Virus record (IMG/VR): IMGVR_UViG_3300031974_001788
Coordinates: 1-35,457 of that record
Source: a virus
Length of the DNA: 35,457 nucleotides
Strand: one strand, 5' to 3'
Shown one piece after another: positions 1 through 35,457 of the stretch (the first letter of the stretch is position 1; each line of letters begins with the position of its first letter). The notes under the pieces are model-generated. The model made no database searches. It saw only the letters and a program-made list of their open reading frames with translations, and was not told the DNA's origin. A program made the position numbers and the translations under genes.

Positions 1-1471
1 CCTTGAGGTTCCTGAGGTCTGCAGGAGGCATCCATGAGACGAACCACCTGCCTTCCGAGCTTGGGACAAACACCACTTCGGTATCCCTTACGCCACCCTT
101 CCATGTAAAGTTGCCGCGTACAACAGGGTCCGGGTACATGTTCTCGTTGTGGTCAATCTGCTCATAAATCTTTCCGATGTTGAACAGAGAGCCCTCGACG
201 CTATCTCGGAACGCCTCGTCTGTAGTAAAGGGGAACTGACGAACAATCTCGTTCATCTCCCGAGCATCATGCTTAAGAGCGTCCCTTTCGTTTTTTAGAA
301 ACTCCCTTGCGCCTATCTCTACGGTTTCCCCGTCCAGCGTCTCCACCTCCTGTACCGGAGTCTCGATGATTGGCTTCCCGTACTTGTCGAAGAATCCCTC
401 TAAGGCTTCGTAAGCCGGAATAAAGATTCTGTACAATCCGGAGGTTGTCCTGCCGTTTTTGTTGCGTTCTTGTGGGTCGGAATCTTTCCAAAGCTCTTTG
501 TATTCCTGACCTCCCTTGTCCATCGGGTTGACTGTGCTGCCCACAAGCGCCTTCCCGATAACACGGCGTCCCACAATCAAGCAAGTCCGTTGTATCCTCC
601 ATGCTTCTCTAATGTCTGTTGGTTTCTCCCACTTGCCTGCCTCATCGAGATACAAGATATGCAACTTCTCACCATCGTACGCATTGTTCGTGGTGTTTTT
701 CCAGTTAATGATTGTGTTCAGGGCATCGCCCTTGACAGAGGTCTTGTTGTTCTTGGTAATCCTTTTAGACGGTTCTCTGAACGCCAACTCCATACGCGGG
801 TTGGTGGTACCGTCTTGGATGGGCTTAAAGAAGAACGGGTAGGACTTGAAGATAGCTACGACCTTCTTCATGAAGACGTTCTCCTGCGCGTCCTTACCCG
901 TCTTCGACTGGATACCCAAAAGTTTGTCCTTGACCTGTGTGGCTTCATCAACTAGAACGCAGGCGGACATGTTCGTGTACCCTGAGCGACGACACTTGGT
1001 ATACAGTTGACCAAGGCATCTGGGGTCAGCCTCACACGCGGCCTGATGGATGAAGAGCTTCCGTTGGAAGTCTAGGAAACTAGGATAGCCAATATCTATC
1101 TTGCTCCACTGAAGCATCATGTAGTGACGCCCAGTGATGTATGTAGGTTCTCCGTTGTTGTAGAACCAGTAGCCCTCTCGCCTTCTGCGGAACTCCTCCT
1201 CGATGAAGGGAGAGAACCTTTGACGAAACTCCTTGGGCATTTCATACCACTCGTCCATGGACTTGATGCGAGCCAGCTCAGATGGCATCTCGCTTCTGTT
1301 CCACGTCTGCAAGTGGTCCGGCAGGTCGTGGCCTGCAATCTCTTTCTTCGGTGGCTTCTTGGGCAGACAGATAGGAAGCCCGGAGATGTCAATGACTTCC
1401 CCGAGTGTGCCGCGCGGGCAAATGGATACGACTGGCTCGTCGTACTTCTCTATGTCTACCAGCCCCGTCAC
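1..1471 (-). CDS. terL: Terminase large subunit (TerL), 3'-truncated by window edge
   Basis: Packaging ATPase/nuclease that pumps DNA into the prohead. The leftward frame is open for 490 codons and has no stop before base 1, so the C-terminus, including most of the nuclease domain, is missing. Visible in order: a region around residues 93-122 rich in Arg/Tyr and ending YITGRHYMMLQW; a Walker-A-like KCRRSGYT at about 159-166; a Walker B ILYLDEAG at 273-279; and a coupling motif GSTVN at 311-315. I chose the GTG at 1471 because it overlaps the upstream stop as GTGA and the frame is closed just above it by a TAG. The first internal ATG would remove about 61 residues. The family assignment is firm; the GTG start is probable. 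Confidence 0.93.
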   Translation of the reverse strand, partial: MTGLVDIEKYDEPVVSICPRGTLGEVIDISGLPICLPKKPPKKEIAGHDLPDHLQTWNRSEMPSELARIKSMDEWYEMPKEFRQRFSPFIEEEFRRRREGYWFYNNGEPTYITGRHYMMLQWSKIDIGYPSFLDFQRKLFIHQAACEADPRCLGQLYTKCRRSGYTNMSACVLVDEATQVKDKLLGIQSKTGKDAQENVFMKKVVAIFKSYPFFFKPIQDGTTNPRMELAFREPSKRITKNNKTSVKGDALNTIINWKNTTNNAYDGEKLHILYLDEAGKWEKPTDIREAWRIQRTCLIVGRRVIGKALVGSTVNPMDKGGQEYKELWKDSDPQERNKNGRTTSGLYRIFIPAYEALEGFFDKYGKPIIETPVQEVETLDGETVEIGAREFLKNERDALKHDAREMNEIVRQFPFTTDEAFRDSVEGSLFNIGKIYEQIDHNENMYPDPVVRGNFTWKGGVRDTEVVFVPSSEGRWFVSWMPPADLRNLK

Positions 1472-1761
1472 TTGCTAAATCTTTCTGCGAATCCGCCTGA
1501 GTAATCCTTTGCGTCGTCGATAGCTCCGTTCTCGCTTAGGTCCTTGACCATCTGCTCCAGACGCTGCCTTTCGATTAGCAGTTCTTTGCAATCGGTAGCG
1601 GTCTGCTTGATAGACTGGAGCTCAGCCTTACGGGCAGCACCGCCTGCCTCTGGGTCGACGGGTCGCTTGACCTCCTCAATCATGTTGTTGATTGCAACAG
1701 CCATGCTATCCATCAGCCTGCGAGAAGCCTCGATTGTCTCGAACTTAGGCTTCCTCGACAT
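1468..1761 (-). CDS. Putative terminase small subunit / small coiled-coil protein
   Basis: 97 aa, predominantly helical and charged, with a likely coiled coil over about residues 45-80 (many Glu/Lys/Gln). It lies directly upstream of terL with a 4-nt GTGA overlap, the usual position of terS. No helix-turn-helix is obvious by eye, so the TerS call rests on synteny and size alone. The start overlaps the end of the GroES-like gene by 17 nt, which suggests translational coupling. It could equally be an unrelated packaging accessory protein. Confidence 0.5.
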   Translation of the reverse strand: MSRKPKFETIEASRRLMDSMAVAINNMIEEVKRPVDPEAGGAARKAELQSIKQTATDCKELLIERQRLEQMVKDLSENGAIDDAKDYSGGFAERFSK

Positions 1762-2341
1762 ACATCATTTCTTCTGAGCGCATACGGAACACGGTGGTAT
1801 CATCCTCTAACCGCATCTCGTAGTCTCGGTTCTTCTTGAACCCAACGATGTCTCCTGCCTTTACGCCCTGAGTAATCATGTCCTTGGGGCAGCAGAATAC
1901 CCTTGCCTTAAGGTGTGTCTTGGGCTTGAAGTCCACCATGATAATCTCGCCCTCCTTCTCCTCTGGCTCCTCCTCCTCGAGTGGCTGCAGGAACACCCAG
2001 TCCGCGAGCATGTGCAGCTCACCAGTCTCCTTGCTGCGGTAAGCAATCGCATGGCAGCCAAGGGTGTTGTCTGGGTCGTATCCTACAATGAACCTGTCCT
2101 CGTCGTCAACCTGAATCCTTAGGGCATCAGACATGACTACGTGGTGGTGGAAAAACAGGGTGTCTCCCGGCTTGACATCCACGTCGTACTTGACTGGGGT
2201 TGACGTCACCTCGCCGTACATGACGCGTCGCTCGAACTCCTTCCATTTAGGGTCGACGTAAAGCGACATGCCGTTCGACATCTCGATGGTGTCGTGATGA
2301 GTCTTCTCAAGCTTCACCACGAAGTGATACAGCGCTTTCAT
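1745..2341 (-). CDS. GroES-like co-chaperonin, apparently tandem two-domain
   Basis: 198 aa, about twice the length of bacterial GroES (~97 aa). The C-terminal part (about 140-198) has the Cpn10 pattern: AGDIVGFKKNRDYEMRLEDD followed by RSEEMMYVEE, matching the family's GDxVxF...G.E....Y...E.DI.A.. ending. An N-terminal part (about 1-120) also contains a PGDTLFFHHHVV segment and MLADWVFLQP, so it looks like a second, divergent Cpn10 fold. Phage co-chaperonins (T4 gp31 is the classic case) work with host GroEL to fold capsid protein. The acidic insert EEEEPEEKEGE lies between the halves. It is in the late operon upstream of terS/terL and overlaps the preceding gene by ATGA. Confidence 0.75.
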   Translation of the reverse strand: MKALYHFVVKLEKTHHDTIEMSNGMSLYVDPKWKEFERRVMYGEVTSTPVKYDVDVKPGDTLFFHHHVVMSDALRIQVDDEDRFIVGYDPDNTLGCHAIAYRSKETGELHMLADWVFLQPLEEEEPEEKEGEIIMVDFKPKTHLKARVFCCPKDMITQGVKAGDIVGFKKNRDYEMRLEDDTTVFRMRSEEMMYVEEA

Positions 2342-2577
2342 TCAAAGTTACAATCGTATTCAACAATAACCGGGGTGTTCTCCACAGTCTTCCACAGGTA
2401 GGACGATTCGCTGTCCTGAGTGTAGATGTTGTACCTACGAATGTTGTACTTGAACATAGCGCGGTCATCCTCCTCGATGAGAACAACCTTTCCTGCGCCA
2501 GCTTTCATGCCGACGTAGTACGCCATCGCATCCTTCGGATTGGGACCGATGACGATTTTCCTGATTAAATTTTCCAT
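2338..2577 (-). CDS. Hypothetical protein, 79 aa
   Basis: Small mixed alpha/beta protein with no family I recognise. The N-terminus contains IGPNPKDAMAYYVG and the C-terminus is acidic and aromatic. It overlaps the GroES-like gene by 4 nt (ATGA) and follows the 105-aa gene after 4 nt, so it belongs to the same leftward transcript. The start codon is preceded by an A/T-rich leader (ctaataca) rather than a Shine-Dalgarno sequence. Confidence 0.75.
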   Translation of the reverse strand: MENLIRKIVIGPNPKDAMAYYVGMKAGAGKVVLIEEDDRAMFKYNIRRYNIYTQDSESSYLWKTVENTPVIVEYDCNFE

Positions 2578-2581
2578 TGTA

Positions 2582-2899
2582 TTAGTTGAGGTTGAAGCCT
2601 AGGTCTCCTAGGTCAATGTCATCAATGTCGATGTCATCATCTTCTTCGGTAATCTTTTCGTAAGAAGCCATGATGGCTGAGAACAACTCGGCAAGTTCTT
2701 CCGGGTTATCTACATGCCACTTGCTGGCTACTTGCCAAGCAGGGCCAATCTCCGGGATGTCATCAACGATACCAAGCCCAAAGATGTAAGCCACCCTTTC
2801 ATTTACTTGATACTTCTCGATGACGTCCTCAAGCTGCGCTAAGACGTCGGCTACTTCTGAAATGAAGAGCTCCTTAAGGGTGGGGTCCATGGTTGTCAT
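2582..2899 (-). CDS. Hypothetical acidic protein, 105 aa
   Basis: Helical N-terminal domain (LKELFISEVADVLAQLEDVI) followed by an extremely acidic tail containing EEDDDIDIDDIDLGDLG. The reading frame is open upstream, but the extension is Arg-rich and antisense-like. I therefore place the start at the ATG at 2899, which shares one base with the stop of the upstream structural gene (TAATG). Acidic tails of this kind occur in phage assembly and DNA-mimic proteins, but no function can be assigned. Confidence 0.75.
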   Translation of the reverse strand: MTTMDPTLKELFISEVADVLAQLEDVIEKYQVNERVAYIFGLGIVDDIPEIGPAWQVASKWHVDNPEELAELFSAIMASYEKITEEDDDIDIDDIDLGDLGFNLN

Positions 2900-3780
2900 T
2901 ATTGTCCGTTGATTACGATGATGCCTGTTGGGTTGGTAGAGTTTCCGACGAGCTTTCCGCTGACGTGCCATCCGGCGTCGTCGTAGCACGTAAGCTCAAG
3001 GAAGCTTCCCACTGCCCCTCCGAGGTTGTCACTGTCTTGGTCCAGCGTGAGCTGGTTGTGTGTAGAGACAGCAGCCGATGCGGTTGCACGGGTCACAGTC
3101 TGAACACCAGTCTTGTTTCCAGTCGTGGAGACGTGCGTGATTGCGCCGTAGAAGTAGTCACCCGATGCCGCGTTGATGTTGCACGCGGTGTTCGACCCTA
3201 CATCCACAAGAATGCGCAAGAACCTGCCTGCAGATGCAGCGGGCAAGGTAAGGGTTCCTCCAGCAAGAGTAGCACAGTCCAAGAACACGGTAGCTCCGGA
3301 GTCTGTAGTTGCGCTAACCGAACTGGTGGCAGTTACGTTCAGTGTCTTTCTAGTGTCGTACTTCAGGGTTATCTGAGCTCCGCTAGAGCGAAGCGTCATG
3401 TTCTGACCCGACTGAAAATTTGCTGTAGACGCGTGCCCGGCTGAATCCGTGATGGTAACGCCGATAGCAGTGCCAGTACCATTTGTCGTGGTCCCGCTGC
3501 TGGTAGATACCTGAACGGTCTTGAGGTTCGGAAGCGTGCGTGTGCTAATCAATCCGGTAGACGCATCGCGCACTAGGATTTGGTCGCTCGTGGAAGTTGC
3601 GGGTGAATCAATCAGAAGATTCGTTACCTTTACCTGAGATGTAGACACAGACAAGGCGGTATCGTTCCCTTGACCATCGGTGATGGTTTTGAGAGAACTG
3701 CTGGCTGCGGCATTGTCGGTAGTCTTGAGGATTCCGACGTATGTGGTTTTGATTTGAGTACCTGATAGTGACGTTCCCAT
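2899..3780 (-). CDS. Virion structural protein, probable head/tail fibre-like
   Basis: 293 aa, dominated by Ser, Thr, Ala, Gly and Val in beta-strand-like repeats, which is typical of phage fibres and decoration proteins. The N-terminal MGTSLSGTQIKTTYVGILKT followed by a TTDNAA segment resembles a conserved opening I know from uncultured marine phage structural proteins. The middle carries strands such as DQILVRDASTGLISTRTL, and the C-terminal third (LTLPAASAGRFLRILVDVG onward) is a globular beta domain. A longer frame exists, but its first 28 codons cover the promoter, so the ATG at 3780 is preferred. The exact virion location is unknown. Confidence 0.72.
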   Translation of the reverse strand: MGTSLSGTQIKTTYVGILKTTDNAAASSSLKTITDGQGNDTALSVSTSQVKVTNLLIDSPATSTSDQILVRDASTGLISTRTLPNLKTVQVSTSSGTTTNGTGTAIGVTITDSAGHASTANFQSGQNMTLRSSGAQITLKYDTRKTLNVTATSSVSATTDSGATVFLDCATLAGGTLTLPAASAGRFLRILVDVGSNTACNINAASGDYFYGAITHVSTTGNKTGVQTVTRATASAAVSTHNQLTLDQDSDNLGGAVGSFLELTCYDDAGWHVSGKLVGNSTNPTGIIVINGQ

Positions 3781-3799
3781 CTTGTTCTTTTTGTCTACA

Positions 3800-3807
3800 C
3801 AAATATA
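3800..3807 (-). promoter_or_regulatory. Bacteroidota-type -7 box (TATATTTG)
   Basis: A perfect TAnnTTTG match on the minus strand, 19 nt before the ATG of the 293-aa structural gene, in the 33-bp gap between it and the divergent winged-helix gene. No -33 TTG lies at a proper spacing, so the call rests on the box, its position and two more similar boxes ahead of other late genes. Confidence 0.5.
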
Positions 3808-3813
3808 CTCAAA

Positions 3814-4260
3814 ATGAAGAGACACAGACCCGAGCGCAAAATGCGGGAGTTCTCCTACCTCCACGAGAAGTATGTGAACAAGAACTACCTCAAGTATCTA
3901 AGGCTTGCAGAGACAGACATGCTGCAGCATTACGACGTTAGGCCAGTAGAGATGCAGGTGATGTTGTTTGGCTACGACTACGAGTTCTTTACCGCGACGC
4001 ACATCGCAGATTCATTGTTTGCGTCCCCCAAGAAGTTCAGGGAGCGCACGCTGCAACCTATGATGAAGAAGGGATTGATACACGTGGTACACCGTAGGTT
4101 TAACGTGGACACGGGAAGCGAGGCTGACATGTACTTCACAGAGGAAGCCAAGACGAACTACAAGCACAGGTACGGTCTGACACCCAAAGCGAGGCACCTC
4201 GTTCAGAGGTTCTACCGCAAGATAGAGGGTGAAGAGGCGATTAAGATTTCCCGTGAGTGA
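3814..4260 (+). CDS. Winged-helix-like (MarR-like) DNA-binding protein candidate
   Basis: 148 aa, highly basic at the N-terminus (MKRHRPERKMREF). The central region FFTATHIADSLFASPKKF (about 59-76) followed by RTLQPMMKKGLIHVVHRRF looks like a helix-turn-helix plus wing, and YGLTPKARHLVQRFYRK near the end resembles the dimerisation helix of MarR-type regulators (the 'LTxxGR' pattern). It is the only rightward gene in the left 12 kb. It diverges from the fibre-like gene across 33 bp and its 3' end overlaps the next leftward gene by 20 bp. Its placement suggests a regulator of late genes. The fold is inferred by eye only. Confidence 0.6.
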   Translation: MKRHRPERKMREFSYLHEKYVNKNYLKYLRLAETDMLQHYDVRPVEMQVMLFGYDYEFFTATHIADSLFASPKKFRERTLQPMMKKGLIHVVHRRFNVDTGSEADMYFTEEAKTNYKHRYGLTPKARHLVQRFYRKIEGEEAIKISRE

Positions 4261-4432
4261 CGGTCTTGAATGACGCCTTCTCCACAGCTCCCGGGTGGGG
4301 CTTGTAGTCTCCCTTCATCAGAAAGTACCTACCTCCCTCTTCCATCCAGTGGTATCCTTTGGGAGGGTCTACCTTAACCTTCTTGCTCAAGACCTGAAGA
4401 CCACCCTTCTTGTATTTCTTTACAGTGTTCAT
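4241..4432 (-). CDS. Small GG-motif protein, 63 aa
   Basis: Basic, glycine-containing protein with YKKGGLQVLSKKVKVDPP at the N-terminus and WMEEGGRYFLMKGDYKPH in the middle. These carry two copies of the x-x-GG-x motif that recurs in several late proteins here. Proteins of this appearance are common and uncharacterised in marine phage genomes. It starts with an ATGA overlap to the 47-aa gene and its end overlaps the convergent winged-helix gene. Confidence 0.72.
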   Translation of the reverse strand: MNTVKKYKKGGLQVLSKKVKVDPPKGYHWMEEGGRYFLMKGDYKPHPGAVEKASFKTVTHGKS

Positions 4433-4572
4433 GCGTTGTCTGCCTTAAGTTGAGCGTAGTAAGCGTGCTCGGTAGGGAAGCTTTCTTGAGGGTAGGTCGT
4501 AAGAAAGATGTCACAGTACTCGTAGATTTCTTCCGAGCTAAACGATGTCTGTTCTGGCCACAAGTCTTCCAT
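4429..4572 (-). CDS. Hypothetical acidic protein, 47 aa
   Basis: Short ORF (MEDLWPEQTSFSSEE...). It is supported by perfect operon packing: its ATG overlaps the stop of the 145-aa gene upstream (TGATG) and its stop overlaps the next ATG (ATGA). It is aromatic and acidic with a single cysteine. No family is recognised. Without it there would be an otherwise unexplained 140-nt gap in a gapless operon. Confidence 0.65.
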   Translation of the reverse strand: MEDLWPEQTSFSSEEIYEYCDIFLTTYPQESFPTEHAYYAQLKADNA

Positions 4573-5009
4573 CAGTATGTTTTTGTTGCGGTTTGAGCAA
4601 TGTCTGCGTATCCATCTCTAGATAGAGTGAAGTCTATTCTGATTGTGTGACCCGTCGCTCCGTTGACCAAGGTTTGTACATTTTGGCCAGTAAGCAGGAT
4701 GAAATAACCATCGCCAGACTGCCCAAGCGGCAGGTTGTACTGGGTGTCTGCTGGAGTTGCCGTATCGCTTGTGGTCTCGTTTGTCCAAGTGATATTCTTC
4801 AGGGTGTAGTCCCCAATAGTTCCGCTCCAATCGTTAGCAAAGTCAATAATTGTAGAGACGTTTGTACCCCTAAGCGTACCCGATAAGCTAGTCTCTGGAG
4901 TGGTAAGCGCTCCCACAGTCGTCACCGTCCACTCTGTAATCCGAGAAGGAAGTTGTCGAATACGAGCTTGTGACCTTCTGCGGGCCGATGAATTTGCTAG
5001 TCTTCTCAT
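4572..5009 (-). CDS. Probable virion structural protein, 145 aa
   Basis: The N-terminus is Arg/Ser-rich (MRRLANSSARRRSQARIRQL). The rest is a Thr/Asp/Gly/Tyr-rich beta-sandwich-like sequence with alternating hydrophobic strands (TIIDFANDWSGTIGDYTLKN, GYFILLTGQNVQTLVN). This composition fits a receptor-binding or decoration domain. It lies immediately downstream of the giant acidic protein (ATGA overlap) and could be its partner or chaperone. Function inferred from composition and context only. Confidence 0.6.
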   Translation of the reverse strand: MRRLANSSARRRSQARIRQLPSRITEWTVTTVGALTTPETSLSGTLRGTNVSTIIDFANDWSGTIGDYTLKNITWTNETTSDTATPADTQYNLPLGQSGDGYFILLTGQNVQTLVNGATGHTIRIDFTLSRDGYADIAQTATKTY

Positions 5010-8000
5010 GTTGTTTCAGTCGGGGTTGGTGGAGGGAGAGGGAAGCTGGGCAGAGGAGCGTAGTCTTGGTCGTACGTGATTCCAGAATCCCAGTCCGAGC
5101 CGAAGTAGTTTACTGGCAAGAGGTTATCTCCTCCAAAGTCAATCCAAACACCCGATTCGTTAAAGTAACCAAACAGGTTCATGGTGGCGCTATCGAGGTT
5201 TCCATCCTCCGAAAAGCTTCCGAAGAATGCCGTGAACTGGTCAATGTCAGACTCGTCAAATACTTGGTCTCCATTGATGTCGTACCCGGCAAGACCCATA
5301 TTTGAAATCATATCGTAGTCTCCGCCCAGCTGTGTGTTCAGAAGGTCGATGAACGAAGCGAAGGCCTGTACGTCGGCATAGCTAAACACTCCGTCAGAGT
5401 TGAGGTCAAACGGTAGGTCTGGGTTTGGAGAAATCCCACTATTGATAAATTGATTCAGCAGAATCGAAGTAGCCTGAGGAGAGCCCGGTGCGTAGCTGCC
5501 TGTGGTAACATCGTAAGTACCGTCAGTGGCGGTGGCGTAGAAGGTTGCTGCACCCCAAGCAAATTGCTCTCCATCAAGGCCATTAAACAGAGTGGTAGCC
5601 GCATATTCTACGTCAAGGATGTCCCCAAACATAGCCAGTGCTGCAACGTTGTCTCCAACAGCTGTGATGGGGTCATTGATAAAGAACCCAACTCCAAACT
5701 GTCCAGAGGTTTCAAAGAAGCCATTTTCCCAAAGGAACGTGCCAAGAATAAGGATGTCATCTCCTGTAATCGGAGACCGACCTCCAGCCACGGCGGATGT
5801 GTTGTAGGAGTTAATTAGCTCGAGCCAAGTGTTTCCATTTTGAACTGCGGACTCGATAAAGCCCTGAAGAGCCGCCCAAGCCAGTGCATCACTGCTGTCG
5901 AAAACGCCGTCACCATCGAGGTCGAGGTTCAACGGCAAGTCCGAGCCAGAGTTGTAGTTCCCGACGTAAGCTGCGATGTAGTTCTGATTGGCAATAGAAA
6001 TCAAGTCGTTGTACAGACCATCTGCGAGAGATGTTCCGTTTGACTGGAAGTTGATTGCCATGCCATCGTTGTCGAGCACCGCTCCCACCCCAGCATCAAG
6101 ACCAACCGCATCGAGGTAGTCTACATAAGCTAGAAGCTCTGCGTTGGTGGGCATGTTGTTTGTTACAAAGCTACCTCCTCCAATGTTAGAAGTGTTGAAA
6201 ATAAAGAAGGTTGCGCCCCCATCAGCCCAAAGAACCCCATCAAATTCACCTGCGGCAAAAGGCGCGAATGAAGGCGGGGCTTGCTGATTTGTGTACCAGT
6301 CCGGCACAGAGCCCGTGTTTTGGGTTTCTTGTACTGCCTCCCAGTAGTAGAAGAAGCTTGCGGTAGCAGCCAAAAGAGCACCAATCTCTGTGTTGCCATA
6401 GGTTCCGGTGTAACTTTCTGATGACTCGCTGTATCCGGTAAAAGAAAGGTAGGCATCAAAAGCTCCTCCCTGAGGAACCAAGGTGTCGAGAGCCGATGCC
6501 CAAGCAGGCGTTCCACCAAAGGTGTCTCCTTCATTCGGGGTAAAAGCTCCAAACCCGAGCCAGTTGAGTTGATAGCCGCTTATGTCACCGTAGCTTCCGC
6601 TTCCAAAATTTTGAAAGAAAGCATCGCCTTGGAAGGCATCGTAAATTCCAAATTGTTGCCAATTAGTTCCGGAGTTGAAGTTGTTGACCACACCACCTCC
6701 TTGCATGAGGAACTTCCAAAGGTGACACCAGTCGGCAAAGTTAATCTGACCGTCGCCACCAAAGTCAACAAGTCCGTTTGCAGACCTGAGCCAGTTCTTC
6801 CAGCTGTAGCTATCTGCTGGAGAAGAAAGGCCTTCTCCTCCGTCGAACAGGCTAAGTGCGTTTGCTCCAAGCGGTGGGATGAGGATGGTAGCGTTAGACG
6901 ACTGGAAGAGGTAAAATATCGAACTGTCTGAGACGTTCACATACTCGTAGTGACCCGCTGTGCTTGGGTCCGCCCCAAGGTTAAAGTAACCGTACCCGTA
7001 CCCAAGAACATTTAGGAACTGAGTAAAGTTACCTGTGTCAAATCCAAACTCAGCTGCAATGTCGGGGTCCGAAAAGCCTTGTGCAACCCAACCAATGTAT
7101 TCATCCCAAAAAGCCTCGTATTCGTCGCTGAGCATTGTGGTGTACTGCCCTTGACCCAAAGCCCAATCAAAAAAGTCTGAGTTTAAGAATCCAAAGTTGA
7201 AAAAGATGTCCGTCGCATCGAGAGTGTCATAGGTAGCGCCATACGGCATCTGAAGTGCCAAGAACGTCGAGAGCTGATAGTCGGTCCAACTGCCATCGCT
7301 AAGAACGTCCAGCACTCCCGGCGGTTGGTACTGGTTGGTGATAAAGTCATACCAAACCGTTCCCTGAATCGCGCTAGTGCTGAACGAGTTTCCTGAGTAA
7401 CCCGTTGCAAAGCCGCTGATGGTAATTACGTTTGGAACGCCCGGAATGAGGGCGGTGGGGCCCGCAGAGTTAAGAAAGTTCTCTACATTCTGAAGAACGT
7501 TCAGTTGGCTGAAGTCGTAGCTAGTTCCAAACGTCTCGTTAAGACTATCCAAGTACTCTTGGACCAAAATGCTATCTACCGTTTCTCCCCCTGCCCCAAA
7601 GATTTGAGTCATCAAAGAGTCGGTATAAATCTGGGCCCACGTGGTCAAGTCATTGCCTTGCTGTCCGGGCGTGCCGTTTTGAGAAAGGTTTACATCGTAA
7701 AGCTCTCGCCACTGCTGAGTGTTAAGCATCAGGTTGATGTAGGCGAATGGAGCGATGTAGTCGTTAGGCGTTCCCGACACTCCTTGTGTCGTCGGCCTAT
7801 TCTCCAACCAAACACTACCCGGCGTGCTCTCATTTAGAGTCGGAGGGTTCAAAATGACAAACAGAGACTGGTCTGTTAGGTTTTCCAGACCATCAAAGTT
7901 GCTGTACGGGCTAGTTCCGGTAGTAACGAAGTAGGCAGGGTAACCATTACTGTCGATGTACGTGATGTACCCACCGCTTCCTCCGGTGATATATCCGTAG

Positions 8001-10021
8001 TCAAGCCCATTATTGTACCACTCGACAAAGGCCAAGTAGTCCTGCCAAGGGTTAAGTCCATCAGGGTTTGGAAGCCCCGGGTCACTAGGAGAACCAAAGA
8101 GCGCGGCGAGCAAGAACGGGTTGTTGTTCGCGCCGAACAGCAGGTCTGCTTCTGTCGCCGTTATGCCCCAAAGGAAGCCTGCATTTGCCCCTCCGTTAAA
8201 TACAGTCGATGAGTACTCACTTGCACTGGCGAGGTTGAAGTAGTCTGGCCACCAATCCGTGCCCGGTATTCCCTGCACCCCCTCGCCGCTGAGCCCGAAT
8301 GGGTAGTTCATCCACATGAACGTGGCAATCTGCATCTCTCCAAACCCGGTGTTGGCGTTTGGCAGCGTCCAGTCGGGCCATGGAGCACCGTTAAAGATGT
8401 CAGTCAGGTTGTTTTCAGCAAGCCAGTTGCTGTCAAAAATCAACGGGCCATTTGAGCCGTTCAGCGTAAGAAGGTCTTCTAGCGTAAATGTCAGAGCTGG
8501 CGAGTCAGGTAGATACTGGTCGTCATTAAAACCATCGGCCATGTCTTGAGCGTAGTTGTAGAACCACGTCATACAATCCGTCCACCAAGCCCCGAGGTTG
8601 TCGACAGCGTTAAAGTTGTCAGGACCATTTTGTCCCCAGTCGATGTCGTAGTTAGAACGCCAAAGGGCTGTGCTGGAGAGTGCAAAGTTAAGGGCGTCTG
8701 ACTGAATGTCTGGCCGCTCGGCCTCCCACGCATCAAAAGTTGGTGGAGGGATAGGGGGTCCATCGACAATCCCAATGAGGTCTAGCTGCGCTTCTCCCGC
8801 TTCTGAGATGTCGTTAAGGTTCTGGGTATCGTCCCATACTCCATCTGTGTCGAAGTAAAGGTTACCAGACCCGATTGATGTGCCGTAGTAGTTGTAGTAT
8901 TCTACGATGGCATCAATGTCTTCCTGAGTGTAGAGGCTGTTGCCTGCAGAGATAGTCACAGACTCACCGTTTTGGATTGCCTGAACAACTTGAATCATTT
9001 CAGTCACATCCAACCATGCCGTAATGTCCTCACCATTGAAGGTGCCATCCCCATTTACATCAAAAGAAGAAAGACTAAAGTTAGACTCTAGAGAGCCTGT
9101 GAGTGAGTTTGGAGCAAGCCCGAGCTCTCCTCCCCCGGCGTTTATCGTACCAAGCCATTGGGCCAAGTTGTTATCGCTATACCCAAGGGGGTCTCCCGTC
9201 ATGTTGTACAGAGCGACGTCTGCGTAGATGTTAAGCAAGGGCAACATGTTCAGGTCGAACCACGAGCCTAGGTCATCAAGGTCTTCTGCTGTAGGGTTGG
9301 GGTTTACAAGAAGAGTTTCAAAAAAGTCTGCTGGAACGTCACCCTGATATGCGTTGAAGACCTCTTCAAATGCGTTACCAATGCCGGGACCAGTGGGGTT
9401 TCCTGTGTTTGAAAATAAATTCCAGTCAAACGGTGCCAGAAAGTCTGGGTTATCTAGCAGGTCTTGAAACGTAAGATAAGAACCGTCCCCGGTCGCCGGG
9501 TCAAAACCTGATTGCGGGTTGTAAAACATCCCGTATCCCCAGTTAAAGTTCACTCCCGTTATGTCCAAGAAGACATTTCCAATGTTGTATGTACTACCTG
9601 TTGGAAACCCGGATGGAGACTGCCCGGCCATCTGAGCCCAGAAGTCGATAATAGAAAGTGCGTCGTAAATATCAAGGTTGCCGTCAGGAACCCCATCGGG
9701 TCCGTAGGTGTCCATGTTCCCTCCAGCAAAAGAGATAGCACCACCAAGCGCCCCGATAGATTGTCTGTAAGACTCGGGTAGCTGTGGAGGGTCTTGCTCT
9801 GTTGCAGGCGGTGGGGGTGGCGGGTCGCCGCTCGGGTCAAATCCACCATCGGTTTGCGTACCGTCCTCTTCCTCGTCCTCCTTCTTTTTTAGGTAGGCCT
9901 TGTTTAGAGCCTCGTCATCGCCAAGAGGCTCGCGCTTGATGACTTCATCAGGTGCAAGCGGTACTGCCTTCTCGCCGTGTTCTGGGTCGCGGAAGGTGTC
10001 CGATAGCTTCTTCAGCTTCAT
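5006..10021 (-). CDS. Giant acidic virion protein with dockerin-like Ca-binding repeats
   Basis: 1671 aa. Residues 1-50 are charged and Lys-rich and include FRDPEHGEKAVPLAPDE, a motif shared with the next gene upstream. A Pro-rich linker (about 60-83) follows. The remaining ~1600 residues are rich in Asn, Asp, Gly, Phe, Tyr and Trp and almost devoid of Lys (I see only two, near 1075 and 1103) and poor in Arg. At least five segments match the DxNxDGxxxxxD loop of type I dockerins/EF-hands: about 321 (DVNGDGTFNGED), 1086 (DFGGDGQINFAD), 1367 (DLDGDGVFDSSD), 1539 (DLNSDGVFSYAD) and 1581 (DINGDQVFDESD). A divergent one lies near 109. The 1539/1581 pair is 42 residues apart, similar to a dockerin duplication. 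Between them are long units with recurring Trp/Tyr segments. Likely role: extracellular calcium-stabilised fibre or adhesin anchored by its N-terminus. A bacterial-type cohesin partner is not implied. Confidence 0.7.
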   Translation of the reverse strand: MKLKKLSDTFRDPEHGEKAVPLAPDEVIKREPLGDDEALNKAYLKKKEDEEEDGTQTDGGFDPSGDPPPPPPATEQDPPQLPESYRQSIGALGGAISFAGGNMDTYGPDGVPDGNLDIYDALSIIDFWAQMAGQSPSGFPTGSTYNIGNVFLDITGVNFNWGYGMFYNPQSGFDPATGDGSYLTFQDLLDNPDFLAPFDWNLFSNTGNPTGPGIGNAFEEVFNAYQGDVPADFFETLLVNPNPTAEDLDDLGSWFDLNMLPLLNIYADVALYNMTGDPLGYSDNNLAQWLGTINAGGGELGLAPNSLTGSLESNFSLSSFDVNGDGTFNGEDITAWLDVTEMIQVVQAIQNGESVTISAGNSLYTQEDIDAIVEYYNYYGTSIGSGNLYFDTDGVWDDTQNLNDISEAGEAQLDLIGIVDGPPIPPPTFDAWEAERPDIQSDALNFALSSTALWRSNYDIDWGQNGPDNFNAVDNLGAWWTDCMTWFYNYAQDMADGFNDDQYLPDSPALTFTLEDLLTLNGSNGPLIFDSNWLAENNLTDIFNGAPWPDWTLPNANTGFGEMQIATFMWMNYPFGLSGEGVQGIPGTDWWPDYFNLASASEYSSTVFNGGANAGFLWGITATEADLLFGANNNPFLLAALFGSPSDPGLPNPDGLNPWQDYLAFVEWYNNGLDYGYITGGSGGYITYIDSNGYPAYFVTTGTSPYSNFDGLENLTDQSLFVILNPPTLNESTPGSVWLENRPTTQGVSGTPNDYIAPFAYINLMLNTQQWRELYDVNLSQNGTPGQQGNDLTTWAQIYTDSLMTQIFGAGGETVDSILVQEYLDSLNETFGTSYDFSQLNVLQNVENFLNSAGPTALIPGVPNVITISGFATGYSGNSFSTSAIQGTVWYDFITNQYQPPGVLDVLSDGSWTDYQLSTFLALQMPYGATYDTLDATDIFFNFGFLNSDFFDWALGQGQYTTMLSDEYEAFWDEYIGWVAQGFSDPDIAAEFGFDTGNFTQFLNVLGYGYGYFNLGADPSTAGHYEYVNVSDSSIFYLFQSSNATILIPPLGANALSLFDGGEGLSSPADSYSWKNWLRSANGLVDFGGDGQINFADWCHLWKFLMQGGGVVNNFNSGTNWQQFGIYDAFQGDAFFQNFGSGSYGDISGYQLNWLGFGAFTPNEGDTFGGTPAWASALDTLVPQGGAFDAYLSFTGYSESSESYTGTYGNTEIGALLAATASFFYYWEAVQETQNTGSVPDWYTNQQAPPSFAPFAAGEFDGVLWADGGATFFIFNTSNIGGGSFVTNNMPTNAELLAYVDYLDAVGLDAGVGAVLDNDGMAINFQSNGTSLADGLYNDLISIANQNYIAAYVGNYNSGSDLPLNLDLDGDGVFDSSDALAWAALQGFIESAVQNGNTWLELINSYNTSAVAGGRSPITGDDILILGTFLWENGFFETSGQFGVGFFINDPITAVGDNVAALAMFGDILDVEYAATTLFNGLDGEQFAWGAATFYATATDGTYDVTTGSYAPGSPQATSILLNQFINSGISPNPDLPFDLNSDGVFSYADVQAFASFIDLLNTQLGGDYDMISNMGLAGYDINGDQVFDESDIDQFTAFFGSFSEDGNLDSATMNLFGYFNESGVWIDFGGDNLLPVNYFGSDWDSGITYDQDYAPLPSFPLPPPTPTETT

Positions 10022-10024
10022 GGC

Positions 10025-10582
10025 TTACTTCTTTCTGCTGTCCTTAATCATTCGGACGAAGTCCACGGGGTCCATTACCCCGAAGCCTCCTTGCTCAAAG
10101 GTTCGCATCATCTTTCCACCGCCCTTGTAGCTTGGGGTCTTCGCCCCTCTTTTGGCAAGCATCATACCCTCCTCACCTGTTTGGAAACCTCCTGTGCCGG
10201 AGCCAGAGATTTCAGCGGATGGTGCGTCGCCAGTCTCGAAGGTTGGTACTTCGACGTCCTCCATAATCTCAGTGAAGCCAATGATGGTTGTACCATCGGC
10301 ATCGTAGGTGTACTCGTACTGGCCAGTGCCGACTTGCTGCGTCTCAGTTCCTGTCTGAACAGTTTGCTGTGCAGTGTATGGGTCACCCATTACCGTGGTT
10401 CCGGTTTGCTTGCGTGACACCTCTCCTGCCAATGGCTCAGACTTAGCCCCGTGCTCTGGGTCTCGGAATGTAGAGAAGTCGGCGGGGTTGTTTCTTACAG
10501 CCTTGTCTGTAGCTGCTTTTCTTGCGGCTGCTGTGCCACGGGCTGGCATGCTGCCACCCTCTTGCATCTTCTTGGTTCTCAT
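10025..10582 (-). CDS. Late GG-motif protein with FRDPEHG motif, 185 aa
   Basis: The N-terminus is basic and Ala/Arg-rich and carries KMQEGGSMPARG, then FSTFRDPEHGAKSEPLAG at about 37-54. The latter nearly repeats the start of the giant acidic protein just downstream. The middle is Thr/Gly/Gln-rich and low-complexity (TAQQTVQTGTETQQVGTGQY). The C-terminus has YKGGGKMMRTFEQGGFGVMD, with two more GG motifs. This looks like a virion-associated or scaffold-type protein; no family recognised. The gap to the giant gene is 3 nt. Confidence 0.68.
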   Translation of the reverse strand: MRTKKMQEGGSMPARGTAAARKAATDKAVRNNPADFSTFRDPEHGAKSEPLAGEVSRKQTGTTVMGDPYTAQQTVQTGTETQQVGTGQYEYTYDADGTTIIGFTEIMEDVEVPTFETGDAPSAEISGSGTGGFQTGEEGMMLAKRGAKTPSYKGGGKMMRTFEQGGFGVMDPVDFVRMIKDSRKK

Positions 10583-11073
10583 AGGTTCAGTTTTGCGATG
10601 ACAACATCATTGAGGTCGATGTACTCGATGCGAACATCCTCCCCATTGTTAAGTGCCTTTAGAATTTTTGGGTACACTCTTTTGTACGCCTGTGTTGATT
10701 TGCCGATGAATCCACCATCCAAGAGCTGGTTGTTCTCTTGGCTGTCGCCAAGGAGAAGACATCCTGCTGTGTGCTCGTCTGTGTTGCCACAGTGGATGAG
10801 GATGTATTCAAAGTTGGGAACGTCTCGCACCCAGAGCATGCCCTCATGGATGTCGGGGAATCGCTCGGAGTACTTGGCGTGAAACCCGCCCTCGGTCCGA
10901 AGCGTGATGTCGTATGTCCCATCAGGGATTCGTGTCTCCCCGTACTTCTTCTCCTCCCGCTCTTCGTCCTCCAAAGTGTAGCACAGAAACTCTCGCCCAT
11001 CAGGAAGTAACTCAAACAACATGCCGTTGGTCGAGTCGCCGCTATCTGAGAATCTGAGTACCTGCAGGTGCAT
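10579..11073 (-). CDS. DUF5675 family protein
   Basis: 164 aa matching the DUF5675 pattern I know from phages and Bacteroidota: CYTLEDEEREEKKYGETRIP (about 31-50), DGTYDITLR, then LWVRDVPNFEYILIHCGNTD and HTAGCLLLGD (about 80-110). The conserved His94, His101 and Cys105 in this HCGNT...GC core resemble an L,D-transpeptidase-like active site, so a peptidoglycan-related role is possible. It is not demonstrated for the family as far as I know. It is the only candidate cell-wall-acting protein in the window. Start overlap: its ATG shares one base with the stop of the 98-aa gene upstream. Confidence 0.75.
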   Translation of the reverse strand: MHLQVLRFSDSGDSTNGMLFELLPDGREFLCYTLEDEEREEKKYGETRIPDGTYDITLRTEGGFHAKYSERFPDIHEGMLWVRDVPNFEYILIHCGNTDEHTAGCLLLGDSQENNQLLDGGFIGKSTQAYKRVYPKILKALNNGEDVRIEYIDLNDVVIAKLNL

Positions 11074-11369
11074 TACTTCTTGCTCTTCTTCTTAAGGAAC
11101 ATTCCCTTGTTGGCCTTAGGAGTCTTTGCCTCCTTGGCCGCAGACTTCATAGACTCGTTCTTGTTGCCGTCCCCATCAATGTCGATGTAGTCTGGCTTGC
11201 CGCCCTGAGCGAACTTCTGAGTCTTGCCTCCGTATGCAAACGTCCGCTTGGACAGCTTGACACCTCCGCCCATCATCATCTTCTTGATTTCATCCATCCC
11301 CATCTGCTTGACGGTGCCGCCTGCGTAGTAAACCGGGTAGGTGTTTGCTTTCTTTTTTGCTTTTGCCAT
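11073..11369 (-). CDS. Basic GG-motif protein with DxDxDG loop, 98 aa
   Basis: Very Lys-rich (MAKAKKKANT..., ...FLKKKSKK) with four GG motifs: YYAGGTVKQ, MMGGGVKL, FAYGGKTQ and FAQGGKPD. An EF-hand-like loop DIDGDGNKNESM lies at about 61-72. Such short Lys/Gly proteins recur in uncultured marine phage genomes, and their function is unknown to me. Either DNA binding inside the capsid or a proteolytic substrate would fit the composition. It is preceded by its own TAGATTTG promoter box. Confidence 0.7.
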   Translation of the reverse strand: MAKAKKKANTYPVYYAGGTVKQMGMDEIKKMMMGGGVKLSKRTFAYGGKTQKFAQGGKPDYIDIDGDGNKNESMKSAAKEAKTPKANKGMFLKKKSKK

Positions 11370-11388
11370 CTCGTTGTTGTTGAGGTTA

Positions 11389-11396
11389 CAAATCTA
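11389..11396 (-). promoter_or_regulatory. Bacteroidota-type -7 box (TAGATTTG)
   Basis: A perfect TAnnTTTG match on the minus strand in the 33-bp gap between the 270-aa gene and the 98-aa gene, 19 nt before the ATG. That is the same spacing as the box at 3800-3807. No clear -33 element was found. Confidence 0.5.
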
Positions 11397-11402
11397 ATAA
11401 AA

Positions 11403-12215
11403 TTATCGCAAGTCTGTATCGTGCTTCTTAGAGCCTTTGATAAAGCTGTTGACCCTTCCCATGGCCCATGCAGCCATGCTCGTCTTGGGACGCGAGCCGC
11501 TAGACAAGTACGCACCCTGACCTCTACGGTAGACCTTCTTGAGTGTGTCAAGAGACTTGCCGGATTCCTTGGCCTTCTTCTTGAGCGAGGCAATGGTGGA
11601 TGCGTTCAGAGGCTTCTTGCCTTCCTTGGCACCCTTACCCTTCTTTACCTTGCCACCCTTCTCCATCCACTGGATGCCCTCGATTCTTTTGTCGAACTCA
11701 TCCATCTTCTTCTGACCCTCGAGGTTCTTTCTCTGCTCCTCCTTGTACTTAACGTTCTCTTTGGCGAGATAGTCCAGAACGTCATGGACAGTTCTTTCTG
11801 TCAAAGGGCCTTTCTCCATGTTCTCGTCGACGAGTCTGTCTTTGAGCTTGACCTTGTTCTTCTTCTTGTCCTCCTTCTCTGGGTCACCATCATGCCCTAA
11901 GATTCCACCGTGCTCGTACTCTTTCCTCTTTTTTCTCGCCAGCTCCGAAATGCCGTATTGGGCGAGAGCAGATGCTGCACCACCAATAGCACCACCAAGC
12001 CCGCTACCCAAAGCGGAACCAAACTTCTTTTTGAACATCTCACCCCCCTCGCCGAACTTCTGTCGTTCATCAAAGTAGCTGTCGGGGAGTCGCTTCCCTT
12101 CCTTGTAGGCTTCTTGGCCCTCCTTGATGGATGACGCTCTTGCGTCCCGATTTGGTGAACCAGCGAGGTACTTCTCAGGAAGCCCCGTCTTCTTGTCTTT
12201 CTTTACTGCTTGCAT
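11403..12215 (-). CDS. Lys-rich late protein with GG motifs and a Gly/Ala hydrophobic segment, 270 aa
   Basis: Highly charged, predominantly helical protein. FGEGGEMFKKKFGSALGSGL begins about residue 53 and runs into a Gly/Ala-rich hydrophobic segment (GGAIGGAASALAQYGI, about 73-88). That segment is reminiscent of glycine-zipper or membrane-inserting stretches of injected virion proteins. It is followed by YEHGGILGHDG, a long Lys/Glu coiled-coil region and WMEKGGKVKKGKGAKEGKKP. The longer frame start was rejected because it lies inside the 56-aa gene. The ATG at 12215 gives a 41-nt overlap. Possible internal virion or ejection protein; this is inference. Confidence 0.65.
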   Translation of the reverse strand: MQAVKKDKKTGLPEKYLAGSPNRDARASSIKEGQEAYKEGKRLPDSYFDERQKFGEGGEMFKKKFGSALGSGLGGAIGGAASALAQYGISELARKKRKEYEHGGILGHDGDPEKEDKKKNKVKLKDRLVDENMEKGPLTERTVHDVLDYLAKENVKYKEEQRKNLEGQKKMDEFDKRIEGIQWMEKGGKVKKGKGAKEGKKPLNASTIASLKKKAKESGKSLDTLKKVYRRGQGAYLSSGSRPKTSMAAWAMGRVNSFIKGSKKHDTDLR

Positions 12216-12345
12216 TGCCGTAGAATTTGTTGAGGGCTCTCTCCATTGCACGTCTCCGCGCACGAGCAGAACCATTGTTCTTTTGTTTCTTGGATGCTTT
12301 CATGAGCACCTCCAAAAACTCAGGGTTTAACTGAGGAATGTACAT
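12175..12345 (-). CDS. First gene of leftward late module, basic 56-aa protein
   Basis: MYIPQLNPEFLEVLMKASKK followed by an Arg/Lys-rich middle (SARARRRAMERALNKFYGNA). Strongly basic and helical, so possibly nucleic-acid binding. Supported by a promoter-like TATATTTA five bases before the ATG and by overlap with the next gene. No homologue recognised. With the box this close to the start, its mRNA would have almost no leader. Confidence 0.55.
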   Translation of the reverse strand: MYIPQLNPEFLEVLMKASKKQKNNGSARARRRAMERALNKFYGNASSKERQEDGAS

Positions 12346-12350
12346 GGTTG

Positions 12351-12358
12351 TAAATATA
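12351..12358 (-). promoter_or_regulatory. Probable late promoter -7 box (TATATTTA)
   Basis: Seven of the eight TAnnTTTG positions agree, on the minus strand at the head of the leftward module, only 5 nt from the ATG at 12345. Transcription would begin at or next to the start codon. It lies at the divergence point from the rightward tRNA/early region. Confidence 0.45.
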
Positions 12359-12359
12359 C

Positions 12360-12561
12360 TACAAGAATGGGTACAGCTATCCTCGATACGGCACTTGGCG
12401 ATTACGATTCCGCTAGTGTAGTCTCACGCGGCAACAGTTCTGAAGGAGAAGCGACCGAGACCCTCCCCACAAGGGGCGAAGGGCGTGTTCTCGTTGTCGA
12501 GAGTGCCACTCGGCTTAGCAAAGTTACGGGAAAAAAATTAAAAAGTCAAGTCCCAAAGTGC
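12360..12561. other. Divergent intergenic region, no convincing gene
   Basis: An 82-codon rightward frame crosses this stretch, but it continues through the tRNA promoter into the tRNA, so I do not call it. Small hairpins are visible: CCCC-ACAA-GGGG near 12472-12483 and TCTCG-TTGT-CGAGA near 12490-12503. A possible outer CCGAG/CTCGG pairing encloses both. An A-rich tract (GGGAAAAAAATTAAAAAG) precedes the tRNA promoter. It may contain a leader RNA or operators. Confidence 0.4.
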
Positions 12562-12592
12562 TTGTTTACTCGAGAACTTCTAAGTACCTTTG
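12562..12592 (+). promoter_or_regulatory. Promoter for tRNA-Arg (TTG-N20-TACCTTTG)
   Basis: The -33 TTG at 12562-12564 and a perfect -7 box TACCTTTG at 12585-12592 are separated by 20 nt. This is the arrangement described for the primary sigma factor of Bacteroidota. The tRNA begins 14 nt after the box. It is the best promoter in the window and a strong pointer to the host phylum. Since no U-tract terminator follows the tRNA, the same transcript may continue into the structured RNA region and early genes. Confidence 0.78.
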
Positions 12593-12605
12593 TGTCAAAC
12601 GATAT

Positions 12606-12679
12606 GCTCCCGTAGCTCAACTGGAAAGAGCAACAGCCTTCTAAGCTGTGGGTTGCAGGTTCGAGTCCTGCCGGGAGTA
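12606..12679 (+). tRNA. tRNA-Arg (anticodon UCU)
   Basis: Complete cloverleaf: acceptor GCTCCCG/CGGGAGT (one G-U), D-arm GCTC...GAGC, anticodon arm ACAGC-CTTCTAA-GCTGT with anticodon TCT, and T-arm GCAGG-TTCGAGT-CCTGC. The discriminator is A and CCA is not encoded. It reads AGA/AGG. Structural genes on the minus strand use these codons often, whereas the small early genes just downstream use mostly CGN. It would therefore mainly assist late translation. Confidence 0.95.
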
Positions 12680-12683
12680 CTTG

Positions 12684-12712
12684 TGGGCTAAAAGGCGATT
12701 TGTTGTAGCCCA
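12684..12712 (+). other. Hairpin directly after the tRNA
   Basis: Perfect 7-bp stem TGGGCTA/TAGCCCA with a 15-nt loop, five bases after the tRNA 3' end. An A-run, not a T-run, follows, so it is not a classic rightward terminator. It may be a processing signal or the first element of the downstream structured transcript. Confidence 0.45.
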
Positions 12713-13061
12713 AAAAAGGAAACACATACATGTCCCTCCGGGAAAAAAGTCCTGAGAAATGTGTGGGGTGGGGATTATGTCTATGTGTACACGTGCGTCA
12801 CGTTGACCGGAAGTCGATTATTCCTATGGGGGGGGTAGGGTTTGCACGTTTGTATTACAGAAAGTTCCAGCGTTTTTGCTAATACGATTGGGTGAATTGT
12901 CAATAGTAAGTTGGACTACCTATGCAGGGTAGCCGAACAACCTCGTCCCCTGCTCTCTACGACCAAGAACTGACCCCACAAACGGGGTTGGCACGGACGT
13001 TGCAACGCGCGTCTACAACATTTTTCTGACCTGTGCAAACACACAAATGTTAAAATTCTGA
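12713..13061 (+). other. Non-coding stretch with scattered hairpins
   Basis: No credible protein gene. Visible by eye: ACACAT/ATGTGT pairing (12722-12764); ACGTG-CGT-CACGT near 12791; a hairpin around 12913-12931 (CTACC/GGTAG with TATGCAG in the loop); CCCC-ACAAAC-GGGG near 12974-12987; and AAAAT-TCTG-ATTTT near 13053-13066. The 3' end becomes A/T-rich just before the 21-bp repeats. This could be part of the same RNA as the folded region downstream or part of a replication origin. Confidence 0.4.
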
Positions 13062-13124
13062 TTTTCTCGTCGAAGCTATTTGGCTGTTCGTCGATTGAAT
13101 CCTGCTCTTCGTCTAAAAGTTGCT
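13062..13124 (+). repeat. Three direct repeats with 21-bp period (iteron-like)
   Basis: CGTCGA at 13068, CGTCGA at 13089 and CGTCTA at 13110 start exactly 21 bp apart, two helical turns. Copies 2 and 3 share GCTnTTCGTCnA; copy 1 is more diverged upstream. An A/T-rich stretch precedes them and the structured RNA follows. Same-face spacing suits a replication initiator or repressor array. On the other strand the period equals seven codons of a weak frame, so a chance coding repeat is not excluded. Confidence 0.45.
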
Positions 13125-13133
13125 TGACAATTT

Positions 13134-13545
13134 GGAGCGGTAGCACCCCTCTATGTACTATGCCATCGTGTTGCAACGGCAACCGCTCTCGGACTATTGA
13201 CGTACTGCCTGTCGCTGACTAAACGACCCGCTCCACGGAGCGCACCTCGCACCCTGTATGCAGAACGCAGGGTGGGCAAACCACTCACCGCAGAGCGCAG
13301 TTCTTTGACGTATTGAAACTACCTACCACTTGGGCCGACAAAACCCGCCACACCTGTGGCCATCGGAGTTGGGATGGGGGAAGAAGTAACGCAAACACTA
13401 TTGACTACACCGCCATGATACGAGCCATCTCGGGATAGGGAGGATGTCCACTCCCCATGGCGTCAGCAACGGCACAGGCGTGCCACCTCGGTAGGGTGGT
13501 GGGGGTTCGACTCCCCCCCGTTGTTCTAACCCGTGCTTCGGCACA
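13134..13545 (+). ncRNA. Candidate structured non-coding RNA
   Basis: A dense series of perfect helices runs through this gene-free stretch. GGAGCGGT (13134) pairs with ACCGCTCT (to 13189). CGCTC-CACG-GAGCG forms a hairpin at 13229-13242. CACCCTG/CAGGGTG pairs across 13250-13274 and GCCAC-ACCT-GTGGC at 13347-13360. A three-way junction is closed by CGCCATG (13411-13417) with CATGGCG (13456-13462), holding CGAG-CCAT-CTCG and GGGAG/CTCCC hairpins. A 60-nt tRNA-like fold follows (13466-13525) and finally a GTGC-TTCG-GCAC tetraloop hairpin (13533-13544). The cUUCGg loop and the TTCGA T-loop fix the sense strand as plus. Large ornate RNAs (GOLLD, ROOL) are known beside phage tRNAs, but I cannot match this to either. 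5' end and promoter are undefined. Confidence 0.6.
13466..13525 (+). ncRNA. 60-nt tRNA-like element lacking a normal set of arms
   Basis: Acceptor-like GCAACGG/CCGTTGT (7 bp, one G-U), a tiny CAC-AGGC-GTG hairpin, CCACC-TCGGTAG-GGTGG, one linker base, then a canonical T-arm GGGGG-TTCGACT-CCCCC. The 7-nt loop TCGGTAG resembles a D-loop (adjacent GG) more than an anticodon loop, since a U33 equivalent is missing. The element may thus keep the acceptor/T/D elbow without an anticodon arm. It lies 35 nt before the first early ORF. Possible substrate for RNase P or CCA-adding enzyme; inference. Confidence 0.55.
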
Positions 13546-13559
13546 CAAACCCCAACATC

Positions 13560-14009
13560 ATGTTGTTTACTGCAACCGCCTTTCAGGCATTCACCACGAC
13601 CCGCGACAACCACGAAGTCGCATTGTCAAACCGCTTCGAGTTCAGCTACGACCTCGACACCAACAACAAGCAGACCCGCGACCTCGTCGTAGGCACAATG
13701 CTCAACCGCTTGTTCCGCTACCTGTCCTTGCAGAAGCAGACAGGCGCACGCTTCACCAACCTGTCGCACCCTGTCCTCTTGCAGTTCAAGGTCGGCAAGT
13801 CAACCATCGACCTCCGCGACATCGAGGAGCGTCTGCAAGCCACCTTCAAGGTTGGCCACACACCCAAGGCCAAGCGTCGATTCGCCAAGCGCGTTGTGGC
13901 TGTCGTTGAGTTCCTGCTCGAAGCCCCTGTGCAGATGACTGCCACCGAGTTGCTCGCCTCCTTGGAGGAGCAAATCGCAGAGGATATGGTCGCTGAGTTG
14001 ACCGCATAA
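13560..14009 (+). CDS. First early protein, hypothetical, 149 aa
   Basis: MLFTATAFQAFTTTRDNHEV opens the protein. A mixed alpha/beta N-terminal half follows, then a Lys/Arg-rich segment (HTPKAKRRFAKRVVAVVEFL, about 98-117) and an acidic helical C-terminus. No family recognised. I start at the ATG at 13560 rather than the in-frame GTG inside the UUCG hairpin. Arg codons are almost all CGN. Its position first in the rightward block, between two tRNA-like elements, is unusual and suggests early, highly expressed function. Confidence 0.7.
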   Translation: MLFTATAFQAFTTTRDNHEVALSNRFEFSYDLDTNNKQTRDLVVGTMLNRLFRYLSLQKQTGARFTNLSHPVLLQFKVGKSTIDLRDIEERLQATFKVGHTPKAKRRFAKRVVAVVEFLLEAPVQMTATELLASLEEQIAEDMVAELTA

Positions 14010-14088
14010 GTGGACTAAGTTAGGATGTAGACCACAGGTGTACTTGGAGGACGCTATGCGTCGGGGGTTCGAATCCCCCTGCACCACA
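14010..14088 (+). other. Second tRNA-like element (possible tRNA remnant)
   Basis: Begins right after the preceding stop. A perfect T-arm (GGGGG-TTCGAAT-CCCCC, 14063-14079) follows a GACGC-TAT-GCGTC hairpin (14050-14062) that resembles a type II variable arm. GGTGTA (14037) can pair with TGCACC (14080) to give a compact 50-nt fold. A full-length 79-nt tRNA reading gives poor D- and anticodon-arm pairing, so it is either a decayed tRNA or a second mini tRNA-like punctuation element. It ends 20 nt before the next start codon. Confidence 0.5.
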
Positions 14089-14108
14089 AACACTTAAACC
14101 CATACATT

Positions 14109-14387
14109 ATGGAAACTCCAAAATACAGCCCCGAGATGGCTCAAACTCTCGCAGACGCTATGAACTGGCTCACGATTAAGGGATGGTCGCCATCCATGCG
14201 TTGGGAGCATTGGAACGTCGACAAGCCCGTCATCACCATCCACGTTCGCTCGCTAGACGCAGGTGGCAACTTCCTCGACGCGATGGCCGTCTCCATCACC
14301 GAGACGTGGCAAATCGAACGCTTCGCACAACAATGGCAAGACCGCGTGGCTGACATGGAAGCACAAACCGAAACCATCGAGGCATGA
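14109..14387 (+). CDS. Hypothetical early protein, 92 aa
   Basis: Small soluble-looking protein with MNWLTIKGWSPSMRWEHWNV (about 18-37), unusually rich in Trp, and an acidic C-terminus. No recognised family. Leader cccatacattATG lacks a Shine-Dalgarno site. Its stop overlaps the next start as ATGA, beginning a chain of coupled tiny genes. Confidence 0.72.
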   Translation: METPKYSPEMAQTLADAMNWLTIKGWSPSMRWEHWNVDKPVITIHVRSLDAGGNFLDAMAVSITETWQIERFAQQWQDRVADMEAQTETIEA

Positions 14388-14488
14388 TTCAGCTTGAAAC
14401 CACCGACTACTTCATCGGCTACTGCGTCATGTGCGTAGCCCTCATCATCATCTTTGCTCTCCTTGTATCATACTTTCAGAACTCATGA
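14384..14488 (+). CDS. Single-TM small protein, 34 aa
   Basis: MIQLETTDYFIGYCVMCVAL leads into LIIIFALLVSYFQNS. One hydrophobic segment of about 20 residues (12-31) follows a short polar N-terminus. It is coupled on both sides by ATGA overlaps, which supports translation despite its size. Probably an early inner-membrane peptide; function unknown. Confidence 0.6.
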   Translation: MIQLETTDYFIGYCVMCVALIIIFALLVSYFQNS

Positions 14489-14598
14489 GCATCTTCATCA
14501 ACATCCTGTACGGATTCGTTTCCGTCTGCATCACGGGCATGGCAATCGCGCTCGTCAGCACAATCGTAATGGCAATCCGTCAAACCAAGAACCAATGA
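14485..14598 (+). CDS. Single-TM small protein, 37 aa
   Basis: Opens with MSIFINILYGFVSVCITGMA and continues with about ten more hydrophobic residues before a basic tail (MAIRQTKNQ). It is hydrophobic over most of its length, with positive charges only at the end, implying a membrane peptide with a cytoplasmic C-terminus. ATGA overlaps with both neighbours. It could act together with the preceding 34-aa peptide. Confidence 0.6.
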   Translation: MSIFINILYGFVSVCITGMAIALVSTIVMAIRQTKNQ

Positions 14599-14993
14599 TA
14601 GTAGGACTCAACATCCCAGACGAGCGTTTGCACGACGTATTCTGCAACGCCATGTACGGCACCCGTGACTTCCTCGTAGTGGAGGAGGAGTGGGACAAGA
14701 TAGACGAGTATTGGAAAAGCCCCCTGAACAAAGACGTTCGGGAGGCACACCCCGACCCGTACATCGAACGCAAGATGTGGGCGTACATCGAGGCGGGCAA
14801 GTCCATCGCCTTCTTTGACGAGTACCAAGAGCAGTTCTGCGAGCTGTCATGGCATCGTGTCGTTGACGGCACAGCCAAGATGGCCAAGGACTACGATTGG
14901 CACTTCATGAACATCATCACCGAGGACGACGACGGCATCACGGCAGACGTGTGGCTCCAATGCGTACTGCTCGGTGAAGTAGTGTACGGATAA
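14595..14993 (+). CDS. Hypothetical acidic early protein, 132 aa
   Basis: Acidic, Trp/Tyr-rich soluble protein (pattern EEEWDKIDEYWKSPLNKDVR at about 30-49; WHFMNIITEDDDGITADVWL near the end). The start at 14595 is fixed by the ATGA overlap with the membrane peptide upstream; the longer open frame before it is a shadow. No family recognised. It is the last gene before the pseudoknotted RNA. Confidence 0.72.
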   Translation: MIVGLNIPDERLHDVFCNAMYGTRDFLVVEEEWDKIDEYWKSPLNKDVREAHPDPYIERKMWAYIEAGKSIAFFDEYQEQFCELSWHRVVDGTAKMAKDYDWHFMNIITEDDDGITADVWLQCVLLGEVVYG

Positions 14994-15029
14994 TCAACGA
15001 TAGTCGGCGGACGTTAAACGCAACCTAAA

Positions 15030-15197
15030 CCGTGGCTCCGACCCTGTAAGCATGGCGAAGACGGAGCCGAGATATATGCCATGCCACCCGATACCCTGTG
15101 GGCAGAATAACAATCAGGGTAGAGGATGGGCAAGGGGAGCAATGCCACTGAACGGGTGACGCCTAGACGTTCAGGCCCCACCCAACCTCGCTTTTTT
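15030..15197 (+). ncRNA. Pseudoknotted small RNA with intrinsic terminator
   Basis: Two perfect interleaved 7-bp helices, GGCTCCG (15034-15040) with CGGAGCC (15062-15068) and GCATGGC (15050-15056) with GCCATGC (15078-15084), define an H-type pseudoknot. A TACCCTG/CAGGGTA hairpin (15092-15121) follows. Then comes a composite stem: GAGG, GGG and GGGG (15122-15137) with CCCC, CCC and CCTC (15176-15189), capped by CTGAACG (15148-15154)/CGTTCAG (15168-15174). It is followed at once by CTTTTTT, an intrinsic terminator on the plus strand. No ORF of interest overlaps it, so it looks like a discrete RNA or a terminating leader/riboswitch. No known class recognised. Confidence 0.65.
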
Positions 15198-15217
15198 CAA
15201 ACCCTTAATTCAATACA

Positions 15218-15445
15218 ATGGCTTACTCACACAAGTATGACGTAACCAACCGCCTCATTGACTACGAGTGCGGACACCTCGACGACAGGGGTGTGCTTCG
15301 CCTGTTCTCTGAACTCATCAAGACAGGCATGGCTTGGAATCTGCAAGGACACTACGGACGCACAGCGCAAGCACTCATCGACGATGGGTGGCTCGAAGCG
15401 GACGGCAATTTCGGAATCAAGGTAGACACTCTACCACTCAACTAA
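15218..15445 (+). CDS. Uncharacterised phage family protein (DUF7417-like), 75 aa
   Basis: MAYSHKYDVTNRLIDYECGH, then VLRLFSELIKTGMAWNLQGH and YGRTAQALIDDGWL. I recognise this short conserved phage protein (I believe DUF7417), common in marine and enteric phage early regions and of unknown function. Full length. It is the first gene after the terminator of the pseudoknotted RNA and has the leader ttaattcaatacaATG, typical of this block. Confidence 0.8.
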   Translation: MAYSHKYDVTNRLIDYECGHLDDRGVLRLFSELIKTGMAWNLQGHYGRTAQALIDDGWLEADGNFGIKVDTLPLN

Positions 15446-15468
15446 TTTTCATTTCAATCCCATACATC

Positions 15469-15984
15469 ATGGAACAATCAATCAAAGACCTCTTGGCCAA
15501 GGCACAAGTCAAGAAGGAAGTGTGCAACGAACGTGCCGAGTTCTACATGGAAGTTCAACGCGTCATCATGAAGCAGGCAGCTGAGATTGCCGAGCTTGAA
15601 GAGAAGCTACGCAACAACGACGGCCTTGCTGTCGATTGGCCTGTACTGCGCAAGGTATTCCTGCTTGGTGCAGGGTATGGTGCTGAACAGCAGATGCTGT
15701 ACGTCAGCGAGGAGACGCGTGACTACGAGGCCGACGTCTACACATCCTTCTCTGACAACGGGATGTACGCAGACATCAACGGCACGTTCACCCTCGAATC
15801 GTGTGACTTGGTAGACCACCTGCGCTTCCGCCAAATCAACCGCGCTGACTTGGAGGACGTCCGAAAATTCATCGACATGAACGACGATGAAATCGACACG
15901 ACGATTGGGTCACACAACCTGACCGGGTACACGTTCGACCTTTCTAAATCAACAGACAATGAAACGCAACAGACCAACGACTGA
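15469..15984 (+). CDS. Hypothetical protein with coiled coil, 171 aa
   Basis: The N-terminal third is helical and coiled-coil-like (VIMKQAAEIAELEEKLRNND, about 32-51). It is followed by a mixed domain (LLGAGYGAEQQMLYVSEETR) and an acidic C-terminus. The start is at the ATG at 15469 after a catttcaatcccatacatc leader; the 45 codons upstream are a shadow of the previous gene. The 3' end overlaps a 30-aa membrane ORF in another frame. No family recognised. Confidence 0.7.
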   Translation: MEQSIKDLLAKAQVKKEVCNERAEFYMEVQRVIMKQAAEIAELEEKLRNNDGLAVDWPVLRKVFLLGAGYGAEQQMLYVSEETRDYEADVYTSFSDNGMYADINGTFTLESCDLVDHLRFRQINRADLEDVRKFIDMNDDEIDTTIGSHNLTGYTFDLSKSTDNETQQTND

Positions 15985-16051
15985 CGCGTGGCTGTGGTTC
16001 GCCTTCCTTGCATGGTTGGCGTTCCTCGGCTCGCTCCTTGCCCTTATGTAA
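15959..16051 (+). CDS. Single-TM small protein, 30 aa
   Basis: MKRNRPTTDAWLWFAFLAWL, then AFLGSLLALM: basic N-terminus and one Trp-rich hydrophobic helix, the profile of a small inner-membrane peptide. Overlaps the end of the preceding gene by 26 nt in another frame and ends 9 nt before the next. It is the third such peptide in the early block, which supports it; no homologue recognised. Confidence 0.5.
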   Translation: MKRNRPTTDAWLWFAFLAWLAFLGSLLALM

Positions 16052-16060
16052 TCACAACGA

Positions 16061-16327
16061 ATGAAGCAAGTAAACCTAACCCAAGTACAGAAAGCATTGC
16101 TGTACATCAAGGCACTCGGACACTTCGAGGCCGACATTGTCTACACGGGTGACGACCCTATGGATGATGAACCAACGGTGGCTATGCAATCCAAGCACAT
16201 CCTCATCGACGGTGACCCACCTGTGTACCAATCCTTGTACATCAGGTTGCATCAGTCTGACGTCGAGGCATTTGCTCGTGCGTACGACACCAACGTAGAA
16301 CATTTACAAACCAATTCAATTCAATAA
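16061..16327 (+). CDS. Hypothetical early protein, 88 aa
   Basis: Small acidic protein (VQKALLYIKALGHFEADIVY; later VYQSLYIRLHQSDVEAFARA). The alternating pattern suggests a compact alpha/beta fold. No family recognised. It ends two bases before the next ATG and lies in an uninterrupted rightward array. Confidence 0.68.
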   Translation: MKQVNLTQVQKALLYIKALGHFEADIVYTGDDPMDDEPTVAMQSKHILIDGDPPVYQSLYIRLHQSDVEAFARAYDTNVEHLQTNSIQ

Positions 16328-16329
16328 TT

Positions 16330-16740
16330 ATGTCTGACATTAACAAAGACACAGGTTCCTACTGGGACCACAAAGGCAAGTACCAAAAGGAGTACGATGC
16401 CGCATGGGAAGCACTCATCCCCGCATCAGGTGAGGCAAAGCACGGGTGGCCTGAAGCCCTCCGCGCTATCTCTCGCATCGGTTACGACTACTACAACAAC
16501 GGGTTCGGCAACCTGTGGCGGACGTGGGACGATGGGGACGACGAGATGGACTCGTACTACGAGGACTTGGTGGACTACCTGCGCTCTGAAATCCCCCGTG
16601 ATATGCACAAGGAACTCAACTCGTTCCTGTTGGATGCCAAGGGCTACGGGAATTGGAGCGACCAAGCAGACATCATCGACCGCATCATCAACCACATCAT
16701 CGAGCAGATGCTCGAAGAAGAACTAATCACCAAGGCATGA
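16330..16740 (+). CDS. Hypothetical phage protein, 136 aa
   Basis: YWDHKGKYQKEYDAAWEALI (about 12-31), then ALRAISRIGYDYYNNGFGNL and a helical C-terminus. It resembles a widespread uncharacterised phage protein with the YW...GKYQ..YD.LW..L(I/V)P...G motif; I do not know a function. Acidic, soluble. Its stop overlaps the next start (ATGA). Confidence 0.72.
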   Translation: MSDINKDTGSYWDHKGKYQKEYDAAWEALIPASGEAKHGWPEALRAISRIGYDYYNNGFGNLWRTWDDGDDEMDSYYEDLVDYLRSEIPRDMHKELNSFLLDAKGYGNWSDQADIIDRIINHIIEQMLEEELITKA

Positions 16741-16973
16741 AGCTAATCAATGACGAGGGCTACTACACAGGCCCTGAACTTCAATGGAATGTAGAGGATG
16801 TCGAGGTTGCTTGCGAGCGCATCGGCCTCTCCCTTCCCGAGTCTGACTACGAGCGCATCCTCATCGCCTCGTTTGAAGACAACGATTGGGTGATGGAGCG
16901 TATGCAACAAGCCATCCAAGACACCATCCAATACATGATGGATAACGGAGAACTACCAAACGTAGAACAATGA
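16737..16973 (+). CDS. Hypothetical acidic protein, 78 aa
   Basis: The sequence opens MKLINDEGYYTGPELQWNVE; the C-terminus is helical (WVMERMQQAIQDTIQYMM). The start at 16737 is set by ATGA overlap with the preceding gene; upstream codons in this frame are an Arg/His-rich shadow. No family recognised. Confidence 0.7.
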   Translation: MKLINDEGYYTGPELQWNVEDVEVACERIGLSLPESDYERILIASFEDNDWVMERMQQAIQDTIQYMMDNGELPNVEQ

Positions 16974-17218
16974 ATCTAGATGAATTATACCAAGTGCCCG
17001 AGTCATTCAAGCTACTCGAAGGCAAGACCATCAAGTCCGTGCATTGGCTATCCGACCCCGACATGGAGGTGACAGGGTGGTACAAGCGACCCGTCCGAAT
17101 CATCTTCACCGACGGGTCAATCCTTATCCCGCAGAGCGACGACGAGGGTAACAATGGTGGTGCCATGTACTACCAAGACGAAGAAAGATGTGCAACCATT
17201 TACACAAATCACAAATGA
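16970..17218 (+). CDS. Hypothetical phage protein, 82 aa
   Basis: Beta-rich small protein with VRIIFTDGSILIPQSDDEGN (about 41-60) followed by NGGAMYYQ. The 'TDGS...P.SDDEGN.GGA' pattern is one I have seen in uncharacterised phage proteins; no function known to me. ATGA overlaps on both sides. Confidence 0.7.
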   Translation: MNLDELYQVPESFKLLEGKTIKSVHWLSDPDMEVTGWYKRPVRIIFTDGSILIPQSDDEGNNGGAMYYQDEERCATIYTNHK

Positions 17219-17583
17219 TTATTTCACCAATGGATAAGTTCCCCAAGGGTATGTCCCGCAGGAACAAACGACAAATTCAAGAGGGGTATCAACAGGAGAT
17301 ACAGGGTGCGGGGTTCAACCTCGTGGACTGCGGTAACTGTGGCTCCACGTTCCTGCATCGCACAGCCCACGATGAGGTCGAGTGCCCCTTCTGTGACTAT
17401 CGCTCCGAACCGTGCGACTTCCCCGACCACTTCCACGAGGGCTTCAGCGACTCGGCAGAGTTCAATGACCCCGAGCCAAGCGTGGACAAGGAGGTAATCG
17501 AAGACCTCTGCCACAAGGTGGCGGACATCAAGTACGACTTGCAAGTAGTGTTGGATAAACTATATGGACTAGACAATGAGTAA
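17215..17583 (+). CDS. Zinc-ribbon-containing protein, 122 aa
   Basis: Two Cys pairs, CGNC (about 40-43) and CPFC (about 60-63), spaced like a zinc ribbon, with His residues between. The N-terminus is basic (MSRRNKRQIQEGYQQ) and the C-terminus acidic and helical. Zinc ribbons of this type usually bind nucleic acid or transcription machinery, but the target is unknown. The start at 17215 is chosen for the ATGA overlap. Confidence 0.7.
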   Translation: MIISPMDKFPKGMSRRNKRQIQEGYQQEIQGAGFNLVDCGNCGSTFLHRTAHDEVECPFCDYRSEPCDFPDHFHEGFSDSAEFNDPEPSVDKEVIEDLCHKVADIKYDLQVVLDKLYGLDNE

Positions 17584-17770
17584 GATTAACATTAACCCAG
17601 ACAACATCATCGGCAAAGCCCTCGTTGGAGAGGACTTCATGTCAATCATGGAAGATTACGAAGAGCGTCAGCAGGATGACCCAAACTTCGACCCAAGGAC
17701 ACAGCTATATGACCTGTACGACGACCTAGTACAGCTCTACAGATTCAGCAAAAACAATTACGATGGGTAA
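17576..17770 (+). CDS. Tandem-duplicated small protein, copy 1 (64 aa)
   Basis: Acidic helical protein containing GEDFMSIMEDYEERQQDDPN (about 18-37) and LYDLYDDLVQLYRF. Closely similar to the next gene in this core, so the pair arose by tandem duplication. Joined to both neighbours by 8-nt overlaps. No known family. Confidence 0.72.
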   Translation: MSKININPDNIIGKALVGEDFMSIMEDYEERQQDDPNFDPRTQLYDLYDDLVQLYRFSKNNYDG

Positions 17771-17957
17771 AGAAACAAACGAGAACAAAACAAACGAGGT
17801 TGTTTTCTTTCAATCCGCCACCATGGTAGGCGTTCAGTTCATGGAAATCATGGGGGACTACATGAAGCGTCAGGATGACCCTGACTTCGACGTTGCTGTC
17901 GAGATAGACTCCCTATACACAGACCTTTCAAACCTTTATTTCAACAACAATGAGTAA
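17763..17957 (+). CDS. Tandem-duplicated small protein, copy 2 (64 aa)
   Basis: The core GVQFMEIMGDYMKRQDDPDF (about 23-42), followed by IDSLYTDLSNLYF, aligns with the preceding gene. The N-terminus (MGKETNENKTNEVVFFQSAT) is different and polar. Same length, same orientation and an 8-nt overlap. Divergence at the ends with conservation of the centre suggests the conserved stretch is the functional, possibly dimerising, part. Confidence 0.72.
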   Translation: MGKETNENKTNEVVFFQSATMVGVQFMEIMGDYMKRQDDPDFDVAVEIDSLYTDLSNLYFNNNE

Positions 17958-18195
17958 CGAAACAGAATCAGACATCCGCCTCCACGTAAGCAACTGCTTC
18001 AACCACAGGGGCTACAGGTTCGACGGGGAGACCCTCGACGAAAGCGGATACCAACAGCTATCACGCCTCATGATTGAGGAGTACGACCTGTCACACTACG
18101 ACGTGGACGGAATCGTAGGCGACATCGAAGAGATGGTCGCTCGCTACATCATGGAATGGTCACCAAAATTTCAAGACAAAGACGATGATATTTAA
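17950..18195 (+). CDS. Hypothetical acidic protein, 81 aa
   Basis: Acidic and mostly helical (MIEEYDLSHYDVDGIVGDIE; C-terminus KDDDI). No family recognised. The start overlaps the preceding stop through ATGAGTAA, the same junction seen at 17576 and 18516. Confidence 0.7.
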   Translation: MSNETESDIRLHVSNCFNHRGYRFDGETLDESGYQQLSRLMIEEYDLSHYDVDGIVGDIEEMVARYIMEWSPKFQDKDDDI

Positions 18196-18523
18196 TCTAT
18201 TCAAACGCAAGTCCCGTGAGGAGTTCGACTACCGAGCGGGCGGCATGCTCATCAAACGCATCCCCAACCTCAGAGGAGAGGACGGCATGCGGGTGCGAAT
18301 CGAGGTAGGCAACAAGGACTTCATCTCGCTGTCCAACTGCTTGCACATCGGCAGGGCGGCACAGCTTGCCAAGCACGAGGCTGACCCGGACAACCACTTC
18401 AAGTTCAACAGCAGAATCAACAAGCAAATCAACACGCTTCGTTACCTGTCGACTGCACTTGTCAACGAGCATCGAGCAAAGAAAGGCAAGGAACCTCTTG
18501 CAATTATGGATTCCAATGAGTAA
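18185..18523 (+). CDS. Hypothetical basic protein, 112 aa
   Basis: Opens with MIFNLFKRKSREEFDYRAGG and has a basic helical C-terminal half (INKQINTLRYLSTALVNEHR). It is the most basic protein in an otherwise acidic stretch, so nucleic-acid binding is possible but unproven. It overlaps the preceding gene by 11 nt and ends SNE at another ATGAGTAA junction. Confidence 0.7.
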   Translation: MIFNLFKRKSREEFDYRAGGMLIKRIPNLRGEDGMRVRIEVGNKDFISLSNCLHIGRAAQLAKHEADPDNHFKFNSRINKQINTLRYLSTALVNEHRAKKGKEPLAIMDSNE

Positions 18524-18809
18524 CTTTATCAACATGGAAGAATACATTTTACAGGAAGACACTGACAATCAGTACGTTGTGTTCGTCACATACGAGTACC
18601 ATCCGTACCGCCCCGACAGTGACGTCGACCCCGGTAACCCTGAGTACGTGGAGGTCGACCGTGTGTACATCAAGAGCACGCGCCCTGTTGTCGAGCCCAA
18701 CGTGGTACCCGAGGAGCCCATCGACATCACGGACTTCCACCTCGCTACCCTCATGGACTTCGCTGCTCTCGAGGAGCAGATACTACAACACCTAAATTCA
18801 TTTAAGTAA
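18516..18809 (+). CDS. Hypothetical acidic protein, 97 aa
   Basis: The N-terminus MSNFINMEEYILQEDTDNQY is followed by a strand-rich middle with many Asp/Pro and a helical acidic end. The start at the ATG in the ATGAGTAA junction matches neighbouring genes; MEEYIL six codons later is an alternative. No family recognised. Confidence 0.66.
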   Translation: MSNFINMEEYILQEDTDNQYVVFVTYEYHPYRPDSDVDPGNPEYVEVDRVYIKSTRPVVEPNVVPEEPIDITDFHLATLMDFAALEEQILQHLNSFK

Positions 18810-19006
18810 TGGCAGATTTTGAAGAACGCAGATTCCTTGTCGGTTGGTCTGACGACGGCAAGGAGTACGCAACCATGGTGTGGCTGTGCCAAGTGCCAAC
18901 CGAGCACAAGGGGTACGCCATCAACGTGCTTACAGGTACATCAGACCTATTTGTTGTTGCACCCGACGGAGGCGTGGTGGGTAACGCAAAAGCATACGAG
19001 GTATGA
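18809..19006 (+). CDS. Hypothetical protein, 65 aa
   Basis: Small beta-rich protein (FLVGWSDDGKEYATMVWLCQ; INVLTGTSDLFVVAPDGGVV). Its ATG shares one base with the preceding stop (TAATG) and its stop overlaps the next start (ATGA), so it is well embedded in the operon. No family recognised. Confidence 0.68.
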   Translation: MADFEERRFLVGWSDDGKEYATMVWLCQVPTEHKGYAINVLTGTSDLFVVAPDGGVVGNAKAYEV

Positions 19007-19416
19007 ACGGGCACTACACACTACGATACCACTTGGGTCGTGGCAGGAACTACAAGAAGTGGCAGCTCAAGAAGATGTCTCCGGTGGGCAAGTTCGCTAT
19101 GGCGACAGAATACCACAGGCCTGACGGATTCGTTGCGCTGTTGCACAACTGTAGACTGCGCAACCACGGCTCAGTAGCCAAGCGTATCCACGATGGCATG
19201 AACAAGACGGTCTGTGCGTGGGTCGAGTTCGATGACTACCACTTGGTAGGTGGCGAGCATCTGCCCCGAATACTGATGGAGCAGACCGACAAGAGGTACA
19301 TGTACAATCCACGCAAGCACCCACACTGGGTAAGCGGTGTGTCCGACAACGAGGACAACGCTGTGGTTCCCTTGATGCTTGTACACAATCGGAACCTGTA
19401 TGGAATCGCAGAGTAA
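19003..19416 (+). CDS. Hypothetical basic protein, 137 aa
   Basis: N-terminal YTLRYHLGRGRNYKKWQLKK is strongly basic. The middle contains FVALLHNCRLRNHGSVAKRI, which can form a helix, and the C-terminus has YMYNPRKHPHWV. Rich in His, Arg and Tyr; RNA or DNA binding is plausible. No recognised family. ATGA overlap upstream. Confidence 0.68.
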   Translation: MNGHYTLRYHLGRGRNYKKWQLKKMSPVGKFAMATEYHRPDGFVALLHNCRLRNHGSVAKRIHDGMNKTVCAWVEFDDYHLVGGEHLPRILMEQTDKRYMYNPRKHPHWVSGVSDNEDNAVVPLMLVHNRNLYGIAE

Positions 19417-19846
19417 ACTTGCAATGTACAAGGCATGCTACATGCACTTCATGTACGGGGGCTCGACCGTGTCCCCATGGAACAGCCATGTGCCGACAGA
19501 AGGATACATGCTTGGGCGTAGTGACCTATCCGAAACCATCCTAGTGCAGTCAGTCTACAATCCTGACATGGCTGCGCTTGACCTTCCCGCAATCCAAGTG
19601 CCGCGTCAATCATACGTGTCCAACCTAGCGATTGCATGGACGATGCAAATGGACGCCATCACCAAGCTCAAGCAACACAGCCTCAGGTCCAAGATGTATG
19701 TAGGTACATGGGACAACAAGGAGGGCGACACCGAGGTCGACATCTCACAGCTGTTCGACGACAAGGAGGAAGCACTAGACAGGTGCAAAATCCTAGGAGA
19801 GAAGTGTGTGTGGGACCTTAAGAACAACGTAGAAATCTATCCCTAA
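19400..19846 (+). CDS. Hypothetical protein, 148 aa
   Basis: MESQSKLAMYKACYMHFMYG opens the protein. It has a Cys/Met-rich N-terminus and an acidic C-terminal part ending CVWDLKNNVEIYP. Several starts are possible (TTG at 19379, ATG at 19400 or 19424). I use 19400, which overlaps the previous gene by 17 nt. No family recognised. Confidence 0.62.
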   Translation: MESQSKLAMYKACYMHFMYGGSTVSPWNSHVPTEGYMLGRSDLSETILVQSVYNPDMAALDLPAIQVPRQSYVSNLAIAWTMQMDAITKLKQHSLRSKMYVGTWDNKEGDTEVDISQLFDDKEEALDRCKILGEKCVWDLKNNVEIYP

Positions 19847-19857
19847 TTCAAATCAAC

Positions 19858-20175
19858 ATGTCTAATTTCAAGAGACGTTGGTCACACCAAGAGGTGGCCA
19901 CTGCTACGGAGCACATCACAAACGACGTGCCCCTCACGTTCAACAACCCGACCATCAACAAGGTGGCTAAGATTATCGGTCGCTCACCCGAGTCGGTGTG
20001 TGCCAAGATGACTCAGCTCCGCATCGAGGACCGCAAGTGCATCACGCTCAGCGCCAAGGAGCGCAACGCAGCTGTGCTTGTCATGTCCAAGATGTTGTTC
20101 CACGATGAGGTTGACGGTGAGCTGTACTTCAAGCTTATGCGTATCATCCATGAGAACTCGGTGACAGTTCGATGA
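19858..20175 (+). CDS. Myb/SANT-like DNA-binding protein candidate, 105 aa
   Basis: KRRWSHQEVATATEHI near the N-terminus followed by INKVAKIIGRSPESVCAKMT (about 34-53) resembles the 'W..eE...l......w..IA..lgrs..av..r...l' pattern of Myb/SANT-type helix-turn-helix domains. A second helical half follows. It lies at the end of the small-gene block just before the replication module promoter, so a regulatory role is reasonable. Assigned by pattern only. Leader taattcaaatcaacATG. Confidence 0.5.
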   Translation: MSNFKRRWSHQEVATATEHITNDVPLTFNNPTINKVAKIIGRSPESVCAKMTQLRIEDRKCITLSAKERNAAVLVMSKMLFHDEVDGELYFKLMRIIHENSVTVR

Positions 20176-20273
20176 CAAAGAGACAATGGCGCAGACATCT
20201 GCTTGTACTAAGGGTTGCACTAGCGCTATACATCTCATTCATTATCAAGATGTTATGCTGGCGATGGCAGTGA
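20172..20273 (+). CDS. Basic single-TM small protein, 33 aa
   Basis: MTKRQWRRHLLVLRVALALY, followed by ISFIIKMLCWRWQ. A basic N-terminus and a hydrophobic stretch of about 18 residues suggest an inner-membrane peptide. Coupled to the preceding gene by ATGA. It is the fourth peptide of this kind in the early block. It uses AGA/AGG codons more than earlier genes. Confidence 0.5.
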   Translation: MTKRQWRRHLLVLRVALALYISFIIKMLCWRWQ

Positions 20274-20313
20274 TGTGTGGAAAACTTTTTTCCTGCATCC
20301 TGCTATCAAACCC

Positions 20314-20359
20314 TTGACTTTGTCAGAAATCATTCCGAACTTTACCCCGATAAATCGGG
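20314..20359 (+). promoter_or_regulatory. Promoter/operator before the recombination module
   Basis: A TTG at 20314 stands 20 nt before GAACTTTA (20337-20344), a weak version of the TTG-N20-TAnnTTTG pattern. Immediately downstream, over the expected start of transcription, is an inverted repeat CCCGAT-AA-ATCGGG (20346-20359), a good operator candidate or 5' hairpin. The 107-bp gap is the longest in the rightward block apart from the RNA loci. A preceding GGAAAACTTTTTTCC might end the upstream transcript. Confidence 0.45.
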
Positions 20360-20380
20360 AAAAACACAATTCAATTCCAC

Positions 20381-21013
20381 ATGAAAACAATCATTCATAA
20401 GCTATCTGACGTGCAGGCACGACTGAAAGCACCCAAGGGACAATTCAATTCCTTTGGCAAATACAAGTACCGCTCGTGCGAGGACATTGTAGAATCTGTA
20501 AAGCCCCTTCTAACAGAACATGGTCTCGCTCTCGTGATGAGTGACACTATCGTAGAGACAGGTGGCCGAGTGTATGTGCAGGCTACAGTGACAGTATCAG
20601 ATGGCGAAGCAGAAGTATCCGCTTCAGGATTCGCTCGAGAAGAAGAGAACAAGAAAGGTATGGATGGCTCGCAAGTCACAGGTGCTGCCTCTTCGTACGC
20701 GAGAAAGTACGCGCTCAACGGACTGTTCTGTATTGATGATGGCAAGGACAGCGATGCTACCAACACGCATGGCAGCTACACCAAGCCTGAAAGAATCACA
20801 GCACCTCCTGTTGAGAACGGCAAGATTAAGCCACAGGTAGACGATGAGACTATGGATAAGGCAATCGCCTTCATCCAGAACTCAAAGAATCCACAGCAAG
20901 CTTACGCCATGTCCGTGGACAAGTACACCTTTACTCCCGAACAGGATTCCGAATTGCTCGAGACAGTCAATAAGACCGTCGCAGCTAAAGGCGCAAAGAG
21001 CAAGAGGAAGTAA
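20381..21013 (+). CDS. erf: ERF-family single-strand annealing recombinase
   Basis: 210 aa. Family hallmarks: FNSFGKYKYRSCEDIVESVK at about 22-41, then GSQVTGAASSYARKYALNGL (about 96-115) and FCIDDGKDSD. ERF proteins anneal complementary ssDNA for phage recombination and circularisation. The C-terminal third is a linker plus a Lys-rich tail (AAKGAKSKRK). The ATG of the partner exonuclease overlaps its stop by one base (TAATG), the classic two-gene recombination cassette. Confidence 0.92.
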   Translation: MKTIIHKLSDVQARLKAPKGQFNSFGKYKYRSCEDIVESVKPLLTEHGLALVMSDTIVETGGRVYVQATVTVSDGEAEVSASGFAREEENKKGMDGSQVTGAASSYARKYALNGLFCIDDGKDSDATNTHGSYTKPERITAPPVENGKIKPQVDDETMDKAIAFIQNSKNPQQAYAMSVDKYTFTPEQDSELLETVNKTVAAKGAKSKRK

Positions 21014-21795
21014 TGGAGTTCTCTCTCAAGCTACAGGAGAAGGCAGGCAAGAGCTATCTGTCCTACAGCTCAATCAAGCATGCGCTCACTGACATGCGTG
21101 CCTTCGAGTTGTACATGGCAGGCAAGCTGAAGAAGGAGTCTCCGGCTCTCACCTTCGGCTCGATGTACGACATGATGTTGTTCGAGCCTGACAAGGCCAA
21201 GGCCACCTATCAGGTCATCGACCATGACGAAATCATGGAGAAGATGAGCGACCGAGTCAAGGCCCTGAAGAATCCCAAGAGCTCATCAGAGTACAAGGCA
21301 GCAGTGCAACAGATAAAGACTGAGGCTATCGAGGAGGACAAGCATCTAGTTGATGAGTCAGAGTGGAAGACAGCTCACTTCATGGTGAAGCGGTTGATTG
21401 ACTCCGGCATCAAGGACGGATACATGATGGGTGACTATCAGGTTGAGTTCAACGAGTTCATTGACGACATCCCAGTGCGTGGCTTCTTTGATTGCAAGGG
21501 CGCGGAGTACGTGTCCGACAGCAAGAGCACGCGCTCGATACCGGGATTCAGGTACGATGTAAACAAATTCTCCTATGACATTCAAGCGTATATCTACACG
21601 CAGGTCGCGGGTCTTGATGACTTTTTTTGGGTTGCTCAGGAAAAGACGTACCCGTACCCGGTGGCTGTGTATAAGGCGAAGGAAGAGACGATTCTGAGAG
21701 GGCAGTTCAAGTTCGAGCATGCCGTCGCCAAAATAAAAGATTGGCTTTTCCTTGACAAACCCGTAGTCAATGACTACATTTACGAAGAAATTTAA
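21013..21795 (+). CDS. RecE/exonuclease VIII-like PD-(D/E)XK nuclease
   Basis: 260 aa. SPALTFGSMYDMMLFEP (about 43-59) matches the substrate-entry motif of the RecE/DUF3799 nuclease group. Catalytic candidates are Asp160 (VRGFFD), Asp169/Lys171 (SDSKST) and a QAYIY motif (191-195). It should resect double-stranded ends 5' to 3' to make ssDNA for the ERF annealase encoded just upstream. Length is typical of the phage single-domain form. Translationally coupled to erf. Confidence 0.88.
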   Translation: MEFSLKLQEKAGKSYLSYSSIKHALTDMRAFELYMAGKLKKESPALTFGSMYDMMLFEPDKAKATYQVIDHDEIMEKMSDRVKALKNPKSSSEYKAAVQQIKTEAIEEDKHLVDESEWKTAHFMVKRLIDSGIKDGYMMGDYQVEFNEFIDDIPVRGFFDCKGAEYVSDSKSTRSIPGFRYDVNKFSYDIQAYIYTQVAGLDDFFWVAQEKTYPYPVAVYKAKEETILRGQFKFEHAVAKIKDWLFLDKPVVNDYIYEEI

Positions 21796-21812
21796 TTCAA
21801 CATTCTATTCAC

Positions 21813-22070
21813 ATGGATACAAACAACAAACCAGCAGACCGCGTTTTCATCGGTGATGTAACGCAGGTCAAGTCTTCTGCTCGTGTCAAGTTCACCCTTG
21901 CTGAGTTGGAAGAGATGAAGAAGTACGCAACAGACAAAGGCGCTGTCTATGTCTCAGTCGTGCTGACTCCTGACAAGGAGCGCTACTCAAAGTCGAACGC
22001 TTGGGCATCCGTCTACGACCCACGTGCCGAAGGCGCTCAGCAAACCAAGTCGAACGACGTACCGTTCTAA
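21813..22070 (+). CDS. Small ssDNA-binding-like protein, 85 aa
   Basis: It ends ...AQQTKSNDVPF; a terminal D-x-PF is the hallmark of the protein-interaction tip of single-stranded DNA-binding proteins. The body (KFTLAELEEMKKYATDKGAV, then VYVSVVLTPD) is short for an OB-fold SSB and not clearly one. Context right after the annealase and exonuclease supports a recombination or replication accessory role. Confidence 0.6.
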   Translation: MDTNNKPADRVFIGDVTQVKSSARVKFTLAELEEMKKYATDKGAVYVSVVLTPDKERYSKSNAWASVYDPRAEGAQQTKSNDVPF

Positions 22071-22094
22071 AGGGTAAACTGTTTCATGATGTTA

Positions 22095-22124
22095 GGGGGT
22101 GGCCTTGGGTTAAGGGCTGCCCCC
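22095..22124 (+). promoter_or_regulatory. Strong GC hairpin in the intergenic gap
   Basis: GGGGGTGGCCTT pairs with AAGGGCTGCCCCC, giving a stem of about 12 bp with three G-U pairs and a small loop. It lies in the 64-bp gap between the SSB-like gene and the 83-aa gene. No U-run follows, so it is more likely a transcript-stabilising or translation-modulating hairpin than a terminator. Confidence 0.45.
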
Positions 22125-22134
22125 GCTTCATCTC

Positions 22135-22386
22135 ATGAGAGACATCTACTACTACGAACTAAAGCTCCGGTACAAGAAAGGCAAGAAGGTAATCAGAGAG
22201 TACGGCGCGGAGGACTACGCTGTCACCAGTGCAGAGACCAAGGAGGACATCCTCAAGGGGCACACATGGGACAGGATGTACCGCAACTACTACGGACCTA
22301 GATACGATGGCACAGTCGAAATCAAAATTGAAGAGATACTCTCCAAGAAGAGAGTGGGTTCCAAAGTACGAAGTCAAGCGCCGTGA
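22135..22386 (+). CDS. Hypothetical basic protein, 83 aa
   Basis: Opens with MRDIYYYELKLRYKKGKKVI; it is Tyr/Lys-rich throughout and has a beta-rich appearance. No family recognised. Its 3' end overlaps the DnaA-like gene by 80 nt in another frame, so either a long genuine overlap exists or one start lies further downstream. Confidence 0.6.
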   Translation: MRDIYYYELKLRYKKGKKVIREYGAEDYAVTSAETKEDILKGHTWDRMYRNYYGPRYDGTVEIKIEEILSKKRVGSKVRSQAP

Positions 22387-22732
22387 TGTCGGCGACCTCA
22401 TCAAGGTGAGGGACTCGTACTACCAAGCTATTGGTTACCCGTTCGACCCACATAACCGAGAGCAACGCAACGTCATCTTCCGGGTGGCTTTTGCAGAGGC
22501 AATGTTCCACTACTTCACAATCACGTCAATCGCCAAGGCTCTTGAGAAAGACCACAGCAGCGTGAGTTACTACGTGAAGAACTCATCACTGTACGATGGG
22601 TACTACGACTTCTACAAGATTCTCAAGGAAGCAGCTACCTGCATCTACCACTTGGAGGTGGGGAGTACAGCCTTGGGTATGAGACTCAAAGAAAATATCA
22701 AGCAGTATGTCGAGGCACTTGAATCACCGTGA
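22307..22732 (+). CDS. DnaA domain IV-like DNA-binding protein, 141 aa
   Basis: TSIAKALEKDHSSVSYYVKN (about 73-92) closely resembles the 'IG..f.kDHSTV..a..k' helix-turn-helix of DnaA domain IV, preceded by a basic helix (REQRNVIFRVAFAEAMFHYF). There is no AAA+ domain, so this is a stand-alone DNA-binding module. It could recognise the phage origin or act as a repressor. The start at 22307 is the first ATG giving a coherent basic N-terminus (MAQSKSKLKRYSPRREW). Confidence 0.68.
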   Translation: MAQSKSKLKRYSPRREWVPKYEVKRRDVGDLIKVRDSYYQAIGYPFDPHNREQRNVIFRVAFAEAMFHYFTITSIAKALEKDHSSVSYYVKNSSLYDGYYDFYKILKEAATCIYHLEVGSTALGMRLKENIKQYVEALESP

Positions 22733-23093
22733 CTTTGTGCGAGACGTCAAGAGCGTGTGCAACGAGCTCACTTCTCTACTTACGGAGAAGAACAAGAGGT
22801 ATGGCAACGCTGCGCTCAACCCAGCGCGTATCTTTAGCAAGGCTACCTCACACGAGCAACTGCTAGTTCGCATCGACGACAAGCTGAACCGCATCAAGAA
22901 CTGGGGTGCATCAGACATTGATGAGGACACACTGCTAGACCTGATGGGCTACTTGGTATTGCTAAGGATTAACATGAAACATGAAACAGGTGGTAACGAT
23001 ATTCGAGGACCTTTACAACAAGGCACCGCTGTACATCACAGTGGAAACAGCACTGCAACGCATCCAATCTGGCAAGCAGAAGCAGAAGATTGA
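22707..23093 (+). CDS. NMAD1/DUF1599 (MazG-like) protein, 128 aa
   Basis: Residues 18-90 contain NELTSLLTEKNKRYGNAALN, then RIDDKLNRIKNW and DEDTLLDLMGYLVLLRI. This matches the nucleotide-modification-associated domain 1 family, related to MazG-type NTP-handling folds. The last ~35 residues (after MKHETG) lie entirely over the start of the primase-helicase gene in another frame and look non-family. The overlap is 113 bp. The start overlaps the preceding gene by 26 bp. Likely involved in nucleotide metabolism during replication. Confidence 0.62.
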   Translation: MSRHLNHRDFVRDVKSVCNELTSLLTEKNKRYGNAALNPARIFSKATSHEQLLVRIDDKLNRIKNWGASDIDEDTLLDLMGYLVLLRINMKHETGGNDIRGPLQQGTAVHHSGNSTATHPIWQAEAED

Positions 23094-24768
23094 GCGCGTC
23101 CGTAGCGGAGACAAGGACGCTAAGAAGCTCTTGCCTATCGTGCTGTGGAGCGGTGTGTTTAATGAACGCAAGGATGAGTCGCTGCAGAAACACAGCGGCA
23201 TCATTGTCTTAGACTTCGACCATGTCGATGACGTAGAAGATGCTAAGGCTAGGCTTGCCTTCGACCCGCACGTGGTAGCGTGTTGGACATCACCCAGTGG
23301 TGACGGAGTCAAGGCACTCGTAGAGATTAGCAACCCGGAGAGACACAGGGACCACTTCCGTTCTCTCTGTGATTACTTCCAAAGAAAGCATGAGCTCGAG
23401 GCTGACCCATCGGGCATCAACGAATCGCGTGCGTGTTTTGAATCGTACGACGACAACATCTGCATCAACTCAGAGCCCACTAGGTTTGGTGGACTCAAAT
23501 CGGAACAGCATGCAGAGCCAGACCCTACCGAGGTAAAGGGGCGTACTGACTACGAGAAGCTTCAGATAGCTGCTCAAATGATTCGGTACGCCCCCGATGG
23601 GGGCAAGCATGCAGCCTTAGTGCGTGCCTCCTACCTGATGGGTGGCTTCATTGCTGCTGGTCGGGTCGAAGAGGACGAAGCCTTTCGCGTACTCGTTCGT
23701 GAAATTGAAGCGCGGAATCCTCTCGACCTTGACCAAGCCCGCAAGACAATCGTTGATGGCATAGAGCAGGGCAAGCTTGCACCGATTGGTGAGATTACTC
23801 GTGAGCTTGAGAAGGTCAGGCACGAGATGCGGGTGAACGATGGGGACATGTCCTTCATCACATCAGACGACAGAGACTACGAGTGGATTCAGAAGTTCAT
23901 CGCAGGACAGATTGAGCTGGGCCTCGGTACAGAGAATGAGAAGTTCGACGAGTACTTCAGGTTCAAACGTGAGTTCCTCATGATTAACGGACACAGCAAT
24001 GTGGGTAAGACCACCTTCACGCTGTGGCTGATGGTCGCTGCATCCATGTTGCATGGGTGGAAGTGGCTTGTCTACAGTGCAGAGAACCCGACATGGGCCA
24101 ACAAGATTAAGGTGATGCAGTTCTGCATGGACATGCCAATCAAGCGCATGAACCACAAAGAACTTACGGCTGCACACGAGTGGGTGAACAAGCACTTCAC
24201 GTTTGTTGACAACCACAAGAACTACAGTGTTCACGACATCCTTGTCTTCGCAGAGAAGATGAAGAATTACGAGGGCATCGACGGCATCTTGGTTGACCCT
24301 TACAACGCACTGCGTATTGACCTGAGCTCACACCGTGGACTCAGCACACACGAGTACCACTACGAGGCAGCCAGCGAGTTCCTCACTTTCAGCAACAAGC
24401 ATCAGGTTGCAGTGTGGGTCAACGCCCACGCCTTCACCGAAGCACAACGTAGGAAAGGTCCCGATGGGTTGCCGCTTGCTCCTTACGCTGAGGATACAGA
24501 GGGGGGTGGTAAGTTTGTGAACCGTGCCGACGGATTCATTACGCTGCACCGCAAGACACAAGCAGAGGACTGGAGTGACAGGCGTACCGTGGAGATGCAC
24601 GTACGCAAGGTCCGCATGACTGAGACTGGTGGCAACCCCACCGCACTAGACTATCCACTACGATTCGAGTTCAGCAAGCAGCAGTCAGGATTCAACTTCG
24701 TGAGCCCCGGGCCACGCCTGTTCCGTCCCCTGTGTGAATTGCTTGTGGGAAAACAGATGAAGCTTTGA
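22981..24768 (+). CDS. Primase-helicase: BT4734-like N-terminal domain plus RecA-type ATPase
   Basis: 595 aa. Residues about 5-165 match the BT4734/VirE N-terminal domain typical of Bacteroidota and their phages: VTIFEDLYNKAPLYITVETA, then KHSGIIVLDFDHVDD and WTSPSGDGVKALVEI. The LDFD acidic residues (77-80) are primase-like. The C-terminal half is a RecA/DnaB-like ATPase with Walker A GHSNVGKTT (337-345), a SAENP segment (366-370) and Walker B GILVDPYNAL (435-444). The combination suggests a replicative primase-helicase or helicase-loader ATPase. This is the strongest protein clue to a Bacteroidota host. Confidence 0.85.
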   Translation: MKQVVTIFEDLYNKAPLYITVETALQRIQSGKQKQKIERVRSGDKDAKKLLPIVLWSGVFNERKDESLQKHSGIIVLDFDHVDDVEDAKARLAFDPHVVACWTSPSGDGVKALVEISNPERHRDHFRSLCDYFQRKHELEADPSGINESRACFESYDDNICINSEPTRFGGLKSEQHAEPDPTEVKGRTDYEKLQIAAQMIRYAPDGGKHAALVRASYLMGGFIAAGRVEEDEAFRVLVREIEARNPLDLDQARKTIVDGIEQGKLAPIGEITRELEKVRHEMRVNDGDMSFITSDDRDYEWIQKFIAGQIELGLGTENEKFDEYFRFKREFLMINGHSNVGKTTFTLWLMVAASMLHGWKWLVYSAENPTWANKIKVMQFCMDMPIKRMNHKELTAAHEWVNKHFTFVDNHKNYSVHDILVFAEKMKNYEGIDGILVDPYNALRIDLSSHRGLSTHEYHYEAASEFLTFSNKHQVAVWVNAHAFTEAQRRKGPDGLPLAPYAEDTEGGGKFVNRADGFITLHRKTQAEDWSDRRTVEMHVRKVRMTETGGNPTALDYPLRFEFSKQQSGFNFVSPGPRLFRPLCELLVGKQMKL

Positions 24769-24804
24769 TGTTGTAAGTACACCTATGTACCAGTAACTTG
24801 CATC

Positions 24805-25242
24805 ATGGCACGGCGTAAAAGCATGAACCGTGGTGGCAAGAAACTCAAGTCAGGTCTTGAGGTTTACTGTTACGACAAGTTGAAAGAAGCCAAGCTCAAG
24901 TTCGAGTACGAGCCTGAGAGCTTCACTCTCGTCGACAAGTTCATCTACCCCGGCATCTATTTCAAGTCGACCAACAGGCGACCTGACATGATGGATTACT
25001 CAGGGAAGATGGTCAGGAAGATGGAGTACACACCGGACTTTGTGTCTCACGAGCACAAGTTCATCATCGAAACCAAGGGGTACCAGCGCACTCAGCACGG
25101 GTTCCCACTTAGGTGGAAGCTTTTCTTAAAGCAAATGGTGGAGACCGGGAATGGCGACTACATGTTGTTCGTGCCGAAGAACAGCAAACAAGTAGACAAG
25201 GTCATTCAAATCATCAAGGATGAAATTAAGAAAGCTAAGTGA
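24805..25242 (+). CDS. PD-(D/E)XK endonuclease, T7 endonuclease I-like
   Basis: 145 aa. SGLEVYCYDKLKEAKLKFEY (Glu19), YTPDF (Asp78) and FIIETKGY (Glu89-x-Lys91) form the E...PD...ExK catalytic set of endonuclease I-type Holliday junction resolvases and related nucleases. The basic N-terminus is MARRKSMNRGGKK. It would resolve branched DNA before packaging, fitting the recombination module. A 36-bp gap precedes it, containing a small GTAC...GTAC inverted repeat. Confidence 0.68.
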   Translation: MARRKSMNRGGKKLKSGLEVYCYDKLKEAKLKFEYEPESFTLVDKFIYPGIYFKSTNRRPDMMDYSGKMVRKMEYTPDFVSHEHKFIIETKGYQRTQHGFPLRWKLFLKQMVETGNGDYMLFVPKNSKQVDKVIQIIKDEIKKAK

Positions 25243-25432
25243 ACTGTACTCGTTCTCCACGCAGGAGATTCAGAGGCTCACAACAGAGCTGTACGAGTCG
25301 CTGCATGACGATGCAGGCAATCCCATATCCTCTGCTGAGGAGGTGTCGGAACTGGTCAAGGACTTCCGGATGAAGGTCAACATTGAGGTAGCAACTGTCA
25401 AGGATGCCTGCCTTGAATACAACCACTCATGA
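25220..25432 (+). CDS. Hypothetical helical protein, 70 aa
   Basis: MKLRKLSELYSFSTQEIQRL starts a mostly helical, acidic protein (EEVSELVKDFRMKVNIEVAT). No family recognised. It overlaps the resolvase-like gene by 23 nt and the next gene by 4 nt (ATGA), so it is tightly embedded between two nuclease genes. Confidence 0.66.
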   Translation: MKLRKLSELYSFSTQEIQRLTTELYESLHDDAGNPISSAEEVSELVKDFRMKVNIEVATVKDACLEYNHS

Positions 25433-26034
25433 GCAAGAACTTCCTCAGAGACCAAGAGCTCGGTGACCTCGGGGAGCAGCTGTGGGCTGCGTGGATTAAC
25501 GCCAAGGGGGGTGACGCTGTCATCTCTCAGAACGGGCTAACTGAGAACGGAGAGACGCGGAACTGGGATGTGTACGACCAAACCACCGGAGTGTACTACG
25601 AGGTCAAGGTGGACATCAAGGCGCACTACTGGGCCAAGAGAAGAGGAGAGCCAGTCAATCTGTTCCTCGAATACGAGACAGTAAAAACCCACAAGCCCTG
25701 TGGGATTATGAAGACTGATGCTCAGTACTTGGTGTACATCGTGCGCAACCCGCAGGACCTGCACATCGCATACACCTTTGACTTGGAGATGCTGCGCGAT
25801 TATCTTTGGGACGCACACAAGCTCAAGAGATTCCCTGTTCGCAAGCCTGTGATGCACGGAATCGGCAACGTCAATGGCTGGACACCACCTCTGCACGAGC
25901 TCGTAAACGATAAGGAAGCTGGCTTCATCAAGCTGTGCATCCTTCCACTCTCACTTCTAAACCCATCAAATGAAACAAACGTATCGGAACTGTCGCTGCT
26001 TGAGACAGAAAATCGACAGCTTGCTTCAGAGTAA
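25429..26034 (+). CDS. PD-(D/E)XK-type nuclease candidate, 201 aa
   Basis: LGDLGEQLWAAWINAKGGDA (about 11-30), then NWDVYDQTTGVYYEVKVDIK (about 45-64). These supply the Glu, Asp (WD) and ExK (EVK) of the restriction-endonuclease-like fold. Later segments (YLVYIVRNPQDLHIAYTFDL) are beta-rich and plausible for the core. It could be a second phage DNA-processing nuclease; the substrate is unknown. The C-terminus overlaps the 66-aa gene by 65 nt. Confidence 0.6.
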   Translation: MSKNFLRDQELGDLGEQLWAAWINAKGGDAVISQNGLTENGETRNWDVYDQTTGVYYEVKVDIKAHYWAKRRGEPVNLFLEYETVKTHKPCGIMKTDAQYLVYIVRNPQDLHIAYTFDLEMLRDYLWDAHKLKRFPVRKPVMHGIGNVNGWTPPLHELVNDKEAGFIKLCILPLSLLNPSNETNVSELSLLETENRQLASE

Positions 26035-26170
26035 CGCGTCGTATCAAGCGCACAACATTGGGTCAGGAACTACCCCAGAAGAGAAAGAGGAGGTGAACCG
26101 CTACTGTTACGAGCAGTTCATCCTCCCCATCAAAGACTTGGACGAAGACTTCTTTGAGTCTATCAGCTGA
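25970..26170 (+). CDS. Last rightward gene, hypothetical, 66 aa
   Basis: Opens with MKQTYRNCRCLRQKIDSLLQ; the acidic C-terminus ends FILPIKDLDEDFFESIS. Three Cys residues. No family recognised. It overlaps the nuclease gene by 65 nt and meets the leftward 237-aa gene tail-to-tail with an 8-nt overlap. The two stop codons share the palindrome TCAGCTGA, leaving no room for a terminator. Confidence 0.55.
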   Translation: MKQTYRNCRCLRQKIDSLLQSNASYQAHNIGSGTTPEEKEEVNRYCYEQFILPIKDLDEDFFESIS

Positions 26171-26876
26171 CAATCTTTGCGCCCCCTGCCATGGTCATAC
26201 CAACCATGTCCTTTGGGTCACGCATCAGCTTCATAGCTCCGCCTCCCTCGTACTCCATCGCGCCGCCCATGCCCATCTTGCTTTGCTTGTACTCAGCAAC
26301 CATGGCCTTGGCTTCGTCTTCTGAGACGCCGTGCTTCTCGACAATCATCTTGACGACCTCGTCTTCAGAAGGCATGTCCTTCATGCCATCGAGCATGCTC
26401 ATGACTTTGGACTTCACTTCACCGCCCTCCTCGAACTTTGAGAAGAACGCTGCATCCTCTTCCTTCTTCTTCTTGTCGCTTGTAGGTGTCTCACCTCTCT
26501 CAAGCTTACGAAGCAATCCGCTCTCGCCACCAACCTCTCGGGTGTCACGGAGTCTTTTCTTGTCTTCATCAAAAGCCTTGTGCCCTCCGGGTCTCTGGCT
26601 TGGTGGGATGTCTGGCCCCATCCTAGGTCCGCTCTTGCCTTGGTCGTAGTACTGCGCCTGTTCTGCAGTCATGTTGCCGTGCATCTTGTTAGGGTCGCCC
26701 ATTGCGTATCGGTTCAATGGCTGGCCCTGTCCCTTTTCGATGTAGTACTTCTCGTCTTCGCTCAGGGGAATGCTCTGCACAAACTCAGGTCCCGGCTTGT
26801 TGTCCTGAGGTACAGGTACCGGAGCCTTCTGGCCTTTCTTGCGCAGCTCGCGCTCAATGTATTTTTGATTTGCCAT
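26163..26876 (-). CDS. Late GG-motif protein, 237 aa
   Basis: A charged, low-complexity Pro/Gly/Lys-rich N-terminal half (VPVPQDNKPGPEF; QRPGGHKAFDEDKKRL). Then come FEEGGEVKSKVMSML, a helical acidic domain (EDEVVKMIVEKHGVSEDEAK) and a Met/Gly-rich end with YEGGGAMKL and MAGGAKIVS. It carries the same GG motif as late proteins at the left of the window, supporting a common late/virion role. Preceded by a TATATTTG box only 4 nt from the ATG. Confidence 0.66.
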   Translation of the reverse strand: MANQKYIERELRKKGQKAPVPVPQDNKPGPEFVQSIPLSEDEKYYIEKGQGQPLNRYAMGDPNKMHGNMTAEQAQYYDQGKSGPRMGPDIPPSQRPGGHKAFDEDKKRLRDTREVGGESGLLRKLERGETPTSDKKKKEEDAAFFSKFEEGGEVKSKVMSMLDGMKDMPSEDEVVKMIVEKHGVSEDEAKAMVAEYKQSKMGMGGAMEYEGGGAMKLMRDPKDMVGMTMAGGAKIVS

Positions 26877-26880
26877 ACTG

Positions 26881-26888
26881 CAAATATA
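26881..26888 (-). promoter_or_regulatory. Bacteroidota-type -7 box (TATATTTG), leaderless arrangement
   Basis: A perfect TAnnTTTG match on the minus strand in the 18-bp gap between two leftward genes, 4 nt from the ATG at 26876. Transcription would start at about the A of the ATG, giving a leaderless mRNA. The same layout occurs at 12351-12358. Confidence 0.5.
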
Positions 26889-26894
26889 AGTTAT

Positions 26895-27203
26895 TTAGTC
26901 ACAACCCTTTTGGCGCAGTTCGTCTACCAGAATCTGTAGCTGTTCGACGTCGCGCTCAACGTGGTTCAATCTTAGGTTTTGTTCTGCGTCATCGGGCAAG
27001 CTACCCATCTCTCCGCGTGGCCACTTAACCCTGAACTCTGAGTTAAGTTCAATCTCTTGGTTGTGACGCATCGTCTCAATCTCTAGGTGAGACAGGGCCG
27101 ACATGATTGTAAAGTAAACCCAGACCGCACCACCGACGCCGACAACAATCTGCAACAACCACTTGATGTTAATGCCGAAGTTCGTATTATCGTCGAGCTT
27201 CAT
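26895..27203 (-). CDS. Single-TM coiled-coil protein, 102 aa
   Basis: One transmembrane helix (about 14-33, WLLQIVVGVGGAVWVYF) followed by a helical, probably coiled-coil, C-terminal part (LNHVERDVEQLQILVDELRQ). It ends RQKGCD. Topology and position next to the holin-like gene suggest a lysis-associated membrane protein (holin partner or spanin-like), but no signature is decisive. ATGA overlap with the upstream gene. Confidence 0.62.
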   Translation of the reverse strand: MKLDDNTNFGINIKWLLQIVVGVGGAVWVYFTIMSALSHLEIETMRHNQEIELNSEFRVKWPRGEMGSLPDDAEQNLRLNHVERDVEQLQILVDELRQKGCD

Positions 27204-27409
27204 TGCATTTGGTTTTTAGCCAGAAGCAGTTTGATTTCCTGAATGTCCTTGAGCAGTTGCTTGACGTCATCTTTGAACTCCCTGTTGTCTGCCTCAAGAG
27301 CGTGTACTCTAGATGACAGCTTGTTGTAATCGGCTTGGAATTTAATCCAGCCCATGACAAGGGCTCCGGCTACTGTTAAAAATTCAAAGTGGGTTAAGTT
27401 GTCTAACAT
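27200..27409 (-). CDS. Small membrane/coiled-coil protein, 69 aa
   Basis: A hydrophobic N-terminal segment (FEFLTVAGALVMGWIKF, about 8-24) is followed by a long heptad-like helix (KLSSRVHALEADNREFKDDV, then VKQLLKDIQEIKLLLA). Similar in build to the 102-aa protein downstream; together they may form a membrane-anchored coiled coil in the lysis cassette. No family assigned. Confidence 0.62.
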   Translation of the reverse strand: MLDNLTHFEFLTVAGALVMGWIKFQADYNKLSSRVHALEADNREFKDDVKQLLKDIQEIKLLLAKNQMQ

Positions 27410-27412
27410 GGT

Positions 27413-27547
27413 TTATCCGCTACAAGACTCGCAGTCTTCTGGGTTATCAATGCTGCAGGTAATCTCACCTGATTCAATCTTTTCTTCTTGTTTCTTCAAC
27501 TTGCCTTGGTCAAGGAAGCTGATGTCTCCGAAGTCTTCTTCGTTCAT
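27413..27547 (-). CDS. Small acidic Cys-containing protein, 44 aa
   Basis: MNEEDFGDISFLDQGKLKKQ, with three cysteines near the C-terminus (TCSIDNPEDCESCSG) that could bind metal or form disulfides. It starts by ATGA overlap with the holin-like gene and ends 3 nt before the next ATG, filling an otherwise empty 134-nt gap, which is the main support. No homologue recognised. Confidence 0.6.
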   Translation of the reverse strand: MNEEDFGDISFLDQGKLKKQEEKIESGEITCSIDNPEDCESCSG

Positions 27548-27984
27548 CTCTTAGATTTCTCAATGGTTCTACCTGCGAAGTACGCACCAAATGCAGTGAG
27601 CATAAGGATTTCAAGCAAAGATACATAGGAATCTTTTACGTTAAATGGCAGATTGTCAAGCGAGTCGAGCACCATTGTTACCATGAACATTGACATGAGA
27701 GCAATCAAAGTGACTGGTCTAATGAGCTTTGCCAGCTTCACGTCGCTACCCATGTCGGCCTTCCACCGCTCGGTGACGTTGTTCTGAAACTGTACCTCAG
27801 CCTCTACTCTTGCCTTTGCCTCTGCCGGGTCAACACTTGGCTCGTTGTCAAGCAGGTTCTTTACGATGCCCAAGCCCCCTTGGTCTGGGAGTAGGTCCGC
27901 AACCTTGTCGAGTACACCGGGGGCAGCGGTCTTCAACCACTTGCCAAGCCCCGTGTCTTTAATCTTTTTTCTTTCTTCCTTCAT
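27544..27984 (-). CDS. Holin-like protein (GTA_holin_3TM-like), 146 aa
   Basis: A charged N-terminus (MKEERKKIKDTGLGKWLKTA) is followed by a conserved-looking segment NNVTERWKADMGSDVKLAKL and IRPVTLIALM (about 69-97), and then hydrophobic helices at about 90-107 and 120-137. The 'ERWKADM.SD...K.IRP' block resembles the gene-transfer-agent 3TM holin family (PF11351). It would permeabilise the inner membrane for lysis. I start at the ATG at 27984, which overlaps the polyvalent gene by 26 nt. Two TM helices are clear by eye, a third is less so. Confidence 0.72.
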   Translation of the reverse strand: MKEERKKIKDTGLGKWLKTAAPGVLDKVADLLPDQGGLGIVKNLLDNEPSVDPAEAKARVEAEVQFQNNVTERWKADMGSDVKLAKLIRPVTLIALMSMFMVTMVLDSLDNLPFNVKDSYVSLLEILMLTAFGAYFAGRTIEKSKR

Positions 27985-30900
27985 ACTGTTCCAAGTATTG
28001 TTTGTTAAATGAGAGCACAAGTCTGAGCATCTCCTGTTCTAGTTTGTCGACCTCTCTCGCTTTGACAGCCGGGTCAATGTCTCTGTCTTTAATAGCCCTG
28101 ATGTCTTTACGCAGTCTTTGCAAGGCCTTGTCAATCTTTCTACCCTCGGCTTCAAGGGCAGCAGCTGCTCGCGTTCTTGGCTCATCGAGGTTCAGGTTTT
28201 CCCTAGCCTCGACCGCTTGCTTAACAGTAGTTCTGAACTTGTAGTAGTCAGCCATGTCTACGCGAGAGTTGTACGTGCCGTACCCCACGCGCACAATCGG
28301 CATCGTAGATAGCACCTTTCCTGCAACCTCATCCTTATCGTCAGAGTATCCCTGCAAGTGCTGCACCGGAGTCTCGACAGACTTGTAGGTGTTCTTGAGG
28401 AACCTGTACCCGCCGCCGCCGTAGTACTCGAAGGCATGCCAGATTTTGTCTGGAGACATGTCGAGGTATCCCGGCTCATACTCGTTACCACCTGTCACTT
28501 CATTCAAGAACATCGTGACATCGCGCAGCCACTCAGGTGAGCGCGAGCCTAGCGAAGACATAGGCAGGTTCTGACCCGGTGCATTGTCCTTGTACACCTG
28601 AGTCCCGAAGTAACTTTCGTTCATGTAGATTTCTACGAGAGGTCTCAGGAACGTGGGGGTGCCTGCTTTACCAAGCTTGTTAAGTAGAGTGCTAGATTCG
28701 CCAAACGAGATTGGAATGAAGGAGTTAAACATACCTCCGACCATGAACGCGCCAGCATCTCCTACGGTTCTGATGCCAGTAGCCGCTTCGTATGACATGG
28801 TGCCTAGGTTGTGGAAGATGTTGTAGCCGTAGGGCAAAGGAATCTTGATGTAGTCCTTGCCGCCAATCATCACAATCATGTTGCGCTCCTTGACGTAGTC
28901 AGGAATCTTCTCGTAGAAAGTTCTGCCGTCCTCGTCCTCATCAGAGATGGCTTGGTTAAGCGCAGCTTGTGCAGCAGCAAACAGCGTCATACCCATGGCA
29001 ATCTTCTGTGAGCTGTTGAGTGTTCTGTAGTATCCGCCGCGTCCGTTAGGAACTTTCTTCAGCGTCATCATTGTGCGTGCAAACTTGGCCGTACCCTGAA
29101 CACCTGCGTTGAAGAACAGGTACAAAGCGTTAATCACAGAACCACCACTACCGCTTCTGTTGAAGTTGATAGTGAGCTCCTTGGCCAAGTACGCTGCCTT
29201 TTCCGCATTCATACCCGCCTCTCTTGCCGACTGGAAGACAGCAAATCTGATTGCGTTCTCAACCGCCATGTTGGTGTTGTTCACGTAGTCAGCGATTGCT
29301 TTGAGCCCCTTGACAGCAGTAACCCCAGCTCCACCCTCTTGCATTCTAGTCAGGGTCTCGAGGTCTGAGCGCAGTTTGTCTCTGTTCTTGGCGTATGGCC
29401 AGTCAGTGATAGCTCCTGAGTCTTGGAACTCCTGCCACGCCTTGTACATCGGGTGGCTTGTGTCCTCAACGCCCTGCAAGTTTTTGTACAGGAACGCGAG
29501 AGATGGGAGGTGCTTCTTGATTGTGGACTTGACAAGGCTTTCGCCAAACGCCTGACCACCCTCAATCTCCTGCTCAGCCATCAATGAACCCAAACCAAAC
29601 TGCAAGTCACGTGTGAAGTTGGCTACAATAAAGTCAGGAGAGTAGCTCGTAAAGGTGCTTGACAGGAATCTACCAAGGCCACGGATGGCATTGAATATCA
29701 TGCCGGGTACGCCCTCGGGTGACTTGAGGATATTGTGCTTGTTGACTGCACGGGCCACAGCAGCATTGGCAAACTCCATGAAGAACGACTCGCCGTTGAT
29801 AACAACCTCAACAAACCTGTCGTTGTTGCGCATCTCATCGCGGGTCATGCCACGGCGCTTGCCTCTCAGAACTGGAGTAGCATCTTTCGGCCCGTAGATT
29901 TTGTACAGGTCTTTGTCTGGGTTGTCAGCCAAGAGGTTGAGCAGCCTAGAGTTGGCAAGGTTCTTCTCGCCCGCCATGACTGTTTGGTACCGTCTCTCGA
30001 AGATGTAGTCAAGTGGGCTGTCAGCCAAGCTGGTACGACCCTCTGCTCTTCTGATTCCACGGAACACCCTTGCTTGGTGCATGTGCAGGTAGCCCGCCTC
30101 ACGTGCCTCGCTGCCTCCGTCCTCGTCAATAGCGAATCCGCTGAGCGGGACGTAGCTTGGGTACAATGCCTCAAGCTTGTCGACGGTGGCCTGTGTCTCC
30201 AGTCCGTACTCTACAATCAATCTGCGAGTCTCTGCTTGGAACTCCATCACCATATCGTAGGCCTGACGCATGCCCTCGCTGTCGAGCTCTTCAATTTCTC
30301 TGCGTGCCTGCTCGTCGGTCTTACCTGAGAAGTTATCGTTCTCAAGTCTAGCCTCTATATCAGACAGCTCTTCCTGCAGGTCAGCAAGTTTCTTGGACGC
30401 TTTACGCTTGGCCGTGTCAGAGGTTTGCTCGTCGTTGATGAGCGCTGCCTGCTTGGCAATCGCCTCCATGATAGAAAGCTTCTTGTTGCCGAAGCGCTCA
30501 CGCAGGACGGCGTTACGATTCTCTGCGTGCATAGCATACAGGAAGTCGCTCAGCTCCTTGTGCGAGATGCCGAACTTGTTCATGACTGCAGCCAAGTCCT
30601 CCATAAACATGTCCACACTCTGCAACCTACGCGAAGCCTTACCGTCAAGCAGTGACAGTGCCATGGCGTAGTCCTGCTCCTGCATTACCCTGCCACCAAT
30701 AGCCTTCTCGATGTCGCGCTGGTAGCGGATAGCTCTGTAGAACTTGTCGTACACAAACTCCATGATGCCGAGCATAGCACGTTGCACCTTGCCCATCTCT
30801 GCCTCTCTGTCGATACGAGCTGGTGGTCTTTCACCACGCATCGTGTCCATATCAGCGTCGTAATCGTCGAGGTATCCTTGCAGTGGCTGCGCCTTGAGGA

Positions 30901-33900
30901 CCCTAGATTCAGCTGCCTCGATGACTTTGTCTGCAGGAATGATGAGGTCGTTGAGTCTTTCCGTGTTTACAATGACTGCCTCTTGAATCCCCGTGCGTCC
31001 TGAGCCAACATCTTGTCCAGCCATCTCCAAAGATGAGTCCGTGGCGTGAGCTTTCTCCGTATTGCCGAGCTCATCCTCAACCTCCTTGAGCATTGGGAAT
31101 CCCTCCTTGGCTCTTCTCGCGTATCCCTGATAGCCGTTATCCAGCATGTTGGAGAAGTAATACCCATCAAATCCGGAAAGGCGAATGATTTCTGCAAACG
31201 CCATCCTAGCCACAAGCACTGCCTCCGACATGTCTGTGCCAGTGAGAAGGCTCGCTGCTCTTGATTCTGCACTAGAAGTAAACCTTGAGTCTTCTACCTC
31301 CGTGCTGTTTACCATCATAGAGAATCTAACCAATGCCTGAACGGCGGGGCTCTCAAAGCCCTCGTCTCCATACATTAACTTTTGCAGAGTAGCAATGGTG
31401 GTCTGTCCATTACCAAGCTGTACGTTGGTGTCACGCATTGCTGCTGCAGTTTCGGTAATCACCATCTCAACAAAGCCCTCTGGGTTTCTGGCGATGATTC
31501 CCTCTAGCCCTAGAGCCTTGCCAGTCCTTTGATACCGAGAGCGACGAGCCGCTTTGGCAATCTCTCTAATTGCAACCTCGGCTTCCGCACCACCCCTATT
31601 GAGTCTGTTCAGGGTCTCCGTTACCACAGCCCCCATACGGAAGTTGTACATGTTGGCAAGGCGGAGTCCCGATGAGTCGATATACACAACGTTCTTACCG
31701 TACATCGCTGCCTTGTTTACATTACCCGTGAGGTATGTACCAAGACCGTGCAGTCCCGGCGCGTTGGGTCGGAACGCAATAGAATTGTCAAACTCGGCAA
31801 ACTGCTCCTGTGTTCCGTGCAAAAGAATGCCAGCGTCAGCAAGCAACTTCCAAGTGGCACTAGCGTTTTGTCCCGGCTCAGGCAGCGAGTCTATTGGCTG
31901 CGCCTTTACTTTTGAGCCCGGCTCTTGTGGGGCGCGGTATTTCTCAATGCCTTTAGAATCTGCTCTACTGACGGCAGTTTCCCGTTTTGCTTCAGCCGCG
32001 TCAAGGTTGACTCCAGCTGCTGCAAGTCTTTGTCTTGTATCATTGTCTAGGTCCATTCTCGAGGCGACGTTGTCAATCGCCATCGCGTAGTTCTCACTCC
32101 GTGTGTTCGCCCCCATGCTTCTCCACAGCTCTTGCTCGAAGTACCACATGGTTGCCTGCAGTTCTGCAGTAGTCAGTCCAAGTTCAGTGGCTGCCTGATT
32201 CACAGCTTCGGCTTGAAGCCTGCGCTCTGATTCGCTACGAGGAACCTCAACGACAGTTTCCTTACCGTTCACCGTGTCAATCATGGTGCCTGCGTATCTG
32301 TTCCAAGTTCTGTTGAACCACAGGTCAGATGTCAGCGACTCACCCAAGCCCTCCATGTTCAGGAAGAAGCTACCCACCTTCTCTCCGAAGATGTACGCTC
32401 CCTTGCGTCGACCGGGTGCAGGGTTTTTGTTGACCTTGCCTTTGGTGTCAGGCACGGAATTGTTGAACTCTCTAAGCACCCCGATTGGCTGGTCTGTCGT
32501 AAGGAACTTAACCACAGCCTCAGGTGTCTTGAATCTCTCGAACAAAGACTGAAGCTTGTCAAGCTGCTTGGCAACAATGTTACCCCTAGTCGTGTATCCA
32601 GTGGGCTTGGGGTATCCAGCCTTCAGGTCCTTCTTGGCAATCTTGATTCGGAAGTTCTGGCCGTTTCTGTACTTGCTGTCTCGGCCCAAGGCATCTACGC
32701 CCTGAATGATGAAGTGCGTTTTGGTTTCCTTAACAACTCTACCTGACGCTACTGACCTGCCCTTCTTCTCAACAAAGCTCATCTTGTCCCCTCCCCAGTT
32801 ACGGGAGAAGTTGCCTGAGCGCTGCTGGTCGATTGGTGTGTTGCGCAGCACCGCAGCCAGCGTGGTCATGTTTCCGATTGGGCTGTTGCCCGGAGACAGG
32901 ATAGCAAGCAATGCTGAGCCAATACTGCCCATAGCCTCGCCTTGCAGGGCAGGGAAGATAATCCCCATCTTCTGCTTGGCCTCTTGAATGTCTTCGGTGT
33001 ACCACGTTATACCCCCGGTACGTGCATCCTTTTGACTCAGGTAGAACCCGGCCTCCTCGTACACGTTGTTGAGGAAGCGCGTCATCATTTCACCTTCGCT
33101 CTTCACAGGTCCACCTGCAAACTTATTGAGTGCGTTAGCTACTTGAATGCTCTGGGTCAGCTCACCCGGTGTCTCTGAGTTGATAGCGTCAATGGCAAGT
33201 TGCTGTGCCTTGGTGACTCCGGTAACCTCAGGTGGGTCGACGTCGGGTGGCGTTTCGTGGTACCACACCTCGTCAAACGTGTACCCCTTCTTCCTAGAGA
33301 TGTAGTCAATGAAGTTCCGCACATGGTTCTTGTCATTAAACTTTCTCCGTACAACCCAGTTTCTGCCTTGACCTGTGTCAAACTGCAGGGTTGCCTCGAT
33401 AGCCTGCGCCTTGGTTGCATCGCCCAAGTCTTGAGTTGCCTGTGTCTCTTCAGCATTGAGCTGGTCAAGGTTCTGCTGAGACACGCGAACCATTGACTCG
33501 CCGTTCTTGTAGCGCTGCACAAACCCAAACTTCTGATAGTACTTCACAAGTTTCTTAGACGCAGCCATGTTCTGCCTCTCAGTGCCCTGATAGTTTCTTG
33601 TAGGATAAGCCATAAGCTCGACGTCAATGCCAAGCTCGTCAGCCACCTCTAGGGCCATGGTCAGGAAGCGAGTTCCAAGTCCGCTACCCCTGTTGTCAGC
33701 ACCCTTGATAATTTCACCCTCGTCGGTCATAGGCTTGCTGACAAACCACTCGTCGAGTTTAATTACCCGATTCGCCTCGTCTGCAGGCCTGAAGACAAAC
33801 TCAAGGCGCCTATCTGGGTATCCGTCTGGTCCCTTAGCTATTTGCTGGTCGGCGTAAACCATCCTGCCCTGAGCCATGCCCGCATAAAATCCTCTGTATC

Positions 33901-35457
33901 TAAAGACACCACCATCCCTTTCCTTGGCTCTTTTTGCAAGAAGCTCGTAGAAACTACCAATGACTTGACCGTCACCCTCTTTGATTGCCTGCGCGTCTTC
34001 TGCGTTAAACTCAGTGGCTTGGCGCTTAAGAACATCTGAAGTGTCCACAGCACCCTCACCTCTAGAGCGAGCCATGGCAAGACCCTCGTCGTAGGACTTG
34101 GCTCTGACGCCGTCCCCGGGCTTTGCGTCAAGCGCAGCCGCAGGGTCGTACGCCATGAAGACTAAGTCTGGTTTGTCACGCAGGGTTGAGTTAGGTGCGT
34201 CCCATCCCTCGGGAGCCCTATCTACATCGAATGGGATTCTAGCCACAGGGACAAAGCCTGCAGCAATGTTGTTCTTTACAAGGTAGGTGTCAAAGCACTC
34301 GAGGTGGTTGCCCCCATCTTCGATACGCTTACGCAGCATCTCAGCCTGCACCCCACGAAGTGGTACGTCCGGATGCTTGGTGAGTCCACCCATGTAGCCG
34401 TCCTTATCCACGTAGGACACGACGCCCGAGCTAAGTCTGTTGTTGCCGACATAGAAGGTGGTGCCCTCGTCCATCATGCGCTGAATGGTCTCCTCGTTGA
34501 GCGGGGTTGTCTGTCCGTCTACTCCAGTTCCTTTTTGCTTGTGCGCTTCGATTGCCTCGCGCATGTTCCTTGCGATGGCTTGAACAGAATACTTGTCGCC
34601 TCTAGCCTTAGAGATGTCAGCCTCCGTCATTCGCGTACCAGCAGGTGAGTATCCGCCGTTCTCATCAGGACGCACAGGAACCCACATGTCTACACGCGCA
34701 GTGTCACGCCACTTGGTGACCATGCCATCGAAGCCCATCTTCCTTGCTTCGTACCCAATCCATTCTGCCTGCCTGTTGCCATCAAAGGCAATGACATTGC
34801 CCGCATCTCTGAATGCCTTCAAGGCCTTGTCGTACAGGTTGAGCGGGTCCTTGAACAAATCGTACAGCATCTGTGGTGGCACCGTAACCTCGTAAGGCCT
34901 GCCAGTTACCATCCTTTCTTGGTCTTCAGGCTTAACGTAGAACATCGCAACCTTGTCGCCGCGCTTGTCTGTGGTGTATGGCTGTTGGCCAAATCTGCGT
35001 GGGTCGATGAACCCACCCTCCAAGTTCTGTGGCCCGACGTGAATCAACTTGACGTTACCGTTGGCATCAAACGTCAAAGCATCCTTGGTCCAGTCACCCA
35101 AGACACTGGGTTCGTTGAGTCTGTCCTGTGCTTTTACGCTAGAATCGAGGTCGTCTGACTGCTGATGTGCCTGCGCTCTGGTCTGAGCGTTTCTGTGACG
35201 ACGCAATTCTAGCCTGTTTGCGAGCCCTTCTCTACCCAATCCGGGTCTGAGCCTACCTGATGCCTCTAAAACGGCAGCAAGGGCCCCCTGAGCGCCTCCT
35301 TCGGCCTCTGAGAAGTACTCTGCTGCGTCACGAAGACCGTTCGCTACGTCTTGGAGCACAGGTGTGTTGGTCATCTTGACCCCCTTCAGGCTCAATCCTT
35401 GCTGCACAAAACGTGCAAAACCGCTTACAATTCCTTTGTGGAACTTGATGTCGATTT
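27959..35457 (-). CDS. Giant polyvalent virion protein (ART, GNAT, LPD38-like domains), 5'-truncated
   Basis: At least 2498 residues are visible; the frame is open through the right edge, so the N-terminus is missing. Numbering below is from the in-frame GTG at 35407. About 119-245: ADP-ribosyltransferase-like (LIHVGPQNLEGGFIDP ... GFDGMV). About 370-420: GNAT-like fragment (AAGFVPVARIPFD, PDLVFMAYDP). About 535-642: GNAT acetyltransferase with RGSGLGTRFL and KYYQKFGF. About 1194-1420: second ART-like domain (ILLHGT, GLHGLGTYLT, GFDGYYFS). About 1660-1735: coiled coil. About 1905-2250: hydrophobic helical region with ALYLFFNAGVQGTAKFARTM, resembling large polyvalent-protein-associated domain 38. 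Polyvalent proteins are thought to be co-injected with DNA to disarm or modify host targets. Catalytic activity of each domain is unverified. Confidence 0.8.
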   Translation of the reverse strand, partial: IDIKFHKGIVSGFARFVQQGLSLKGVKMTNTPVLQDVANGLRDAAEYFSEAEGGAQGALAAVLEASGRLRPGLGREGLANRLELRRHRNAQTRAQAHQQSDDLDSSVKAQDRLNEPSVLGDWTKDALTFDANGNVKLIHVGPQNLEGGFIDPRRFGQQPYTTDKRGDKVAMFYVKPEDQERMVTGRPYEVTVPPQMLYDLFKDPLNLYDKALKAFRDAGNVIAFDGNRQAEWIGYEARKMGFDGMVTKWRDTARVDMWVPVRPDENGGYSPAGTRMTEADISKARGDKYSVQAIARNMREAIEAHKQKGTGVDGQTTPLNEETIQRMMDEGTTFYVGNNRLSSGVVSYVDKDGYMGGLTKHPDVPLRGVQAEMLRKRIEDGGNHLECFDTYLVKNNIAAGFVPVARIPFDVDRAPEGWDAPNSTLRDKPDLVFMAYDPAAALDAKPGDGVRAKSYDEGLAMARSRGEGAVDTSDVLKRQATEFNAEDAQAIKEGDGQVIGSFYELLAKRAKERDGGVFRYRGFYAGMAQGRMVYADQQIAKGPDGYPDRRLEFVFRPADEANRVIKLDEWFVSKPMTDEGEIIKGADNRGSGLGTRFLTMALEVADELGIDVELMAYPTRNYQGTERQNMAASKKLVKYYQKFGFVQRYKNGESMVRVSQQNLDQLNAEETQATQDLGDATKAQAIEATLQFDTGQGRNWVVRRKFNDKNHVRNFIDYISRKKGYTFDEVWYHETPPDVDPPEVTGVTKAQQLAIDAINSETPGELTQSIQVANALNKFAGGPVKSEGEMMTRFLNNVYEEAGFYLSQKDARTGGITWYTEDIQEAKQKMGIIFPALQGEAMGSIGSALLAILSPGNSPIGNMTTLAAVLRNTPIDQQRSGNFSRNWGGDKMSFVEKKGRSVASGRVVKETKTHFIIQGVDALGRDSKYRNGQNFRIKIAKKDLKAGYPKPTGYTTRGNIVAKQLDKLQSLFERFKTPEAVVKFLTTDQPIGVLREFNNSVPDTKGKVNKNPAPGRRKGAYIFGEKVGSFFLNMEGLGESLTSDLWFNRTWNRYAGTMIDTVNGKETVVEVPRSESERRLQAEAVNQAATELGLTTAELQATMWYFEQELWRSMGANTRSENYAMAIDNVASRMDLDNDTRQRLAAAGVNLDAAEAKRETAVSRADSKGIEKYRAPQEPGSKVKAQPIDSLPEPGQNASATWKLLADAGILLHGTQEQFAEFDNSIAFRPNAPGLHGLGTYLTGNVNKAAMYGKNVVYIDSSGLRLANMYNFRMGAVVTETLNRLNRGGAEAEVAIREIAKAARRSRYQRTGKALGLEGIIARNPEGFVEMVITETAAAMRDTNVQLGNGQTTIATLQKLMYGDEGFESPAVQALVRFSMMVNSTEVEDSRFTSSAESRAASLLTGTDMSEAVLVARMAFAEIIRLSGFDGYYFSNMLDNGYQGYARRAKEGFPMLKEVEDELGNTEKAHATDSSLEMAGQDVGSGRTGIQEAVIVNTERLNDLIIPADKVIEAAESRVLKAQPLQGYLDDYDADMDTMRGERPPARIDREAEMGKVQRAMLGIMEFVYDKFYRAIRYQRDIEKAIGGRVMQEQDYAMALSLLDGKASRRLQSVDMFMEDLAAVMNKFGISHKELSDFLYAMHAENRNAVLRERFGNKKLSIMEAIAKQAALINDEQTSDTAKRKASKKLADLQEELSDIEARLENDNFSGKTDEQARREIEELDSEGMRQAYDMVMEFQAETRRLIVEYGLETQATVDKLEALYPSYVPLSGFAIDEDGGSEAREAGYLHMHQARVFRGIRRAEGRTSLADSPLDYIFERRYQTVMAGEKNLANSRLLNLLADNPDKDLYKIYGPKDATPVLRGKRRGMTRDEMRNNDRFVEVVINGESFFMEFANAAVARAVNKHNILKSPEGVPGMIFNAIRGLGRFLSSTFTSYSPDFIVANFTRDLQFGLGSLMAEQEIEGGQAFGESLVKSTIKKHLPSLAFLYKNLQGVEDTSHPMYKAWQEFQDSGAITDWPYAKNRDKLRSDLETLTRMQEGGAGVTAVKGLKAIADYVNNTNMAVENAIRFAVFQSAREAGMNAEKAAYLAKELTINFNRSGSGGSVINALYLFFNAGVQGTAKFARTMMTLKKVPNGRGGYYRTLNSSQKIAMGMTLFAAAQAALNQAISDEDEDGRTFYEKIPDYVKERNMIVMIGGKDYIKIPLPYGYNIFHNLGTMSYEAATGIRTVGDAGAFMVGGMFNSFIPISFGESSTLLNKLGKAGTPTFLRPLVEIYMNESYFGTQVYKDNAPGQNLPMSSLGSRSPEWLRDVTMFLNEVTGGNEYEPGYLDMSPDKIWHAFEYYGGGGYRFLKNTYKSVETPVQHLQGYSDDKDEVAGKVLSTMPIVRVGYGTYNSRVDMADYYKFRTTVKQAVEARENLNLDEPRTRAAAALEAEGRKIDKALQRLRKDIRAIKDRDIDPAVKAREVDKLEQEMLRLVLSFNKQYLEQYEGRKKKD

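Follow-up and report, generated by a model that had tools for sequence, protein, structure and literature searches.

A conserved pseudoknotted RNA of about 190 nucleotides lying between genes of related phages

A compact structured RNA, whose helices covary in related phages and whose family is previously uncatalogued and not in Rfam, was found between two genes of an IMG/VR virus record of 35,457 bases (this whole stretch is called the window hereafter). Its 5′ motif is followed by an H-type pseudoknot formed by P1 and P2, then by hairpin P3 and a long composite stem comprising P4 and P5. Our preferred reading, to which we give about an even chance, is that this is a discrete structured RNA of about 190 nt that is released from a polycistronic transcript and acts as an RNA in its own right. 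The features of the region are as follows.

12562..12592, plus strand: candidate Bacteroidota-type promoter TTG-N20-TACCTTTG, a pattern match kept in L007, L023, L024 and L026
14595..14993, plus strand: upstream gene phrog_2355 (unknown function), stop codon 9 nt 5′ of the RNA
15003..15193, plus strand: structured RNA core of about 190 nt, of a family outside Rfam, matching covariance model R1 with 224.5 bits
15003..15020, plus strand: 5′ motif GTCGGCGGACGTTAAACG, 18 nt, identical in nearly all homologues
15034-15040/15062-15068, plus strand: helix P1, first half of the pseudoknot, GGCTCCG/CGGAGCC, perfect 7-bp Watson-Crick
15050-15056/15078-15084, plus strand: helix P2, interleaved with P1, GCATGGC/GCCATGC, perfect 7-bp Watson-Crick
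15092-15098/15115-15121, plus strand: hairpin P3, perfect 7-bp, core 15094-15098/15115-15119
15122..15189, plus strand: composite stem P4, made of 15122-15125/15186-15189, 15127-15130/15181-15184 and 15134-15137/15176-15179
15148-15154/15168-15174, plus strand: terminal hairpin P5, perfect 7-bp, arms invariant
15192..15197, plus strand: U6 tract 3′ of P4 with the geometry of an intrinsic terminator, GC preceding the six T
15218..15445, plus strand: DUF7417 gene downstream of the RNA (Pfam PF24192, E 9e-24)

The initial annotation had described four 7-bp helices, two of them interleaved, and all were present where it had placed them. The composite stem that it saw running into a U-tract is there as well, P4 (strands GAGG.UGGG...GGGG/CCCC.CCCA.CCUC, 15122-15137/15176-15189) being followed by GC and six T. 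Its argument that such an arrangement is unlikely by chance was only partly borne out. A pseudoknot of this kind occurred in 39 of 5000 dinucleotide shuffles (0.8%) and three or more 7-bp helices in 153 of 5000. One further pseudoknot of the same kind was found in the window (13646-13714, within a gene), and the minimum-energy fold of the RNA is ordinary (z −0.74); minimum-energy folding alone did not recover the pseudoknot. Taken as a single sequence the RNA is thus only moderately unlikely, and it is the covariation among homologues that is decisive.

Homologues were gathered through the DUF7417 protein and with DNA patterns in viral contigs. The element was found in L001-L003, L005, L006 and L009 (window lineage) and in L022, L027/L028, L031, L036, L037 and L091, the latter group being all that wider patterns in viral contigs added; the remaining wide-pattern matches were discarded as coincidental k-mers, mostly within genes, or as the 18-nt motif alone. 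Over the full R1 model, homologues were present at 13 other loci, several of which are the same contig. About a dozen phage contigs carry homologues. A BLASTn search against GenBank phages and plasmids returned no homologue of the element.

The covariation alignment comprises 11 distinct sequences, few and closely related. Over the pseudoknot, P3, P4 and P5, 97.8% of the cells were paired and 13 pairs had changed on both sides (n=11). The covariation score was 0.288 versus a shuffled mean of 0.155, none of 500 shuffles reached it, and all slid controls collapsed; shuffle counts, these and those above, are not to be read as probabilities. P1 was paired throughout (100% in the 11 sequences) with five of its seven pairs changed on both sides, the variants being GGCTCCG/CGGAGCC, GGCTCTG/CAGAGCC, GGCCTCA/TGAGGCC and GACCTTG/CAGGGTC. 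Two compensatory pairs were seen in P2 (GCATGGC/GCCATGC, GCATGGT/ACCATGC, GCGTGGA/TCCATGC, GTGTGGA/TCCACAC), the seventh pair of which is lost in L003 and L005. The core of P3 changed from CCCTG/CAGGG to CCTTG/CAAGG. At least four lower pairs of P4 were compensatory together with one upper pair (GGGG/CCCC to GGAG/CTCC), and an A-A mismatch of this stem is replaced by A-T or G-C in the divergent members. P5 was found in 11 of 11 sequences with no variation, hence it gives no covariation signal. Since compensatory changes affect both helices of the knot, P3 and P4, the helices are real, and the discrete pseudoknotted RNA of the initial annotation is supported by its homologues. That the helices had arisen by chance in intergenic sequence, as the ordinary folding energy and the shuffle frequency of the knot might have allowed, is extremely improbable: the covariation and the conservation of the element apart from its flanks refute it.

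The region gave no match in Rfam 15 at the gathering score; relaxing the limit to E≤10 added nothing but a spurious miRNA hit to the other strand. No tmRNA was called in the window or its homologues by ARAGORN or Rfam. The sequence GAGAUAUAUUCC resembles what we take to be the J8/7-P7 region of a group I intron; this identity was rejected because neither P4-P6 nor P8 would fit, and a relaxed cmscan found nothing. Like GOLLD and ROOL, the ornate phage RNAs (PMC12286853; partly general knowledge), the RNA is structured, noncoding, phage-borne and unlinked to a specific protein gene, but it is far smaller (190 nt) and has no Rfam match to either. It shares a small RNA pseudoknot with the ToxI-type RNAs of type III toxin-antitoxin systems, of which phage-encoded mimics are known (PMC3475682); ToxI, however, forms tandem pseudoknot repeats beside a ToxN-family endoribonuclease, whereas the RNA described here is a single pseudoknot with no tandem repeats, and no ToxN-like neighbour was noticed.

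The RNA behaves as a discrete module. In L022, about 213 nt around it align to the 5-kb window region and the flanks have no DNA similarity; L008 has the same flanks as the window and carries a short GC hairpin in place of the RNA. Conservation of the RNA far exceeds that of the surrounding proteins: its DNA identity is 85% in L027 and 91.5% in L022, where the proteins are mostly 38-66% and 38-53% identical, respectively. Such a high identity could reflect strong constraint, transfer, or both. Model R1 detected a single copy in each of the nine searched records that have the RNA, and none in the related records L004, L007, L008, L010 and L014, some of which are fragments. Because it is absent from these five records, the RNA may be dispensable or replaceable.

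Wherever it occurs, the RNA is intercistronic and co-directional with its neighbours, yet what follows it changes. The next element is DUF7417 in the window lineage, a lipoprotein-like ORF in L009, an 82-aa ORF in L022 and a 72-aa ORF in L091; in L027, L031, L036 and L037 it is another tRNA-like RNA and no ORF. The U-tract varies likewise, with T4-T6 in the window-type lineage and L022 (T6 in the window), T4 in L091 and a broken tract (TTTTCT) in L009; it is absent from L027, L031, L036 and L037, four of the 11 aligned sequences, and the fold is kept. A simple terminator scan of the window did not list the stem with this U-tract. Since the tract is lineage-specific, termination does not seem to be the conserved function, and of the proposed terminator ending the geometry holds in the window lineage but is not kept in all homologues. 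The further suggestion of a terminating riboswitch or attenuator for DUF7417 and the downstream early operon found no support, because the same RNA precedes different ORFs or tRNA-like RNAs. Although the stem and U6 stand directly 5′ of DUF7417 in the window lineage, we regard this mechanism as very unlikely, no covarying antiterminator pairing having been noticed.

The constant position between co-directional genes would also suit a role in cis. Whether by insulating, by signalling processing or by partial termination, the RNA would then fix where the upstream mRNA stops and where the downstream leader starts. This is a possible but clearly less probable explanation than an RNA acting in its own right. 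It is consistent with the terminator geometry of the window lineage and with the comparable spots of relatives, which hold hammerhead-like sequences, anticodon-less tRNA-like elements or the GC hairpin of L008, several of them with a similar leader. However, a pseudoknot with invariant loops exceeds what such punctuation needs, there is one copy per genome, and in four members the next element is an RNA rather than an ORF.

In L027/L028, L031, L036, L037 and L091, a tRNA-like element ends 5-6 nt before the RNA. These elements possess an acceptor stem and a T-arm with no recognisable anticodon loop, and ARAGORN does not call them tRNA. The window itself contains two tRNA-like elements with acceptor stem and T-arm and without anticodon arm, at approximately 13466-13526 and 14036-14086; they are conserved in the related records L007 (2030 and 2585), L008 (371), L020, L023 and L024. 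Hammerhead-like sequences (CTGANGAG...CGAAAC...GTC) were observed shortly 5′ of genes at L007:2815, L010:661 and L031:4042 and in L036 and L037 (minus strand). The L007 sequence scores 25.7 bits against RAGATH-1-hammerhead, below the gathering score. Several comparable intercistronic spots then carry a similar leader, TCAAAC..TTAA..CAAT..ATG. From the tRNA-like and hammerhead-like elements near genes, these phages seem to fill their intercistronic spots with compact RNAs.

Such surroundings raise the question of catalysis. In an HDV-like layout, two pseudoknots are nested, and P3 and P4 lie between the P1 and P2 strands. This fold was rejected here, as only 5-6 nt separate the 5′ strand of P2 from the 3′ strand of P1, and 9 nt the 3′ strands of P1 and P2, too short for P3 and P4. 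Theta ribozymes are HDV-like and are proposed to trim the tRNA 3′ trailer; they lie no more than 5 nt from tRNA ends in phages whose predicted hosts are mostly Bacteroidota (PMC10879173). They are the nearest analogue in position, not in fold: both are pseudoknotted RNAs in phages of Bacteroidota hosts, and in its divergent members, though not in the window, the present RNA starts a few nucleotides after the 3′ end of a tRNA-like element, but here the RNA is about 190 nt long, the upstream element lacks the anticodon arm, the knot has no HDV P3/P4 and cleavage is hypothetical. By analogy, an unrecognised self-cleaving ribozyme might remove the trailer 3′ of the tRNA-like element that precedes it, or cut the polycistronic RNA. 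The spacing in divergent members, the hammerhead-like sequences between genes of relatives, the complex pseudoknotted fold with invariant unpaired bases and the precedent of theta ribozymes near phage tRNA ends (PMC10879173) speak for this idea, which we nevertheless hold to be unlikely: no Rfam ribozyme matches, inspection of the sequence reveals no HDV-like P3 and P4 with the knot, the window lineage has no tRNA-like element directly 5′ of the RNA, and the RNA is large for a self-cleaving class. Phage hammerhead ribozymes differ from it too: the RNA has no CUGANGA/GAAA core, and what it shares with the hammerhead-like sequences of relatives is a comparable place between cistrons. Equally unlikely would be that the RNA is a new class of self-cleaving ribozyme, or an RNA cofactor, whose partners are tRNA-like RNAs lacking the anticodon arm, in a phage transcript rich in RNA elements and punctuated by ribozymes.

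An RNA acting in its own right is favoured by the covarying fold, the discrete module, a conservation above that of the proteins, the changing downstream context, the single copy per genome and, in divergent members, the start just after a tRNA-like element. Against it stand the five related records with no copy and the comparable spots holding other RNAs or a plain hairpin, which fits processing in cis; the alignment is small, its 11 sequences being close relatives, and the high identity could also stem from horizontal transfer. In the proposed pathway, a rightward transcript probably starts at the promoter that precedes tRNA-Arg (~12592) and includes the RNA between two of its cistrons. Its 3′ end would be made at the U6 tract in the window phage; in relatives devoid of the U-tract, the RNA beside anticodon-less tRNA-like elements would presumably be freed by tRNA-type processing. 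Rather than switching the gene that follows, it would most likely be a stable RNA that binds a factor of the host or of the phage; the sRNA and host-factor decoy proposed in the initial annotation are both possible. Phage noncoding RNAs are poorly catalogued. This one is a compact pseudoknot RNA outside Rfam with covariation support, and it is linked both to relatives that bear hammerhead-like sequences and to tRNA-like elements that lack the anticodon arm. Its short length suits assays of self-cleavage, protein binding and counter-defence, and the covariance model can be used for finding members.

The start of the transcript probably lies at the promoter-like site 12562..12592, as judged from its sequence pattern. 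Two promoter-like sites of Bacteroidota type, divergently oriented, lie in window segment 12519-12592 and are kept in L007, L023, L024 and L026. The window also encodes a BT4734-like/DnaB-like replication protein, which matches mainly phages of Flavobacterium, Cellulophaga and Nonlabens, the best match being a Maribacter phage. This protein and the TTG-N20-TACCTTTG sites before tRNA-Arg, kept in relatives, suggest a Bacteroidota host. Directly 3′ of tRNA-Arg extends a conserved noncoding region of about 780 nt (12680-13460; L007:1230-2025, L023, L024, L026) with no Rfam match. In an alignment of five sequences from tRNA-Arg to the gene, 37 predicted pairs had changed on both sides, some within the terminal tRNA or tRNA-like elements, and the region is a candidate large structured RNA.

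The 5′ motif GTCGGCGGACGTTAAACG has a wider distribution than the RNA. It was also found in unrelated phages and in genomes of Spirochaetes and Clostridia, mostly just 5′ of a start codon; the loci (L029, L030, L032-L034, L047-L057, L071-L077) include 5′ leaders of unrelated phages and of Spirochaetaceae genes, and some Spirochaetaceae genomes have four to five copies. The number of matches is near random expectation (~5-8 by our estimate); what hints at a genuine leader motif is where they lie, the repeated copies in some Spirochaetaceae and one paired stem change (TTCGGCGGAA). Its reading as an integron attC site (GTTRRRY) was rejected, as no partner half was seen upstream and ATT variants occur in Spirochaetes. 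An invariant short frame, ATGCCACTGAACGGGTGA (MPLNG*, window 15143-15160), overlaps P5 in all aligned homologues; a coding role was set aside, the invariant P5 hairpin being the simpler explanation.
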